NCBI RefSeq assembly: GCF_031851795.1
Contig: NZ_CP134696.1
Span: forward strand, 3,740,501-3,804,500
Reading direction: 5' to 3'
Length of the DNA stretch: 64,000 nt
Source: Pontibacter sp. G13
GTDB taxonomy: Bacteria; Bacteroidota; Bacteroidia; J057
The translations under genes and the position numbers were made by a program. How positions within the stretch are numbered: position 1 is the first letter of the stretch; each line of letters begins with the position of its first letter. Below the pieces are notes generated by a model. It saw only the letters and a program-made list of their open reading frames with translations. It had not been told where the DNA came from and ran no database searches. Below are positions 1-64,000 of this stretch, in pieces.

Positions 1-1843
1 AATTGTCAATCGCCCCTGCATCCATAACCTCCATCAACGGCTCACTCGGCAATTCCAGTACCGGCATGATAATCGGGAAGGTCGCATTCATTCGAAGGGC
101 CGTCGTCATCAATAGACTATCCGCATCGTGTTTCTTGAACATTCTCCGAAACTCGATTCCGCGAGATCGAGAAAGGTATCGATCGGTAATCCGATTGGGG
201 CGAGTCAAATAAGAAACCGGCGAAGCGGAAATGTAGAGCTGTCTCCCATAAGAAAGCACAGTAGGGGAGAGCACCACAGTTGGGATTTTTCCTGCAGTTT
301 CATCTTCAATGTAATCTCCCAAGGTTTTTCCAGAAAGCTCTGGCATGTTGACCGACAGCTGTTGATCAAATGAATAACCCGTTTCCCAATCATAATCTTT
401 GGATCCGATGGAGACCTTGCGATTCGGGAGGATCATGTCGGTGAAGATCTTGAAGAAAAGGCGATTGAGCAGATCATTGGAAATATTGTCTCGGAACTGT
501 TCACCTTGGATAGAAGAAATCTCCCCAGCTTCCCGCATCCGGTACAATTCCCTGAAATAGACTTGCCCAAACATTCCTCCAGAGGCCCCAGACATGAATC
601 TAAGCTCATCACTCATACGCCCATGAGTGAGCGAATCGATATGCTGCAACACCCTAAAGGTCCAAAAGGCAGATCTCAAGCCTCCTCCAGATGCAGTAAC
701 CAACACCGCTTTGGGCTTGGCCTTAGGGCCATATTTCGCTTGATAATTGGCTTTCCATTTTTCGAGCGTTTCAAGTGTAGCTCGTCGATCAGTCTCATAG
801 ATCTGCTGAGAGGAAATACGGCGCAGGTTGAATTCGGAGTACGCCGCTGGCGCTTCGTTGTAATCCAGACCGAAAGCCTGATGCTTTTCCTGAAAGATGT
901 CCAACTGATTGTAGAGCATGACAAACCCGAAGATGCCAAGCACGGTCAACACACCTGATTTTCTAAACCAAAAAGCAATCGCTCCAATGATCATCATCCC
1001 AAGGGCCAGAATCAGCATAAAGCTAGCACCGGCCGGAATCTGGAAATATCGATTTCCTTCCAGTAAGCCCAAGATGGCCAGCACCAAAAAAGTGAGCAGC
1101 TGAATCAATAGGAGCTTTCCGTGGTGCTGATTCATGGATTTCACAATGTCCCTAAATGGAATCCCTTCAGGAACCTCAACATGATTGACTTTGACGGGGA
1201 ATGAGAGATAGGATGAGACTTTCTGGCGGGACAAATAACTTTCCTTGGCTTTGTCTAGAAGCACTTTGCGATTCTTCCCTGCCCGGGCATGCTCGATTTT
1301 TTCCTCAAGCTTGTCGCCGAAATAGTTGATCAGCGATTTTTTGGCAAAGAAATAGGTCGCAGAAGCCAAAAACACCAGCGCAATTCCCAGTACCAACCCT
1401 AAGACCTTTTGCCCAACGTCCCAAGTGAAACTGCCTTCAAGGTCGGTATGATAGGAAATGAACTTCCAGAAATACAGGATGACAAATGCTCCCGGGATCA
1501 GGAAGTTATTGTAGCTAATGGTGTAAAACGGGTGCTTGGTGAAAACGATGAAATGGAGTCGGTAGCTTTCGTTGATGTAGACTGCTATCATGTATGCAAA
1601 GAGGAAAGCGCCCAGGGTACAGCCCACTATCAACAAACTCCAGAAGCTCTCCTTTCCCAGATACTCTGGTTCCAGATAGAGATACGATCCGCCAAATCCT
1701 CCACCTATCGCGCCCGATATCATCCCAAGCAACACCAACCAGAAAGCCAGAAGGACTTTATGGTGACGTATTTGTCGGGCCAAGAGCTGTATCGGCAGAG
1801 AATAGTAGATCTTGGTCAAGATGTCTATGACCTGTTTTTTCAC
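1..1843 (-). CDS. Membrane-anchored patatin-like phospholipase (C-terminus cut by window edge)
   Basis: Reading right to left, an open frame of at least 614 codons runs off the left end of the window. I placed the start at a GTG at 1843; an in-frame stop lies about 19 codons upstream, and the only other upstream candidate is a TTG. The first 330 or so residues hold several hydrophobic segments, among them one with GAIGGGFGG near residue 35 and others around 60-75, 100-140 and 240-300, so the protein sits in the membrane. The patatin domain follows: a glycine-rich oxyanion motif GGGLRS near residue 387, the nucleophile elbow G-A-S-G-G with Ser421, and the catalytic Asp608 in a DAG motif right at the window edge. 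Patatins are Ser/Asp-dyad acyl hydrolases that act on membrane lipids. The substrate and C-terminus cannot be seen. Confidence 0.85.
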   Translation of the reverse strand, partial: MKKQVIDILTKIYYSLPIQLLARQIRHHKVLLAFWLVLLGMISGAIGGGFGGSYLYLEPEYLGKESFWSLLIVGCTLGAFLFAYMIAVYINESYRLHFIVFTKHPFYTISYNNFLIPGAFVILYFWKFISYHTDLEGSFTWDVGQKVLGLVLGIALVFLASATYFFAKKSLINYFGDKLEEKIEHARAGKNRKVLLDKAKESYLSRQKVSSYLSFPVKVNHVEVPEGIPFRDIVKSMNQHHGKLLLIQLLTFLVLAILGLLEGNRYFQIPAGASFMLILALGMMIIGAIAFWFRKSGVLTVLGIFGFVMLYNQLDIFQEKHQAFGLDYNEAPAAYSEFNLRRISSQQIYETDRRATLETLEKWKANYQAKYGPKAKPKAVLVTASGGGLRSAFWTFRVLQHIDSLTHGRMSDELRFMSGASGGMFGQVYFRELYRMREAGEISSIQGEQFRDNISNDLLNRLFFKIFTDMILPNRKVSIGSKDYDWETGYSFDQQLSVNMPELSGKTLGDYIEDETAGKIPTVVLSPTVLSYGRQLYISASPVSYLTRPNRITDRYLSRSRGIEFRRMFKKHDADSLLMTTALRMNATFPIIMPVLELPSEPLMEVMDAGAIDN

Positions 1844-2086
1844 GCAAGTACTGTTAAGGTTTGCCCACAAGATTCCATTTGCGAAAAAATCGCATCAGGA
1901 ATTATAATTAGATTGGATTGTCAGACCGTGGAAGTTTATTTATATACGCTTAAAACTAGGGAATGGTAGCCTTTTGTTCAGGTCAATTTGCCGAAGATGT
2001 AATAAGGGGCTCTTATTCGACGAAACCCCCATTTCAAGCAGGTCAATTGGGGGAAATGGTGAACGAATCGGGACAATTAATGGGGC
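1844..2086. other. Intergenic stretch, no gene seen
   Basis: Between the patatin start and the fumC terminator lie about 240 AT-rich bases with no supported gene. The promoter of the patatin gene should lie here, but no clear TTG-N19-TAnnTTTG match on the minus strand stands out. Confidence 0.5.
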
Positions 2087-2119
2087 AAAAAAAAGGGAAG
2101 GCCTTAGCAAGACCTTCCC
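2087..2119 (-). terminator. Rho-independent terminator of fumC
   Basis: A hairpin pairs GGGAAGG (2095-2101) with CCTTCCC (2113-2119), with three further inner pairs. Eight A residues (2087-2094) become the U tract when read on the minus strand, directly after the fumC stop. Confidence 0.85.
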
Positions 2120-2145
2120 ATATTTCGAAACAATGAAATATCAGA

Positions 2146-3537
2146 TTATGATTGATGCCCGATCATGTTCTCGGGTACCACGATTTTGTCGAATTCCTCA
2201 TCTGTCAGATAGCCCAACTTGATAGCAGCTTCTTTCAGCGTGGTATTCTCATTGTAGGCAGTTTTTGCAATGGTAGCCGCTTTGTCATACCCAATGTGTG
2301 TATTCAAAGCAGTGACCAACATCAAAGAGTTGTTCAAGTGAGACTTGATCCGGTCGTGATTAGGCTCAATCCCCACAGCGAGATTCTGATTGAAGGAATC
2401 ACAAGCGTCTCCCAACAAACGAGCGGACATCAGCACATTGTAGATCATGACGGGTTTGAACACATTCAATTGGAAATGCCCGTGAGTACCAGATACGGTA
2501 ACTGCGGCATCGTTTCCAATGATCTGTGCACATACCATAGTCGCTGCCTCTGCCTGAGTAGGATTCACCTTACCGGGCATGATGGATGATCCAGGTTCAT
2601 TGGCAGGAATGGTGATTTCACCGATTCCACAGCGAGGACCAGAAGACAACAGACGGATGTTGTTGGCAATGTTCATGAAGCTGACAGCCGCACGCTTGAG
2701 AGCGCCAGAAACTTCCACCATAGCATCATGAGCAGAAAGCGCTTCGAATTTATTTTCTGCGGTTACAAAAGGGTGGCCAGTCAATTCAGCGATTTTTGCA
2801 GCTACCTTTTCGGAGTATCCCACTGGCGTATTCAATCCAGTACCTACCGCAGTACCACCGAGTGCCAATTCAGTCAAATGGTGAAGGCTATCTTCGATGA
2901 CTTTCTTGCTATGCTCCAATTGCACGACGTATCCGGAGAACTCTTGTCCGAGTGTCAACGGAGTAGCATCCATCAAGTGTGTACGACCGATTTTGACTAC
3001 AGCCTTGAATGCTTCGGCTTTGGACTTGAGTGTGTCAATCAAAGATTGCAACAAAGGCAAGGTATGCTCAACGACCATTTTATAGGCTGCGATATGCATT
3101 GCAGTCGGGAAGGTATCATTGGAGGATTGGGATTTGTTGACGTGATCGTTTGGGTGGATCGGGTCTTTTTTTCCCATTTCGTGCCCGAGCATTTCAGCAC
3201 CACGATTGGCGACGACCTCGTTCACGTTCATATTGGACTGGGTACCAGATCCAGTCTGCCATACTACCAGAGGGAAATGCTCATCCAGTTTTCCTTCGAG
3301 GATTTCATCACAAACCTTGGCAATCGTATCAGCTTTGTCCTGAGGGAAATCAGTGAGTTCAGCGTTGGTGAGTGCTGCAGCCTTCTTGAGGTATGCAAAT
3401 GCACGAATCACCTCGATCGGCATCGTTTGGCCACCGATCTTGAAGTTTTGGAGGGACCGTTGTGTCTGGGCACCCCAGTATTTGTCAGCGGGGACTTGAA
3501 TCTCCCCCATGGTGTCTTTTTCTATTCTGAAACCCAT
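2146..3537 (-). CDS. fumC: Class II fumarate hydratase
   Basis: This 463-residue protein has the usual length of class II fumarases, which interconvert fumarate and L-malate in the TCA cycle without an iron-sulfur cluster. The family signature [13 protein letters not shown] lies near residue 317, and the substrate-loop motifs [14 protein letters not shown] and [10 protein letters not shown] are present. The ATG start at 3537 gives the expected N-terminus ([14 protein letters not shown]). The gene is monocistronic: a terminator follows it, and a weak Bacteroidota-type promoter lies about 55 bases upstream. Its closest relative by fold, aspartase, is unlikely given the fumarase-type motifs. Confidence 0.97.
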
Positions 3538-3591
3538 GATAGCGAAATGAAATTAGCGATTGACAATAAAAGCTGGTGCGTATGATTCCCG

Positions 3592-3622
3592 CGAAAATAG
3601 GACGTGAACGGAGGATTCACAA
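3592..3622 (-). promoter_or_regulatory. Possible fumC promoter
   Basis: On the minus strand a TTTTG is followed after 20 bases by TATTTTCG, one base off the Bacteroidota -7 element TAnnTTTG. It lies 55-85 bases upstream of the fumC start. The spacing is acceptable, the match imperfect. Confidence 0.4.
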
Positions 3623-3650
3623 AACAAAAAGGCACTCCTAAGAGTGCCTT
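3621..3650 (-). terminator. Terminator of the lipoprotein gene
   Basis: A perfect 9-bp stem AAGGCACTC (3629-3637) / GAGTGCCTT (3642-3650) with a 4-base loop is followed on the minus strand by TTTTTGTTTT. It closes the transcription unit that ends at 3684. Confidence 0.9.
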
Positions 3651-3683
3651 GAATCAGTTCTTTGCCTTGGCGTGCGGAAGGGA

Positions 3684-4133
3684 TCAAGCTCCTTTCAGCA
3701 CTAGATCATAGTAATCACCTTCGATGAGGTAACGAATCAGCATTTCGTCTTCGGTGAGGCGCTTGATTTCGAGGTACAGCAATTCCCTTTCTAGGGCGTT
3801 GTCTTCATCAAGCGTCAATTTGATCTCTTGGTCTAGTCGGGCGAGCTCCCAATCAGCGGTGATGCTCACAGGGAGACCCCCACTTGGTTGAATGGTCCAA
3901 GTGAATTCCCCTCCAGAAGTAAAGACCATGGAAAAGAGGTCGTATTTCAGGGTTTCATCCAGATCATTGCGGTAGATCTCGGTGGCCACCCAATTGTTGG
4001 TTACACGTTGGGTTTTGGAACGGAAACTGATCAGGGGGCCTTCTTCATACTTCTGGCACCCGTTCATCGCAAACCCGGTGATCAAACACAGCACCAAGGT
4101 CGCAATTTTAAGCCAAGGGTTTCTTTTTACCAT
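3684..4133 (-). CDS. Small lipoprotein, possibly lipocalin-like
   Basis: This 149-residue protein begins with a basic N-region (MVKRNP), a hydrophobic stretch and a lipobox-like AMNGC with Cys26, so it should be lipid-anchored. The mature part contains a pattern seen in lipocalin-like Bacteroidota lipoproteins: VTNNWVATEIYRND, then alternating beta-strands (FTSGGEFTWTI, ITADWELA, YLEIKRLTEDEMLIRY). Such proteins are usually of unknown ligand. The gene is divergent from recX and monocistronic. The export call is firm; the domain call rests only on strand pattern. Confidence 0.75.
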   Translation of the reverse strand: MVKRNPWLKIATLVLCLITGFAMNGCQKYEEGPLISFRSKTQRVTNNWVATEIYRNDLDETLKYDLFSMVFTSGGEFTWTIQPSGGLPVSITADWELARLDQEIKLTLDEDNALERELLYLEIKRLTEDEMLIRYLIEGDYYDLVLKGA

Positions 4134-4223
4134 AATCTTTACTTGTTTGCTGGGCTTTCAAATATACGAATTCAAAATTGTTTTTTTCCCGACAACGTAC
4201 TTTGCGGGTAAACCTAATACCAA

Positions 4224-4700
4224 ATGGCGGAAGAAATCTTAACCAAGATTTACAAGTATTGTGTGTATCAAGATCGTTGCAAATCCGAAGTTGTCAAAAA
4301 ATTGAAACAACTAGGCATTGAGGACCAGCGGGTCGAGCCGATCATTGAGCACCTAGAGGCGGAGAGATATTTGGACGAACAACGCTACGCTACCAGTTTC
4401 GCGAGAGGAAAATTCACCTACAAGCACTGGGGGAGGATCAAGATCCAGCACGAACTCCAATCCAAAGGAATCCCCGATGACATCATCAGCGAGGCTTTGG
4501 CAGAGGAAGTAGATGACGAAGTGTATGAAGTGAAAATTCGGAAACTGCTCCAACAAAAAATCAAGCAGATCAAAGATCTTCCAGACGCGGAGACCAGAGT
4601 CAAACTCTCCCGGTACATGGTACAGAAGGGGTATGAGTATGATTTTGTCAATGCCGGAATCGATCGACTGTTCGAGTCTGTTTCGGAATCATCCAATTAG
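4224..4700 (+). CDS. recX: Regulatory protein RecX
   Basis: At 158 residues this matches RecX, an all-helical protein that binds RecA filaments and limits recombinase activity. The diagnostic first and second helical repeats are visible: YLDEQRYATSFARGKF near residue 50 and HWGRIKIQHELQSKGI near residue 70, with further three-helix repeats to the C-terminus. No recA lies in the window. The start at ATG 4224 places the gene 90 bases from the divergent lipoprotein. Confidence 0.93.
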   Translation: MAEEILTKIYKYCVYQDRCKSEVVKKLKQLGIEDQRVEPIIEHLEAERYLDEQRYATSFARGKFTYKHWGRIKIQHELQSKGIPDDIISEALAEEVDDEVYEVKIRKLLQQKIKQIKDLPDAETRVKLSRYMVQKGYEYDFVNAGIDRLFESVSESSN

Positions 4701-4711
4701 TTCCCAATATT

Positions 4712-4745
4712 GGTAGCCTGCTTGGAATCCTTCAAGCCGGCTACC
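4712..4745 (+). terminator. Hairpin after recX
   Basis: GGTAGCC-x-GCTTG (from 4712) pairs with CAAGC-x-GGCTACC (to 4745), a stem of 12 pairs with one mismatch. There is no U tract, so it may be a weak terminator or an RNA-end stabiliser. Confidence 0.45.
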
Positions 4746-4880
4746 CCTCAGCTTGCTTCCTTCCGAATTTGGAACAATCCATTGTCCCAATTCCCTAACT
4801 TACAGGCCAAAATGGCAATCCTTCCTGCTCGATATGGTGTAATTTAGATCTATCTCATTAGAACACTGTATTGACTTTTC

Positions 4881-6533
4881 ATGGATGTCCTTTCCCCTCC
4901 TCGCTATGGAAGAATGACTTTCTCTGGGCTGGATGAGCTTTTTGATCGCCTTCGATTGGTACAAAGGACTCATCTTGGTCAGACTCCCTTTTCCGCTTAC
5001 CTAGCCACCTTTGATCAACAAAGGTTGTACGGTCTCGACCTTTCCGAGCTTGAAATAGCATTGAGAACGCATGCCCACGATTTCGCCTCTTTCACGGCTT
5101 CTTGCCAGACATCGACGGGTAAAATGATCCGCATCCATGTCAAAGCACCTCCACTCAATCGCCCCACACAAGGTCAATTCTTGATCTCTACCGGCAGCAA
5201 CCAACTCAATAAAGCCCTTGAGGGTATCCTCACAGGAACGAAATCCAGAAGCTCCATTTCTGGTTCTATCGGAAATACACTGGGACTCATCGGGAATGTA
5301 ATCCCAAGCTTCAGGCAGCAACCACCCGCTGTAGACCGACCGTCGACTTTTCGGTATCCCACGATTTCTACTACAGAATCCTTCTTTTTTGATCTAGATA
5401 TTGTTCCCGATTCGCTGCTTTCGCTGGTCAATAGGCTTTCAGACACCTTTCTGAATCGCTCCCCATTCCACATCCGGATGGAAACCACAGATGGAGATTA
5501 TCATTTCCACCTAGATCGAAACGGCCTGAATTTTCTGTTCAATCACCGAAGAAACAAGATTCTAAATATCTATCTGGATTCGGCTTCCCTAGATGGGCAA
5601 TGGGTGAATATTCGATTGTCTTTCCACCCTTTGGCGCAAGGTCCAAATGGGGAAGTAGACATCACCTCCCACCACTCTGAGGAGATCTGCAACATGATCG
5701 AGCAGACCATTGGTATTCCGCCCCATAAAAATGATTTACCCAGACCCCTCTCTGCAGCTTTTCAATTGGAGGCCAAATGGTTTGATTTACACAAACTGAT
5801 TTGGGGGATTCAAGAAGTCGCCAAGCAGTATCTAGATCGAGTTCCCCCCGTAGCATTTGTGTCCACCACGCATGGAGCCTCGCACGCTGGTTTGAGTATG
5901 TTCCAACTGAAGCGTTGGGAAGCTCAAGCAGGAAACACGTTGGATTGGCTTTCAATCGGGATTCACCAGATCATGACTGGCCAGTCTTGTTCCATCACTT
6001 GCAAGGTAAAGTCCAAGGATTGGATCACGGTCATGCTGCATATCCATTGGGGGAATGCGGCCTTACATCAGGCTGTTGCTGATTTTCTTCAGACCAAAAT
6101 GGGGTTCAAATCTACTACCCAGCCAGATCAAGTCCGTGTCTCTGAAAACCGACTCTCACAAGGCGTAATCACCCTGATGCCACAGGCCAAGTGGAATGAA
6201 GAACTTGAACGAATCCTTGTCCATGAATTGAGGAAAAACGATATCCATCTCCACGCCTTATCACATTCCTATGCCTATCAGGCCTGGAATGAGGCTTGCA
6301 TGGAAATTGCGGCTTCCGATTTTCTGATGGTGGATGTCAGTCAAGCTGCTCCTCATATCTACTACCAAATCGGTATTGCAGAAGCGATGGGAAAACCCAT
6401 CATTTATTTGGCATTGGAGTCAGCCGAAATTGCCGCTGAGTTTTCTCCCAAAACCCTCATTCGATATATCCCTACAGCGTGGAGCTTTCTAGAGTTAAAG
6501 CGCCAAGTAGTTGATATCCTTGAATCAAGGTGA
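4881..6533 (+). CDS. Unknown protein with deoxyribosyltransferase/TIR-like C-terminal domain
   Basis: I do not recognise the first 400 or so of the 550 residues; they show no signal peptide or membrane segment and include a Ser/Gly-rich stretch near residues 110-140. The last 120 residues follow the nucleoside 2-deoxyribosyltransferase-like pattern found in many nucleotide-sensing or defence proteins: a strand ending in LMP near residue 430, a helix, then ASDFLMVDVSQ with Asp485, and a nucleotide-loop-like HIYYQIGIAEAMGKPIIYL. Relatives generally have Glu in the YYELG motif; here it is Gln496, so hydrolase or transferase activity may be lost. The gene is monocistronic, begins at ATG 4881, and stops just before a DnaA-box cluster. 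The function is unknown. Confidence 0.8.
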   Translation: MDVLSPPRYGRMTFSGLDELFDRLRLVQRTHLGQTPFSAYLATFDQQRLYGLDLSELEIALRTHAHDFASFTASCQTSTGKMIRIHVKAPPLNRPTQGQFLISTGSNQLNKALEGILTGTKSRSSISGSIGNTLGLIGNVIPSFRQQPPAVDRPSTFRYPTISTTESFFFDLDIVPDSLLSLVNRLSDTFLNRSPFHIRMETTDGDYHFHLDRNGLNFLFNHRRNKILNIYLDSASLDGQWVNIRLSFHPLAQGPNGEVDITSHHSEEICNMIEQTIGIPPHKNDLPRPLSAAFQLEAKWFDLHKLIWGIQEVAKQYLDRVPPVAFVSTTHGASHAGLSMFQLKRWEAQAGNTLDWLSIGIHQIMTGQSCSITCKVKSKDWITVMLHIHWGNAALHQAVADFLQTKMGFKSTTQPDQVRVSENRLSQGVITLMPQAKWNEELERILVHELRKNDIHLHALSHSYAYQAWNEACMEIAASDFLMVDVSQAAPHIYYQIGIAEAMGKPIIYLALESAEIAAEFSPKTLIRYIPTAWSFLELKRQVVDILESR

Positions 6534-6668
6534 ATAACCCACAGGTATTCAACAGCTTATCCACAAGATTTCCACACCAGTGTTAGGAATATGTTACACC
6601 CACGTAACAAATCTTACATTTCAGGGAAATGAACCTTTTTCCCACCGGTAATCCACAGGTTATCAACA
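6533..6668. promoter_or_regulatory. Small DnaA-box cluster
   Basis: This gap between two convergent genes holds one perfect TTATCCACA (6557-6565) and near matches TAACCCACA (6533), ATTTCCACA (6568), TAATCCACA (6649) and TTATCAACA (6660, overlapping the folD stop). An inverted repeat TGTTAC-N6-GTAACA lies at 6592-6609. No U-tract terminator is visible although both flanking genes end here. Confidence 0.5.
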
Positions 6669-7517
6669 TGGTTGCCCACAAAGCATCGACGCTGCTTCGA
6701 ATGTTTGGGCCATCAATGTGGATATCGTCATCGGACCAACGCCACCGGGGACAGGCGTATAGGCTGCACTAAGGGATTTCGCTGCCTCCAAATCAATATC
6801 ACCAACACGACCGGGGTGATATCCCGCATCCACCAGAATTGAACCTTGCTTGATCCAATCTGCCTGAACGAATTTGGGTTTGCCGACTGCAGCAACTACG
6901 ATGTCTGATTGGCGAACAAGCTCTGGTAGATTCTGAGTCCGAGAGTGGCAAATTGTCACGGTTGCATGTGCATTGAGTAGCATCATGGCCATCGGTTTAC
7001 CCAAAATTGGACTCCTGCCGATCACCACCGCATGCTTTCCCTCTAGCGGAATATGGTAGTGGCTCAGCAATCTCATGATGCCCGCAGGCGTAGCACTTCC
7101 ATAAGCTTGGCTCCCCATGGTCATGCTTCCAAATCCAGCAGCCGTAACCCCATCGACATCTTTGAGTGGAGAGATTGCATCGAAAGCTGCCCGTTCATCA
7201 ATTTGGTGAGGGACTGGGTGCTGAAGCAATATGCCATGCACATTGGGGTCTTCATTCAGATCCCGAATGACTGAAAGTAGTTCCTCTGTCGTGGTATGGC
7301 TGGGTAGATGTTTGCTGATGGATTCCATGCCTACTCGATGACAGGCTTTGGCCTTCATCGCTACATAGGTGGCAGAAGCAGGGTCATCTCCCACAAGAAT
7401 CGTAGCCAAAGTGGGGCGTGTCCCAGTCAAGTTGGATAGATTCTCTACACGACTTGAGAGGGTTTGCTCAAGTTGCTTGGACAGGGATTTTCCATCTAGG
7501 AGCAGTGGTTCCGGCAT
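6663..7517 (-). CDS. folD: Bifunctional methylenetetrahydrofolate dehydrogenase / cyclohydrolase
   Basis: FolD oxidises 5,10-methylene-THF with NAD(P)+ and hydrolyses the product to 10-formyl-THF, feeding purine and formyl-Met synthesis. I start at ATG 7517 ([10 protein letters not shown]), which gives 284 residues, the normal family length; the open frame extends 57 codons upstream without family similarity. The catalytic Tyr/Lys motif appears in [11 protein letters not shown], followed by GILLQHPVP, the Rossmann segment [16 protein letters not shown] and the C-terminal [15 protein letters not shown]. It is convergent with the preceding gene and divergent from ddl. Confidence 0.96.
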
Positions 7518-7697
7518 AAGGCATCGACTTTTCCCAAAATGATTCCGAATGAAAGGGTTCGATTTTGGGTTTAGTGGGTAGATACAGAAATTAAGGACGT
7601 CAAAACTACCAAAATTATCCATAGGAAATAGACCGGATTCTGTAGTTTTGTTGAAGAACGACCGATTCCGTCTCACGACTAATTGCAATCACCGCTC

Positions 7698-8786
7698 ATG
7701 TCCCAATTGACTTCTCTCGCCCTCATGTTTGGCGGGAAATCCCCTGAACACGATGTATCCATTCGCTCTGCGAGAAATATATTCCAGGCCATTGACCGAG
7801 CTCGGTTTTCCGTGACCCTGATTGGCGTAGACCGATCTGGCATTTGGAAGCATATTTCCGAAGCGGAATTCTTGGCAGAAACCCTCGAACTCGACAAAGT
7901 TGGAAATCCTTTGGCAGTGATCCCAGGCCGTGAACATGACCAGATCATTTCCCTCGATGACCAGAAGGAATTTCCCCAGATTGATGTGGTATTCTCCATC
8001 ATTCACGGAATTTTCGGAGAAGATGGCACCCTGCAAGGGTTGCTTCGCCAAATCAACCTCCCATTCGTAGGCCCTGACGTACTCGGCTCCGCAGTCGCGA
8101 TGGACAAGGACGTCGCCAAAAGACTCTTGAAAGAAGCTGATCTGCTGGTTGCCGAAGGATTGGTCTTCCACAGACACGAAGCTGATGCCATCGATTTTGT
8201 AGGCGTTCGCAATCAGTTGGGCATGCCGGTATTCATCAAACCTGCCAATATGGGCTCCTCTGTCGGGGTCTCACGAGCTGAAAACCTAGATGAATTTACC
8301 CAAGCGGTCAATCTCGCCTTCAAATACGATCGTAAAATCCTCATCGAATCTGCCATTGAGGGACGCGAGGTGGAATGTGCGGTGATGGGCAATGAAGTCC
8401 CCGAAACCACCACCATTGGTGAAGTCACCATGAATATTGAAGGGTTCTACGATTACGACTCCAAGTACGAAAGTGACGTGGCAGCCCAGGTGACTATTCC
8501 TGCCGAAGGAATTGCAGAAGACCTTCAGGCCAAATTGATCCTCGTTGCCAAGAGTGCATACAAGGTTCTGGAATGTGAAGGAATGGCCCGGGTGGATATG
8601 TTTCTCACCGAGGAAGGGCGCGTCTTCATCAACGAGGTGAATACCCTCCCAGGATTTACCAATATCAGTATGTACCCCAAATTGTGGGAACATGCCGGAA
8701 CCAGCTATTCTGACCTCATTACCCATTTGGTTGAGCTTGGGATCGAACGGAGTCAAAGCGCTCAATCGCTAGAAAAAAACAAATAG
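7698..8786 (+). CDS. ddl: D-alanine--D-alanine ligase
   Basis: This ATP-grasp enzyme joins two D-Ala for peptidoglycan precursors. From ATG 7698 (MSQLTSLALMFGGKSPEHDVSI) the protein has 362 residues, the usual size; a TTG five codons earlier is less likely. Visible are the N-terminal GGKSPEHDVSI signature, the ATP loop MGSSVGVSRA and the metal-binding VFINEVNTLPGFT near the C-terminus. A strong hairpin terminator follows, so the gene stands alone. No mur genes lie nearby. Confidence 0.96.
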   Translation: MSQLTSLALMFGGKSPEHDVSIRSARNIFQAIDRARFSVTLIGVDRSGIWKHISEAEFLAETLELDKVGNPLAVIPGREHDQIISLDDQKEFPQIDVVFSIIHGIFGEDGTLQGLLRQINLPFVGPDVLGSAVAMDKDVAKRLLKEADLLVAEGLVFHRHEADAIDFVGVRNQLGMPVFIKPANMGSSVGVSRAENLDEFTQAVNLAFKYDRKILIESAIEGREVECAVMGNEVPETTTIGEVTMNIEGFYDYDSKYESDVAAQVTIPAEGIAEDLQAKLILVAKSAYKVLECEGMARVDMFLTEEGRVFINEVNTLPGFTNISMYPKLWEHAGTSYSDLITHLVELGIERSQSAQSLEKNK

Positions 8787-8810
8787 CGAGCGCCCCTATC
8801 GAACAGCTAA

Positions 8811-8846
8811 CTCCCATTTGCCACAGTTTGCAGATGGGAGCTTTTT
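8811..8846 (+). terminator. Terminator of ddl
   Basis: CTCCCAT (8811-8817) pairs with ATGGGAG (8834-8840), extended by inner TGC/GCA pairs, and is followed by CTTTTTG. Confidence 0.88.
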
Positions 8847-8949
8847 GTTGGTATAATTCCAAATTTCCCCCTGTCGGGATTGATCCGCCCATTTGCGCAA
8901 ATTGACTATCTTGTCTCCATTTCCAAGAATTGAAACCAATCTGCTCTAT

Positions 8950-11097
8950 ATGAAAAAGCGAAGTTTTGGCCTCCTCTTGGCCTTGACGCTCCTCCTCCGT
9001 CTGCCTGTACTGGCAGGTGAGGGTATGTGGATTCCCATTTTGCTGGGTGCCAATGAAGCGGAGATGCAGTCGATGGGGATGAAGATGTCCGCCGAAGACA
9101 TTTACTCCGTCAACAATTCCAGCCTCAAGGATGCCATCGTGAAATTTGGCGGCGGTTGTACCGGGGAGATCATCTCATCCGAAGGACTCTTGCTCACCAA
9201 TCACCACTGTGGATTTGGCCAGATCAGAAATCACTCTTCTGTAGAAAACGATCTGCTGAAAAATGGCTTCTGGGCCATGAACCGCTCCGAAGAATTGACC
9301 AACCCCGGACTTACCGTCACCTTCATCGTGAAGATCGAGGACGTGACTGCAAGAATTCTTGACGGGATGGCAGACGATATTACCGAGCAACAAAGAGAAG
9401 CGATCATCACGCAGCGCTCAGAAGAAGTAATAGCCGAAATGACCGAAGGCACACATTACGAAGCCGAAGTCAAACCTTTCTATTACGGCAATGAGTTCTA
9501 TGTCATCGTCAAGGAAATCTTCAAAGACGTTCGTTTGGTCGGAGCTCCTCCTTCCTCTATCGGAAAATTTGGTGGAGAAACCGACAACTGGGTTTGGCCT
9601 CGCCACAATGCAGACTTCTCCCTGTTCCGGGTTTACACAGGTCCAGATGGCATGCCTGCTGAATACGCTCCGGAAAACATTCCTTTGAAGCCCCGCCATT
9701 TCCTCCCAATCTCCATGGAAGGAATTCAGGAGAATGACTTCACCATGGTGTTTGGATTTCCTGCCAGAACCCAAGAGTACCTTCCTTCCTACGCTGTAGA
9801 TCAGATTGTCAATCTTGAACACCCAACTCGCATCAAGCTTCGCGAACTTCGCTTGGATGTTTTCAACCGAGAAATGCGTGCAAGCGATGAAATTCGCATC
9901 CGCTATGCCAGCAAGGAATCCGGCGTTTCCAATGGCTACAAAAAATGGAAAGGCGCTATCCGTGGGCTGAAACGCGATCAGGCATTGTTGAAAAAAGAGA
10001 ACCTGGAAGCAGAATTCATCACCCGAGTTGCCGGCAATCCTGAGTGGCAAGCCAAATACGGCTCTTTGCTGGGCGATTTCGAAAAGGCCTACGGAGAAAT
10101 CAGAGATCTGGAAAAGCAGTTGATCTACTTCCAAGAGGCGGGTTATTCTCTCGAAACCGTTCCCTTCACAGCAAGAGCGGCACGTGTCGCCAACGCTTGG
10201 ACAGACGACATGTCAGATGAAGACAAAGCTGCTGCGATCGAGGAGCTACGTAAGCAAGGCAAGCGCTTTTTCTCGACCTACTATGATGTGATCGACCGCG
10301 AGGTGACCGAGGTATTGCTCCGGACCTACGCTGAGGACATCCCAGAGGAGCAATGGCCAGAGGTACTCTCCTTCATCAAGTCTGACATGGGCGGAGACTT
10401 CAACGCGTATGCGACTTACCTCTTCGAGAATTCCGCATTCGTAGACTCCAATCGCTACTATGCGATGCTGGACAATTTCACTCCAGAACTTGTTACCAAT
10501 GACCCTGCCTACGCATTGATGGGCTCCATGTACAACAAGTACTTCCAGCTTCAGCCTGCTTACTCCACCATGGACGATCAAATCTCCAAAAAGCAGCGTC
10601 TCTATATGGAAGCGCTTCGCGAGGTATTCCCTGAGAAAACCTTCTTCCCAGATGCCAATTTCACCTTGCGAGTAGCCTATGGACGTGCCGAAGGAATGAC
10701 TGCCAGAGATGGAGTCACCTACCGATTCTACACAACGCTTGATGGCGTCATGGAAAAATACAAGCCCGGTGACTACGAATTCGACCTGCCCCAAAAGCTG
10801 ATCGACCTCCACGAAGCCCGGGATTATGGACCCTACGCCCAAGATGGTGAGTTGCGGGTGGCATTCATTGCCTCCAACCACACTTCTGGTGGCAACTCCG
10901 GAAGCCCTGTCATCAATGGCTCCGGCGAATTGGTTGGCCTTAACTTTGACCGTAACTGGGAAGGCACGATGAGTGATATCAATTACGATGTCAATCAATG
11001 CCGCAACATCAGCGTGGACGCCCGCTACATCTTGTTCATCATCGACAAGTTTGCAGGTGCTACCCACTTGGTTGAGGAAATGAAATTGGTACAATAG
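8950..11097 (+). CDS. S46 dipeptidyl-peptidase, DPP11 type (Asp/Glu-specific)
   Basis: S46 peptidases remove dipeptides from peptide N-termini in the periplasm of Bacteroidota feeding on protein. The start at ATG 8950 gives a clear signal peptide (MKKRSFGLLLALTLLLRLPVLAG) and 715 residues, close to family length; a TTG 19 codons upstream would hide the signal. The chymotrypsin-like triad is visible: TNHHC with His85/86, HNADFSLF with Asp222 and GGNSGSP with Ser650. Eighteen residues after the serine lies Arg668 (NFDRNWEG). In Porphyromonas DPP11 the equivalent Arg673 follows Ser655 by 18 residues and selects acidic P1 residues, while DPP7 has Gly there. I infer DPP11 specificity. A terminator follows. 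Confidence 0.93.
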   Translation: MKKRSFGLLLALTLLLRLPVLAGEGMWIPILLGANEAEMQSMGMKMSAEDIYSVNNSSLKDAIVKFGGGCTGEIISSEGLLLTNHHCGFGQIRNHSSVENDLLKNGFWAMNRSEELTNPGLTVTFIVKIEDVTARILDGMADDITEQQREAIITQRSEEVIAEMTEGTHYEAEVKPFYYGNEFYVIVKEIFKDVRLVGAPPSSIGKFGGETDNWVWPRHNADFSLFRVYTGPDGMPAEYAPENIPLKPRHFLPISMEGIQENDFTMVFGFPARTQEYLPSYAVDQIVNLEHPTRIKLRELRLDVFNREMRASDEIRIRYASKESGVSNGYKKWKGAIRGLKRDQALLKKENLEAEFITRVAGNPEWQAKYGSLLGDFEKAYGEIRDLEKQLIYFQEAGYSLETVPFTARAARVANAWTDDMSDEDKAAAIEELRKQGKRFFSTYYDVIDREVTEVLLRTYAEDIPEEQWPEVLSFIKSDMGGDFNAYATYLFENSAFVDSNRYYAMLDNFTPELVTNDPAYALMGSMYNKYFQLQPAYSTMDDQISKKQRLYMEALREVFPEKTFFPDANFTLRVAYGRAEGMTARDGVTYRFYTTLDGVMEKYKPGDYEFDLPQKLIDLHEARDYGPYAQDGELRVAFIASNHTSGGNSGSPVINGSGELVGLNFDRNWEGTMSDINYDVNQCRNISVDARYILFIIDKFAGATHLVEEMKLVQ

Positions 11098-11118
11098 CCG
11101 ATTATTGATTTTACCGCA

Positions 11119-11153
11119 AAAAGGGCCTTCTCTGACTGGGGAGGCCCTTTTTG
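11119..11153 (+). terminator. Terminator of the S46 peptidase gene
   Basis: AAAGGGCCT pairs with AGGCCCTTT (11142-11150) around a loop of about 17 bases and ends in a U tract. Confidence 0.88.
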
Positions 11154-11498
11154 TATAAGTACCCTTGGCTGAGATTCAAGGTCATTTGGGCGTGCCTTGG
11201 CGATCTGGTCATCCATACACGCCTAGCCAAAGAGTCGCCAAGTCGGGACCTTCCGGACTCGCTGTTCGCTCGGTCGGTGGACAGGTAATAGCGACCGGAC
11301 CTTGTCTGGCCATCTGGTATCTTTTCTCGCCCCGATCAATATTTCCTCCACCGACTACTCCTTCAGTCCCCTCACGCCACACGTGCCAGCCGCACAATGG
11401 ACAAGGAGTCAGCGCCTACAATCCTTTTTTGCTTGGAATTTGTGCGATTTCGAGAGTTTTGAGAGAACGTTTTTCATGCGGAATGACTAGTTTGATTT
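11154..11498. other. Intergenic stretch with a GC-rich, non-coding block
   Basis: No gene is supported here. Bases 11165-11330 are GC-richer than the flanks, with partly symmetrical pieces such as AGTCGGGACC...CCGGACT and CTCGCTGTTCGCTCGG. The look is that of a dispersed intergenic repeat, but I see no second copy in the window. The promoter of the S9 peptidase gene should lie at the right end. Confidence 0.4.
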
Positions 11499-13559
11499 AT
11501 GGCTCATTCATTCCCTTTTCTCCAAATCCTGACCTCTTGGGCTATGGCCCTCATGGTTTCCCTTCCTACTTGGATGCACGGGCAATCCCAGCCCAGCTTA
11601 AAGCTTGAAGATGTATTTGAAATCGAGTACGCCACCCATCCAACCTTTACCCCAGATGGACAGCAGATCATCTATCAGCGCAATTTCATGGACATCATGG
11701 AAGACCAGCGCCGCTCCAACCTTTGGATGGTTGACATTGCCGGTAAGCAACATCGGCCCCTGACCGATGGCCCATTCAATGATCATGGGGCTCAAATTTC
11801 ACCAGACGGGAATCGCCTCCTGTTTATCTCCAACCGCAACGGCAGACCCCAGCTGTTCATCAAGTGGATGGATACGGGCCATATTTCCCAATTGGGCAGA
11901 CTCACCCAAAGTCCCGCAAATGCTGTTTGGTCTCCAGATGGAAGCCAAATCGCCTTTACGATGCGCGTTCCAGAAGTGTATCACCCCTCGATCATTTTGC
12001 CGGGACGACCTGCAGGAGCCACCTGGGCAGCGACCCCGAGAGTGATCGATCGGACACTTTTCCGACGTGATGGAACAGGCATGCTTCCCAAAGGATTTGT
12101 TCATCTATTTGTCATGCCAGCCGAAGGGGGTACCCCAAGACAGGTCTCTTCGGGCAATTTCAATTTTGGAGCGCCTACATGGTCACCGGATGGCACTAAG
12201 CTGCTATTCTCCGGAAACTTGGGCAATGATCCCGATCATGACCCCATCGAGTCAGAAGCCTATGAGTTGGACCTTGCCTCGGGAGAAGTCAAGGCGTTGA
12301 CAGATCAGAATGGCCCCAATGAGCAACCCAGATATTCGCCCGATGGCAAATCAGTTGCCTACATTGGCTTTGAGGACCAAAAGCTCGGCTATCAAAACAA
12401 GTACCTATTCCTGATAGGATCAGAAGGAACCCCGGAAAATATCACCCAAGACCTCGATAGAAGCATCAATTCCTATCGGTGGGCCAAGGACGGAAAAGGA
12501 TGGTACATCAGCTATGATCACGAAGGTCGCACCCGAATCGATTTCGTTTCCAGGCAAGGCAAACGAAAGGTCATCATTGAAGATTTGGGGGGCACCTCGA
12601 TTGGACGCCCCTACAGCGGAGGCTCGTTTACCCTCGGTCCTGACAACCAAATCGCCTATACTCAATCCCAACCCGATCATCCTGCTGATATTGGGTTTTG
12701 CGCGAGTGCTGATGCAGATCCTGTGAGACTCACATACCTCAATGCTGACCTTTTGAATTATCGCGAGACAGGTCTTGTGGAGGAGTTTTGGTACAACTCC
12801 AAGCACGATCAGCAGAAAATCCAAGGTTGGATTGTGACTCCACCAGGATTCGATCCCAGCAAAAAATATCCACTGCTCTTGGAGATTCATGGTGGGCCGT
12901 TCACCAATTATGGCAATCGTTTCTCTTTGGAGGCGCAATTGTATGCAGCAGCAGGATATGTCGTACTCTACACCAATCCACGTGGATCGACGAGCTACGG
13001 GGAGGAGTTTGCCAACCTCATCCACCACAACTACCCCAGCGAAGATTTTGACGATCTCATGTCCGGCGTGGATGTACTCATCGCAAGAGGGTATGTAGAC
13101 GAGGATCGGTTGTTTGTCACCGGAGGAAGTGGTGGAGGAGTGCTGACAGCTTGGATTATCGGTAAAACAGATCGTTTCAAAGCTGCTGTCATCGCCAAAC
13201 CCGTGATCAATTGGTTTTCATTTGCCTTGACCTCGGACATGTATCCCTATTTTGCGGGATACTGGTTTCCCGGATTTCCTTGGGAACATCCAGAGCATTA
13301 CATGAAGCGATCTCCTATCTCGTTGGTGGGACAAGTTTCCACCCCAACGATGCTGATCACAGGAACCCACGACTTGCGCACGCCGATGTCGGAGAGCTAC
13401 CAATATTATCAAGCACTTCAGCTTTTGAATGTTGAATCCGTATTGGTACAAGTTCCGGGGGCTGGCCACGGGATTGCCCATCGCCCGAGTCAGTTGATGG
13501 CCAAGGTTGCCTTTGTCATGTCTTGGTTCTCCCAACATGGCGGAGTGGAAACCCCCTAA
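11499..13559 (+). CDS. Secreted S9 family (acylaminoacyl/dipeptidyl) peptidase
   Basis: The 686-residue protein starts with a signal peptide (hydrophobic to about residue 28, ending WMHGQS). Residues 40-420 form a beta-propeller of WD40/TolB-like repeats (YSPDGKSVAYIG, WSPDGSQIAFT, WSPDGTKLLFSG). The alpha/beta-hydrolase domain follows, with GGSGGG around Ser544, Asp625 (GTHDLRTP) and His657 (GAGHGI), the S9 prolyl-oligopeptidase order. Such enzymes trim oligopeptides in the periplasm and fit with the S46 peptidase just upstream, although a terminator separates the two. Exact specificity cannot be told. Confidence 0.93.
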   Translation: MAHSFPFLQILTSWAMALMVSLPTWMHGQSQPSLKLEDVFEIEYATHPTFTPDGQQIIYQRNFMDIMEDQRRSNLWMVDIAGKQHRPLTDGPFNDHGAQISPDGNRLLFISNRNGRPQLFIKWMDTGHISQLGRLTQSPANAVWSPDGSQIAFTMRVPEVYHPSIILPGRPAGATWAATPRVIDRTLFRRDGTGMLPKGFVHLFVMPAEGGTPRQVSSGNFNFGAPTWSPDGTKLLFSGNLGNDPDHDPIESEAYELDLASGEVKALTDQNGPNEQPRYSPDGKSVAYIGFEDQKLGYQNKYLFLIGSEGTPENITQDLDRSINSYRWAKDGKGWYISYDHEGRTRIDFVSRQGKRKVIIEDLGGTSIGRPYSGGSFTLGPDNQIAYTQSQPDHPADIGFCASADADPVRLTYLNADLLNYRETGLVEEFWYNSKHDQQKIQGWIVTPPGFDPSKKYPLLLEIHGGPFTNYGNRFSLEAQLYAAAGYVVLYTNPRGSTSYGEEFANLIHHNYPSEDFDDLMSGVDVLIARGYVDEDRLFVTGGSGGGVLTAWIIGKTDRFKAAVIAKPVINWFSFALTSDMYPYFAGYWFPGFPWEHPEHYMKRSPISLVGQVSTPTMLITGTHDLRTPMSESYQYYQALQLLNVESVLVQVPGAGHGIAHRPSQLMAKVAFVMSWFSQHGGVETP

Positions 13560-13662
13560 TAGACAGAGTGGCAGATGTTCGGCAAGAATAGCAGACGAGG
13601 TGCACTCGGCACCATTATTTCTCGGAGAATCATATACGTTGTGTCACGATTTAGAAACCTCT

Positions 13663-13685
13663 GGGGTCTTCCATCTGGAAACCCC
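13663..13685 (+). terminator. Hairpin after the S9 peptidase gene
   Basis: GGGGT-x-TTCC pairs with GGAA-ACCCC, and a short AT-rich run follows. It is a plausible but weak terminator between the peptidase and the sigma factor gene. Confidence 0.45.
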
Positions 13686-13724
13686 TAGCCATTTTCACGT
13701 ACACCGTTTCAAATAATCCGAGAC

Positions 13725-14558
13725 ATGGGTCAACAATCATTGAATCTACCAGAATATCGATCTCTGCTGATTCCCATTGCACGAAACTTGGTGGGAAATG
13801 TGGAGGATGCAGAAGATATCGTCCAAGAAGCTATGCTCAAATGGCTCTCTATGGAAAACCGCGATATCCAGCATGAGCGCGGGTATCTCGTCAAAACTGT
13901 TGTCAACAAAAGCCTCAATTTCATCCGAGACCGCAAGCGAGCGCTCTCCAAAAATCATGAATTGATCGAGGATGGGCAGTCTGTTGAAATGCCTACCTAC
14001 ATCGAAAAGGGATCTGACCTCTCTTTGGGGATGCTCATGCTCCTTGAAAAACTCAATGCGTCAGAACGAGCCGTTTTTTTGCTCAAGGAGATTTTTGGAT
14101 ACTCCCACAAGGAAATCGCCGAAATCCTCGGAATCTCAGAGGCCAACGCACGTCAAATCCTCAGTCGTGCCAAGCGACATCTCAATCGCGAGGAAAGCCG
14201 ATACGAAGCTGATCCCGTCAAGCACATTCACCTGTATCAGAAATTCATCGATGTATGTCAGGGGGAAAACCTCAGCGAGCTGCTCGAAATCCTCAAAGAA
14301 GATATTCAGATCGACATCAGCCGTCCTGCTGCTCAACTACAACGAGTGGAAGGTGCGGTGCCTGTGGCAGAATATCTCATGGCATTTTACCGTAGCGGCA
14401 TCACCTATGAATGGATGTGGCTGAAAGATCTTCCAGCTTTGGTAGCATGGCAAATGCGGAAACCCATCCGTGTGATCAAATTGGAAGGAAATGGCGAACA
14501 GATCAGCCAAGTCCTCATCGAAGAATTGACCGAGGAGCGTGAATTAATTGGCTACTGA
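13725..14558 (+). CDS. ECF sigma factor with C-terminal extension (SigJ/ECF41-like)
   Basis: The protein has 277 residues, longer than ordinary ECF sigma factors of about 190. Sigma region 2 lies at residues 8-75 (NVEDAEDIVQEAMLKWL), region 4 at about 105-160 with the helix-turn-helix GYSHKEIAEILGISEANARQILSRAKRHL. The last 100 residues (from KHIHLYQKFIDVCQGENL) resemble the SnoaL-like tail of ECF41/SigJ factors, which regulates the sigma factor in cis instead of a separate anti-sigma factor. No anti-sigma gene is adjacent. Its 3' end overlaps that of the convergent DUF3810 gene by 7 bases. Confidence 0.88.
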   Translation: MGQQSLNLPEYRSLLIPIARNLVGNVEDAEDIVQEAMLKWLSMENRDIQHERGYLVKTVVNKSLNFIRDRKRALSKNHELIEDGQSVEMPTYIEKGSDLSLGMLMLLEKLNASERAVFLLKEIFGYSHKEIAEILGISEANARQILSRAKRHLNREESRYEADPVKHIHLYQKFIDVCQGENLSELLEILKEDIQIDISRPAAQLQRVEGAVPVAEYLMAFYRSGITYEWMWLKDLPALVAWQMRKPIRVIKLEGNGEQISQVLIEELTEERELIGY

Positions 14559-15661
14559 GTCATCTTATGCTCCCATGCAGGAATCAACTGAAGGATTCGG
14601 TCGTAGTTCTCAGATCCTTCACTGATTCCCTGTTTTTCTAAATAAGTATCATAAATCTTCGCATAGAGCCAAGGGTACCATCCGGGGTATCTTCTGATGA
14701 CCGCATTCACCGCATCTAAATCGGCCACCATTCCAGCTGGAAGTCCTTGCCTGAGCGCTTCGTAGACTTCCGGATTAGCCCCCATGTAGCTTCGAGCCAA
14801 ATACCGGTAATACCCCATGGCGCCAGAGTATCGGATTGCAGGGTCAGGAGAATGTTGACATGCGAGATACCCCAGAAAATTGCAGGTTCCTTCATCGCCA
14901 AACCCATATCCGTGTGACATTTCATGAGCCATCGTAAATGGTAATGAGACTGGCGGAATGCACGCATCCACATGTCCTTCCATCACAAACGGAATGTAGA
15001 TTCCAGATGCTCCCATTTGCATCAAAGCTCCCTGTGGCCACACTCGCTTGGCCCTCACTCTACCGACTGTTGGATATCCCATCTCCTCAAGGACTGCCTC
15101 CAAATGCACCCGAAGGTGTCCTTCCAAATCGGAAGGAAGGTGAGACATTTTGAGGGGCCCCTGGTTTTTGTCGGGGATAGATGCTTCCAGCGATGACGTC
15201 CGGGAGATTTGGCTAGAAAGCGTTTTTCCCAATTTCAATTCTGAGGCGATAGGAACCTTCAGTTGCAGCCATTGTTCGATGGGCATCCGAAAGTAATTGA
15301 ACCCCCACAAAAAGTAGAATAGGGTAAATAACCCTGCAAAAAAGGTCGTAGTTCCCAGCAGCCATCTGGCGATTCGATTCTTGATTGGGAGCTTCTTGAA
15401 AGTTTGATTGGCACGAATAAATCTCCAAACCCACCAGCCAATAAGCCCCGGAACTGCCAAGTAAAGCCAAGGAAACGGAAGCCAACCTAGGGTATAATCC
15501 CAAACCAATCTTACTACCTGAAAGAATCCCTGTGCATACACCCATTCTGTAAAACCGGGATTGGAACCCGCTACCCATTTTAGTAACCAGGTCAAAAAAC
15601 CAAGTCCGATCCAAACGAATCGGTGATCAACGGATATGAGGCGAGATTTTTTGGAAGTCAT
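14552..15661 (-). CDS. DUF3810 membrane zinc metallopeptidase
   Basis: From ATG 15661 the protein has 369 residues; an upstream TTG adds 11 and seems unlikely. Two or three hydrophobic segments fill the first 120 residues (FVWIGLGFLTWLL, WLYLAVPGLIGWWVW, FFAGLFTLFYFLWGF). A zinc-binding HEMSH motif lies in PFTMAHEMSHGYGFGDEGTCNF, with the following Glu of DEG as probable third ligand. This is the pattern of DUF3810 proteins, predicted but not characterised metallopeptidases common in Bacteroidota. It is convergent with the sigma factor gene, overlapping it at the 3' end. Confidence 0.88.
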   Translation of the reverse strand: MTSKKSRLISVDHRFVWIGLGFLTWLLKWVAGSNPGFTEWVYAQGFFQVVRLVWDYTLGWLPFPWLYLAVPGLIGWWVWRFIRANQTFKKLPIKNRIARWLLGTTTFFAGLFTLFYFLWGFNYFRMPIEQWLQLKVPIASELKLGKTLSSQISRTSSLEASIPDKNQGPLKMSHLPSDLEGHLRVHLEAVLEEMGYPTVGRVRAKRVWPQGALMQMGASGIYIPFVMEGHVDACIPPVSLPFTMAHEMSHGYGFGDEGTCNFLGYLACQHSPDPAIRYSGAMGYYRYLARSYMGANPEVYEALRQGLPAGMVADLDAVNAVIRRYPGWYPWLYAKIYDTYLEKQGISEGSENYDRILQLIPAWEHKMTQ

Positions 15662-15759
15662 GAACGTCGAGTTGGCATTCCGGAGTGAACTCAAAATATA
15701 GGAGTTGTTTCGTTCTTGTGAATCATCGAAATACTACAGGATTCAAAAGAAAACTTACA

Positions 15760-16203
15760 TCAAGTGTTTTCACAGGAAAACTTCATGACTGCAGCTGAAA
15801 CAGGGCATATATCGGCAAATTCAGCGGATGACTGAATCGTGGCAGGCACCTCTTCTCTCGAGATTCGCTCAAATCCCAGCCTGCTGAAAAAAACCTCTGC
15901 AGTTGTGGTCAGCAAGTATAGATCTTGATATTGAGATCCTGCTACGTCTAGCAACTGCCTGATGGCTTCGCTTCCAATTCCGGAGCCTTGTTGGGCTGGA
16001 GACACTCCCACCGACCGGAGCAAACCATCCGATCCGAAAGGCTCAATTCCTGCGAGAAACAGCCATTCGTCATCAGCGGGTATGCCATAGAATTCAATAC
16101 CAGCGTGAAGATCGTCAGTAGGCAAGTTCAGTTTGCGAAGCCAATCAGCTACCTTGGTCAGATCAAGGTTCTGAACTGGTTGAATCACTCGGGATGTGTT
16201 CAT
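15760..16203 (-). CDS. GNAT acetyltransferase, ArsN2-like
   Basis: This 147-residue protein carries the GNAT acetyl-CoA loop in LLRSVGVSPAQQGSGIGSEAI (residues 62-82) and the C-terminal pattern LLTTTAEVFFSRLGFERISR and PATIQSSAEFADICPVSA that typifies the ArsN2 family, associated in other bacteria with arsenic resistance operons. No arsenic genes are nearby. The start ATG at 16203 lies inside the 3' end of the site-2 protease gene, a 41-base overlap that implies co-transcription. Confidence 0.82.
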   Translation of the reverse strand: MNTSRVIQPVQNLDLTKVADWLRKLNLPTDDLHAGIEFYGIPADDEWLFLAGIEPFGSDGLLRSVGVSPAQQGSGIGSEAIRQLLDVAGSQYQDLYLLTTTAEVFFSRLGFERISREEVPATIQSSAEFADICPVSAAVMKFSCENT

Positions 16204-17443
16204 GATAGATCGTATCTAGCGAGGTTGAGATCATGGATTCTTGCAAGCGGTCGATTTCCATCTGAAAATCATGGTCCAGTTCCCCGTTGGGCATGCCAAT
16301 CATTTTCAGAGGAAAAGGCGAGAAGCTCACAATGAAGATCAATATGGCAAATCCGCCCAATATTTGTCTGGGGAGATTGACTCGATGTTCCTTGAGTGCA
16401 GGTGGATGATCGACCTTGATCATACGGACAGCCATGAAGGAATACAGCAACCAAAGTACATTCACATCCCATCCGGGGAATTGAGTAGCGAGCATAGCCT
16501 GAGCACTGACGAATACGAGCGCCATCATCATTGCAGGTATAGGCTTCCCGGCAGTCATGGTTTTCCGAAAGATGTACCATACCAACAGGAGATATCCCAA
16601 TTGATAGGACAAAAACTCCCATCCTTCAATGCGCATCATCCCAGTACCTCCCATGATCAGAAGGGTCATCACTGCGAATCTAGAAATGATTCCCGCTGTT
16701 TTGCGGCCAAACATCCCATAGATGATATGCCCACCATCGAGCTGACCAATGGGCAATAAATTCAACGCGGTAAAAAATAGCGTCAAATATCCCACAAACA
16801 GATAGGGATAATGCATCAGCTCGAACCCTGGAGGCACCTGTGCAGGATCTGCAGGAAGGATCTGAGCCATCCAATCAAACAGCAAATTGGATCCAATCGA
16901 AAGGACCGGGCCATTTTCTCCTTGCAGATAGGCAAATGCCTCCATTTCTAGAGGAGAAGGCATGTGCCCGAAGATCTCCAAATATTCCGGGTGAATGCTC
17001 AAGACGTATTCGTCCAACGGAGGCAAATTCAAAAACCCATAGACCAAAAGCCCTATCGAAATCACGAATCCCGCCAAGGGACCAGCAATACCGATATCAA
17101 AATACTTTCGAGTAGAGGGAGGAATCGATTTCAAGGAGATGATTGCCCCCATCGAACCTATATTGAAGAAGCCCGGAATCGGAATGTAAAGCGGAATGTA
17201 ATAAGGGAGGCTGGCTTTCACCTGATGATATCGAGCAGTGAAGTAATGCCCGAACTCATGACAAGTCAGAAAGAGTAGAAATGAGAAAGAATAGGGGAGT
17301 CCTGTCCAGAATTTTTCCCAACTAAAATCCACCCAAATCGAGTAAGCGCTGGTATTTTCGGCTCCGGCGATCATCGTTGTAACCCAAGCCAGCAAGAATA
17401 GGCCACCATGAATAGCGATTGTCCGAAGAGATTTTTGCTGCAT
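16163..17443 (-). CDS. Site-2 protease (M50 family)
   Basis: This 426-residue multi-spanning protein has the M50 active site HEFGH (His62, Glu63, His66) in a membrane helix and the conserved second motif LNLLPIGQLDGGH, where the Asp is the third zinc ligand. About eight hydrophobic segments are visible. The family cuts substrates within the membrane, usually anti-sigma factors, or acts as a general intramembrane zinc protease. The last 50 residues (IDRLQESMISTSLDTIYH...) are soluble and overlap the acetyltransferase start. The nearby ECF factor has its own regulatory tail and is probably not a target. Confidence 0.9.
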   Translation of the reverse strand: MQQKSLRTIAIHGGLFLLAWVTTMIAGAENTSAYSIWVDFSWEKFWTGLPYSFSFLLFLTCHEFGHYFTARYHQVKASLPYYIPLYIPIPGFFNIGSMGAIISLKSIPPSTRKYFDIGIAGPLAGFVISIGLLVYGFLNLPPLDEYVLSIHPEYLEIFGHMPSPLEMEAFAYLQGENGPVLSIGSNLLFDWMAQILPADPAQVPPGFELMHYPYLFVGYLTLFFTALNLLPIGQLDGGHIIYGMFGRKTAGIISRFAVMTLLIMGGTGMMRIEGWEFLSYQLGYLLLVWYIFRKTMTAGKPIPAMMMALVFVSAQAMLATQFPGWDVNVLWLLYSFMAVRMIKVDHPPALKEHRVNLPRQILGGFAILIFIVSFSPFPLKMIGMPNGELDHDFQMEIDRLQESMISTSLDTIYHEHIPSDSTSSEP

Positions 17444-17483
17444 AGGTGCTAAATTAGAGTTTCGCTTCTCAAGAATCCACGAT

Positions 17484-18641
17484 ATGCAGCAGAATTCTGG
17501 GCCGATCCCCTATGGAAGACAAGAAATTACTCAAGCCGACATCGATGCGGTAGTCGAAGCCCTACAATCCGATTACCTCACAGGCGGTCCCCGGATTGGC
17601 AAGTTCGAGGAAGCATTTGCCCAATATGTCGATGCGCCGTACGCAGTAGCTGTTTCCAGTGGTACTGCCGCGCTCCACCTCTGCACATTGGCTTTGGGCA
17701 TTCAGCCCGGACAAAAGGTCATCACTTCCCCTTTGACATTTGCAGCATCTGCCAATTGCATCCTTTATGCAGGCGGGGAGGTAGATTTCGTGGACATCGA
17801 TCCGAGGACCGGACTCATGGACCTTGATTTATTGGAGGAAAAGCTACACCAAGCTGAAGCTGGGACCTATGCTGGAATCATTCCTGTCAATTATGCAGGC
17901 CATCCAGTAGATATGGAACGAGTGGCAAATTTGGCCAAACGCCATGGATGCTGGGTATTGGAGGATGCATGTCACGCTCCGGGAGGCTATTTCATAAATC
18001 AGGCGCAGGAAGTCTCCAAGGTGGGAAATGGTCTATTTACGGATCTGGCGATGTTTTCCCTGCATCCCGTCAAACATATCGCTGCGGGAGAAGGAGGGGT
18101 TATCACCACTCGAGATCCCAAACTTTACGAGCAGCTCGTGTTGCTGAGAAGTCATGGCATTACGCGGGATCGCTCTAGATTGACGGAAGATCATGGGGGC
18201 TGGTATTACGAAATGCAGGAGTTGGGATTCAATTACAGGCTTACAGATATCCAAGCAGCGCTCGCTCATTCGCAGCTTGCAAATGCTGCATCAGGCGTGG
18301 AAAGACGCCGGGAGATTGCGGCACATTATAGAGAGGTTTGGAAGGGTCTGCCAATCCAACTCCCTGAAAATGTGGAGGGCCATGCCTATCACTTGTTTGT
18401 TATTCGGACGGAACGGCGCAAGGAGTTGTATAATTTTATGCGCAGTCATAAAGTATTCGTTCAAGTGCATTATATCCCCGTTCACTACCAACCCTATTAT
18501 CAACGATTAGGCTGGAAAAAGGGCGATTTTCCCCATTCTGAGGCATTTTACAATGGCTGTTTAAGTATGCCGATGTACCCATCCATCTCCGACGAATCCC
18601 TAAAATTCGCTACGCAAATCGTACAATCCTTTTTCCATTGA
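17484..18641 (+). CDS. pseC: DegT/DnrJ/EryC1 aminotransferase, PseC-like
   Basis: The 385-residue protein opens with IPYGRQEITQADIDAVVEAL and DYLTGGPRIGKFEEAF, the pattern of PseC, the PLP enzyme that makes UDP-4-amino-4,6-dideoxy-N-acetyl-altrosamine on the way to pseudaminic acid. The PLP lysine is Lys197 (HPVKHIAAGEGG). No other pse gene lies in the window, so the role could instead be in another amino-sugar pathway. The gene diverges from the site-2 protease gene with 40 bases between the starts. Confidence 0.85.
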   Translation: MQQNSGPIPYGRQEITQADIDAVVEALQSDYLTGGPRIGKFEEAFAQYVDAPYAVAVSSGTAALHLCTLALGIQPGQKVITSPLTFAASANCILYAGGEVDFVDIDPRTGLMDLDLLEEKLHQAEAGTYAGIIPVNYAGHPVDMERVANLAKRHGCWVLEDACHAPGGYFINQAQEVSKVGNGLFTDLAMFSLHPVKHIAAGEGGVITTRDPKLYEQLVLLRSHGITRDRSRLTEDHGGWYYEMQELGFNYRLTDIQAALAHSQLANAASGVERRREIAAHYREVWKGLPIQLPENVEGHAYHLFVIRTERRKELYNFMRSHKVFVQVHYIPVHYQPYYQRLGWKKGDFPHSEAFYNGCLSMPMYPSISDESLKFATQIVQSFFH

Positions 18642-18852
18642 TTGCGCATTGCGATTACCGATTTCAATATTTTTTCACCCAAAATTCAACACACCACAAA
18701 ACCCTGAAAAGCAAATACTTATATCTAATTGCATTATCCGAATATTCGTAATTTATCAAGCATTGGTTTTCACGTTGGCATGACTCTTGTGTATTTCCGA
18801 ATGCAGTTTTTATTGCACTCCCCATTTGTTGTATGGTCTACGCTATCCCGTC

Positions 18853-21573
18853 ATGCTCACACAAGACCAACCATTCGTATTCCTTGCCTATATCACGGAT
18901 TCAAGGAAGAAAAAAGGGTCAAAACTGCTGAAAACCCTCCAGCAGGATATTGACAATCTCTGGCATCCACAATCCCCGATTACCATCGCCAGAGAAGCAG
19001 TACAAGGTATTCCGACCGCTCAGGAGCTCCTGTTTGACTCACAGGCGCTCCCGAACCTTCATGCATTGCATTTTGCATCTGAAGTTCAGGATTCCAGTAC
19101 GACCTTCCTCAATGCGCCTGCAGGGAAAAAGGCTCAAATTAACTGGGAAGAAATCTTCCTGGATCACCTCCCGAATATCCGCTGGGCTTTTCTGGATGGT
19201 GGCTCTTCGCATCAATTGGCAGAATCTCTTCTATTTGCCGGTGTACCGATTGTAATCGGAATACGTGGCCTGGAAGATCAAGCCGATGCTTGGCAAGCAT
19301 TCCGACACGGACTTTATCAAGCATTGGCTCAATCACAGCCTTTGGTCGAAGCGCTTGAGACAGCTTCTCAACAGGCTCAAGTGGCCGTCAAGACCCGCAT
19401 TATTCCTTCAGATCCCTACGAATATTGGGACCTCAAGGAACAACTCATCCAAGAATCCGAAGACGGAATCCAAGTCTATGTGTTGGATTCCAAAACCGCA
19501 CAGCTTGATCAACCTTGGGAAGTAAATCCCGTGATCGAACTGGAAGAGCACGAACCTGAGGAAGAGGAAATGATTGCCTCCCCTCCTCCAACTACCCTAG
19601 AGACTCAGGATGAAAATCTTGCAGAACTCGGAATCCAACCGGATGTCCAGCCCGAATTAGAAGAGTCTGGAATTCATCAACTTGCGGAAGTTTCCTCCGA
19701 AGAATATGATTTAGCATCAACCGATGAAACCGAAGTAGCCGAGCCTTCTTCTAGCGATCTAGAAGATTTTTCAGAGACTTTTGATTCGGTAGAATCTCCA
19801 GAAATGATGGAAGATTCGGTGGAGGAAGTCATCGAAGAAAAGCTCATTCCTGCACTTGAAACTGAGTCATACGCTTCAGAAACAGAACGGAAAGGTCCTG
19901 AATTTGAGACTGAGGAAACCGAGATTTCCGATGTGCCTAAAGATGATATCGCGTTGGAAGAAATTCCAGTGGTGGAATCCTCTCAGGAAAATGAGGAAGT
20001 TCAGCAGGTTGAACTCATAATTAAGGAGGAGGAAACAAGTGATGATTCGGAGGAGGTTGAAACCATTTCCCCTGAACCAGAACTTGAAGAAACCATTCCC
20101 CAGGATATTCAATCCGAGATTCAAGAGGAGCAACCATCCGAGGAAATAGAAGTGGAAGAAGAGCCGCATGAGGATGCTCTCATGGAGGCAAAAGAAGAGG
20201 AACAACAGGAGTTCCAAGCTGAGCCAGTCATTGCAGAGGAGGTTGAGATTCAGGTAAAAGATCCACAGCCTGTAAATTTCGCAGAAGATACTCCTCAGTT
20301 GGAAACTCATATTCCCGAGGCGGAAATCATTGAAGAAGTACCTGAATCCCCTCAAGTCGTTAATGAGGAGGAAGCAGTCCAAGCAAATCCTGCTTCCTTT
20401 CAGGAGGCACAAAGCGAGGACACCAAAATCTTCTCTGTGGATCAGGCTTGGCTCATGCTTGAAATGGATACCGCCAGAAAGCGTGAAACCAAAGCCACCA
20501 GTATTCAGACTGAGACATGGCTCGAAAGCGGGCTCTACGAGCCATTCCAACCGGAGCCGGAGCCACAATCAGAATCCAACTCCTCCCAATTTGAATTCGA
20601 CCAAGAGGAAGACGATGAATACTATCACGCACCCGTTGTCGAGCCCAAAAAGGTGAGACCTTGGAGAAGGGTTTTGCCGCTTAGTGGAGTGACTATGTTG
20701 ATTTGTCTGGGGGCTTTCTTTTTGTTGAGTTACACCAACAAGGAGCCCGTTCCAGTAGAACAGCCCAAGGTGGTCAATCCTTTTGAAAACGCCGAAGCCT
20801 ACAAAATTTTGTTGCTCCCATTGAAGCATTATCCCAATTGCACAGCGGAAAATGCCTATTTGGAAATGGCCATTCGCGATCGGATTCTCAACGCACCAGA
20901 AAGCCAAGAACTCAATGTCCAGATCAAATTCCTCACGCAGGGTAGTTGCCCGAGCAATAGTGAAGAGGCCAAAAACATCGGCAAATTTTACAATGCCAAC
21001 ATGGTCGTTTGGGGAGATTACACCAAGGAATCCAACGATCAGAGAAGCTACCTGAAGTATGTCGTCCTAGATGAGGAGTTTAAGAGATCCCATTTGAACC
21101 TGTCCTCCATTGGACACGATGCCTTTCAGGATATTTATCAATTGAAAGAAGGGCAATTCAGTGGCAGTGAAAATGCGATCATGCATTGGCTATTTGCATG
21201 CCTGTACCTTCAGCATGAAAACTATGTCCAATCCAAAAGTCATCTGGACATGGCCAACGACAAAAATGATGAAGAGCCAGGGTACGAGGAGAGCCTGAGC
21301 CTGTTGTATCACCTTCGCGCTAAATGCTTTGAAGGATTGAAGCAGCCAGACGAAGAGCTGGATTCCTACAATAAAGCCCTCTTCTTGAATGATCGCGATG
21401 CACATGCATACCACAAACGTGCAGAGCTTTATGAGCGAATGGAGCGCCCAGAGCTAGCATTGAACGACTATGCACAAGCGATTTCGCATAACCCCAATCA
21501 TTTGTTGGCGATTGAGAAACGCCGGAAACTCATCAACCGCCGACTCAAGAAATCCTACTCTACGGTTCAGTAA
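18853..21573 (+). CDS. CHAT-like (catalytically degenerate) - acidic linker - TM - TPR protein
   Basis: I start at ATG 18853 (MLTQDQPFVFLAYITDS), 906 residues; an in-frame TTG lies 22 codons upstream. Residues 1-210 follow the layout of CHAT caspase-like domains: an LHFASE strand at 72-77, AFLDGGSSH at 113-120, LLFAGVPIVIGIRGLED and AFRHGLYQALAQSQPLVEAL. The expected catalytic His (as in HFGGHA) is replaced by Glu77 and the Cys (as in LNGCST) by Gly117. Residues 235-590 are a low-complexity Glu/Pro-rich linker. One membrane span lies near 609-630, and the C-terminus holds a domain with LLLPLKHYPNC and MVVWGDYTK, then TPR repeats (835-895). Role unknown; a scaffold or sensor is my inference. 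Confidence 0.82.
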   Translation: MLTQDQPFVFLAYITDSRKKKGSKLLKTLQQDIDNLWHPQSPITIAREAVQGIPTAQELLFDSQALPNLHALHFASEVQDSSTTFLNAPAGKKAQINWEEIFLDHLPNIRWAFLDGGSSHQLAESLLFAGVPIVIGIRGLEDQADAWQAFRHGLYQALAQSQPLVEALETASQQAQVAVKTRIIPSDPYEYWDLKEQLIQESEDGIQVYVLDSKTAQLDQPWEVNPVIELEEHEPEEEEMIASPPPTTLETQDENLAELGIQPDVQPELEESGIHQLAEVSSEEYDLASTDETEVAEPSSSDLEDFSETFDSVESPEMMEDSVEEVIEEKLIPALETESYASETERKGPEFETEETEISDVPKDDIALEEIPVVESSQENEEVQQVELIIKEEETSDDSEEVETISPEPELEETIPQDIQSEIQEEQPSEEIEVEEEPHEDALMEAKEEEQQEFQAEPVIAEEVEIQVKDPQPVNFAEDTPQLETHIPEAEIIEEVPESPQVVNEEEAVQANPASFQEAQSEDTKIFSVDQAWLMLEMDTARKRETKATSIQTETWLESGLYEPFQPEPEPQSESNSSQFEFDQEEDDEYYHAPVVEPKKVRPWRRVLPLSGVTMLICLGAFFLLSYTNKEPVPVEQPKVVNPFENAEAYKILLLPLKHYPNCTAENAYLEMAIRDRILNAPESQELNVQIKFLTQGSCPSNSEEAKNIGKFYNANMVVWGDYTKESNDQRSYLKYVVLDEEFKRSHLNLSSIGHDAFQDIYQLKEGQFSGSENAIMHWLFACLYLQHENYVQSKSHLDMANDKNDEEPGYEESLSLLYHLRAKCFEGLKQPDEELDSYNKALFLNDRDAHAYHKRAELYERMERPELALNDYAQAISHNPNHLLAIEKRRKLINRRLKKSYSTVQ

Positions 21574-21594
21574 GCACGTGATTGATCATTTTTA

Positions 21595-21641
21595 TTGGGG
21601 ATTTGGTGAATTGACATTTTCACTGAATCCCCAAAACTTTT
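21595..21641 (+). terminator. Terminator of the CHAT-like gene
   Basis: TTGGGGATT (21595-21603) pairs with AATCCCCAA (21626-21634), with an inner GTGAA/TTCAC helix, and runs into AACTTTTG. Confidence 0.7.
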
Positions 21642-21670
21642 GCCGCATTTGTAAGGAAAAGTAGATTCGA

Positions 21671-21702
21671 TTTCGGTAGCTGATAAAATGCTCATATATT
21701 TG
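21671..21702 (+). promoter_or_regulatory. Promoter of guaB
   Basis: TTTCG is followed after 19 bases by TATATTTG (21695-21702), a full match to the Bacteroidota -7 element TAnnTTTG. It lies 30 bases upstream of the guaB ATG. Confidence 0.6.
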
Positions 21703-21723
21703 CATGGCAAATGTCGTCTGTGA

Positions 21724-23196
<1,473 letters not shown>

Positions 23197-23217
23197 GACA
23201 TATACGAGCACACAGAC

Positions 23218-23262
23218 AGGGCCCCTCCTCACTTGAGAGAAGGGGCCCTAACTGTTTTTTTG
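23218..23262 (+). terminator. Terminator of guaB
   Basis: A perfect 9-bp stem AGGGCCCCT (23218-23226) / AGGGGCCCT (23241-23249) is followed by AACTGTTTTTTT. It also separates guaB from the convergent secreted-protein gene. Confidence 0.92.
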
Positions 23263-23275
23263 GAAATAGGTCGAG

Positions 23276-24553
23276 TCAATCCACAGGTTTGAGGACAAAT
23301 CCTCCCAAGGCGCGATCATAAACCCCTCGAACCCATTTTCCGCCTATGTTCAAGTATTGAGAAACTCCCTGTTCAGAAGTTCTGAAGGAGTCGGAGCCGA
23401 TTGTGGAAATCGGCTGAATGGCAGCTCCTGACTCCACCTGCTCCCATGTTTGCTCGTCTACCATGATAGGAAGGTATTGGTATTGTGCTCGCTGGAGTCC
23501 ATAACCGTTACCTCCCCCTTCAATTGACAAAACGGCTGATAGTCGAAGCTCCCAAGTTCCAGGGCTAAAGCTTACCACCTCCAAAGACCAATTCTGCGGA
23601 AATGCCTCTCCGGTATCCCAAGAAGCTTCCGTACGATTGCCTCGCATATCTAGCCAATTCGAAGGAGGTTGCTCACTCCAAAGAACCGCCAACAGCTCAG
23701 CCTGCTCTGGCGAAAGATCTCCGACTCGGTATATATCTGCTTGCTCTGAACTGATTTCAGCCAAAATCCAGCCTCCCTGAATCCTAAAGCTCGTCATCTG
23801 TCTGTGAGATTCCCCAAAGGAAGAAATCATGCCTTCCTCCTTTTCTCCGCTTGCCAAATCAATCCGAACCCATCGGATACCATCAGGCTCTTCAAGCGTC
23901 ATCAAGATAGACCCTTCCTCTTGGTACATGCTTGCAGAACCACTGTGACCGAGCCATTCTTGAGGTCTGGTCGGGTCATAGAGTTGAAAAGCATATCCAG
24001 CTTTGGAGAGAAATTCTGGATGGTCGATATCGTAGGTCAATGTCGTGAAGCCCCCCGTAGGCTGGAATTTGCACAGCTTAAGCTGCTGGCCATTGGCAGA
24101 TAAACGAAGTACATGAAGTACTCCTCCATGGGAAAAGGATTCAGACAAGCCACGCCTAAAAGAATTTCTGCCTGTAGGTTGAAAAGAGCGTGGCGCCTGG
24201 GTCGTTACCGTGGAAAAATGCCATGAGCGAAAAGTCTCCTGAACTGGGTCCCAAGTATGTACGCCTACCCGATCGGCATCCATACTAATTCCCTGAATAT
24301 CCATATTGGCCAGATCTTGGAAATACAGATCAGAAATCTCCAATTGGATTGATGCATCAGGCCCAAGCAGGAAAAATGTTGCCTGATTTCCTTGCACCAG
24401 CAAACAAGCGGTTTCAGATCCTAGCTTGGAATGGAACATGCGAAGTTGGTCTGGCATCGCTACCTCTACCGGCAGGACCACGGTGGGTTGCTGGGCAAAA
24501 ACCGGCATCCATAGCAAGAAGCACAGTAAAAAAAGCGCTGAGAAGCGTTTCAT
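23276..24553 (-). CDS. Secreted protein of unknown function
   Basis: The ATG at 24553 gives a clean signal peptide (MKRFSALFLLCFLLWMPVFAQ) and 425 residues. The mature part is Trp-rich and beta-patterned, for instance SIQLEISDLYFQDL, DRVGVHTWDPVQETFRSWHF and GTWELRLSAVLSIEGGG, which could form a propeller, but I do not recognise a family. There is no lipobox and no obvious T9SS tail. It converges with guaB, and its upstream neighbour is separated by a terminator. Confidence 0.75.
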   Translation of the reverse strand: MKRFSALFLLCFLLWMPVFAQQPTVVLPVEVAMPDQLRMFHSKLGSETACLLVQGNQATFFLLGPDASIQLEISDLYFQDLANMDIQGISMDADRVGVHTWDPVQETFRSWHFSTVTTQAPRSFQPTGRNSFRRGLSESFSHGGVLHVLRLSANGQQLKLCKFQPTGGFTTLTYDIDHPEFLSKAGYAFQLYDPTRPQEWLGHSGSASMYQEEGSILMTLEEPDGIRWVRIDLASGEKEEGMISSFGESHRQMTSFRIQGGWILAEISSEQADIYRVGDLSPEQAELLAVLWSEQPPSNWLDMRGNRTEASWDTGEAFPQNWSLEVVSFSPGTWELRLSAVLSIEGGGNGYGLQRAQYQYLPIMVDEQTWEQVESGAAIQPISTIGSDSFRTSEQGVSQYLNIGGKWVRGVYDRALGGFVLKPVD

Positions 24554-24648
24554 AAGAACGGTAATTTGGAGTCCATGCAAGAGCTTATTCATTCCTAGTA
24601 AACATGAATGTTTCCAGCTTGAATAGATAGCGGCATACCGCCTCCTCA

Positions 24649-24683
24649 AAAAAGAAGCTCCCGATACTATATGTACCGGGAGC
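24649..24683 (-). terminator. Terminator of the PspA-related genes
   Basis: GCTCCCGATAC (24657-24667) pairs with GTACCGGGAGC (24673-24683) with one mismatch; read on the minus strand it ends in TTCTTTTTT. Confidence 0.88.
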
Positions 24684-24711
24684 CAATTTTCAGAACCGAA
24701 ATCCACGAAAA

Positions 24712-25161
24712 CTAGAAATCTCCTAGCTTACGTCCTTCATCCTCTCCTGTAGAAGGAGCCTCGGAATTCGGCATATCGGTAGTTGAGGAGACTTCATCCT
24801 CCACGGGAGGATCCATTCCCAACTCCTTTTTCATATTGGTGACCAACTGCTCAGCGTTGAACTTTTCCACTGCGGCTTGTTTGGCCAAGTTGTCAAGTTC
24901 CTTGCTGACCGTATCCTCGGAGTCGAATGCAAGCTCCATGCGAGCTTCGCTCATAGCGGAATCTTCGTTCAACTTTTGGATCCAGTCGTCCGAATCATCC
25001 TGCAGCAAGCCATCGGTGATATTAGAGATCGCCTCATTCATCTGTTGGGTATGACGCATTCGCTTCATTCCTTCCAGAAATTCCTTCTTCTTCTTGAGAT
25101 CGGCCTTGTGAGCGGCCTTCATCTCCTCCTTCATTTTCCGTCTTCTTTCTTCTCCAGTCAT
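24712..25161 (-). CDS. Small coiled-coil protein, truncated PspA paralogue
   Basis: This 149-residue, highly charged helical protein has no signal peptide. Its middle, with SEARMELAFDSED and NMKKELGMDPP, lines up with the C-terminal part of the PspA protein encoded just upstream (NEARMEMALDSVD and QFKMEMGLDSDD). The N-terminal membrane-binding helix of PspA is absent and replaced by a Lys/Met-rich segment. It looks like a shortened duplicate that may bind or modulate PspA assemblies; that role is inferred. It lies 74 bases downstream of pspA and shares its terminator. Confidence 0.75.
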   Translation of the reverse strand: MTGEERRRKMKEEMKAAHKADLKKKKEFLEGMKRMRHTQQMNEAISNITDGLLQDDSDDWIQKLNEDSAMSEARMELAFDSEDTVSKELDNLAKQAAVEKFNAEQLVTNMKKELGMDPPVEDEVSSTTDMPNSEAPSTGEDEGRKLGDF

Positions 25162-25235
25162 GGCATTCAGTAGTTTCTACTTGCTTGGAATGATATAGAC
25201 AGATAGCAGCTAGCCCAAAGGGAAGCGATGGTCAA

Positions 25236-25955
25236 TTACTCAGTTTCCTTTTTCGGGGTGTCGAGGTCGAGATCCGCAAGAGGATCATCGGAATCCAATC
25301 CCATTTCCATTTTGAACTGCTTCACCAAGTCAGCTGCACGAATGTTTTCTGCTTCCTCCTCAATCTTGTAGGTATCGGTATCGACAGAATCAAGCGCCAT
25401 TTCCATGCGCGCTTCGTTACGGGCAGTTTCCTCGTTGATTCGAGTGATCATTTCGTCATGGGTAGCATCAATACCAGCCACTTCGAATGATTCCATCGTG
25501 TCAGCAATTTTGGATTGCCACTTAGCACGGTCATGGGCACGCAATGCTTCTTTAGCTTCGGCGATCTTGCGTTCGCGTTGCTTCATGAAGACTTTCTTCA
25601 CCTCAAGCGCTTTTTCGTACGCCTTTTTGGCAGTCTCATATTGATCCTTGGTTTGGATCATATGAGCCTTGGTAGATTCCAGACGCAAAGCAAAATTCTG
25701 GGCAATGTCATCACGACCTGCCTGAATCGCCGCTTTCATCTTGGATACCAAATCCTTGTATTCGCGCTTATATTTATCGAGCTCCTTTTCCAGCAGGGTG
25801 ACGCTGGCTTTGACGGTCGCAATGTTCTCGTTCATCTTGGGAATCTGGTCATTCAGTTCCCGGATGTTTTGTTCCAAAATCAATTTTGGGTCTTCAATTG
25901 ACGAGACCAATCCGCCGAACAGGGATCGCATGGCGCGGACAAATCGCTTCCACAT
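25236..25955 (-). CDS. PspA/IM30 family membrane-stress protein
   Basis: At 239 residues this matches PspA/Vipp1, ESCRT-III-like proteins that assemble on stressed membranes. The amphipathic helix 0 is visible in MWKRFVRAMRSLFGGLVSSI, followed by IEDPKLILEQNIRELNDQIPKMNENIA and the long coiled coil to about residue 150. A C-terminal tail (EARMEMALDSVDTDTYK...) is shared with the next gene. No pspBC or pspF genes are adjacent. The start ATG 25955 is fixed by helix 0. Confidence 0.9.
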   Translation of the reverse strand: MWKRFVRAMRSLFGGLVSSIEDPKLILEQNIRELNDQIPKMNENIATVKASVTLLEKELDKYKREYKDLVSKMKAAIQAGRDDIAQNFALRLESTKAHMIQTKDQYETAKKAYEKALEVKKVFMKQRERKIAEAKEALRAHDRAKWQSKIADTMESFEVAGIDATHDEMITRINEETARNEARMEMALDSVDTDTYKIEEEAENIRAADLVKQFKMEMGLDSDDPLADLDLDTPKKETE

Positions 25956-26034
25956 ATTGTCTGATGATTTCTAGAGAGGTAAAGTGAATCTTTCGAATAG
26001 AAGCTACGGAAGTCCCATGCAAATAGTTAATGGG

Positions 26035-27051
26035 CTAAGACTGAATGATAGTCTCACCAGTTTTTCCGTATTTCCGGATGAACCCTTCTAATTTAAGAAC
26101 TTCTTCCTTATTTCCTACAAAGAGCGGCGTTCTTTGGTGCAGGGTATCCGGATCAATTTCGAGGATGCGTTCAAGCCCCGTAGAAGCGTATCCTCCAGCT
26201 TGTTCTGCAATGAATGCCATAGGATTAGCTTCAAATGTAAGCCTCAACTTTCCGTTTGGTTTTTCAACCGTACCGGGATACATGAAAATTCCGCCTTTTA
26301 GCAAATTCCGATGAAAGTCCGCAACCAGTGACCCGATGTATCGAGACTTGTACGGTTTCGGAGAATCACGCTTGATGTGGCGCAAGTATTCCTTGGTCCC
26401 TTCGAAAAAGTTCCGGTAGTGCCCCTCGTTCACCGAGTACGTATCGCACTTATCTGGAAACTTCATGTTTGGATGAGACAGCAAAAACTCCCCAATGGAT
26501 GGATCGAGGGTGAATCCATTTACGCCATGACCGGTTGTGTAGACGAGCATGGTGCTAGATCCGTAGAGGATATAGCCCGCAGCGACCTGATCTACACCCT
26601 TTTGCAAAAGATCCTCTTTTTTGAGGGGACCATCCATATTTTTTCGGCGATACACAGAAAAAATAGTTCCGATGGACACATTCACATCGATGTTGGAGCT
26701 TCCGTCCAGCGGGTCCATCAAGACGATGTATTTCCCGGTGGAACCTTCTTTGATGATAAAGTCGTCATTCTCCTCCGAGCCGATCGCGCAGACCATCCGC
26801 CCCTTGAAGAGGGAATCGATCATGGCCTCATTGGCAAAGAGATCCAATTTCTGTACTTGTTCGCCCTGGATATTGGTATCTCCGGTAAGTCCGAGGATAT
26901 CTACCAGACCTGCCTTGTTCACCTCGCGGTTGATGATACGTGAAGGCAGGACGATGTCGCGGATGATTTTGGAAAACTGACCCGTGGCATAGGGGAAATT
27001 CTGCTCTTTCTGGATGATGAACTGCTCCAGTGTTTTGACTTTTCTCTCCAT
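26035..27051 (-). CDS. fbp: Class I fructose-1,6-bisphosphatase
   Basis: This gluconeogenic enzyme hydrolyses fructose-1,6-bisphosphate. The 338 residues match family length. The metal-binding signature LMDPLDGSSNIDVNVSIGTIFSVYR lies near residues 115-140, with GEQVQKLDLFANEAM earlier and the substrate motif GGIFMYPGT later. The start ATG 27051 (MERKVKTLEQFI) is the family N-terminus. No terminator is visible before the pspA gene, so read-through into it is possible. Confidence 0.96.
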   Translation of the reverse strand: MERKVKTLEQFIIQKEQNFPYATGQFSKIIRDIVLPSRIINREVNKAGLVDILGLTGDTNIQGEQVQKLDLFANEAMIDSLFKGRMVCAIGSEENDDFIIKEGSTGKYIVLMDPLDGSSNIDVNVSIGTIFSVYRRKNMDGPLKKEDLLQKGVDQVAAGYILYGSSTMLVYTTGHGVNGFTLDPSIGEFLLSHPNMKFPDKCDTYSVNEGHYRNFFEGTKEYLRHIKRDSPKPYKSRYIGSLVADFHRNLLKGGIFMYPGTVEKPNGKLRLTFEANPMAFIAEQAGGYASTGLERILEIDPDTLHQRTPLFVGNKEEVLKLEGFIRKYGKTGETIIQS

Positions 27052-27527
27052 AAACTAGCGAATAGATGATTTAGCGAAATTACGCAAAAAATGAAGATTC
27101 GCAGCTATCTTTTATGACTAAAAATTTGACGATCAATTGATTAAAATCAATATTTGGAATGCGTCAAATCTCACAAGATACAAACAAAACAAATTACAGG
27201 CCAACGAAGTCGACCGATTTGAAAAACCGTTACAGGCGAGCGGAATTGTTTGAAAAAGTGGCAGGAGTCCCGCGGAATCCATGCAAAGTCTCAAATGCCT
27301 GACCCAACTTTCCCGATCTAGAAAAATGGCTTTCCGACCAATGGGGGCACATGATAGCAAAGATTCCGGCAAATGGGAAGCTGGATGGGGGGATTGCATA
27401 ACATCTCCGCATAAACTTCCCAAAGATTAAAACTAAACGTACACTTATGCCGTTATAGTGTCCGCATGGTAGGATACAAAGCCGGTGAACCAACAAATAA
27501 TTTTTTTGAAGTTTTTTTGATGCGGGC
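27052..27527. other. Intergenic stretch, no gene seen
   Basis: About 475 AT-rich bases separate the fbp start from the tRNA promoter. Short open frames here have no family features or neighbours that would support them. The fbp promoter should lie at the left end. Confidence 0.5.
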
Positions 27528-27528
27528 T

Positions 27529-27558
27529 TTGGATATTCAAATCTGTCCCCTACCTTTG
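27529..27558 (+). promoter_or_regulatory. Bacteroidota-type promoter of the tRNA cluster
   Basis: TTG (27529-27531), a 19-base spacer and TACCTTTG (27551-27558) match the Bacteroidota consensus TTTG-N19-TAnnTTTG. It lies 44 bases before the first tRNA. Confidence 0.8.
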
Positions 27559-27601
27559 CATCGCAATTGAGAGAAACACTTACGGTTTCACACTCAAGGC
27601 T

Positions 27602-27674
27602 GATTCGATAGCTCAGTTGGTAGAGCATCTGCCTTTTAAGCAGAGGGTCCTGGGTTCGAGCCCCAGTCGAATCA
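27602..27674 (+). tRNA. tRNA-Lys (anticodon TTT), copy 1
   Basis: Acceptor stem GATTCGA/TCGAATC with discriminator A, D arm GCTC...GAGC, anticodon stem TCTGC/GCAGA around loop CTTTTAA (anticodon TTT) and T arm CTGGG-TTCGAGC-CCCAG. CCA is not encoded. It is identical to the copy at 27925. Confidence 0.97.
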
Positions 27675-27679
27675 CAAAG

Positions 27680-27715
27680 CCCTGACAGTCTCAGATTGTC
27701 AGGGTTAATTTTTCT
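27680..27715 (+). terminator. Terminator after tRNA-Lys copy 1
   Basis: CCCTGACA (27680-27687) pairs with TGTCAGGG (27697-27704) and is followed by TTAATTTTTC. Confidence 0.88.
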
Positions 27716-27748
27716 TTGGTCGGCAATAGCCGAGACATACTTACTAAT

Positions 27749-27836
27749 GCCCAGGTGGTGGAATTGGTAGACACGCTAGCTTGAGGGGCTAGTGGCCATT
27801 GCGGCCGTGCTGGTTCGAGTCCAGTCCTGGGTACCA
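27749..27836 (+). tRNA. tRNA-Leu (anticodon GAG)
   Basis: Acceptor stem GCCCAGG/CCTGGGT with a G-U first pair, anticodon stem CTAGC/GCTAG with loop TTGAGGG (anticodon GAG), a long variable arm typical of Leu, T arm with GGTTCGAGTCC, and an encoded CCA at 27834-27836, unlike the two Lys genes. Confidence 0.96.
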
Positions 27837-27841
27837 TCCGA

Positions 27842-27874
27842 CAAACTCACTGTTTTTACAGTGAGTTTTTTTTC
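27842..27874 (+). terminator. Terminator after tRNA-Leu
   Basis: AAACTCACTGT (27842-27852) pairs perfectly with ACAGTGAGTTT (27857-27867), and the U tract continues after it. Confidence 0.92.
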
Positions 27875-27924
27875 ACGGGGCCAAGGATGTTCACATACAC
27901 CTCCCGTTCCTCACATACATAGCT

Positions 27925-27997
27925 GATTCGATAGCTCAGTTGGTAGAGCATCTGCCTTTTAAGCAGAGGGTCCTGGGTTCGAGCCCCAGTCGAATCA
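27925..27997 (+). tRNA. tRNA-Lys (anticodon TTT), copy 2
   Basis: Identical in all 73 bases to the copy at 27602, again without encoded CCA. The flanks are also duplicated: GCT before it and the same terminator sequence after it, offset by two inserted C residues. Confidence 0.97.
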
Positions 27998-28001
27998 CCC
28001 A

Positions 28002-28041
28002 AAGCCCTGACAGTCTCAGATTGTCAGGGCTTGTTGTTTTT
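28002..28041 (+). terminator. Terminator after tRNA-Lys copy 2
   Basis: AAGCCCTGACA (28002-28012) pairs with TGTCAGGGCTT (28022-28032), then TGTTGTTTTTG. It is a second copy of the terminator at 27680. Confidence 0.88.
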
Positions 28042-28140
28042 GGGAAAAGCATTAGAGCTGGGAATGCCATTGAGCATTGGCCAAAACCCATCAAGCATTT
28101 GAAATCTCCCACCTATGATTATCCGCCATTCAAGCCTTGT

Positions 28141-31100
28141 TCAAGGCTCCGTTTTGGCAAATTCTTGGGGCACCATTTCGTATTGCTCCTTGAAGAGGCG
28201 TGAGAAGTACTTGGGATCGCGGAATCCGACGCTGTAGGCGATTTCGGAGACGGAACGGTCGCTGTCCTTGAGCAGCTGTGCAGCGCGCTTGAGACGGTAG
28301 CTATTGATGAGCTTCTTGGGGGTCTGTCCGGTCAGGGCCTTGATCTTCTTGAAAAGAATGGGACGGCTCACCGCAAGATTGAGGGCAAGCTCATTCACAT
28401 TGAAATCGGGATTCCAAAGGTGAGCCTCTATCGTTTCAGTCAGTTGCTCCAAGAAGGTCTCATCAGCAGACGGCAAAACGAGATCCTTGGGTTTGAGATT
28501 GATGACCCGGACAAATTGCTGTTGTAGTTTGCGACGGTTTTCGATCAGATGCTGGACCTTGAGTTTAAGTTCTTCTGGGCTGAAAGGCTTGGCTAGATAG
28601 TCATCCGCACCAGATTTCAACCCAGCGATCCGAGCGGGCAATTCGGCCTTCGCAGACAGCATCAGTACAGGAATATGACTGGTCTGGAGATCCTGCTTGA
28701 GTTTTTCGCAGAGTTCGAGGCCATTCATCACAGGCATCATCACATCGGTCAATATGAGGTCCGGCTCCATATCTTTGGCCTTCGCGAATCCCGATTGCCC
28801 ATCCTGAGCTTCCTCCAAATCGTATTGTTCGCTCATCATGTCCCGCAGCATCGTCCGAACTTCTGGATGATCCTCGACAATTAGAATTTTGGGACGATCC
28901 CGAGATTCGGAGCCTGCTAGCTCTTCGCTTTCGAGTACGTGAGCTAAAGTAGGCTGAGCCGGGGTATGGAAGGGAAGAGACTCGGAATCGTTAGCAAACG
29001 CCTGTTCTGGTTTATTTCCATAAGGAAAGCTCAAGATAAATTCGGTCCCGACTCCCAAGCGGCTTTCCACCCGAATAACCCCGCCGTGCATGTCCACCAA
29101 CTGTCTTGTCAGCGCCAAGCCAATTCCCGTACCGGTTTGATCTGATTCAGTCTTGGAAAAATATCGGTCAAATACATACGGCAAGTCATTCTCCGAAATC
29201 CCCACCCCTGAATCCTCAATCGCAATTTGAAAATGATCACTCTGCGCCTTCATCGATAGCCGGATCGTCCCTCCTTGCTGAGTAAACTTGAATGCATTGG
29301 AGAGCAGGTTGAAGAGGATTTTTTCGAATTTGTCTAGATCGAGCCAAGCCCAAATCGGATGATCCGGTCCGGCATATTCGAAGCGAATTTCCTGCGCAAA
29401 AGCCCGATCGGCAAAACTATGATGCACCATGGAAAGGCAAGTGGCGACATCATATCTGGCCAGCTCTAGTTTCATGTGACCGCTTTCCAGACGAGCTAGT
29501 GTCATCAACTCTGTCACGAGATTGAGGAGTCTCCGGGCGTTGTTGCGGATACGGGTCATGTTGGATTGTGTCCGAGAGTCTCTCGGTCCGCCCGACATCA
29601 TCTCTTCCAGTGTCCCGAGAATCAGCGTCAACGGCGTTCGGAATTCGTGGGTGACATTGGTAAAGAACTGTTGGCGGGTTTCGTTCAATTCTTCCTGCTT
29701 CTGAATCTCCAATTGCTCCTGAAATATCACCTGACGCAATCGGACCCGTTCTTGCATCACCAGATACAGCACCCACGCTATCGCGAACATCACCCCGAAA
29801 TAAAGCGCATAGGCCCAATTTGTGCGCCACCAAGGCGGCAAAACCACAATTTGCAAAGACCGAACGAGATAGCCTTTCTTTCCTTTGGCATGCCTGGCTC
29901 GGATATTCAGGGTGTAGGTACCGGGATTCTGAATGGTAAATATTGCTCGGGCTTTTCCCATTTCGGTAGTCCACGTTTCATCCAAGCCTTCTAGCTGATA
30001 GCCGTATTCGATATTCTCCGGATTGACAAAATCCAGCAAGGCAAACTCAAGCGCGAAGCTGGCCTGATTGTGCCCAAAGGACAAAGACTCCATTTGGTCC
30101 AGGGGGCTAGGAAGAAATTCCGAATCATCCTGAATCTGAATCTCTCGATTGCGGACCGTGAGCTTGGTCATCACCAATTGAGCATGCTCTCCCTGACGAT
30201 AAGCTCGCACCTCCGCTGGATCGAAAACTGTAAAGCCATGAATTCCACCAAACATCAAATGCCCATCTGATCGGCGCTGATATGCATGATAGTTGTACAT
30301 TCCATGTCCTTCATGATCGCCTGAAAAATGGGTAGTAAAGGTTGAATCTTCCGGAAATTTGGCGGCAATTCCATTGGGAGAGCTCACCCAAATTCCGCCC
30401 TCATCATCCCCCAATATTCCAAAGGCCGTATTGCTGGGGAGGCCCTCCTCAAGTTGATACACAGTCTTCGAATCAATCGCTGCATCGTAGCAAATGACGC
30501 CTTGGTCAAATGTCCCTAACCACATTCGACCCGCAATATCTTCATACAGACTCAGCAATTCGTACCCGGGAAGAACGCAAGTAAACCGCACTCCTGATTC
30601 CGTCATTCGCAGTTGCTCAAGACCTGCCTCCGTTGCAAACCACAATCTTCCGGCGTGATCTCGATGAATCGCTCGAATGTGCTTGGATATCAATTGCCCA
30701 GATTCAGCACTAGCCATCAGAGGAATTGCTTCTTTTCCGTGTTGAAGATCAACCATCCAGAGACCTTGTCCATAGGTTCCGACCCATAGGGTATCCCCAT
30801 CGACATACAAAGAATAGATCCGGTAAGGCAATTCGTGATCTGCGTTTTGCGAATTCATGGGAATCCGCTGAAATAGGCCTGATCTGGGATTGAATCGGTA
30901 CAGTCCCTGTTGGAAAGTACCTACCCAGATATTTCCTGATGGGTCGAGAGCCAATGACTTGATATTGTTACTCGGCAAACGATTTTGCGAATTGGCACCG
31001 AATCGAAAACCCTCAAACTCATCCGTTTCGAGATCCCAACGGTTCAGCCCTCCCGCCTCGGTACCTACCCAGACAATTCCATTTCCATCTTCAACGAATG

Positions 31101-32190
31101 AGCTGACAACCTCATGGCTTAGGCTCCGGAGATTCGGCATGGGTTGGTAGTGCCGAAATAGGTTGAATCCCTGAGCGAGTGCATTGACGCCGCCATAGTA
31201 GGAACCAATCCAGAGCGTCCCAGCTCGATCCGCAAAAAGCGATTTGATGGCATTGTTGGCGAGGCTGGAACCGACAAATTCTTGGTGGGAAAAATGTGTG
31301 AAGGTGCCTTCTTCCATTCGATACCGCGTCAAACCGCCCAAAGCACCAATCCACATTTCACCCGGCTTTCCTTCGCAAATATCTCGGATGTCGCGACCAA
31401 TTATTCCTGAAGTTTCTTTGGATTGAATCGGGAGCTTGGTCAGCTCACTTCCATTGACCTGGAGATTCCAAGCCCCATGATTACGAGTACCTATCCACAC
31501 ATTGCCTGTTCGATCTTGGCAGATAGATTGTATCCAGTCATCTTCCCATTCGAAGTGATCAGGAAAACTCAATTTAACCGCACTCCACGCTCCCAGATGG
31601 TAATCGGCTTTGAACAGACCTTGGGAGGTGCCTATCCACATATCCCCTGCCTGATCCCGAAATATGATCTCAATATCCAACTCGAATAGTTCCCCCCAAA
31701 CAGAATCAGAGACGGGCATTTCAAGCTTTTCAGATTCGGGATTCCAAATCAATAGTCCCCCAGAGGTACCTAACCATAAACGCCCGAAACGATCATGGGT
31801 CATGGTTTTAACAAATAACTCTGATGAAGGAAGCTCCGAAATCTCAATTCGCAAAAATCGATCGAGCTCGCTGATATACCTACAAAATCCTTTTCGGGTA
31901 CCAATCCAAAACCTCCCAGCATCATCCCAATGAAGTGAGCGAATGTTGCTCTCCGGAAGACTAAGGCTATCTTCTGGTTGGTGATAATAGGTCCGAATTG
32001 TCGCCCCATCATATCTAGCTAGGCCATTTTTGGTGGCAAACCACAAAAAGCCCGAAGGCCCTTGCGTGACATCCAACACCGAAACATCTGGAAGCCCCTG
32101 GGAATGAGAAAGGTGCTGAAAGATCAGTCGTTCCTGACCATACACCTTTCCCATGAACCCCATGAGCAGGCAAATCGCGAGCAAGCGCAT
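28141..32190 (-). CDS. Hybrid two-component sensor histidine kinase / AraC-type response regulator
   Basis: The ATG at 32190 gives a signal peptide (MRLLAICLLMGFMGKVYG) and 1349 residues; a GTG 12 codons upstream is less likely. Two seven-bladed periplasmic propellers follow, built of repeats such as LWIGTRKGF and VWVGTEAGGLNRW, then a Y_Y_Y domain (GYQLEGLDETW), one membrane span (YALYFGVMFAIAWVLYLVM), a HisKA domain with His848, an ATPase domain (NLLSNAFKF, GTGIGLALTRQLV), a receiver with Asp1149 (LILTDVMMP) and an AraC helix-turn-helix at the end. These one-protein regulators of Bacteroidota sense oligosaccharides in the periplasm and switch on the adjacent sugar locus, here the GH2, beta-helix and TonB receptor genes. 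Confidence 0.96.
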   Translation of the reverse strand: MRLLAICLLMGFMGKVYGQERLIFQHLSHSQGLPDVSVLDVTQGPSGFLWFATKNGLARYDGATIRTYYHQPEDSLSLPESNIRSLHWDDAGRFWIGTRKGFCRYISELDRFLRIEISELPSSELFVKTMTHDRFGRLWLGTSGGLLIWNPESEKLEMPVSDSVWGELFELDIEIIFRDQAGDMWIGTSQGLFKADYHLGAWSAVKLSFPDHFEWEDDWIQSICQDRTGNVWIGTRNHGAWNLQVNGSELTKLPIQSKETSGIIGRDIRDICEGKPGEMWIGALGGLTRYRMEEGTFTHFSHQEFVGSSLANNAIKSLFADRAGTLWIGSYYGGVNALAQGFNLFRHYQPMPNLRSLSHEVVSSFVEDGNGIVWVGTEAGGLNRWDLETDEFEGFRFGANSQNRLPSNNIKSLALDPSGNIWVGTFQQGLYRFNPRSGLFQRIPMNSQNADHELPYRIYSLYVDGDTLWVGTYGQGLWMVDLQHGKEAIPLMASAESGQLISKHIRAIHRDHAGRLWFATEAGLEQLRMTESGVRFTCVLPGYELLSLYEDIAGRMWLGTFDQGVICYDAAIDSKTVYQLEEGLPSNTAFGILGDDEGGIWVSSPNGIAAKFPEDSTFTTHFSGDHEGHGMYNYHAYQRRSDGHLMFGGIHGFTVFDPAEVRAYRQGEHAQLVMTKLTVRNREIQIQDDSEFLPSPLDQMESLSFGHNQASFALEFALLDFVNPENIEYGYQLEGLDETWTTEMGKARAIFTIQNPGTYTLNIRARHAKGKKGYLVRSLQIVVLPPWWRTNWAYALYFGVMFAIAWVLYLVMQERVRLRQVIFQEQLEIQKQEELNETRQQFFTNVTHEFRTPLTLILGTLEEMMSGGPRDSRTQSNMTRIRNNARRLLNLVTELMTLARLESGHMKLELARYDVATCLSMVHHSFADRAFAQEIRFEYAGPDHPIWAWLDLDKFEKILFNLLSNAFKFTQQGGTIRLSMKAQSDHFQIAIEDSGVGISENDLPYVFDRYFSKTESDQTGTGIGLALTRQLVDMHGGVIRVESRLGVGTEFILSFPYGNKPEQAFANDSESLPFHTPAQPTLAHVLESEELAGSESRDRPKILIVEDHPEVRTMLRDMMSEQYDLEEAQDGQSGFAKAKDMEPDLILTDVMMPVMNGLELCEKLKQDLQTSHIPVLMLSAKAELPARIAGLKSGADDYLAKPFSPEELKLKVQHLIENRRKLQQQFVRVINLKPKDLVLPSADETFLEQLTETIEAHLWNPDFNVNELALNLAVSRPILFKKIKALTGQTPKKLINSYRLKRAAQLLKDSDRSVSEIAYSVGFRDPKYFSRLFKEQYEMVPQEFAKTEP

Positions 32191-32231
32191 AAGTAGTAGT
32201 CTATTGCGTGGAACAGAATATTCCACGATAC

Positions 32232-32273
32232 AACAAAAGGGTGGACAAAAATTTTACTCATTTCTGTCCACCC
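32232..32273 (-). terminator. Terminator of the GH2 gene
   Basis: GGGTGGACA (32239-32247) pairs with TGTCCACCC (32265-32273); on the minus strand it is followed by TTTTGTTG. It separates the GH2 gene from the regulator gene. Confidence 0.8.
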
Positions 32274-32298
32274 ACCTTACCAAAGCTAAACTGATCTA

Positions 32299-34791
32299 TC
32301 AACCTGCAGGATCATGTGAGTCTTGAGGCTCACCATCTTGGAAAATCAAAAATCCTCCCTTGAAATGCTGAGAGCGAACGCTAATGGTTCCTCTGCCTTC
32401 TGGTGACGGAATAAATTCAATGGCCGCCCTTCCGTTAGCCATTTCTATAGATCGACTTCCAGTGGGCGTTCCAAGATCTTGCATCAACTCCCCGAGGCCA
32501 GACAACCCGAAGTAAACCCGGTCCTCAAAATCCGAACAACGATTTCCCGCCTTGTCCTTCATCCAAGCTTCCACCAAATAATGGCCATTTGGAAGCTTTT
32601 GAGCCGAAAGGGACAATTCGGATGGTTTGCCGATAGTCTCTGTGACATACTCAAAATGGAGCGTATCTGCGCAAACCTCATTTCCCGAAGCGTCAAAGCC
32701 TTTTGCCAACAACTCGTTTTCTCCTTCTGCGAATGGAAGATTCCAAGCTAATCCAGATGCAGGAAATTGGGACAGATCTTTCTCTTTGATCCCAAGGGAA
32801 ATACCTTGATGAATCAATTCGACCTGAGCGGCATTACTAAACACCTTGACGAGATGAGAGGAATCTGGATGCCCCGTCCGATAGGTCCAAGTATGGCTTT
32901 CGATGTACGCAAATGGATCATCTGACCAGTAGCTTTTGAAGACGTAATAGGCGTCTTTGGGATTGCCCGCTCGATCTACAAGCCCTTTTTGGTTGATATA
33001 AGGAATGGCATTTTCCGGTCTCAAGGGAGTGCCAAAATCCTTGATGGCCCATTGAGCATTCCCTGCAAACCAATCCAATTGCTCCGATACATGCAGGTGC
33101 CAATCGAACAAGTCCACGATATAGTTTTCACTCCAGTCGCCGCCCTTTGCGATATTCTTGATATGTGCTTGATTGGATACTTCCGCCCAATTGTCACCTG
33201 AAAGGACACCGATTCCTGTGACGGGCGTTTCAGTATGTCTCCCTGCATGACTTGAGCCACCATACTCCATGTGCAAAAATTGCGGGTACTTTGTTCGCTC
33301 AGTTTCAAGGCTCTTCTGGTAATTGGTATAAACTCCTGCATACCATCCCGACCAAATCGAAGGCGAGAAAACATCCACTAGATGCGCTCCATCATAGTAT
33401 TTGCGAATGGCGGTCATCCGACTGGGATCGAGCTCGTGGGAAAGGTCATTGAGCGACTTCAGAAATTCATTGATACGAGCGGGATCTCCGCCGCCCTCAA
33501 AGTCGGGTTCCCAATAGACCTCATTTCCCAAAGCCCAAAAGAAAATGGAAGGGTGGTTGTAGTTTTGAAGGATTTGTTCTTCTAGGAGTTTCGCTGTTCG
33601 CGATTTCCATGCTTGATCACCAACTCCCCCACGGCACCACGGCAATTCATCCCATACGATTAAGCCAATTGAATCACACATTTCATACACCACAGGATCT
33701 TGGGGATAATGTCCTAGACGCACGAAATTGGCCCCCATGTCTTTGATGAGTTGAATGTCTTGACGATGTACCTCATTTGGAATCGCAGCCCCATAGCCAG
33801 CATGATCCTCGTGTCGGTGGGTTCCTCGCAAAAGCAACCGTTCACCATTCAGGAAAAAGGCGCCATACGCTTCAAATGAAAACCAACGAAATCCTATTTT
33901 TTCACTAACCTGATCTATGAGTTCATGGCCATTCCACCACGTCAATTCCAATTCGTAGCGATTGGGGTTGTCCGGAGACCAAAGCAATGGATCATTTACC
34001 TTGGGTAATTCCCAAGCGAAATCAGTCAGGGATGCCTTTCGATTCAGATTTTGGGAGGTATTCCAAATTTCAGTCTTGCCATCAGGATGAATCAGCTTTG
34101 CAGAAAGTTTAGTTCCTTTCAAGTTCTCAGCATGCCAGTCCAATGAAACGGTGAGTTCCGCTGAAGACTTGGATACATTTGGGGTGTGAATTCGGAGATT
34201 GTGGATATGTTGTAGAGGGCGTTCTTCTAACCAAACATCTCGGGTGATCCCGCCAAAGATGAAGAAGTCCGCTTTATTGGATGGTATGATTCCATGGTCG
34301 TGGCTATTGTCTACCCGAATGGCAATTTGGTTGGGGCCCTCCTTTTGAAGGAAATCAGTCAATTCCATCCGGAAACCCACATAGCCACCTTCGTGTGTGC
34401 CTACCCACTTGCCATTTGCGAATACGGATGTCACGAGATTGGCTCCTTCCAGATACAGGAATTGGCGGGCATTTTCATTCCAATCCATCTGCAAATCCTT
34501 GACGTACCAGCTGACATCACGTCGATATCCTGGAATCAGATCAGTTGCATCATATTGATTCCAGGAATGTGGAAGGTCGACCTGTTGCCACCCATTGTCC
34601 CCGTTGGCAGGAAGGAGATCTGGTTTTTCGGCCTGGGATTCGATGTATCGCCAGCTGGGATTCAGATTGACCATAGACCTAGACGAACTCGCAGATTCTT
34701 GTGCGATTCCCGGGGTAAAAGGAAGGGCCAGCATCATCAGGATGATTCGCCATCCCATTGTCATGGAAAATGATTTTCGATTGGAGAACAT
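32299..34791 (-). CDS. Secreted glycoside hydrolase family 2 enzyme (beta-galactosidase type)
   Basis: I start at ATG 34791 (MFSNRKSFSMTMGWRIILMMLALP), giving a signal peptide ending near GIAQ and 830 residues. The GH2 sugar-binding domain (residues 50-190, with VDLPHSWNQYDATD), the immunoglobulin-like domain and the TIM barrel are in order. The acid/base is Glu424 in WALGNEVYW and the nucleophile Glu509 in HMEYGG. The motif WDELPWCRGG is also present. GH2 includes beta-galactosidases, mannosidases and glucuronidases; the exact sugar cannot be read. There is no T9SS tail, so it probably acts in the periplasm. Hairpins flank the gene on both sides. Confidence 0.93.
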   Translation of the reverse strand: MFSNRKSFSMTMGWRIILMMLALPFTPGIAQESASSSRSMVNLNPSWRYIESQAEKPDLLPANGDNGWQQVDLPHSWNQYDATDLIPGYRRDVSWYVKDLQMDWNENARQFLYLEGANLVTSVFANGKWVGTHEGGYVGFRMELTDFLQKEGPNQIAIRVDNSHDHGIIPSNKADFFIFGGITRDVWLEERPLQHIHNLRIHTPNVSKSSAELTVSLDWHAENLKGTKLSAKLIHPDGKTEIWNTSQNLNRKASLTDFAWELPKVNDPLLWSPDNPNRYELELTWWNGHELIDQVSEKIGFRWFSFEAYGAFFLNGERLLLRGTHRHEDHAGYGAAIPNEVHRQDIQLIKDMGANFVRLGHYPQDPVVYEMCDSIGLIVWDELPWCRGGVGDQAWKSRTAKLLEEQILQNYNHPSIFFWALGNEVYWEPDFEGGGDPARINEFLKSLNDLSHELDPSRMTAIRKYYDGAHLVDVFSPSIWSGWYAGVYTNYQKSLETERTKYPQFLHMEYGGSSHAGRHTETPVTGIGVLSGDNWAEVSNQAHIKNIAKGGDWSENYIVDLFDWHLHVSEQLDWFAGNAQWAIKDFGTPLRPENAIPYINQKGLVDRAGNPKDAYYVFKSYWSDDPFAYIESHTWTYRTGHPDSSHLVKVFSNAAQVELIHQGISLGIKEKDLSQFPASGLAWNLPFAEGENELLAKGFDASGNEVCADTLHFEYVTETIGKPSELSLSAQKLPNGHYLVEAWMKDKAGNRCSDFEDRVYFGLSGLGELMQDLGTPTGSRSIEMANGRAAIEFIPSPEGRGTISVRSQHFKGGFLIFQDGEPQDSHDPAG

Positions 34792-34858
34792 GGCAAAAAG
34801 CGTGTTCGGGCTCTGCAAATGCAGAATGCCTGTGTAACATTGGAGATATAACAATCCG

Positions 34859-34898
34859 AGCCGGATGGCAGACCCCGTAGTGGCGGAACCATCCGGCT
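34859..34898 (-). promoter_or_regulatory. Intercistronic hairpin before the GH2 gene
   Basis: A perfect 10-bp stem AGCCGGATGG (34859-34868) / CCATCCGGCT (34889-34898) encloses a 20-base loop. No U tract follows, so it may be a partial terminator or a processing/stability element between the beta-helix and GH2 genes. Confidence 0.55.
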
Positions 34899-34963
34899 GG
34901 ATTTCAGGAGGAAGCTAGACACAACCGAACGGAACATTCGGTGTGCCTAATTTCATGGGACTA

Positions 34964-36547
34964 CTACTTATTCAGGAGGACCTTTTGAGAAATCTGACCA
35001 TGAGGAGTGGTCAGTTGAATCAAATACAATCCATTGGAGATTCCTTGTGGTTTCCAAGTGATGGTTTGTTCACCTGCCAATTGGAAATCGCGAACCAGTG
35101 TTTCAACCGTACGGCCTTGGATATCCAATACCTCAACAGAGATAGACATGTTTTCAGGAAGCTCGTAGCGGATGAATGCTTGCGTGGAAACAGGGTTTGG
35201 ATAGGTTTGGAAGTTGACCAAATCGACCAACTCAGGCGCCAAGATGGATACCAAGTCGGTACATGCCAATGTATAACCAATTGCTTGACCATTGGTACCC
35301 GCAGTAGCAGAAGCAGTTCCAGAACCATAGCATGCATCGAATGTAGAGAAGTCAAAAAGGTTCCCCAAGTCATACTCAGTTCCCTGCAATGCTAGATCTT
35401 CTACTACGAAATCGTACATACTGTCTGAAGCTGGATTGTCATACAGATCTTGAACATACTGGGTGATGTTCGCAGGAATGCTGTTCAACACAACATCTTC
35501 CACAAAGTAAGCGCTGGAAGTATCGGCTCCGAGTGCATCTTTCATCAACGCGGAGAGTACTTGTGGCTGGCTAACTGAGTCAATATTTTCCCAAACATCC
35601 TTCACATCCTGAGTCCAATAAACATTGTTTCCAGCCATCATGACTGAGGTCTCTGCATACAAAGTATCCAAGGTAAATACCTTGTGAGACTCAGCATCTG
35701 GCTGGTTTTGCTCATCGGTAAAGGCAGGGGTAGTACCCAACATGATTGGGTTCTGGATCATGTTGTTGGTCACTTCCAATTCCTTCACGCGGCTGAACTG
35801 AAAACATCCATGACGACCAGCGATGTTGAAAATAGTGTTGTGACTGAACTTGATGTAGTTGTGTGGCTGAGTTGCCCCTTGGCTACGGAACACACGGTCT
35901 ACCATATTGTACACCAAAGAATTGGTGAAGACCAAGGAGTCCAACGTGAAGTTACGGGCATCAATTGCGCGGCCATTTCCTTGCAATACGCGACGGTTTC
36001 CTCCATTACGGAATACACAGTTGTCAACAAAGATCGAAACGGAGTCAGCGCGAACTTGCAGCAAGCCACCGCGATCTTTTTCGAGAATACAATCCTTAAC
36101 GGTGATTTTGGAGCCTGTTCCCAAGATTCGGAGCTTTCCCCAGTCGTGGTTTTGGCCACCTTCCTTCTCACCGATGATGAGCCAAATATTTTGGAGTGTC
36201 ATGTCTCCTTCTGGGTAGAACATGTTCGGGTAGCTACCAGAGGTATTGGGAATACGGGTGATGACAGGCTTCACATCTTGGTTGTCCAAATCAACTGCTT
36301 GGATCTGAAGCGGCCATTCTGGCTTGTTGAAAATCTTGTCGGTAGTGATATACACACCGCCATTGTCCAATGTGTAGATGGTGTTGTTGTCTACACGATC
36401 ACCACCGGCAGTGGTATCTCCCATGATGTAAGGGAAAATATCCACGATATCACCCGGAATGGATGGAATGTTGACGATACGCTGTGCAAAAGAACTAGAA
36501 GCTCCAAGCGCAACAATTAATGCGAGTAAAGTAATACGTTTCATCAT
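34964..36547 (-). CDS. Right-handed beta-helix protein with type IX secretion tail
   Basis: The 527-residue protein has a signal peptide (MMKRITLLALIVALGASSSFAQ). Residues 80-330 show the short beta-strand repeats of parallel beta-helices seen in pectate-lyase-like folds (ITVKDCILEKDRGGLLQV, VSIFVDNCVFRNGGNRRV, LEVTNNMIQNPIML). The last 80 residues are a T9SS type A sorting domain: FQTYPNPVSTQAFIRYELPE, VEVLDIQGR, GLYLIQL, QKVLLNK. It is therefore exported to the cell surface. Whether it cuts or only binds a polysaccharide is not visible. It lies directly downstream of the TonB receptor, where a SusD gene is usual. Confidence 0.88.
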   Translation of the reverse strand: MMKRITLLALIVALGASSSFAQRIVNIPSIPGDIVDIFPYIMGDTTAGGDRVDNNTIYTLDNGGVYITTDKIFNKPEWPLQIQAVDLDNQDVKPVITRIPNTSGSYPNMFYPEGDMTLQNIWLIIGEKEGGQNHDWGKLRILGTGSKITVKDCILEKDRGGLLQVRADSVSIFVDNCVFRNGGNRRVLQGNGRAIDARNFTLDSLVFTNSLVYNMVDRVFRSQGATQPHNYIKFSHNTIFNIAGRHGCFQFSRVKELEVTNNMIQNPIMLGTTPAFTDEQNQPDAESHKVFTLDTLYAETSVMMAGNNVYWTQDVKDVWENIDSVSQPQVLSALMKDALGADTSSAYFVEDVVLNSIPANITQYVQDLYDNPASDSMYDFVVEDLALQGTEYDLGNLFDFSTFDACYGSGTASATAGTNGQAIGYTLACTDLVSILAPELVDLVNFQTYPNPVSTQAFIRYELPENMSISVEVLDIQGRTVETLVRDFQLAGEQTITWKPQGISNGLYLIQLTTPHGQISQKVLLNK

Positions 36548-36589
36548 GCGATGTTTTGGGTAAGGTTAAGAACAAGTGTGAGGTATCCG

Positions 36590-36619
36590 GAGACTTGCGA
36601 GATTCGTCCCGCAAGTCTC
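36590..36619 (-). promoter_or_regulatory. Intercistronic hairpin after the TonB receptor gene
   Basis: A perfect 10-bp stem GAGACTTGCG (36590-36599) / CGCAAGTCTC (36610-36619) with a 10-base loop lies between the receptor and beta-helix genes. There is no U tract; RNA stabilisation or attenuation is the likely role. Confidence 0.55.
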
Positions 36620-36641
36620 GATTGAACCATCTTTTTTGAGG

Positions 36642-39530
36642 CTAGATTTTGAACTGCGCCCCGATGGTACCAGTAAATCCGAAAGTTTGAATGGTATTGA
36701 GGTAGTCCTCGTTTCGGGTAAATGTGATGTCCTGCTGGTTGGTGATGTTGTTCAGATTCAAGAACAAGCTCCATTTGGTACCGAGCTTTTGCTTGATCGA
36801 AGCATCCCATCTCCAAAAGGAAAGATTGTAGACATCGAAATCCTTGTTGACCGAGTAGGTTCTTACTTGATTTCCCTGATAGATCCCTGAAATTCTGGCA
36901 GAGAATCCTTTCAATTCATATCCCAAGGAAAGGTGGAAAATGTGAGGCGGCTGACTGGGGATCGAGACATCGCGCTGCTCGGTGGTATAGATGGTCTCCA
37001 AGATCGGTGGAAACGGACGGATCAATTTGGTCTCGGAAGTGAGGAAGAATACCTCCGTCGCGGAAAAGAGTCTCGAGTAATTGGCATTCAAAACCAATCC
37101 ATTCAACGGTTCTGGCAAGAATCCGAAATAGGTCTGGAAGTCTAATTCATATCCCCAAGCCCGAGAGTCAGGAAGATTCGTGTAGGTGTTTAGCTGATAA
37201 CCACTCTGTCCTGGCCACCCAGCAGCATTCGCGGTAGAATCATTCACCAATTGCTGAGTGATGGGAATAAAGATGTTATCGAGGTCTTTATAGAAAACCC
37301 CCACCGTAAACAATCCAATCAAGCGATGATAAGCAGAAATATGCAGATCATAATTCGTCGCCTTCATGTAGGAAAGGTCAGGATTTCCGGCATTGATGAT
37401 CTCGGAGTTTTGATCAATTTGAATGCGCGGAGTGATGTAAGCAAAGTCTGGTCTCGCTAGCGTCTGGGCATAAGAAGCCCGAATATCCAACCATTCAAAT
37501 GGCTTGAACTTGAGGTGGAGATGCGGAAGGAAATTCCCGTATTGCTGGGTCGTAGTCGTATCCTGATAGATTCCATTCACACCATAGCGACCAGACAACG
37601 TAGACAAGCCTGCTTGATAGACATTGTCTGAGTATTCATATCTGAAGCCTGGAATCACAGTGAATTTTTCTCCCCACTTCAATTTCAGCATAGCATATCC
37701 AGCCGCGATGCTCTCCAGTACTTCGTAGCGATCCAGAATAGCGGAACGGTCTTCATTGAGCAGGTCCACCTGAGCCTCGTACCAAGATTTGATGATTGCC
37801 GGATCAATTTGAGAATTCAAGTTGACCAACTCACCTTCCTGATTGAGCAGGGACGCGGGAGTTTCATTTCCAAGAAATCCTCGGATGCTGATCAAGTCGT
37901 TATTGTCTGGAAGGTAGGTCAAATCACCATCGTAGGCATTCGCCGCATCACTGGTGTAGGCACCTCCCAAGTAGTAGAATCCCTCTGCCAATTCGTCTAC
38001 AGATCTACTACGATCAATCTGGTAGTATTTGCCACCAACTTTCCACTCACCGGAAAACTTCTTGCCAATTTTGAAAATACCTTTCAAATTGATCAATGCA
38101 GTTCTTGTATCCTCCAGAGTTTGGGTATTTCTGTAAAGACTTTCTCTAAGAATCGTACGATCCAAATCGGGACTTGCACTCGCCAAATAACTTCTTGGAT
38201 CTCCATCCTGATTGAGATCAGAATCAAAAACGTTGACATTATCGAAGAACTCTACCGTGAAATCATAGGGAGTTTGTCCCAAAGATCTGGAAGTTGAAAG
38301 GCCCCAATCCAGCTCCATTCCTGCGGGTAATTCATGCTCACCAAAAAGCGAGGCATTGTATAGTGCCAATTGGGTTTCGATCCCTCTTCCCAAATATTCA
38401 ATGGCTGGTTCAGAAGGGACGTACCTTTCGATATTTCGGAATTGGTCCCGATCTGTACGGCTATAAAGCCCAAGGAAGGAAAGTCTATTGCGCTCGTTTA
38501 GGTCGTAGTCAAGCGCCAAGGATGCATTATATCTTCTGCGAATTTCTTGACGATCTTCTGTCTGAAGGGTACGGCCCAAAATTTCGGTAATGCCAGTAGT
38601 GGTATCTGTCCGGCCTTGTCTCCAGCCATAGCTCAAAAAATCACCGCTTCTATTGAAACGCTCAATACTTCCCTGAGCAATGATTCCGAGTCTATCTTCG
38701 AAAAATCGGTTACTAGCTTGGAGGACTCCTTTGTAGTCCATGAATTGAGCCTGAAGATCATTGTAACCTCCCAGTCCCTTAGCCATGAAATGAGGTTCGG
38801 CGTCTGCCTTGCGAAGACGTAGGTTTACGGTACCGCCAATCGCTTCAGCATCTGAATCAGGAAGAGGAGATTTGAAGACTTCAATTCCGTCCAACAATTC
38901 AGGGGAGATCAAAGAAAGATCGACCGAGCGATCCGTGCTGGAATTCGAAGGCAACCGAACACCATTGATAGTAATGGCGCTGAATTTGGGTTCCATCCCC
39001 CGAATCACCACTTTTTGTCCTTCCCCTCCGCTTCGATTCAACGATACTCCGGGAAGACGCCCAATCGCTTCGGCTGCATTTACATCTGGCAATTCTTGAA
39101 TCCGATCCGCAGAAACGATGGCCGCAATCTGGTCACTGCCCAATTGCTGATTGATCGCTTGGGTCTGACCACGACGCTGAGCAGTCACGACAACTTCCTC
39201 CCCGGTAAATCCAACGGCCTTCATGACGATTTTGACTTCCGTCCGAACACCTTCTTGAACTTCCACTACTTGGGAGTGTGGTTCATATCCGATATAGGAA
39301 ACTACGATTTCGTGAGAACCGACTGGGACATTTGCCAATTTGAAATTCCCAGACTCATCTGTGATGGCACCGATGGCAGAGACATCTCTCAAGTATACGG
39401 TTGCTCCCATCAGTGGAAGGGATTGATCCGAGACATTTCCGTATATGAGTCCCTGTTGAGCTGTGGCCTGGAGGGGAGCAAGAGTGGTGAAGAAAATTCC
39501 GGCAAGGGCCAGATACAACCAATTTTTCAT
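36642..39530 (-). CDS. TonB-dependent receptor with carboxypeptidase-regulatory-like domain
   Basis: The ATG at 39530 (MKNWLYLALAGIFFTTLAPLQ) begins a signal peptide and gives 962 residues. A CarboxypepD_reg-like domain follows (LIYGNVSDQSLPLMGATVYL, GNFKLANVPVGSHEIVVSYIG), then the plug (QELPDVNAAEAIGRLPGVSL, VVIRGMEPKFSAITINGVRL) and a 22-strand barrel ending in GTIGAQFKI. The plug resembles the TonB-Xanth-Caul receptor class, which works without SusD. It presumably imports the oligosaccharide handled by the downstream GH2 enzyme. It is the first gene of a four-gene, same-strand locus. Confidence 0.94.
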   Translation of the reverse strand: MKNWLYLALAGIFFTTLAPLQATAQQGLIYGNVSDQSLPLMGATVYLRDVSAIGAITDESGNFKLANVPVGSHEIVVSYIGYEPHSQVVEVQEGVRTEVKIVMKAVGFTGEEVVVTAQRRGQTQAINQQLGSDQIAAIVSADRIQELPDVNAAEAIGRLPGVSLNRSGGEGQKVVIRGMEPKFSAITINGVRLPSNSSTDRSVDLSLISPELLDGIEVFKSPLPDSDAEAIGGTVNLRLRKADAEPHFMAKGLGGYNDLQAQFMDYKGVLQASNRFFEDRLGIIAQGSIERFNRSGDFLSYGWRQGRTDTTTGITEILGRTLQTEDRQEIRRRYNASLALDYDLNERNRLSFLGLYSRTDRDQFRNIERYVPSEPAIEYLGRGIETQLALYNASLFGEHELPAGMELDWGLSTSRSLGQTPYDFTVEFFDNVNVFDSDLNQDGDPRSYLASASPDLDRTILRESLYRNTQTLEDTRTALINLKGIFKIGKKFSGEWKVGGKYYQIDRSRSVDELAEGFYYLGGAYTSDAANAYDGDLTYLPDNNDLISIRGFLGNETPASLLNQEGELVNLNSQIDPAIIKSWYEAQVDLLNEDRSAILDRYEVLESIAAGYAMLKLKWGEKFTVIPGFRYEYSDNVYQAGLSTLSGRYGVNGIYQDTTTTQQYGNFLPHLHLKFKPFEWLDIRASYAQTLARPDFAYITPRIQIDQNSEIINAGNPDLSYMKATNYDLHISAYHRLIGLFTVGVFYKDLDNIFIPITQQLVNDSTANAAGWPGQSGYQLNTYTNLPDSRAWGYELDFQTYFGFLPEPLNGLVLNANYSRLFSATEVFFLTSETKLIRPFPPILETIYTTEQRDVSIPSQPPHIFHLSLGYELKGFSARISGIYQGNQVRTYSVNKDFDVYNLSFWRWDASIKQKLGTKWSLFLNLNNITNQQDITFTRNEDYLNTIQTFGFTGTIGAQFKI

Positions 39531-39889
39531 TGCGATAGGAATAGTAGCCAAAGTAGGAATAGAGGGTTTGGTATCTACAAAAGAGCCTGACCTAATAGTG
39601 TTTGACTCTTAACAACATCAGCAAAATGGGACAAATGACGAAACCAAAAATCTCTTTTAGGGGGAATAAAAATCTATCGCAATTCAAGATCATTTGCGAA
39701 AAACAGGTCAAAAAATGGCCAAAATGGGCTGTTTTGGAAGATATTGAAGACGAAAATGGTCAAAAATAAAAAGAAGTAAATAGTACCACTCTTCCCCAAA
39801 ACGGGAGGTGATCGAAGAAATTCAAGAAAGATTTGGGAATCATATTGGAGAGAAGTGGCCGTAGACTTGAAGAATAAATCCTTCCTAGA
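39531..39889. other. Intergenic stretch upstream of the sugar locus
   Basis: About 360 AT-rich bases hold no gene. The regulatory region of the TonB receptor operon, including the site bound by the AraC-type domain, should lie here; I cannot define it. Confidence 0.5.
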
Positions 39890-39929
39890 AAAACGAAAAG
39901 GCCGACTAAATTTTTTTAGCCGGTCCTTT
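39890..39929 (-). terminator. Terminator of the exonuclease gene
   Basis: AAAGGCCG-x-CTAAA pairs with TTTAG-x-CGGTCCTTT with two non-Watson-Crick positions; on the minus strand it ends in TTTTCGTTTTTC. Confidence 0.75.
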
Positions 39930-39967
39930 ATATTTTTCTACAGTAAGAATATTCTGAATAACCAGTA

Positions 39968-40588
39968 CTAAGTAGGAAGATTGAGTTGGGCACCTAATCG
40001 AAAAACCTCCCGCAGACAAAGACCCGTGAGTACAGAATCTTCCAGTGCATTGTGTTCCTCAGACTCCCGGCTATAACCGAAAAATCCTGCAACGGCTTCA
40101 AGACTTCGTCTTTGAGGTACCTTTTGTCCAGCTCTTTCCAAAATCGGAAATAGGAAGAAAGTCAGTGTGTGTAAATCCACCAGCGTAAAATTGAAGGGCC
40201 ACTTCAAATGCTCATCTTTGTAGGCAAACTTCAAGAAGTTGATATCATTGATGACACTTTGCCCACAAATGACCGTGTCTCGAAGCGCTTGGGATTTTTG
40301 GCGCCCATCAGCATGCTTGGGGGAAATCCCCTGAGTCTCCAAAATCCAATTCTCAAACTTGGGCAATACCTCATTCATCATTGGAGCATCTTCCAACTCC
40401 TCCCAAGTCAACCCGTGCACTTCCAAGGCAGGGATAGAATAAGATTCCTCATTCTCCGGATAGACATTGGTTAAAAAACGGCCAAGCTCTTCCCAATTGT
40501 CATTATATAAAACAGCGCCAATTTGGATGATCTCATGCCAGCCTGGTTCTAGGCCAGTCATCTCGAGATCCATGACGAGATAGTTCAT
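39968..40588 (-). CDS. DEDDh 3'-5' exonuclease (DnaQ/oligoribonuclease-like)
   Basis: The ATG at 40588 (MNYLVMDLEMTGLEPG) gives 206 residues and puts the first DEDD motif, Asp-Leu-Glu, at the usual place near the N-terminus. The second motif is in GQSVINDINFLKF and the third, HNALEDSVLTG, gives the DEDDh His and Asp. These enzymes trim DNA or RNA 3' ends; proofreading, RNase T-like and oligoribonuclease roles are all possible. The open frame extends 29 codons upstream without family features. Confidence 0.88.
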   Translation of the reverse strand: MNYLVMDLEMTGLEPGWHEIIQIGAVLYNDNWEELGRFLTNVYPENEESYSIPALEVHGLTWEELEDAPMMNEVLPKFENWILETQGISPKHADGRQKSQALRDTVICGQSVINDINFLKFAYKDEHLKWPFNFTLVDLHTLTFFLFPILERAGQKVPQRRSLEAVAGFFGYSRESEEHNALEDSVLTGLCLREVFRLGAQLNLPT

Positions 40589-40708
40589 AGCAGAAGGTTT
40601 CGGTGATAGATGATGATATAAAACTGTGATCAGTTTCCGAATTCCTTTAAAATTCAAGAAACTCGGTCGCCACATGCGTGGACTGATTGTACCTCGAATA
40701 ATTACGCA

Positions 40709-40737
40709 AAAACCTCAAGAACGAATCTTGAGGTTTT
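40709..40737 (-). terminator. Terminator of miaE
   Basis: A perfect 12-bp stem AAAACCTCAAGA (40709-40720) / TCTTGAGGTTTT (40726-40737) follows the miaE stop. Confidence 0.88.
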
Positions 40738-40749
40738 CAAAGTGGAACA

Positions 40750-41337
40750 TTATCCGTGAACATGTTCCGACTTTCCGTATCTTTTTATGACATCAGCTTC
40801 GAAGACCAAAAAGTCTTGCCAACGAGCATCAACATCAATATTGGGACAAAGTTTCCGAGCCAACTTGATGAACATGGTATAGTGTCGAGCTTCGGAAATC
40901 ATCAAATTGTGGTAGAACTTGGCGAGATCCTGATCATCAATATTCTCTGAAAGGACCTTGAATCGCTCACAACTTCTCGCTTCAATCATAGCTGCCAACA
41001 ACAACTTATCGCCCAGAGTTTCTTCCTTTCCCCTTCCTTTCACTTTGGTGAATTTCATCAACTCATTCACGTAGGAATCTTTACGTTCTCGGCCAAGTTT
41101 GAAGCCACGCTTCTGAATCTCGCGGTGAACCATTCGAAAATGCCCCATCTCCTCTTGAGCGAGATCGGCCATTTTCTCCACCAGCTCCTCGTGCTCCGGA
41201 TACAATACAATTAGCGAAATCGCGGAGGAAGCGGCTTTTTGTTCGCAGTAGGCGTGGTCCGTGAGAATCTCTTCGATATTTCCCTCGACCACATGTTTGA
41301 CCCAAGTAGGGTCGGTTTCCATTTTCAGATTGAGCAT
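40750..41337 (-). CDS. miaE: tRNA-(ms2io6A37) hydroxylase
   Basis: MiaE is a non-heme diiron monooxygenase that hydroxylates the isopentenyl side chain of modified A37 in tRNA. From ATG 41337 the protein has 195 residues. Ferritin-like iron ligands are visible: DHAYCEQKAAS, AQEEMGHFRMVH (ExxH), IEARSCERF and SEARHYTMF (ExxH). The enzyme oxygenates a base made by MiaA/MiaB, neither of which is in the window. The frame also opens 8 codons earlier, without family support. Confidence 0.9.
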   Translation of the reverse strand: MLNLKMETDPTWVKHVVEGNIEEILTDHAYCEQKAASSAISLIVLYPEHEELVEKMADLAQEEMGHFRMVHREIQKRGFKLGRERKDSYVNELMKFTKVKGRGKEETLGDKLLLAAMIEARSCERFKVLSENIDDQDLAKFYHNLMISEARHYTMFIKLARKLCPNIDVDARWQDFLVFEADVIKRYGKSEHVHG

Positions 41338-41377
41338 AATCCTTTCCCTATTTGACGACACAATTTACAAAAAGCCA

Positions 41378-42118
41378 TTAGACCAAAGAATGATAAAGGT
41401 CCTCCAACAGTTTTTCTGCTTTAGGAAAATTCTCGGGCTTGCCTACATCTACCCAACGATCGGCATTGTGTCTAAAAGCTACCAGTTTTTCCGTCTTCGC
41501 CAATCGTAGATATGTGTCGATAATAGAAAACTTACCATCTTCTGAAATCTGGTCAAGCAATCGAGGAGATATCACGTGAATACCACTGAATGCCAAATTT
41601 TTATAGGGGTTATTCTCAATACGCGAATCGCGAATTTGGCCTGTATTCACATTTTTCCAACCCACGATTTCATCCTGCTCATTGACCAAGAGATACCGAG
41701 AAGTACTTCGTTCAGTCATCGCCAAAGTAGCAATCGAGTCTGAGGATCTATGAGCCCGAACCAAAGCAGAAACGTCCAGATCTGAAAGGATATCTACATT
41801 ATGAATCAAAATGGGTTCATCTCCGCGGAGTAGGGGAGCGGCGAATTTGATTCCCCCCCCAGTTTCGAGCAATTCGGCTCGCTCATCTGAGATTTGAATA
41901 TTCACCCCAAAGTGATTTCTCTGATGGAGGAATTCAATCACCAAGTCGCCAAAATGATGGACATTGACCACAAATTCCTGAATCCCCGCGTCCTTCAATT
42001 TGAGGATTACCCACTCGAGCAAGGGTTTTCCGTGAAGCTCGACAAGTGCTTTCGGACGGTCATTGGTTAACGGACGCAGCCGGGTACCAAGCCCGGCTGC
42101 AAATATCATCGCCTTCAT
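41378..42118 (-). CDS. MurNAc/amino-sugar-1-phosphate nucleotidyltransferase (MurU-like)
   Basis: The ATG at 42118 gives 246 residues with the nucleotidyltransferase signature MKAMIFAAGLGTRLRPLTNDRPKAL, the metal/substrate motif IHNVDILSD and the C-terminal WVDVGKPENFPKA. This size and pattern fit MurU-type enzymes that turn MurNAc-1-phosphate into UDP-MurNAc, or related mannose-1-phosphate guanylyltransferases. The next gene upstream, 24 bases away on the same strand, encodes an AmgK-like kinase, the partner that makes MurNAc-1-phosphate in the same recycling route, which favours MurU. Confidence 0.85.
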   Translation of the reverse strand: MKAMIFAAGLGTRLRPLTNDRPKALVELHGKPLLEWVILKLKDAGIQEFVVNVHHFGDLVIEFLHQRNHFGVNIQISDERAELLETGGGIKFAAPLLRGDEPILIHNVDILSDLDVSALVRAHRSSDSIATLAMTERSTSRYLLVNEQDEIVGWKNVNTGQIRDSRIENNPYKNLAFSGIHVISPRLLDQISEDGKFSIIDTYLRLAKTEKLVAFRHNADRWVDVGKPENFPKAEKLLEDLYHSLV

Positions 42119-42142
42119 ATGCAATTCGCAAAAAGAGAATGG

Positions 42143-43594
42143 CTAATTGATCCAGTTTTTTCGTTCCTGTTCGACGTGATTGACCACCACATTTACCCCG
42201 AACTTTTTCTTCAAATGCCGAGCGAGGCTATCCGCAGAGTAAACAGAACGGTGCTGTCCTCCAGTACATCCAAAGCTCACCATCAAATGTGAGAAATTTC
42301 GCTCAAGATACATGTCGACTGAAGCGTCAACCATGCTATATACATTGGTCAAAAATTCTTCAATCGTTGATTGAGATCTGAGGAATTGTATCACCGGCTC
42401 ATCTCGCCCAGTCAGTTTTTTATAAGGTGCATATCTACCAGGATTGTGAATGGCTCGGCAATCGAACACATATCCGCCGCCATTTCCAGAAGGGTCTTCA
42501 GGGATCCCTTGCTTATAGGAAAAGCTATTCACGGTGACAGTCAATTCCTGATTCTCCGGTTTCGCCACGTAATGCTTGCGGAGAGATTCTGAATCCGCAA
42601 GGTACCGGGCTACATTCATCAGCTCGGGCACTTCGATCGGCAAATCCATTTTGTCCAACAACCACTTGAGATTGTCCAAGGCAAAAGGAATACTCTCTAG
42701 AAAATGAGGTTTCCTTTCGTAGAAGCCTCTGAATCCATAAGCCCCCAGAACCTGCATCAATCTGAGCATCACGTACCCGTAATAAAACTGAATAAATTCA
42801 GCTCGATCGATATCTATGTGTTGACTGGCTTGATGAATGTAGTAATCCAACAGTTCATCACGAATCTCATGCGGGATATTGGCTTTTGCCTGAAACAGCA
42901 AAGAAGCCAAGTCATATTGAAGTGCTCCGCGTCTTCCTCCCTGATAGTCGATAAAATATGCATGACCTTCATGGACCATGATATTCCTCGCCTGAAAATC
43001 CCGGTATAAGAAAAAGCTCCGATCAGCAGCTTGGAGATAGTCTACATAGGTTTGGAAATCATTTTCCAAAAGCTGCTCGTCAAAAGGCACCTTACTCAAC
43101 TTCAAGAAATAATATTTGAAGTAATTGAGGTCCCACATCATGGATTGCTGGTCAAAACTATCTCTTGGATAGCAGACACTATAATCCAGATCTTTCCCGG
43201 CTTGCACTTGCAGCTTCACCAATTCATCCAAAGCCATCTTATAGTTGGCCAACACTGAATGAGGAAATGCTCCATTGGTGCGCTGTTCCATCAATAGGGA
43301 AAAAAGCGTTTTGTCCCCCAAGTCTTGGAGTAGGTACACCCGATTGTCGAGATCTTCTCCATAAATTTTTGGAACCGGCAGACCCTTTTTCAGGAAGTGC
43401 TTGGTAAAGGAAATGAATGCCCGGTTTTCCTTGTCATCAGCATTAAAAACCCCAATGGCGGTTCCTTGGTCTCCCCGAAGTCGATAATATTCCCGATAAG
43501 ATCCAGATGGAGGAAGCGGTTCAATTCTGACCTCACTTTCACCAGACCATTGGGTGTACAGAGCAGTCAGGTGCTTTTCTTTTTCTTTGTTCAA
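42143..43594 (-). CDS. AmgK-like amino-sugar kinase fused to a RapZ C-terminal domain
   Basis: The 483-residue protein begins at TTG 43594, preceded by AGGA; no in-frame ATG fits. Residues 1-330 are an aminoglycoside-phosphotransferase-type kinase: a substrate-loop SGSYREYYRLRGD, the catalytic YRDFQARNIM with Asp199, and FIDYQGGRRGAL as metal-binding segment. The order resembles AmgK, which phosphorylates MurNAc and GlcNAc at C1. Residues 345-483 match the RapZ C-terminal domain (VTVNSFSYKQGIPED, YVFDCRAIHNPGR, FGCTGGQHRSVY), which in E. coli binds glucosamine-6-phosphate. RapZ's N-terminal P-loop domain is absent. The coupling of kinase and sugar sensor is inferred. Confidence 0.87.
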   Translation of the reverse strand: MNKEKEKHLTALYTQWSGESEVRIEPLPPSGSYREYYRLRGDQGTAIGVFNADDKENRAFISFTKHFLKKGLPVPKIYGEDLDNRVYLLQDLGDKTLFSLLMEQRTNGAFPHSVLANYKMALDELVKLQVQAGKDLDYSVCYPRDSFDQQSMMWDLNYFKYYFLKLSKVPFDEQLLENDFQTYVDYLQAADRSFFLYRDFQARNIMVHEGHAYFIDYQGGRRGALQYDLASLLFQAKANIPHEIRDELLDYYIHQASQHIDIDRAEFIQFYYGYVMLRLMQVLGAYGFRGFYERKPHFLESIPFALDNLKWLLDKMDLPIEVPELMNVARYLADSESLRKHYVAKPENQELTVTVNSFSYKQGIPEDPSGNGGGYVFDCRAIHNPGRYAPYKKLTGRDEPVIQFLRSQSTIEEFLTNVYSMVDASVDMYLERNFSHLMVSFGCTGGQHRSVYSADSLARHLKKKFGVNVVVNHVEQERKNWIN

Positions 43595-43819
43595 AGGTCC
43601 TGTAGTTATGAGTCCACGGATGGAACGAGGAGTGGAGAGTTAAAAAACTCATTTTGAGAGTACGAAAATCTCAGTGGTTTTTCAAACGAAATCCTTGGCG
43701 ATCAAACCAAAAATCCACAAGCGAAAATAGACAAAAGGAAAGACAATCAAGAAAACAGACGTTCTGGTTTTTCGGTCATATTCGCTATCAATGATTATGA
43801 AAATGCTTGACTCCCTCCA

Positions 43820-43858
43820 AAAAGCACAAGCCCACCCTTTCAATAAAAGAGTGGGCAA
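43820..43858 (-). terminator. Terminator of the acyl-CoA dehydrogenase gene
   Basis: GCCCAC (43830-43835) pairs with GTGGGC (43851-43856) with further A/T pairs inside; on the minus strand TTGTGCTTTTTGG follows. Confidence 0.82.
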
Positions 43859-43881
43859 GCGCTATACCAAAACCGAATTGC

Positions 43882-45681
43882 TTACGCTTTTTCTGGTTCA
43901 GGAAGAATCGTCAGTACTTCATCATCCATGAGACGTTCAATCAAGCCCAATGTCTTGGGAACCTCATAGTGGAAATAGTATTTCATGGCTCGAATCTTAC
44001 CTTCGAGATACAATCTTTCTTCAGTTGAATGTGTGGAATTTTCCAATTCGAGTTGAGCAACATGTCCTTGCTTTAGCCACTGCCACGCGATAGCCACAAT
44101 GCCAAAAAACTCTAGATAAAGCGTAGCATCCATCAGGAATCTTTCAATATCGCCCTTCATCGCGAAGCCAGCCAGATGCATACTGACCTCTTGAATTTTC
44201 TTTAATTTCTCCTTTAAGATTGCAGCATACTTTCCGAATGATCCTTGAGATTCCACTGCATCGATGGTTTCCTGCACTTCTTTCATATACAGTTGTACAG
44301 CTTTTCCCGCTTTCATAGTGACTTTTCTACCCAGTAGATCCATCGCCTGGATACCAGTAGTGCCTTCATAAATCGGGTAGATTCGAATATCCCTGAATAG
44401 GTTTTCGAGCGGGAAATCTTTGCAGTATCCAGCTCCTCCCAAGATTTGCAACCCATTGCTGACAGAAGTAATTCCCATTTCAGAAGGAAAACTTTTTGCA
44501 ATCGGCGTAAGCAAATCTAGCAGCATCTCATATCGTTCTTTTTCCTCCCCCTCACTCACAGTGGCCATATCAGCGTATTTGGCGCATTCTAGTACGAGGC
44601 TCAAAGAACCTTCCACTACCGATTGCTGAAGCAGCAACATTCTCTGAATGTCAGGATGGTTTTTGATCAAAGTTTGGGGAAGGCTGAGGTTCCGATTATT
44701 CAATCTTCGTCCTTGAGGCCGCTCATTGGCATATTGAAGCGAAGCATGATAAGCAGCAGAAGCGATGGCAGCTCCACCAAGTCCCACCAAAAGTCTGGCC
44801 TCATTCATCATTTTAAACATGTAGGAGAGTCCGCGATTTTCTTCTCCCAACAAGTACCCTACACAATTCCCTTTATCACCATACATTAGATGCGTCGCGG
44901 GCGTCCCTTTCTGCCCAAGCTTATGATAAACCCCAGCTGTGGTTATATCATTATGCACGAGTTGGCCATTTTCATCTCTGAATTTGGGCACAATAAATAG
45001 GGAAATCCCTTTGGTACCTGCAGGCGCTCCTTCAATTCGACCAAGTAATAAATGGATTACGTTTTCCACTCCTTCATAATCGCCGGCAGAAATGAATATT
45101 TTTTGACCTTCTATTTTATAAGTTCCATCTGGCTGAGGAATCGCTTTCGCCTCAACATCCGAAAGGGAACTTCCTGCTTGGGGTTCAGTCAGCGCCATTG
45201 TTCCTTGCCATTCTCCCCCAAACATCTTAGGTAGATAAGTATCCTTTTGCTCTTGAGATCCAAATTCCACCAAAAGATTTGTCGCTGCAGTAGTCAGTCC
45301 AGTAAAACCTAGTGCTCCATTATTTGCTGCAGAAAAGATGAAACCAGCACAGACACCGAGCATTTGTGGGATTTGCATACCTGAAACAGACATGGGAGCT
45401 ACTGCGCCAATCCAACCACCATCAGCCATAGCTCGGATAAATGGATGGACACTTTCATGAACACTGATCGTATCACCCACCAATTCAGGCTCATTCCGAT
45501 CCATTGATTCATAATGTGGGAATAGGTAGCTATCCGCAAGCTGCTTAGCTGCATCAAGCATCATATCCATGGTCTCTTCATCATTGTGTGAGTAGTAGTC
45601 GTGAGCAACGACATCTTCTACTCGATGGACTTGCTTGAGTAGAAATCTTAGATCTCGTAAGCTCACATAGGAATCTGCCAT
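43882..45681 (-). CDS. Acyl-CoA dehydrogenase
   Basis: This 599-residue flavoprotein catalyses the first oxidation of fatty-acid beta-oxidation. Family motifs are visible: MALTEPQAGSSLSDV (FAD and substrate contact), KIFISAGDYEG, GTKGISLFIVPKF and, in the C-terminal helical domain, GGAGYCKDFPLENLFRDIRIYPIYEGTT, where the Glu of YEGT is the usual catalytic base. A C-terminal extension of about 130 residues beyond the core helices (to KA) occurs in the long FadE-like subgroup. The gene is the last on the minus strand before the putative origin and points away from it. Confidence 0.94.
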   Translation of the reverse strand: MADSYVSLRDLRFLLKQVHRVEDVVAHDYYSHNDEETMDMMLDAAKQLADSYLFPHYESMDRNEPELVGDTISVHESVHPFIRAMADGGWIGAVAPMSVSGMQIPQMLGVCAGFIFSAANNGALGFTGLTTAATNLLVEFGSQEQKDTYLPKMFGGEWQGTMALTEPQAGSSLSDVEAKAIPQPDGTYKIEGQKIFISAGDYEGVENVIHLLLGRIEGAPAGTKGISLFIVPKFRDENGQLVHNDITTAGVYHKLGQKGTPATHLMYGDKGNCVGYLLGEENRGLSYMFKMMNEARLLVGLGGAAIASAAYHASLQYANERPQGRRLNNRNLSLPQTLIKNHPDIQRMLLLQQSVVEGSLSLVLECAKYADMATVSEGEEKERYEMLLDLLTPIAKSFPSEMGITSVSNGLQILGGAGYCKDFPLENLFRDIRIYPIYEGTTGIQAMDLLGRKVTMKAGKAVQLYMKEVQETIDAVESQGSFGKYAAILKEKLKKIQEVSMHLAGFAMKGDIERFLMDATLYLEFFGIVAIAWQWLKQGHVAQLELENSTHSTEERLYLEGKIRAMKYYFHYEVPKTLGLIERLMDDEVLTILPEPEKA

Positions 45682-45930
45682 ATCTAATACTAATTGCTAG
45701 TTGGGTGGGAAAATATTGGCTATTTACTGTGGATAGCTCTAACAGTATGCGTGCATATTTAATCTACTATTTTTCCTTAATTGATCCTAGATTCGGTGTT
45801 TTGAATGCTTCCGATGATCGTTATATCAAGAAAAAAGGCCGGAATTAACTTGGTTAGATCATTATCGGAAAAGGAGAGAAATTGAAGGTAATTGAGATGA
45901 AAAGGCACAGAACTGAATCAAATAATTGAG

Positions 45931-45939
45931 TTATCCACA
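45931..45939 (+). promoter_or_regulatory. DnaA box (perfect)
   Basis: TTATCCACA, exact match to the TTATNCACA consensus; leftmost perfect box of the putative origin. Confidence 0.75.
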
Positions 45940-46407
45940 ATCACAACTTACTGAATATCAGTATTATATATATAATACAAAGCAATTTTGAAAAGATCGG
46001 CCAGCCAAGTCTTCGATATATAGCCCAAAAGTCGGCCTTAGAAAACCCGGGAAAGGAGAGACTTGGAACTATCGATTTCTATAGGATTCTCAGCCTTTAA
46101 AAATCACAAAAACGTAGGCTGAGAATCGCGCAAAACAAACCCACCCGAACAAGAGGTCTATCTACTCGATTCTGGCTTTGCATTCCACAGGAAATCAACA
46201 TCGCAATTTACTCAGATTAAGAGGAATAATTCGTTTTCCACAGATGTCTTTCCACAATTATCTCCATAGTACCATACATACGACATATACCGTCTTTCCA
46301 AATAGATAAAATAAATTTCCTGAAAACTATCTGATATTTAATAATGATCGCACAGTCACAAAGTCAATTCCGTCACTTATTTGGGCAAAAAGCAATAGCA
46401 AAAATGG

Positions 46408-46416
46408 TTATCCACA
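46408..46416 (+). promoter_or_regulatory. DnaA box (perfect)
   Basis: TTATCCACA, exact consensus, at the start of the densest box group (46408-46680). Confidence 0.78.
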
Positions 46417-46536
46417 CAAAAAATGATAAGATCTGTAAGTCTCAGATTTACAGGTGCTTAATATCCACATAATATTGGGGGAATCTGTTGGGATCTAGAC
46501 TGGGTATGAGAATAACCTTTTCCACACAGCGCACTT

Positions 46537-46545
46537 TTATTCACA
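46537..46545 (+). promoter_or_regulatory. DnaA box (perfect)
   Basis: TTATTCACA, exact match to TTATNCACA, followed 5 bases later by a minus-strand box with one mismatch (46550-46558). Confidence 0.72.
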
Positions 46546-46912
46546 AATCAGTGGATAAGCCAAAAATGTGGATTACTGACGTGAATATCTCCTGGCTTTT
46601 ACACGACTTCATCCACATAGATCAGCAAAGCGAAATTCCCCAAAACCAAAATCCACATGGGTGTGGAAATGTGGATTTCTTATTTCACTCTATCAAAAAT
46701 TCAGTCTGAATTTTGGCCCAATTCAGACTGCGAAAGTAGTAGGCCCAAATACAGCTAATGTAATTGAAAAACAGGAGTCAAGCACAAATCCGGAAAACTG
46801 GAAAGTTTCGAGGATAAATTCTCCTTCGAAAGAACTAGAAACGTATGTGGAATTTGACAGAACAAATGTGGGAATCCAATAATCCTAGGAAATGCGCACT
46901 ATTTTTCCCCCA

Positions 46913-46921
46913 TTATCCACA
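46913..46921 (+). promoter_or_regulatory. DnaA box (perfect)
   Basis: TTATCCACA lies 16 bases left of the T-rich tract that could unwind first. Confidence 0.78.
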
Positions 46922-46937
46922 GGACCATTACTACTAC

Positions 46938-46980
46938 TGTATTTTTTTTCTTTTTTTCTATAAAAGAATATTAATAGTAG
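46938..46980. other. AT-rich tract, possible DNA unwinding element
   Basis: A run of T-rich then A/T-mixed sequence with almost no G or C adjoins the perfect DnaA box at 46913, the arrangement seen in many bacterial origins. Confidence 0.5.
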
Positions 46981-47484
46981 TTCCTCCGAGAAATTCTCAA
47001 AGGAAGCTTAACCACCTATTAGTTTGATTTCCGTAAATTTTAAATGAATCCGTAGAATTCCCTCTTTGCGTGTTCCCAAAAGCTTTCCGTTGGATCCACG
47101 GGTGATTTGAGCAGGTCCTTGGCGGAGATTGAAATGTGCACTAATCCACGCTTTTCAGCACTTATCCCCAGCGCCATATCTGTGGAATAGTTTTTCACTC
47201 CTCATACATATTGGATGTATAGTGCTAAAAAACAAGCTTTTATATGCGATGTCACTATGTGAATTTGTGTTGACAAGGTTGTTGAAAAGCAGTGGATATC
47301 ACTAAAAAAGAATCTTGAATCTGTTAGATTTGAAGAATATTCGTAGCTTTACGGTCCCTTACAGCGGAAAAGTATCCGCACTTTGCTCCTGATCCCGGAG
47401 CTGCGTTCGCGCTGGGCAGTCCTGCCCCGAATGCAAAATGGGATTTGAACATTTGAAACGTACGAATTATAAACTGACAGAACT

Positions 47485-48570
47485 ATGCATAATGATGGTG
47501 GTTCTGGGCTAACTCCTATTTCTAGCTATGGAGAGTTTGGCCTGATCAACCATCTGACCCAAGCATTTCCTGTTGTCCATCCTCATGTGATCAAGGGGAT
47601 TGGCGACGATGCTGCTGTTATTCAGCCAGCTGAGGGCTTGGTTCAGGTAATTTCCACTGATTTGTTGTTGGAGGGAGTACACTTCGATTTGTCGTATGTA
47701 CCGCTTCGGCATCTTGGATATAAGTCCATCGCAGTGAATCTGAGTGATATCGCTGCGATGAATGCCCAACCATTGGCCATTACGGTTTCAATCGGGATGA
47801 GCAACCGGTTTCCAGTTGAAGCATTGGAGGAACTCTACGCAGGGATGAAGATCGCCTGCGAAAAATATCAAGTAGACCTGATTGGGGGAGACACTTCCAG
47901 TTCCAAGCAAGGCCTAATGATTTCAGTTACAGCTGTTGGGCAAGTGAGTCCTGAGGCAGTGACGTATCGGAAGGGTGCGAAAAAAGGAGATTTGATTGTC
48001 GTCTCAGGAGATGTCGGAGCTGCGTACGCCGGATTGCTTGTGTTGGATCGAGAAAAGAGTGTTTACATGAATGCTCCAGATCTTCAGCCAGATTTGACTG
48101 ACTACGATTATGTCGTCGGTAGGCAGTTGAGACCAGATCCTCGGGTAGATGTGATTTATCGGTTAAAGGAATTGGGGATCCAGCCAACTTCCATGATTGA
48201 TATCAGCGATGGAATAGCGAGTGAGTTGCATCACCTTTGTTTTCACAGTAAATGCGGAGCAACGATTTATGCTCACAAGCTCCCGATTGATTTCCAGACG
48301 GTGAAGGTTGGAGAGGAATTTGAGATCAGCCCAGTTACGTTCGCGCTAAATGGTGGCGAAGACTATGAGTTGATGTTTACGATTCCCATTGAGGATTTCG
48401 AAAAGATCAAAACCATTGAAGGCCTTTCTGTAGTTGGACATATCACCGATGAGGAAGGTATCATGCATTGCATGTTGGAATCAGGTGAAGCAGTAGAAAT
48501 CACTGCTGACGGATTTCAGCATTTCAAAGACACTGATACAAATTCTGATTCTCCTGAATCAGAAGTCTAG
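47485..48570 (+). CDS. thiL: Thiamine-monophosphate kinase
   Basis: ThiL phosphorylates thiamine monophosphate to the active diphosphate. The 361 residues fit. Diagnostic motifs are GIGDDAAVIQP near residue 40 (ATP and Mg binding), GVHFDLSYVPLRHLGYKSIAVNLSDIAAM, LIGGDTSSS and the C-terminal FALNGGEDYELMFT. The gene is the first on the plus strand right of the putative origin. It is followed three bases later by xth, so the two are co-transcribed. Confidence 0.95.
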   Translation: MHNDGGSGLTPISSYGEFGLINHLTQAFPVVHPHVIKGIGDDAAVIQPAEGLVQVISTDLLLEGVHFDLSYVPLRHLGYKSIAVNLSDIAAMNAQPLAITVSIGMSNRFPVEALEELYAGMKIACEKYQVDLIGGDTSSSKQGLMISVTAVGQVSPEAVTYRKGAKKGDLIVVSGDVGAAYAGLLVLDREKSVYMNAPDLQPDLTDYDYVVGRQLRPDPRVDVIYRLKELGIQPTSMIDISDGIASELHHLCFHSKCGATIYAHKLPIDFQTVKVGEEFEISPVTFALNGGEDYELMFTIPIEDFEKIKTIEGLSVVGHITDEEGIMHCMLESGEAVEITADGFQHFKDTDTNSDSPESEV

Positions 48571-48573
48571 TGT

Positions 48574-49347
48574 ATGGCTACAAAGATAATCAGTTATAAC
48601 GTCAATGGAATTCGAGCTGCCATATCCAAAGGTCTTTGGTCTTGGGTAGAAGAGGAACAACCCGATGTATTCTGTGTCCAAGAAACCAAAGCTTCAAAAG
48701 CTCAAGTTTCATTGGAGGGTCTTCCATCTGGTTATGAATCTGTTTGGTACGCTGCGGAGAAAAAAGGATACTCGGGAGTTGCGGTTTTTTCGCGGCTCCC
48801 GATCGTGTCCTACAGCGAGGGAATAGGAGATGAGAGACTTGACGCTGAAGGTCGAGTATTGAAGGTGGAATTTGAATCATTCACATTGATCAATGCCTAC
48901 TTTCCATCTGGAACTTCGGGCTCCCACCGTCAAGAAGAGAAAGAGCGATTTTTGGAATTATTCAGTTCCTATCTTCAGCAGGCTTTGGAAGAAGAAGCTC
49001 GCTTGATCATTTGTGGGGATTTCAATATTGCTCATTTGGAAATGGATTTACACGATCCAAAGCGAAATCGAAAAACGCCCGGGTTTCTTCCTCATGAAAG
49101 AGCATGGCTGGATGAATTGGCTAAAAAAGGATGGGTAGATACTTTTAGGAAATTCGATATGACCCCAGAGAATTATACTTGGTGGAGTTACATGTCGAAA
49201 GCCAGGGATCGAAACAAGGGCTGGAGGTTAGATTATATATGGAGTTCGAAAGCATTGGATAGCATCATAACGCGAGGAGAAGTTTTGAGTAATGTCAATC
49301 ATTCTGATCATTGTCCTGTGTTGATGATGCTAGATACCCAAAGCTGA
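48574..49347 (+). CDS. xth: Exodeoxyribonuclease III
   Basis: The 257-residue protein is an AP endonuclease and 3' exonuclease of base-excision repair. Visible motifs are ISYNVNGIRAA (N-terminal strand), VFCVQETKA with the metal-binding Glu, CGDFNIAHLEMD (Asp/Asn catalysis), WRLDYIWSS and the C-terminal NHSDHCPV with the catalytic His. It begins 3 bases after thiL. No terminator is obvious in the 245 bases before the next gene. Confidence 0.95.
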   Translation: MATKIISYNVNGIRAAISKGLWSWVEEEQPDVFCVQETKASKAQVSLEGLPSGYESVWYAAEKKGYSGVAVFSRLPIVSYSEGIGDERLDAEGRVLKVEFESFTLINAYFPSGTSGSHRQEEKERFLELFSSYLQQALEEEARLIICGDFNIAHLEMDLHDPKRNRKTPGFLPHERAWLDELAKKGWVDTFRKFDMTPENYTWWSYMSKARDRNKGWRLDYIWSSKALDSIITRGEVLSNVNHSDHCPVLMMLDTQS

Positions 49348-49592
49348 CTCCTTATATATAAGATATGTATAGGTGTTGCTTGGAAAGTTGCTTCTTCGGT
49401 TCGTATTTTAATTTCACCACACTTTTAGCCGTTTATTTCTGCGAGATCCAACTAAGGGTATTTAGGCAATATTGCGTTAGGCAAATCTTACCTAAACAGA
49501 TTCATATCAATTGCCGTTTTCAGTCTAGGATCTACATATCGGCTGAACCCATCTATTCTTTTCAACCAGATTTCTCCTAAACGCATTTTCCT

Positions 49593-52500
49593 ATGAACCG
49601 GAATCAAGAAGCGCTGGATCACCGTCTCCAGGAATTCAGGAAAAAGTACTACGTAGATAAAATAATACGTGGGTCCCTGATATTGGCGCTGTTGATGAGC
49701 TCTATTTTGTTTGTCGCACTACTGAGTGAGGGCCTTTTTGGTTTTTCTTCGGCAGTGAGAACAGGCATGGTAGTGTTTCTGGGATTGGGTTTCCTTGGGG
49801 TATTGGGATACATGGTCATATGGCCTTTTTCCCAAATGTTGAAATACTCCAAGGGGATTACAGATTTTCAGATTGCCGATATGGTCAATCGATTTTTCCC
49901 TGAGATCTCAGACAAGCTGACGAATGTTCTTCAATTAAGGAAGAACACGGCAGGAGAGAATACTTTGGCAATGGCTGCAATTGACCAGAAGGCAAAAGAG
50001 ATTACTCCGGTTCAGTTGAGTTCTGCCATTAACTTAAAACTTAACCGCAAATATGCATGGTACCTATTGGTTCCGTTGGTGCTGTATTTTGTTGTTTACC
50101 TTTTTGATCCAGCCATTCTTGGAACTGGAATTCATCGATTGACTCACTACAATCAGCAGTTCGTTCCACCTCCGCCTTTTGAAATAACTATTTCTGGAGT
50201 TCCTGAATCTATGGTTGCTGGTGAAACACTGGATTTGGAAATTGAGGTAGCAGGAAAAGAGCTTCCCTCTGAGCTCTTTATTTATATAAAAGGCAACCCA
50301 GAAGAACAATCAGACTTTATTGACTACAGCTTAAATAAAAATTCAGCTACTGAGTTTTCTTATTCCTTTCCAGATGTAAAGGGAGATTTCGAATTCTATG
50401 TAGGAAACGTTGAAACTGAAACTCCCTTATATAAGGTGGATGTCCTTAAAAGGCCATTTATTAAAAATTTCCAAGTTCGAATCAATTATCCCAAATACAC
50501 GGGATTGCCCAGTGAACTTCTTGATCCTAATGTTGGAGATTTTAAGGCGATTAAGGGATCTTACCTCACATGGAATATGATTCCAAATGGTGATGTGCAG
50601 GCCGCTGCATTGGTAGTTGATAGTGTGGAAACGGAATTTGAGAAAAGTGAGGATGGAAGCCTTTTCACAGTTGGAAAGCGGCTCATGCGGGAACTTGATT
50701 ATCATATCTCGCTCACTTCATCTGATGCTATTCAAAACCTTGACACAGTAAAGTACCGAGTTCAGGTAATTGCAGATCGTCATCCGAGCATGTATGTGTT
50801 TTCTCCCAACAATGATTATGTTGTTGATTTAGATCCTGTCATGGTATTGGATTTGGAAATTTCTGATGACTTCGGTTTTTCTAAGATGAATCTCCATTAC
50901 AGGTTTACTAAGTCAGGCGGTACTTCTAACGTATCTGCGGAATATCAATCATATCCACTTTCGATCGAATCAAGGACCTTGCTTCAACCTTTGAACTATG
51001 CTGTGGATCTTACCCAATTAGGATTGCAGGAAGGTGATGAGTTGGAGTACTATCTCGAAGTTTGGGATAATGATGCGGTTTCTGGTCCCAAATCAGCCAC
51101 CTCTGCAACCTATAAAGTAGTTCATCCAACCCTTGATGCTAAGTACGAGGAGGTAGGAGAGCAACAAGACGAGGTCAATGAAGAGATAGAGGAATTGAAG
51201 GAAACTTCTCAAAGCTTGAGAGAGGCATACCAAAAAATGCAAGAGAAGTTGTTGGACCAAAAGAGACTATCCTTTGATGATAAAAAGGAATTGGAAAGAA
51301 TGATGAAGGAGCATCAAAACATGCTTCAACAATTGTCAGAAACCCAAGAGAAATTCGAAGAAGCCAAGCGTCAATTAGAGGAGAATCAAATGATCTCCGA
51401 GCAAACGCTTGAGAAGTATGAGGATTTGAACAAATTCTTGGAGGAACTGAATGACCCTGAGATTGAAAAACTACTTGAGGAAATCCAAGAGAAAATGGAG
51501 GATCTCAATACGGAGGATTTGATGGAACAGCTCGAACAATTGGAGCTTAATGATCAGGATATTCAAAAAAGTCTGGAGCGTACACTTGAATTGCTTAAGC
51601 AACTAGAAGTCGATCAAAAGATTGATGAGATCAGAAATAAGGTTGATAACCTAAAGAGCAAGCAGGATTTTCTCAATGAACAGCTCGAACAAGCTGAAAC
51701 GCCTGAGGAATTAGAGCAGCTTTCTGATCGTCAAGAAGCCTTGTCTGAACAAATGGAAGACATTCAAGAGAGTCTTGATGATCTTCAGGAAATGAAAGAT
51801 GAGACTGAATCATCGGATGATTCAAGTATGGAAGAGGTTCAAGAACAAGGCGAGGAAGCTCAAGAGAACATGGAGCAAGCTGCAGAACAAATGCAGGAAG
51901 CTTCTGAACAAATGCAAGAGGGGGGAAGGAAGAACCAGAAGCAGTCTCAGCAGAATCAGCAAGAATCTTCGGAATCCCAGAAGGGTGCCTCTCAAAAGCT
52001 ACAGGAAATGTCTGAAGCTTTAGAGTCCATGCAAATGCAGATGTCTGGTCAGCAGGATCAGGAAAATCTTGAGAATTTACGGGAACTGCTTGAAAATCTG
52101 TTGAAACTCTCCTTTGATCAGGAAGATTTGAGGGATGAGGTTGAGTCTTTGAAATATGGGGACCCTTCCTTGAAAGAAAAGAGCCAACGTCAAAAAGACC
52201 TTCAAGATGATATGGGACTTGTTCGAGATAGTCTTGAGTCTCTGGCCAATCGGGTTTTCCAGATTCAGAAGTACGTGTTGGATGAAAGCCAGAAAATCAC
52301 TGGTAACATGCAGAAATCCCAGACTTTCTTTCGGAATAAGCAGGTTCCCATGATCACCTATCATCAGCAATCGGCCATGACGAGTATTAATAATCTCGCC
52401 AATATGCTTTCTGATGTAATGAAGCAGATTCAAGAGCAGATGATGAATAGTCAGGCAGGGAATGGAATGTGCCAAAAGCCTGGCGGGAAAAAACCGAACA

Positions 52501-53015
52501 TGCAAGGGGTAGGGGAGCAGCAGAAGAAGTTGAATCAGCAAATGATGCAGATGATGAGGGATGGCCAGATGAGCGGCCAACAATTACAGAAAATGGCAGG
52601 CCAGCAAGAGGCGATTCGAAAGCAGCTAGAAGAAGCACAACGTCAGTTGAAAGAGCAGGGAGGAAATCAGCTTGGTGACCTTGATAAAATACAACAGCAA
52701 ATGATAGAGTCGGAATCTGATCTTTTGAATAAGAATTTGACTCATGAGACATTGAAACGCCAGCAAGAGATTCTGTCTCGTCTCCTTCAAGCGGATCGAT
52801 CTGTTAGGGAACGGGAGTTTGATAACAAGCGAGAATCAAAAACTGGCCGTACACAAAATATGGTATCTCCTGATGATTTATCTTTGGAGGAGTATAAGCA
52901 CAAGATTAGACAGGAGCTCCTGAAGTCGAATAAGTTGGAATATTCCAGCGATTTCATCATCTTGATTGAACAATACTTTAAAATGCTCGAAGGCGCAAAT
53001 GAACAGTCGAACTGA
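49593..53015 (+). CDS. DUF4175 membrane protein with long coiled coil
   Basis: The 1140-residue protein starts at ATG 49593. Three hydrophobic segments lie near residues 27-50, 53-78 and 148-168, followed by extracytoplasmic beta-rich domains to about residue 510 (YTGLPSELLDPNVGD, KMNLHYRFTKSGG). The remaining half is charged coiled coil (about 515-800) passing into a Gln/Met/Glu-rich region (QMQEASEQMQEGG, MMNSQAGNGM). This is the DUF4175 layout, common in Bacteroidota and without a known function. Its stop codon overlaps the start of the next gene. Confidence 0.88.
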   Translation: MNRNQEALDHRLQEFRKKYYVDKIIRGSLILALLMSSILFVALLSEGLFGFSSAVRTGMVVFLGLGFLGVLGYMVIWPFSQMLKYSKGITDFQIADMVNRFFPEISDKLTNVLQLRKNTAGENTLAMAAIDQKAKEITPVQLSSAINLKLNRKYAWYLLVPLVLYFVVYLFDPAILGTGIHRLTHYNQQFVPPPPFEITISGVPESMVAGETLDLEIEVAGKELPSELFIYIKGNPEEQSDFIDYSLNKNSATEFSYSFPDVKGDFEFYVGNVETETPLYKVDVLKRPFIKNFQVRINYPKYTGLPSELLDPNVGDFKAIKGSYLTWNMIPNGDVQAAALVVDSVETEFEKSEDGSLFTVGKRLMRELDYHISLTSSDAIQNLDTVKYRVQVIADRHPSMYVFSPNNDYVVDLDPVMVLDLEISDDFGFSKMNLHYRFTKSGGTSNVSAEYQSYPLSIESRTLLQPLNYAVDLTQLGLQEGDELEYYLEVWDNDAVSGPKSATSATYKVVHPTLDAKYEEVGEQQDEVNEEIEELKETSQSLREAYQKMQEKLLDQKRLSFDDKKELERMMKEHQNMLQQLSETQEKFEEAKRQLEENQMISEQTLEKYEDLNKFLEELNDPEIEKLLEEIQEKMEDLNTEDLMEQLEQLELNDQDIQKSLERTLELLKQLEVDQKIDEIRNKVDNLKSKQDFLNEQLEQAETPEELEQLSDRQEALSEQMEDIQESLDDLQEMKDETESSDDSSMEEVQEQGEEAQENMEQAAEQMQEASEQMQEGGRKNQKQSQQNQQESSESQKGASQKLQEMSEALESMQMQMSGQQDQENLENLRELLENLLKLSFDQEDLRDEVESLKYGDPSLKEKSQRQKDLQDDMGLVRDSLESLANRVFQIQKYVLDESQKITGNMQKSQTFFRNKQVPMITYHQQSAMTSINNLANMLSDVMKQIQEQMMNSQAGNGMCQKPGGKKPNMQGVGEQQKKLNQQMMQMMRDGQMSGQQLQKMAGQQEAIRKQLEEAQRQLKEQGGNQLGDLDKIQQQMIESESDLLNKNLTHETLKRQQEILSRLLQADRSVREREFDNKRESKTGRTQNMVSPDDLSLEEYKHKIRQELLKSNKLEYSSDFIILIEQYFKMLEGANEQSN

Positions 53016-53424
53016 TACCAAGGTGCTGACTAGAAAGTTGGAATTAGACAGCAACTCTGACGCAATTCACACAGTGGAAGCTGTGATTGACGAACTCCGG
53101 TCTGTACTAGAGTTCAAAGAGGACGTTTATGGAAATGTAATGGTGGCTGTTACCGAAGCGGTAAACAATTCCATTATTCATGGAAATAAAGAGGACGAGA
53201 GCAAGAAGGTCATCGTTGAGATAACGGCGAAAAGCCACTATTCTCTGAAGGTAAGTGTTTCAGATGAAGGAGAAGGGTTTGATCCAAGCAATCTGGCAGA
53301 TCCAACCTCGCCAGAAAACCTGGAAAATATCGGTGGACGTGGCGTGTTTTTGATGGAGCATTTATCCGATTCAATGTCCTTCACCAATGATGGGAAGACA
53401 GTTGAAATGACTTTCAATATTTGA
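52999..53424 (+). CDS. RsbW/SpoIIAB-like serine kinase (GHKL ATPase)
   Basis: From ATG 52999 the protein has 141 residues and overlaps the DUF4175 gene by 17 bases. The GHKL boxes are visible: the N box MVAVTEAVNNSIIHGNK, the G1 box VSDEGEGFDPSNL and the G2 box NIGGRGVFLMEHL. Proteins of this type hold sigma factors or phosphorylate STAS anti-anti-sigma partners. No partner sigma factor or STAS gene is nearby. The tight operon with DUF4175 and ybeY suggests shared expression. Confidence 0.9.
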   Translation: MNSRTDTKVLTRKLELDSNSDAIHTVEAVIDELRSVLEFKEDVYGNVMVAVTEAVNNSIIHGNKEDESKKVIVEITAKSHYSLKVSVSDEGEGFDPSNLADPTSPENLENIGGRGVFLMEHLSDSMSFTNDGKTVEMTFNI

Positions 53425-53431
53425 CGCACTT

Positions 53432-53866
53432 ATGGAAGAGACTTCTTTACAGTTCTTCTATCAAGATATCGACTTTACTTTAGACAAAGAGGATTCAGTT
53501 AAAAACTGGATCCTCTTTGTGGTAGATAAGGAGGGTCGCTCCCTTGAAGAAGTTAACTATATTTTCTGCTCTGATGAATACCTCCTTAAGTTGAATGAGG
53601 AGTATCTTCAGCATACTGACTATACCGACATTCTTACGTTTCCGAATTCTCCTAAGGATGTTCCCGAAATTTCTGCTGATATCTATATAAGCATTGACCG
53701 TATTAAGGAAAATGCAACCAAGTTTGATCAGTCCTTTACTGATGAATTGCATAGGGTGATGATCCACGGAATGCTACATTTGATTGGATATGATGATCAT
53801 AATGACGCTGACATCCTTGAAATGCGCATTGCTGAAACTAGGTCATTAGAACTTAGAAATTTCTGA
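53432..53866 (+). CDS. ybeY: Endoribonuclease YbeY
   Basis: YbeY is a zinc RNase that matures the 3' end of 16S rRNA and takes part in ribosome quality control. The 144 residues end with the family motif HGMLHLIGYDDH, whose three His bind zinc. An upstream TDILTFPNSP segment is also typical. The gene follows the RsbW-like gene after 7 bases; its TGA stop directly abuts the first parS site. Confidence 0.95.
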   Translation: MEETSLQFFYQDIDFTLDKEDSVKNWILFVVDKEGRSLEEVNYIFCSDEYLLKLNEEYLQHTDYTDILTFPNSPKDVPEISADIYISIDRIKENATKFDQSFTDELHRVMIHGMLHLIGYDDHNDADILEMRIAETRSLELRNF

Positions 53867-53882
53867 TGTTCCACGTGGAACA
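53867..53882. promoter_or_regulatory. parS site 1
   Basis: TGTTCCACGTGGAACA is a perfect palindrome that fits the ParB-binding consensus TGTTNCACGTGNAACA. It begins at the base after the ybeY stop. Confidence 0.82.
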
Positions 53883-53895
53883 CTGAGTAGTTTGA

Positions 53896-53947
53896 AGAAA
53901 AAGGAAGGAGTAATGTTCCACGTGGAACATTACTCCTTCCTTTTTCT
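53896..53947 (+). terminator. 52-bp perfect palindrome: ybeY terminator enclosing a second parS site
   Basis: The two 26-base arms meet between 53921 and 53922 with no loop. The outer part (GAAAAAGGAAGGAG / CTCCTTCCTTTTTC) behaves as a hairpin ending in a U tract, a terminator for the DUF4175-ybeY operon. The centre, 53914-53929, is parS. Confidence 0.8.
53914..53929. promoter_or_regulatory. parS site 2
   Basis: This second exact TGTTCCACGTGGAACA lies 31 bases after the first and forms the centre of the 52-bp palindrome. Confidence 0.82.
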
Positions 53948-54021
53948 ATATACCAAGCCCGATCATCGGTTTAGATACCATAAGCCGTTGAAAATAGGTT
54001 CCTTCCCAGCTGATTAACCTT

Positions 54022-54029
54022 TACCTTTG
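54022..54029 (+). promoter_or_regulatory. Promoter -7 element of mnmG
   Basis: TACCTTTG matches TAnnTTTG exactly, 45 bases before the mnmG start. The -33 region is weak. Confidence 0.5.
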
Positions 54030-54074
54030 TGTATATATTTCCTTTAGTCAAAGAAGCTTAATTAGCTATAAGAT

Positions 54075-55937
54075 ATGTTTCCAGAATATGACGTGGTAGT
54101 GGTTGGAGCTGGACACGCTGGTTGTGAAGCCGCTGCAGCCGCTGCTAATATGGGCATGAAGGTCATGCTTGCTACCATGAATATGGGGACCATTGCCCAG
54201 ATGTCCTGCAATCCTGCTATGGGGGGAGTAGCCAAAGGCCAATTGGTTCGGGAAATAGATGCGTTGGGAGGATACTCTGGGATAATCACAGACGAAACTA
54301 TGATTCAGTTTCGAATGTTGAACCGCTCTAAAGGTCCAGCAATGTGGAGCCCAAGGGCCCAAAGTGACCGTCTCCGATTTGCAGAAACGTGGAGACTTAT
54401 GCTAGAAAGGACTCCTCAGGTAGATTTCTGGCAGGAAATGATCACTGGACTCATTGTAGAGAATGAGAAGGTGGTTGGGGTAACCACTCAACTTGGCCTT
54501 GAAATCCGTTCTAAAACCGTAGTCCTGACTAATGGTACCTTCCTAAATGGGCTGATACATATTGGAGAAAAACAATTTGGAGGAGGGCGTTCTGGCGAGA
54601 GAGCCTCAGTAGGCTTGACTGCGCAGCTTGAATCCCTTGGATTTGAAAGTGGAAGAATGAAGACTGGTACTCCGCCAAGGGTAGATGGAAGATCCATTGA
54701 CTGGTCTGCAACTGAAGAACAGCCGGGAGATGAAAACCCAGGTAAGTTTTCCTATACCAATACCAAACCTTTAACAACCCAAAGGTCATGTTTCATCACC
54801 TATACGAACCCGACAACACATGATTTGCTAAAGGAAGGATTTGATCGTAGTCCGATGTTTAATGGCCGAATTCAGGGTTTGGGTCCTAGATATTGTCCTT
54901 CTATTGAAGATAAAATCAACCGATTTGCTGATCGAGAGCGTCATCAAATCTTTCTAGAACCAGAAGGTTGGGATACGGTCGAAGTTTATGTGAATGGGTT
55001 TTCCTCCTCCTTACCTGAAGGCGTCCAATTCAAAGCATTGCGTTCTGTCCCTGGAATGAAAAATGTGAAGTTTTTCCGACCTGGATATGCAGTTGAATAT
55101 GACTTTTTTCCGCCTACTCAGCTTTCTTTGACGCTAGAAACTCAGATCATTTCCAATCTGTTTTTTGCCGGTCAAATTAACGGCACCACAGGTTACGAGG
55201 AAGCGGCTAGTCAAGGGTTGATAGCAGGGATCAATGCTGCATTGAAAGTGCATGAAAAAGATCCTTTTATTCTAAAGCGGGACGAAGCGTATATAGGGGT
55301 TTTGATTGATGATCTTGTCAACAAAGGCACCAAAGAACCCTATAGAATGTTTACTTCACGTGCAGAATATAGAACCTTGCTACGTCAGGATAATGCTGAT
55401 CTACGGTTAACTGAAAAGGCAAATGCTATCGGATTGGCTTCCAGCGAAAGGCTAGAGAACATGCTTGCTAAGCAAAACCAAGTTGAAAAAGTACAGCAAG
55501 TAATGTCTGAAACGTCTATTTCTCCGAAGGAAGTAAACGATTATCTGTCTTCTTTAAATAGCTCGCCTCTTAAGCAAAAGGTTAGATCTTATCAGGTTCT
55601 TACTCGCCCGAATGTTAGAATTGAACCATTGATTCAATCTTCTCCTGAATTGCAAAGTGAGCTGATCAGCATATCGGCGGAGAACCTTGAGCAGGCAGAA
55701 ATCCAGATTAAGTATGCTGGGTATATTAAGAAGGAGCAAGATCTGGCTGAGAAAATGATGAGACTTGATCAGATTGTCATTCCGGCTGATTTTGATTTCG
55801 GTAAATTGAAATCTCTTTCTTCAGAGGCCCGCGAAAAATTAACTCAACAAAGACCTCAAAATTTAGGTCAAGCTTCTAGAATTAGCGGAGTTTCAATGGC
55901 TGATATTTCTGTTCTCATGGTTTTTATGGGAAGATAA
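54075..55937 (+). CDS. mnmG: tRNA uridine-5-carboxymethylaminomethyl modification enzyme
   Basis: MnmG (GidA) is the FAD protein that, with MnmE, installs the cmnm5 group at U34 of several tRNAs. The 620 residues match. The FAD-binding VVVVGAGHAGCEAAAAAANMG opens the protein. GGVAKGQLVREIDALGG, the family motif QFRMLNRSKGPAMWSPRAQ and the C-terminal YAGYIKKEQ are all visible. mnmG lies close to the origin in many bacteria, in keeping with the parS sites before it and the putative oriC 7 kb to the left. Confidence 0.97.
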   Translation: MFPEYDVVVVGAGHAGCEAAAAAANMGMKVMLATMNMGTIAQMSCNPAMGGVAKGQLVREIDALGGYSGIITDETMIQFRMLNRSKGPAMWSPRAQSDRLRFAETWRLMLERTPQVDFWQEMITGLIVENEKVVGVTTQLGLEIRSKTVVLTNGTFLNGLIHIGEKQFGGGRSGERASVGLTAQLESLGFESGRMKTGTPPRVDGRSIDWSATEEQPGDENPGKFSYTNTKPLTTQRSCFITYTNPTTHDLLKEGFDRSPMFNGRIQGLGPRYCPSIEDKINRFADRERHQIFLEPEGWDTVEVYVNGFSSSLPEGVQFKALRSVPGMKNVKFFRPGYAVEYDFFPPTQLSLTLETQIISNLFFAGQINGTTGYEEAASQGLIAGINAALKVHEKDPFILKRDEAYIGVLIDDLVNKGTKEPYRMFTSRAEYRTLLRQDNADLRLTEKANAIGLASSERLENMLAKQNQVEKVQQVMSETSISPKEVNDYLSSLNSSPLKQKVRSYQVLTRPNVRIEPLIQSSPELQSELISISAENLEQAEIQIKYAGYIKKEQDLAEKMMRLDQIVIPADFDFGKLKSLSSEAREKLTQQRPQNLGQASRISGVSMADISVLMVFMGR

Positions 55938-55961
55938 ACGCGTTGAGAATTGGATAAATAA

Positions 55962-55995
55962 AGCCTTTCTGGGTAGTGGGTAAGGCTATTTAATT
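55962..55995 (+). terminator. Weak hairpin after mnmG
   Basis: AGCCTT (55962-55967) pairs with AAGGCT (55982-55987), followed by ATTTAATTCT. A weak terminator at best. Confidence 0.4.
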
Positions 55996-56159
55996 CTAAT
56001 GGCGATTATAGATGCCTTTTTGGGTGTTTTTTTGGTGTAATGGTTTGTTAATCAGTCTCTTTTGATAGTTTTTACGCTATGAAGAAAACTGTAAACCAAA
56101 TTGAAAATTTTGCTGAAAAACAGGCTTTTTCCTGAAATTCTCCTTACGACACGATCTCT

Positions 56160-57080
56160 ATGAGTACTTCAACCACAATTTCTGATAAGGGTGTTGTTTA
56201 TAGTCAGTGCCCTGTTTGTCGCTCCCAAAATATTGGAAAGGCATTAGTAGCTAAAGATTTTACTGTATCTCAGCAAAGCTTTGAAATTTGGCATTGTTCT
56301 GATTGCAGTTTAAGGTTTACTCAAAGTGTTCCAAATGAAGAACAGATTGGTGCATACTACCAGTCCGAGGAATACATCTCCCACTCCAATACTCAAAAAG
56401 GATTGGTGAGTAAGCTTTATCAGATTGTTCGAGATTTCACCTTGCAACAAAAGCTGAAGTTAATGCTGCAAACCTCTTCCAAGAAGTCCGGTAATATTCT
56501 GGACATTGGTTGTGGAACTGGTGAGTTTTTGGCGACAATGAAAAAAGCTGGTTGGAAGGCAACTGGATTAGAGCCAGATGAAGGAGCGAGAAACCAAGGA
56601 ATTCAGAATCAAGGATTGGATGTCTTTTCACCCGAGCAATTGTTTGAACTCCCCAAATCTCAATTCGATATTATCACTATGTGGCATGTCCTAGAGCATG
56701 TCCATCGACTTGACGATTATCTTTCTCAAATTCATGATCTATTAAAAGAGGATGGATGGTTTTTCATTGCTGTTCCTAACTATAGTTCCTTGGATGCTGA
56801 GTTCTATGAAAAGGAATGGGCAGCCTATGATGTTCCTAGACACCTTTATCATTTCACCCCCAATTCTATGAAAGTATTATTGGACCGCTTTGGGTTTGAA
56901 GTGAAACGAATGAAATCCATGCCCTTCGACTCTTTCTATGTCTCATTACTGAGCGAAAAATATCGTCATGGTGGGGTTCGATTAATTAGTGGATTTTGGC
57001 AAGGACTTAGGTCTTGGGCTAAATCGACAGCTAGCCCAGAAAAATGTTCTTCCGTATTATATCTAGTGAGGAAAAAATAG
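56160..57080 (+). CDS. Class I SAM-dependent methyltransferase with N-terminal zinc ribbon
   Basis: The 306-residue protein has a CxxC...CxxC zinc ribbon at residues 19-49 (CPVCRS, CSDCSL), then the methyltransferase fold with the SAM loop ILDIGCGTGEFLATM near residue 115 and motif WHVLEHVHRLDDYL. The ribbon-plus-methyltransferase layout is common among enzymes linked to surface-glycan synthesis, but the substrate is not visible. It ends at a bidirectional terminator. Confidence 0.9.
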   Translation: MSTSTTISDKGVVYSQCPVCRSQNIGKALVAKDFTVSQQSFEIWHCSDCSLRFTQSVPNEEQIGAYYQSEEYISHSNTQKGLVSKLYQIVRDFTLQQKLKLMLQTSSKKSGNILDIGCGTGEFLATMKKAGWKATGLEPDEGARNQGIQNQGLDVFSPEQLFELPKSQFDIITMWHVLEHVHRLDDYLSQIHDLLKEDGWFFIAVPNYSSLDAEFYEKEWAAYDVPRHLYHFTPNSMKVLLDRFGFEVKRMKSMPFDSFYVSLLSEKYRHGGVRLISGFWQGLRSWAKSTASPEKCSSVLYLVRKK

Positions 57081-57085
57081 CATAT

Positions 57086-57112
57086 AAAAAGCCGGCTTTA
57101 AGCCGGCTTTTT
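57086..57112 (+). terminator. Bidirectional terminator
   Basis: AAAAAGCCGGCT (57086-57097) pairs with AGCCGGCTTTTT (57101-57112). It serves both the methyltransferase gene and the convergent YcaQ-like gene, whose last two bases it overlaps. Confidence 0.9.
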
Positions 57113-58277
57113 ATGTTAATGAAGGAATATCTGATTGATGAATAACTATTTGATCGCAACCGTGAAATCTTGAAAAGTCTCGAAGTTTAGATGAGAAGCT
57201 TTGAATCATTCTATCATCCCATAATGTGTTTGGTTCTTGCCAAATGTTCCAAACATTAAACTCTTTAGATTTCCTATCTGCTTTGGCATCTAGTCTGCCA
57301 ATGAACTCAGTTCCCCATAAGACTGGTAAAGTGAAATATCCGAACTTTCTCTTGGGTTTGGGCACATAGCACTCTATTTGATAATCAAAATCGAATAGGC
57401 TCTTTAGTCTTTTTCGCTGGATGATAGCATTATCAAAAGGAGAAAGAATATGAATCTGTTTTCGAGCTCTTTTCCCTTGAATTGCTTCAACAGTTTCTGT
57501 TGTGGTTATGAAAGTTGATTCTATTCCTTCTACCTTAATCTCAAGTAATTTCTCCGCTTCAAGTAATTCCTTGATTTTTTGATTTACCCTTTTTTTCCAC
57601 CATCCCTGTAAATAACAGAACTCTGAAATTTGGGCCAATCCATGACTTCTTAAGTGGGACAAAATATAGTATTCAGCCATTTCACTTTCAGTGGGAAATG
57701 ATGTGTCGATATCTGGGGGAAGGACGCGTTCCGGAAGATCATAGACTTTCTGAAATTTGTTCCGATGGGATATCATCAGTCTTCCTTCCATGAACAATTG
57801 TTCCAATGCTTTTTTTACAGGTTTCCAATCATACCAAGAACCGCCATTAGAATTTCCTGATTCAAAGTCCCGAGACATTTTGGGTCCTTCCGATCTGATG
57901 ATCTGAAGAACTTCATTCATCATATTTATGTCTTTCTTAAACCAATGTTTTTCGCCAGAAAGGATCCTGTGCTTTCGTGGAAGTGAATACCGGTATTCTG
58001 ACATAGGAAGAATAGAAGCTGCATGAGACCAATATTCAAAGAGGGCTTTTTGATTGATTGCTTCATATAGCCAGTTTTTCTGGAAGTGCGTATTGCGTGT
58101 CCAAAGCGTGTGAAGGTGAGCCCGTTCTATGACAGAAATAGTATCAAGTTGAATGTAACCAAGATGTTCAACTGTTCTCTTGACAGATGCTTTTCCTGAA
58201 CCAAAAGGTTTGGTCGAGAGCAGGCCTTGATGGCTCATAGCCATTTTTCTTGCTTCTGTTTTTGAAATTTCCATCAT
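57111..58277 (-). CDS. Winged-helix protein of the YcaQ (AlkX) DNA-glycosylase family
   Basis: The 388 residues follow the YcaQ/DUF1006 pattern: an N-terminal helix-rich part with GYIQLDTISVIERAHLHTLWTR (residues 40-62), WSHAASILP near 85, and winged-helix domains. In characterised members a short Gln-x-Asp/Gln motif in that first segment is catalytic for unhooking interstrand crosslinks; here it reads Gln-Leu-Asp. The start is ATG 58277, with a second ATG next to it. It is separated from mqnD by 19 bases and is probably co-transcribed with it. Confidence 0.87.
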   Translation of the reverse strand: MMEISKTEARKMAMSHQGLLSTKPFGSGKASVKRTVEHLGYIQLDTISVIERAHLHTLWTRNTHFQKNWLYEAINQKALFEYWSHAASILPMSEYRYSLPRKHRILSGEKHWFKKDINMMNEVLQIIRSEGPKMSRDFESGNSNGGSWYDWKPVKKALEQLFMEGRLMISHRNKFQKVYDLPERVLPPDIDTSFPTESEMAEYYILSHLRSHGLAQISEFCYLQGWWKKRVNQKIKELLEAEKLLEIKVEGIESTFITTTETVEAIQGKRARKQIHILSPFDNAIIQRKRLKSLFDFDYQIECYVPKPKRKFGYFTLPVLWGTEFIGRLDAKADRKSKEFNVWNIWQEPNTLWDDRMIQSFSSKLRDFSRFHGCDQIVIHQSDIPSLT

Positions 58278-58296
58278 TTGTACTGGTCAGGGTGTG

Positions 58297-59130
58297 TTAT
58301 AGGATTTTTATTTGAGGTTCAGTAGGGTAGAGCCCCATTTCTGTCCCAACAGATAACAGTTTATCTACAGCGCTTTTGCCTATAGCTCCCAGTGTTTGGG
58401 AGTATTCGTTGACATATAGATTGATGTGTGCCTGCATAACTTCAGGTTCCATTTCCTGAGCATAGAGCCGAACATAATCTGAGGAGGCCTGGGGATTTGC
58501 GAACGCATATTCCACACTTAATCGAAGGAGAGATTGTAATTCACTGATGACTTCGTTAGGAAAAGATTTTCTGGCAACGATTGCTCCCAGAGGAATTGGG
58601 AGTTCTGTCTGTGATTCCCAATATTCTCCCAGATCCTGAATCAGGTTCAGGCCAAGCGTTTGATAGGTAAATCTATTCTCATGAATAATGACACCTGCAT
58701 CAACTTCATCATTTAGAATAGCAGGCATAATTTCATGGAAGATCATTTCCTTTTTATTTTGGGCTTGAGGCAGGAAGTAACCCATCAACAAGTTTGCTGT
58801 AGTATACTTCCCTGGAATAGCGATCGATAAATTTTTTGATTGAAGGTCTTCTGGAGTTAACGCTCTTTTCGAAATCAGTAATGGTCCACAATTGTGACCA
58901 AGCGCTGAACCAGCATCCAATAACTGATAGTCCTTCCAAATTTGGCCTAGCGTGTTATAGGATATCTTCACCATATCCAATTCTCCATCTCTGGCCATCT
59001 GGTTGAGATGTAAAATATCTGCAAGAACACACTCGAATTTATATGGTCCAGTTTCGATCCGGCCGTTGACCAATGCATCGAACATGAAGGTATCATTCGG
59101 ACAGGTGCTAAAACCAAGTTTGATTTTCAT
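58297..59130 (-). CDS. mqnD: 1,4-dihydroxy-6-naphthoate synthase
   Basis: MqnD cleaves cyclic dehypoxanthinyl futalosine to 1,4-dihydroxy-6-naphthoate in the futalosine route to menaquinone. The 277-residue protein has the family start KLGFSTCPNDTFMFDALVNG and a periplasmic-binding-protein-like fold, with KISYNTLGQIW, GCGPLL-like GHNCGPLLISK, and the motif AGVIIHENRFTYQ whose His is catalytic. It is the first gene of a two-gene unit with the YcaQ-like gene. Confidence 0.94.
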   Translation of the reverse strand: MKIKLGFSTCPNDTFMFDALVNGRIETGPYKFECVLADILHLNQMARDGELDMVKISYNTLGQIWKDYQLLDAGSALGHNCGPLLISKRALTPEDLQSKNLSIAIPGKYTTANLLMGYFLPQAQNKKEMIFHEIMPAILNDEVDAGVIIHENRFTYQTLGLNLIQDLGEYWESQTELPIPLGAIVARKSFPNEVISELQSLLRLSVEYAFANPQASSDYVRLYAQEMEPEVMQAHINLYVNEYSQTLGAIGKSAVDKLLSVGTEMGLYPTEPQIKIL

Positions 59131-59268
59131 CGGAATAATATTTTATCCAGTCGAAGAGTTTTCGATTCTTTAATGCAAGTAATGAGATTTAATGAAGCAA
59201 TCCGTTTTCTTGAAGACAAGAATTTCGATTTGTCATTTCCCCAAACTCAAAGTTAATAAAAGGTTGTT

Positions 59269-60126
59269 ATGGCTAAGACTTGGTTGAGGGTACTCATTGC
59301 GATAATGTTTGTTGCAATTCTGTTTCATATTTACCTCATGGACCCATTTCGTTCTCCAAAACGAGAGCAAGCTCCCCAAGTGATTGCACACCGCGGTGCT
59401 TCAGGCGATTACCCTGAAAATACGTGGCCTGCTTTTTTCAGAGCTCAGCAATTGGAGGTTGATTGGATTGAGTTAGATATACACTTTTCAAAGGATTCCA
59501 TTCCAGTGGTTATCCATGATGCAACCCTTGATCGAACTACCAACGGATCAGGTCCAGTCCGGGCTTTTCGGTGGGAAGAAATGAATCATCTTGATGCGGG
59601 TGCTTGGAAAGACACAGCATTCTTAGGTACGAGATTGATGTCCTTAGATCAGGTTCTTGATCGAGTGTCAGGAAGAACTCGAATATTGATTGAAATTAAA
59701 ACCGATCAAAACGGGGATGAATATCCGGAGTGTGGAAAGGTCTTGAAGAAACTGGTCGAAAAATATGATGCTTCCTCTTGGGTATCAATTCAAAGCTTTG
59801 ATTCAAAAACTTTATCCCTTTGTCAAAAAGAAATTCCAAATCTTACTTATCAGAAATTGATCGTTGTTAATCTACCGATATTGAATGTTTTTTTCGATGA
59901 AAAGTGGCAAAAGGATCTGAGCACACATTTTTCTTGGGTAACTGGAATTAACCCTTATTTCAAATTATTGAATCAAAGATTCATCAATGATATGCACGCA
60001 AATGACTTGCATGTGTATAGCTATACAATTGATGACGAAAGTGAAATGAAGAAGTGTATTGAGTGGGGAGTAGATGGAATTATTACCAACTACCCTGACA
60101 GGCTTTTGAAACTGCTAAAAGATTAG
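59269..60126 (+). CDS. Glycerophosphodiester phosphodiesterase
   Basis: This 285-residue protein has an N-terminal membrane anchor (residues 6-24) and the GDPD motifs IAHRGASGDYPENTWPAF with the catalytic His, IELDIHFSKDSIPVVIHDATLDRTTNGSG with Glu/Asp metal ligands and second His, and VDGIITNYPDRL at the end. It hydrolyses glycerophosphodiesters from lipid breakdown to glycerol-3-phosphate and the alcohol. It converges with the next gene with a gap of a single base. Confidence 0.93.
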   Translation: MAKTWLRVLIAIMFVAILFHIYLMDPFRSPKREQAPQVIAHRGASGDYPENTWPAFFRAQQLEVDWIELDIHFSKDSIPVVIHDATLDRTTNGSGPVRAFRWEEMNHLDAGAWKDTAFLGTRLMSLDQVLDRVSGRTRILIEIKTDQNGDEYPECGKVLKKLVEKYDASSWVSIQSFDSKTLSLCQKEIPNLTYQKLIVVNLPILNVFFDEKWQKDLSTHFSWVTGINPYFKLLNQRFINDMHANDLHVYSYTIDDESEMKKCIEWGVDGIITNYPDRLLKLLKD

Positions 60127-60127
60127 G

Positions 60128-60823
60128 CTAGAATAGAAACTCTGGAAAATTGGCAACCAAAGGAATGGAATTATCTTCCGGTTCTTGAAGATGATTGAGG
60201 TGATAGGCAAATACCTCATAGTCTCCTATTTGCTGTTCCAAATCATGATAATGAACGTGCAATCCATCCGATTCCTCGAATGCCATATCGTGAAAAATTC
60301 GAACCGCTTTATTGGTATCCTTAGGAATAGAATCGAACATGATCTGGCTATTTCCCAAATCTCCAGAATATGCGAGGATAGATTGCTTGCTTTCGAAAAT
60401 GTATCCGAAACTGGGCATTTCGGGAACATGAAGTCCGAATGTGTCAACGGCTGAAATTCCGTCAAATTCCGATAAGTAGGAAAAAGTCATGCATTCCTCT
60501 GGATTGGGAATGGCAAATTTGATGAATTGATAAAGGTGGTCCCGAAAGAATTTATTGGGTACCAGAATATTCAACTTCTTGGAAGTAGGAAGATAGTAGG
60601 CGTGAAATAGAATGAATGTGGTGAGACTTCCTACATGATCATCGTGGAGATGGGTGATCAGGATATCATCAATTTGATCCACTAACTGCAACTCCCGCAA
60701 CTTCCCAAAAACAGTGTGACCGCAGTCAATGAGAATTCCTCTTCCTTTGAAATGAAGAAATGCGGCAGAATTTCCTAGTTCGTAATCAAAAGCACCTCCT
60801 GTACCAAGAAACTTGATCTGCAT
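60128..60823 (-). CDS. MBL-fold metallo-hydrolase
   Basis: This 231-residue protein has the metallo-beta-lactamase fold: KFLGTGGAFDYELGNSAAFL at the start, the zinc motif ITHLHDDHVGSL near residue 57, and later ligands in LAYSGDLGNSQ and the C-terminal FAYHLNHL. The pattern recalls RNase Z-like and PhnP-like phosphodiesterases, but the substrate is not clear. The ATG at 60823 is the only sensible start. Confidence 0.88.
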   Translation of the reverse strand: MQIKFLGTGGAFDYELGNSAAFLHFKGRGILIDCGHTVFGKLRELQLVDQIDDILITHLHDDHVGSLTTFILFHAYYLPTSKKLNILVPNKFFRDHLYQFIKFAIPNPEECMTFSYLSEFDGISAVDTFGLHVPEMPSFGYIFESKQSILAYSGDLGNSQIMFDSIPKDTNKAVRIFHDMAFEESDGLHVHYHDLEQQIGDYEVFAYHLNHLQEPEDNSIPLVANFPEFLF

Positions 60824-60940
60824 AAGGTGGATTCATCAAAGGGGAGCAGGAGACCCGGCTTGAAATCATTTGCAAAATTGCAGATCGTAAGTTACGATTA
60901 GAATTTGTAAATTCTCATGCTTTCTGAAAAAAGATAATAT

Positions 60941-61816
60941 ATGATCGCATCGATGACTGGATATGGCGCGGGTACCCGTTCGTCATCCAACTACCAAGTA
61001 ACAGTCGAGCTGAAATCTTTGAATAGTAAATATCTCGAGATTGCTATGAAGCTACCTCGGGTTTATTTGAAACACGAAAATACCATCCGAAATATGATTT
61101 CGGAAAAGCTGGTTCGCGGCAAGGTGGTTTTTCTGTTGAATGTCGAAGTGCTCAATGCCGAAAAACAAACCTTGAATATTGACCGAGATCGTGTCAAAAG
61201 ATTCAAAGAAGAATTGGGTCAACTCGCGGATTATGTGGGAGTTGATCAAAAAATCGACCTGGGCCTACTACTTTCCCTACCAGAAGTTCTGCCTACAGAG
61301 TTGGAACAAGAAGATGAGGAAGAGTGGAAGCTAATCAAATTGGCCTTAACGGATGCGATTGAGAAAATCATGGAAAGCCGAATTGATGAAGGAAAGGCTT
61401 TGGATAGGGATCTATCCGAAAGAGTTTCAGCAATCGGTGAAAACCTCGAAAAAATCAAAGAGCTAGCTCCAGTTCGCATTGAGAACATGCGAAATAGATT
61501 AGACTCTGCTTTGGAGGATCTGAAGCGTAAAACTGAGATTGATCAAAACCGATTCGAGCAAGAGCTAATATTCTATATCGAAAAATTCGATATTAACGAA
61601 GAGATTGTAAGGCTTGCTCAGCACATTACCTACTTTGAGGAACTTCGGCAAACGAATACAAGCAATGGTAAAAAATTGCAGTTTCTCTCACAGGAAATGG
61701 GAAGGGAGATCAACACGATTGGTTCGAAAGCCAATGATGCGAGTATCCAACGTGTCGTCGTTAAAATGAAAGATGAACTGGACAAGATCAAAGAACAGGT
61801 CCTGAATATTCTTTAA
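60941..61816 (+). CDS. YicC/YloC family endoribonuclease
   Basis: The 291-residue protein begins with the family signature MIASMTGYGAGTRSSSNYQVTVELKSLNSKYLEI and ends with the conserved EMGREINTIGSKANDASIQRVVVKMKDELDKIKEQVLNI. YicC proteins are manganese-dependent RNases that help degrade small RNAs in E. coli. It diverges from the MBL gene and ends at a strong terminator. Confidence 0.94.
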   Translation: MIASMTGYGAGTRSSSNYQVTVELKSLNSKYLEIAMKLPRVYLKHENTIRNMISEKLVRGKVVFLLNVEVLNAEKQTLNIDRDRVKRFKEELGQLADYVGVDQKIDLGLLLSLPEVLPTELEQEDEEEWKLIKLALTDAIEKIMESRIDEGKALDRDLSERVSAIGENLEKIKELAPVRIENMRNRLDSALEDLKRKTEIDQNRFEQELIFYIEKFDINEEIVRLAQHITYFEELRQTNTSNGKKLQFLSQEMGREINTIGSKANDASIQRVVVKMKDELDKIKEQVLNIL

Positions 61817-61820
61817 GGAA

Positions 61821-61852
61821 AATGCCGAGCTCGAAAGCTCGGCATTTTTTTT
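61821..61852 (+). terminator. Terminator of the YicC gene
   Basis: AATGCCGAGCT (61821-61831), loop CGAA and AGCTCGGCATT (61836-61846) form a perfect stem with a stable tetraloop; a run of T follows. Confidence 0.93.
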
Positions 61853-63197
61853 ACTTGGGGAGATATGATTCCATGTATTTGAATTTTGGGGTAAAATCAC
61901 CCTTCCATAATATCACAGCCCTTTCTATAGCTTTTGGGAGTCCTGCATTGATAGCAAGATCTGATTGGAAATTAGCCGACAACAATCCTTCTAATACATC
62001 TCCCAAATCCGAGCAAAATTGAATGGATGCATCTGCAGAAAATTCACATGGTAGATTAGTAACCGCCATGACTGATATGCCGTCAGAATGAATTCCCATT
62101 TTGCTGGAATTGTCTTGAGGGAAGTATGTGAATATTGGATCATCTATCCATGTCTCCTTTGAAAACTCAATTGCTCCTTCGGGATCACAGGTGATATCCC
62201 CAATTACTTGGAGCGTTTTACTATGTTCGAACCAAATCGCTGCATCTTTTCGTGTTATCAACCTTGGAAACGAGGGAGACCAAATGATGCAATTCATGAT
62301 GATGGTAGAGTACGGAAATACATTCTCAAGATTTGACTCAAATCTCTCTGGATGTTGCAGATACATTTTAGAAAAATCTGGTCCAGCTAAATCGGGGTAG
62401 GAGAGGGGATCTATCAAACGGTACATCTCTGGAATGGTAAGGACCAATTTATATACCTGTCGCCTATTTCCGGTTTCGTAAATACTTGGCAATTGGTCCA
62501 AGGTAATTTCTTGAAACGGGAGAAGATCTAGCATCTCCTGAGACCCAGCGCTTGTTTTTCCATTTCCAAGTATCGTAACAACTACAGGCGGTTCTGACTC
62601 TGGTGTTCCATAATTCCTGATGTCATCCGCGACCTCGGAAAGTATAGATTTGATTTCATCCAGATCCTCTTTTTCGATGGACTGCGGAATTTTGGAGAAT
62701 GGATTGAGAATCCCTTCATCGTGCCATTTTTTACCTAATGCCCATAGAGAATCCGTCATTCCAGCGTAACCAGCATAATAGGTAAAGGCAGTAATCAACC
62801 TCCTATTCGAATCGTCAGTGATCAATTCATAATCAATCAGAGTTGCTTTTTGATCCACTAATTTCTTCAACATTGGGCGGTTTTTGATCTGCCCTTTATG
62901 TGTGTGTGAGAAAAAGAGGTAGGCCTTTTCCGGAATGATGGCATCTATTTGGATTTCTTTCAAACCAAAAATAAGATCTGCCTCATCCAGATTTTCCTGA
63001 ATGCTCACGTTTTCCGACATGTACTGACTGTCAGAGAAAGCACGTTTGTTTTCCTGTGTTTCTGGATGGATTCCAGGCTGAACCAAAAAACGAAAATCTT
63101 TACTGCAGAAATGAGCAACTGCTTCCGGAACCAAAGCGACTCTTTTTTCGCCTTTTTTATTGAGGTCTTCTCTTCGTATTCCTATGACATTCTTCAT
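61851..63197 (-). CDS. LKR-type dehydrogenase (saccharopine/alanine dehydrogenase N-domain)
   Basis: The 448-residue protein begins GIRREDLNKKGEKRVALVPEAV, the N-terminal pattern shared by alanine dehydrogenase and the lysine-ketoglutarate reductase (LKR) half of the eukaryotic bifunctional aminoadipate semialdehyde synthase. Further matches are LFFSHTHKGQIKNRPML, LIDYELITDD, FTYYAGYAGM and, in the nucleotide domain, VVTILGNGKTSAGSQEML. DITCDPEGAIEF resembles the substrate motif. The separate saccharopine-dehydrogenase half is not in the window. It could form saccharopine or act on another amino acid. Confidence 0.85.
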   Translation of the reverse strand: MKNVIGIRREDLNKKGEKRVALVPEAVAHFCSKDFRFLVQPGIHPETQENKRAFSDSQYMSENVSIQENLDEADLIFGLKEIQIDAIIPEKAYLFFSHTHKGQIKNRPMLKKLVDQKATLIDYELITDDSNRRLITAFTYYAGYAGMTDSLWALGKKWHDEGILNPFSKIPQSIEKEDLDEIKSILSEVADDIRNYGTPESEPPVVVTILGNGKTSAGSQEMLDLLPFQEITLDQLPSIYETGNRRQVYKLVLTIPEMYRLIDPLSYPDLAGPDFSKMYLQHPERFESNLENVFPYSTIIMNCIIWSPSFPRLITRKDAAIWFEHSKTLQVIGDITCDPEGAIEFSKETWIDDPIFTYFPQDNSSKMGIHSDGISVMAVTNLPCEFSADASIQFCSDLGDVLEGLLSANFQSDLAINAGLPKAIERAVILWKGDFTPKFKYMESYLPK

Positions 63198-63233
63198 GAG
63201 GGAGGGTCTTGTGGGTTTGGGAAAGTGATTGGA

Positions 63234-63983
63234 TCAAAAATCTACATGAAGTCCATTTTTGAGTTGATAGACCAATGACGGAACATCGAATGGGGGTTCT
63301 GAGTCATAAGTCAGCAAAAGCTGGATTCTCCATGATAATTTCTTTGTGAACGAAAAGGTCCAAACATTATCCGTAGAAATCCGAAAATCGCTAAGTGCTT
63401 CAAGGTTGGGTTGTATATAACTGATATGGCTAAATCTCAACCACGATTTGAGTGCTATAGCAAATGAAGCGTAGGCACTGAGTCGATGGGACCGATTGAT
63501 GATGTTTTCAATGGTCAACTCCTCGTACTCATACATATACAGAACTCCGGTGTATAGTTTGATGGTGTCCCTATCCATGATATTCATTCTGGGACCTACC
63601 CCCCATAAGCTACGTAATCCTATTTTCTGAATCTTGTTGTGCTGTATTTGAAAAAAACTCTCGCCTGTCCACCTCTTGTTAAACGAGTAATTGTATCTAC
63701 TGTGAAAGTAAGATCGATTTACTAGTTGTTGGCCATTGACACGAGATAGCGATCCTTGACCGATGAGGAGCAAACGATGAGGAAGATTTAGATATTCTGT
63801 TCGAATTCTTGCCCCTCCTGTAATGATCTGATTGGTATTTTGGATTGCATCGAAGGTGAAATCTACTGATCCATTCCATCCAGTTTGATCAGAATTAATA
63901 CGAAGTTTCTCCGTGTTGATGACTTGTGCTTGAAGTAATGTGACAGCTGATATAAAAAAGACCGTCAAAATATTTATTTTCAT
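63234..63983 (-). CDS. DUF481-like outer-membrane protein
   Basis: This 249-residue protein has a signal peptide (MKINILTVFFISAVTLLQAQ) and alternating amphipathic beta-strands ending in an aromatic residue (GLHVDF), the look of a small outer-membrane barrel. Segments such as GWNGSVDFTFDAIQNTNQ, FNKRWTGESFFQIQHNKIQKI and YTGVLYMYEYEEL fit the DUF481 (YdiY-like) family. It is 36 bases upstream of the dehydrogenase gene on the same strand. The start is near the window edge. Confidence 0.78.
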   Translation of the reverse strand: MKINILTVFFISAVTLLQAQVINTEKLRINSDQTGWNGSVDFTFDAIQNTNQIITGGARIRTEYLNLPHRLLLIGQGSLSRVNGQQLVNRSYFHSRYNYSFNKRWTGESFFQIQHNKIQKIGLRSLWGVGPRMNIMDRDTIKLYTGVLYMYEYEELTIENIINRSHRLSAYASFAIALKSWLRFSHISYIQPNLEALSDFRISTDNVWTFSFTKKLSWRIQLLLTYDSEPPFDVPSLVYQLKNGLHVDF

Positions 63984-64000
63984 GTACTTGAGGCAATTGA

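Follow-up and report, generated by a model that had tools for sequence, protein, structure and literature searches.

The window, i.e. the whole 64-kb stretch of DNA that was analysed, corresponds to positions 3740501-3804500 of contig C1 (7,538,910 bases; the genome comprises 7.67 Mb in 3 contigs). Its longest stretch without an open reading frame (ORF) of at least 100 amino acids is a gap of 1,803 bp (the runner-up measures 512 bp) with a GC content of 37.6%. The gap contains 10 GATC sequences and ORFs of up to 73 amino acids, and it matched none of the Rfam families. The flanking genes diverge from it. The right-hand gene, thiL, matches TIGR01379 at 320.5 bits (cut-off 184.15), and the closest named records of its homologues are from Bacteroidota (among the best 80 of 92). 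The left-hand ORF was called acyl-CoA dehydrogenase-like on the basis of family matches that were at best below the curated cut-offs. An earlier note on this DNA had placed a chromosomal replication origin in the gap, describing it as the longest gene-free stretch, lying between divergent genes, with four perfect and at least nine one-mismatch DnaA boxes, an adjoining A/T-rich tract (46938-46980) and nearby parS sites. All of these observations could be reproduced. The features, with the boxes located by motif search, are listed below in window coordinates.

43882-45681, minus strand: acyl-CoA dehydrogenase-like gene, left flank (matches below curated cut-offs)
45682-47484, no strand: intergenic gap, very probably the oriC region, with the box cluster and the cumulative GC-skew minimum inside
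45728-45736, minus strand: DnaA box, 1 mismatch, CTATCCACA
45931-45939, plus strand: DnaA box, exact, TTATCCACA
46234-46242, plus strand: DnaA box, 1 mismatch, TTTTCCACA
46408-46416, plus strand: DnaA box, exact, TTATCCACA
46461-46469, plus strand: DnaA box, 1 mismatch, ATATCCACA
46507-46515, minus strand: DnaA box, 1 mismatch, TTATTCTCA
46518-46526, plus strand: DnaA box, 1 mismatch, TTTTCCACA
46537-46545, plus strand: DnaA box, exact, TTATTCACA
46550-46558, minus strand: DnaA box, 1 mismatch, TTATCCACT
46567-46575, minus strand: DnaA box, 1 mismatch, TAATCCACA
46609-46617, plus strand: DnaA box, 1 mismatch, TCATCCACA
46913-46921, plus strand: DnaA box, exact, TTATCCACA, the box of the putative basal unwinding system (BUS)
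46922-46927, plus strand: spacer of 6 bp, GGACCA, separating the box from the trios (sequence reading)
46928-46939, plus strand: putative DnaA-trios TTA CTA CTA CTG (opposite strand 3'-AAT GAT GAT GAC-5'; trio rule)
46940-46983, no strand: A/T-rich putative DNA unwinding element, part of the 60-mer with the highest A/T content in the window
47162-47170, plus strand: DnaA box, 1 mismatch, TTATCCCCA
47207, no strand: lowest point of the cumulative GC skew computed over the window (C1:3,787,707)
47485-48570, plus strand: thiL, right flank (TIGR01379)
53432-53866, plus strand: ybeY, conserved origin neighbour (profile match, synteny)
53867-53882, no strand: parS, exact palindrome, TGTTCCACGTGGAACA
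53914-53929, no strand: parS, exact palindrome, TGTTCCACGTGGAACA
54075-55937, plus strand: mnmG (gidA), conserved origin neighbour (profile match, synteny)

The four exact copies of TTATNCACA and the nine one-mismatch sites of the gap are found on both strands, span 1.4 kb and are densest at 46408-46617. When the gap was dinucleotide-shuffled 1,000 times, exact boxes averaged 0.09 (maximum 2) and one-mismatch boxes 2.20 (maximum 7), and no shuffle attained the observed total of boxes. Counts over the whole 64-kb window were unremarkable (5 exact boxes vs 1.95 expected, with as many in 5 of 100 shuffles, and 60 boxes with at most one mismatch vs 50.46 expected), thus the signal consists in clustering. 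When 3,868 overlapping 1.8-kb segments from 61 pieces of the genome (1.26 of 7.67 Mb) were ranked by box content, the five richest all overlapped the gap. Two other arrangements of boxes were observed. A smaller DnaA-like group at 6529-6725 of the window, located at the ORFs 4881-6533 and 6663-7688, packs an exact TTATCCACA (at 6557) together with four one-mismatch sites into 200 bp, and two exact TTATCCACA sites 22 bp apart occur at C1:6,511,502-6,511,532, distant from both origin and terminus.

The exact box at 46913-46921 is followed by the spacer, four triplets and the A/T-rich tract. The DnaA-trio rule, as given in PMC8287927, describes a 3'-GAT-5' consensus with a central A, at least three triplets and a box within 16 bp. 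By this rule positions 46913-46939 have the layout of a BUS, with a box and, after no more than 16 bp of spacer, three or more trios of the form 3'-NAN-5'. The trios are beyond the features listed in the earlier note. The A/T-rich tract of that note overlaps the top A/T-rich 60-mer of the window (46924-46983, 48/60), and by composition this DNA beside the boxes is a candidate unwinding element; two other tracts within the gap reach 47/60, and one at 27086-27196 reaches 46/60. A genome-wide search (7.67 Mb) for the motif TTATCCACA-N(3-16)-ACTACT gave a single match, and the reversed control gave none. The putative element shares with the BUS of Bacillus subtilis and other bacteria, as described in PMC8287927, the box, the spacer of no more than 16 bp, three or more central-A trios on the bound strand and the A/T-rich DNA. 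It differs from them in having a single exact box, a second tandem box being unclear (tandem boxes were reported there in 57%), a spacer of 6 bp instead of the commonest 13 bp, and four trios only.

GC skew was sampled in 60 stretches of 20 kb of C1 and in the window (together 1.26 of 7.67 Mb). It was negative in all 30 stretches from 20 kb to 3.74 Mb, positive in 27 of the 28 from 3.805 to 7.519 Mb, and near zero (+0.006 and -0.013) in the two stretches touching dnaA. The sampled skew flips sign at two places on the 7.54-Mb chromosome, one inside the window and the other, across the chromosome, around dnaA, as would be expected if replication proceeded bidirectionally from the gap. The stretch of exceptional sign (L112, C1:5,400,001-5,420,000) has a GC content of 0.39, every long frame counted in it runs on the minus strand, and it may be acquired DNA. 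The earlier note had made its proposal depend on a skew minimum at 46-47 kb; this check was run, and the sampled skew turned from minus to plus in the window, with the minimum at 47,207, inside the gap. The statement that neither dnaA nor dnaN is close to the gap also held. The single-copy dnaA (C1:25-1431) lies about 3.75 Mb from the gap by the shorter way, and dnaN (C1:3,380,359) is 406 kb from it, thus the origin is not linked to dnaA and dnaN, the former being antipodal.

Only two exact parS sites (TGTTNCACGTGNAACA) were found genome-wide, at 53867 and 53914 of the window between ybeY and mnmG. They are 6.4 kb from the gap, i.e. near the proposed origin. The distance between the gap and mnmG (gidA), a classical origin neighbour, is 6.6 kb. 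Among the other genes of the window, the ORF at 49593-53015 (orf1140) encodes 1,140 amino acids and has no NCBIfam match and a partial match to Pfam DUF4175 (40 bits, cut-off 27.3), and 27602-28001 carries a tRNA trio, Lys(TTT)-Leu(GAG)-Lys(TTT), with both Lys genes at 74.4 bits.

Within the sampled 1.26 Mb, the next best box cluster after the gap is situated 212 kb leftward, at C1:3,575,129-3,575,433 (positions 15129-15433 of the sampled stretch L100), where a 305-bp gap contains two exact TTATCCACA sites, with a third exact one in the adjoining gcvT and more near-boxes. It is very unlikely that this cluster is the true origin and the 1,803-bp gap a DnaA-titration site: skew is negative in the L100 stretch (-0.043, 3.56 Mb) and on either side of it (-0.035 at 3.40 Mb and -0.046 at 3.65 Mb), and the cluster has neither an exact parS nor an exact box with ACTACT. 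Moreover, when 12 relatives were inspected around gcvT (13 loci, flanked by at most 1.5 kb and in some cases shortened by contig ends), 11 had no exact box and one had a single one. The L100 cluster is possibly a titration or regulatory site of this genome; as a conserved titration site it was unsupported by the same gcvT loci.

A search for thiL in 40 genomes, including the one studied here, gave matches in 39. In one of the 12 relatives from the same family (G009) the match was remote (E 1.5e-8), which left 11 with a true thiL. The 2.4-2.5 kb upstream of the gene contained 1-4 exact and 7-15 one-mismatch boxes in eight of these 11 (G001-G007 and G010), and the box totals were reached in 0 of 200 shuffles per region in all eight; in two of them, G006 (27/200 shuffles) and G007 (11/200), the exact-box count by itself was not significant. 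All three members of genus g9 lacked an exact box upstream of thiL, and their totals were matched or exceeded in 2, 53 and 126 of 200 shuffles. Since enrichment is absent or weak in this genus, the link between thiL and the boxes is not family-wide. A box cluster (3 exact and 9 one-mismatch sites; 0/200 shuffles) was also found in G015, a genome of the same order. In the eight relatives with box clusters xth lies at most 0.9 kb downstream of thiL, and all except G007 keep orf1140 and ybeY further downstream and parS on the same contig; in G007 that part of the neighbourhood is on another contig (L223). The 1,140-amino-acid ORF thus stays between xth and ybeY near the origin in seven relatives, and in G007 precedes ybeY on a separate contig.

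The local minimum of cumulative skew (over 40-60 kb) was no more than about 1.5 kb from the thiL start in each of the three relatives tested: at 6,767,914 in G004 (thiL start 6,769,419), at 177,181 in G006 (thiL 177,159) and at 428,027 in G002, where thiL, 62% identical, starts at 427,235 on the minus strand. With the genome studied here included, the skew minimum was at thiL in four of four genomes tested. On the two chromosome arms of G004, 8 of 9 samples were positive and 10 of 11 negative, respectively.

Judged from the sequences, the trio element appears to be only partially conserved among the relatives, with a flank clearly alike in genus g3 alone. When 13 upstream regions were scored for trios, the genome studied here (G000; score 6.0) passed, G005 passed weakly (4.7), and no other region did so; a second trio rule applied to 30 loci was passed only by the same genome and G002. 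The 25 bases flanking the box at 46913 had 17 and 18 matches in the two g3 genomes (G002 and G010), 13 in G006 and 10 in G004. The mean best identity of this flank was 12.5, and another box of the same genome scored higher (12.9). Inspection by eye of G004, G006 and G007 revealed C-rich DNA, a box, a short spacer and an A/T-rich tract, arrangements that the rule-based searches mostly missed.

Skew by itself places an origin to within a few kb, and the genes flanking the gap do diverge, which would allow the gap to be a mere long divergent promoter with DnaA-regulated genes, the true origin being elsewhere within some kb. This explanation is highly improbable in view of the box count of the gap, which far exceeds that of the shuffles, the uniqueness of the box-trio-A/T element in the genome and the position of the skew minimum, at most about 1.5 kb from the thiL start in all four genomes. 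Least probable of all, and practically dismissed, is an origin at dnaA, as suggested by the contig beginning there (starting a contig at dnaA is a usual rotation convention): skew around dnaA turns from plus to minus, i.e. in the terminus sense, the 3.5 kb at the dnaA start have no exact and four one-mismatch boxes, and the parS sites are 3.745 Mb away.

The gap 45682-47484, with its intergenic box cluster, its (sampled) skew minimum and its distance from dnaA, is almost certainly the oriC of the chromosome. The proposal of a chromosomal origin away from dnaA is supported by the agreement of the sampled skew, parS, box clustering, the box/trio/A/T element and the clusters in the relatives. In initiation as we envisage it, DnaA would bind the exact box at 46913 as well as the box cluster, whose densest part is 46408-46617; from 46913 a DnaA filament would spread along the trio strand and melt the adjacent A/T-rich tract. 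Two helicases could then be loaded, and forks would depart in both directions and converge at the far side of the chromosome, near dnaA. ParB, presumably loaded at the two parS sites 6.4 kb away, would segregate the new origins.

The Escherichia coli oriC, about 250 bp in size, resembles the origin described here in carrying TTATCCACA boxes and in not being directly adjacent to dnaA. It differs in that here the boxes extend over 1.4 kb, the whole gap has 10 GATC sequences and dnaA is on the terminus side. A further likeness is the proximity of mnmG, the E. coli oriC being placed between gidA (mnmG) and mioC in a sentence on Yersinia in PMC10225481. In Bacteroidetes oriC is described as commonly distant from dnaA (PMC4755523); an origin remote from dnaA is already known and is common rather than exceptional in this group, and what is unusual here is the antipodal dnaA. 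In Prevotella intermedia OMA14 (PMC4755523) a skew turn and a DnaA-box cluster are likewise distant from dnaA. The account of Mariniflexile litorale in PMC11278836, where one figure legend gives the labels reversed relative to the text, has oriC beside mnmG and a dnaA at the sequence start that mismatched the skew plot. An origin at mnmG is also reported in PMC12843772. The present origin differs from the dnaA-unlinked origins described in PMC4755523 and PMC11278836 in its neighbours, the acyl-CoA dehydrogenase-like gene and thiL, and in the almost exactly antipodal dnaA. For Melioribacter, a deeper lineage, a dnaA-dnaN origin is given in PMC3534657, which suggests that the unlinking arose within the group. 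Blattabacterium is described as having neither dnaA nor DnaA boxes, its origin being set by skew alone (PMC2768785), and a cyanobacterial origin distant from dnaA and dnaN is described in PMC6323995.

The antipodal position was measured in the two genomes of the family with a chromosome-scale contig. The distance between dnaA and thiL was 3,787,960 of 7,538,910 bases in the genome studied here and 4,098,400 of 8,164,022 in G004, which places dnaA 18.5 and 16 kb, respectively, from the exact antipode of thiL (about 0.2%). In the genome studied here, cumulative skew over a contiguous 300 kb across the contig ends peaked 20.5 kb before the contig start, as part of a plateau that reaches from about -30 to +20 kb. 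The skew of G004 near dnaA is weak; its turn falls between the 2.60-2.62 and 2.64-2.66 Mb samples, 10-70 kb ahead of dnaA. On the dnaA contigs of G006 and G007 the skew maximum was 30 and 46 kb from dnaA, and in G002 and G010 (genus g3) no plus-to-minus turn was detected in the 160 and 100 kb sampled at dnaA. The evidence supports a terminus location of dnaA in two genera and makes it plausible in two further ones. As a family-wide property it was weakened by the lack of a skew turn in the G002 and G010 samples and by the weak skew of G004. Inversions symmetric about the origin-terminus axis tend to leave a terminus gene in place, and for this reason the antipodal dnaA genes of the two chromosomes are not independent observations. 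A search of 300 kb near dnaA with a dif-like consensus gave 2 matches at up to 3 mismatches vs 1-2 in shuffled sequence, and a search for palindromic 28-mers conserved among four genomes gave no convincing dif site, the best matches possibly reflecting coding conservation. Because the dif searches gave no convincing site, the terminus is placed by skew only.

To cover other Bacteroidia, 27 genomes of one or two contigs were surveyed with parS as a proxy for the origin (in G216 a reversed control matched as often as parS). Eight had no exact parS and two had parS and dnaA on different contigs. In all 17 genomes with an exact parS and dnaA on one contig the two were separated by at least 0.37 Mb, i.e. 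by 0.07 to 0.44 of the chromosome (based on rounded genome sizes). The unlinking of dnaA from the origin looks general among Bacteroidia. The exactly antipodal dnaA is not general, because the separations cover this whole range.

It is unlikely that selection holds dnaA at the replication terminus in the family, and no report of a dnaA kept there was found in a terminus-directed literature search, whose coverage excluded most subscription journals. If dnaA were held at the terminus, the initiator gene would be replicated last, the dnaA/DnaA pulse would come as a round of replication ends, and the next initiation would be coupled to the completion of the previous round. An assembly start at dnaA means that coordinate 1 is near the terminus in this genome. 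The origin of the 7.5-Mb chromosome is narrowed to a single 1.8-kb gap, and the chromosome offers a clean natural case of dnaA remote from its target, which could be used by dnaA-dosage models of initiation control.
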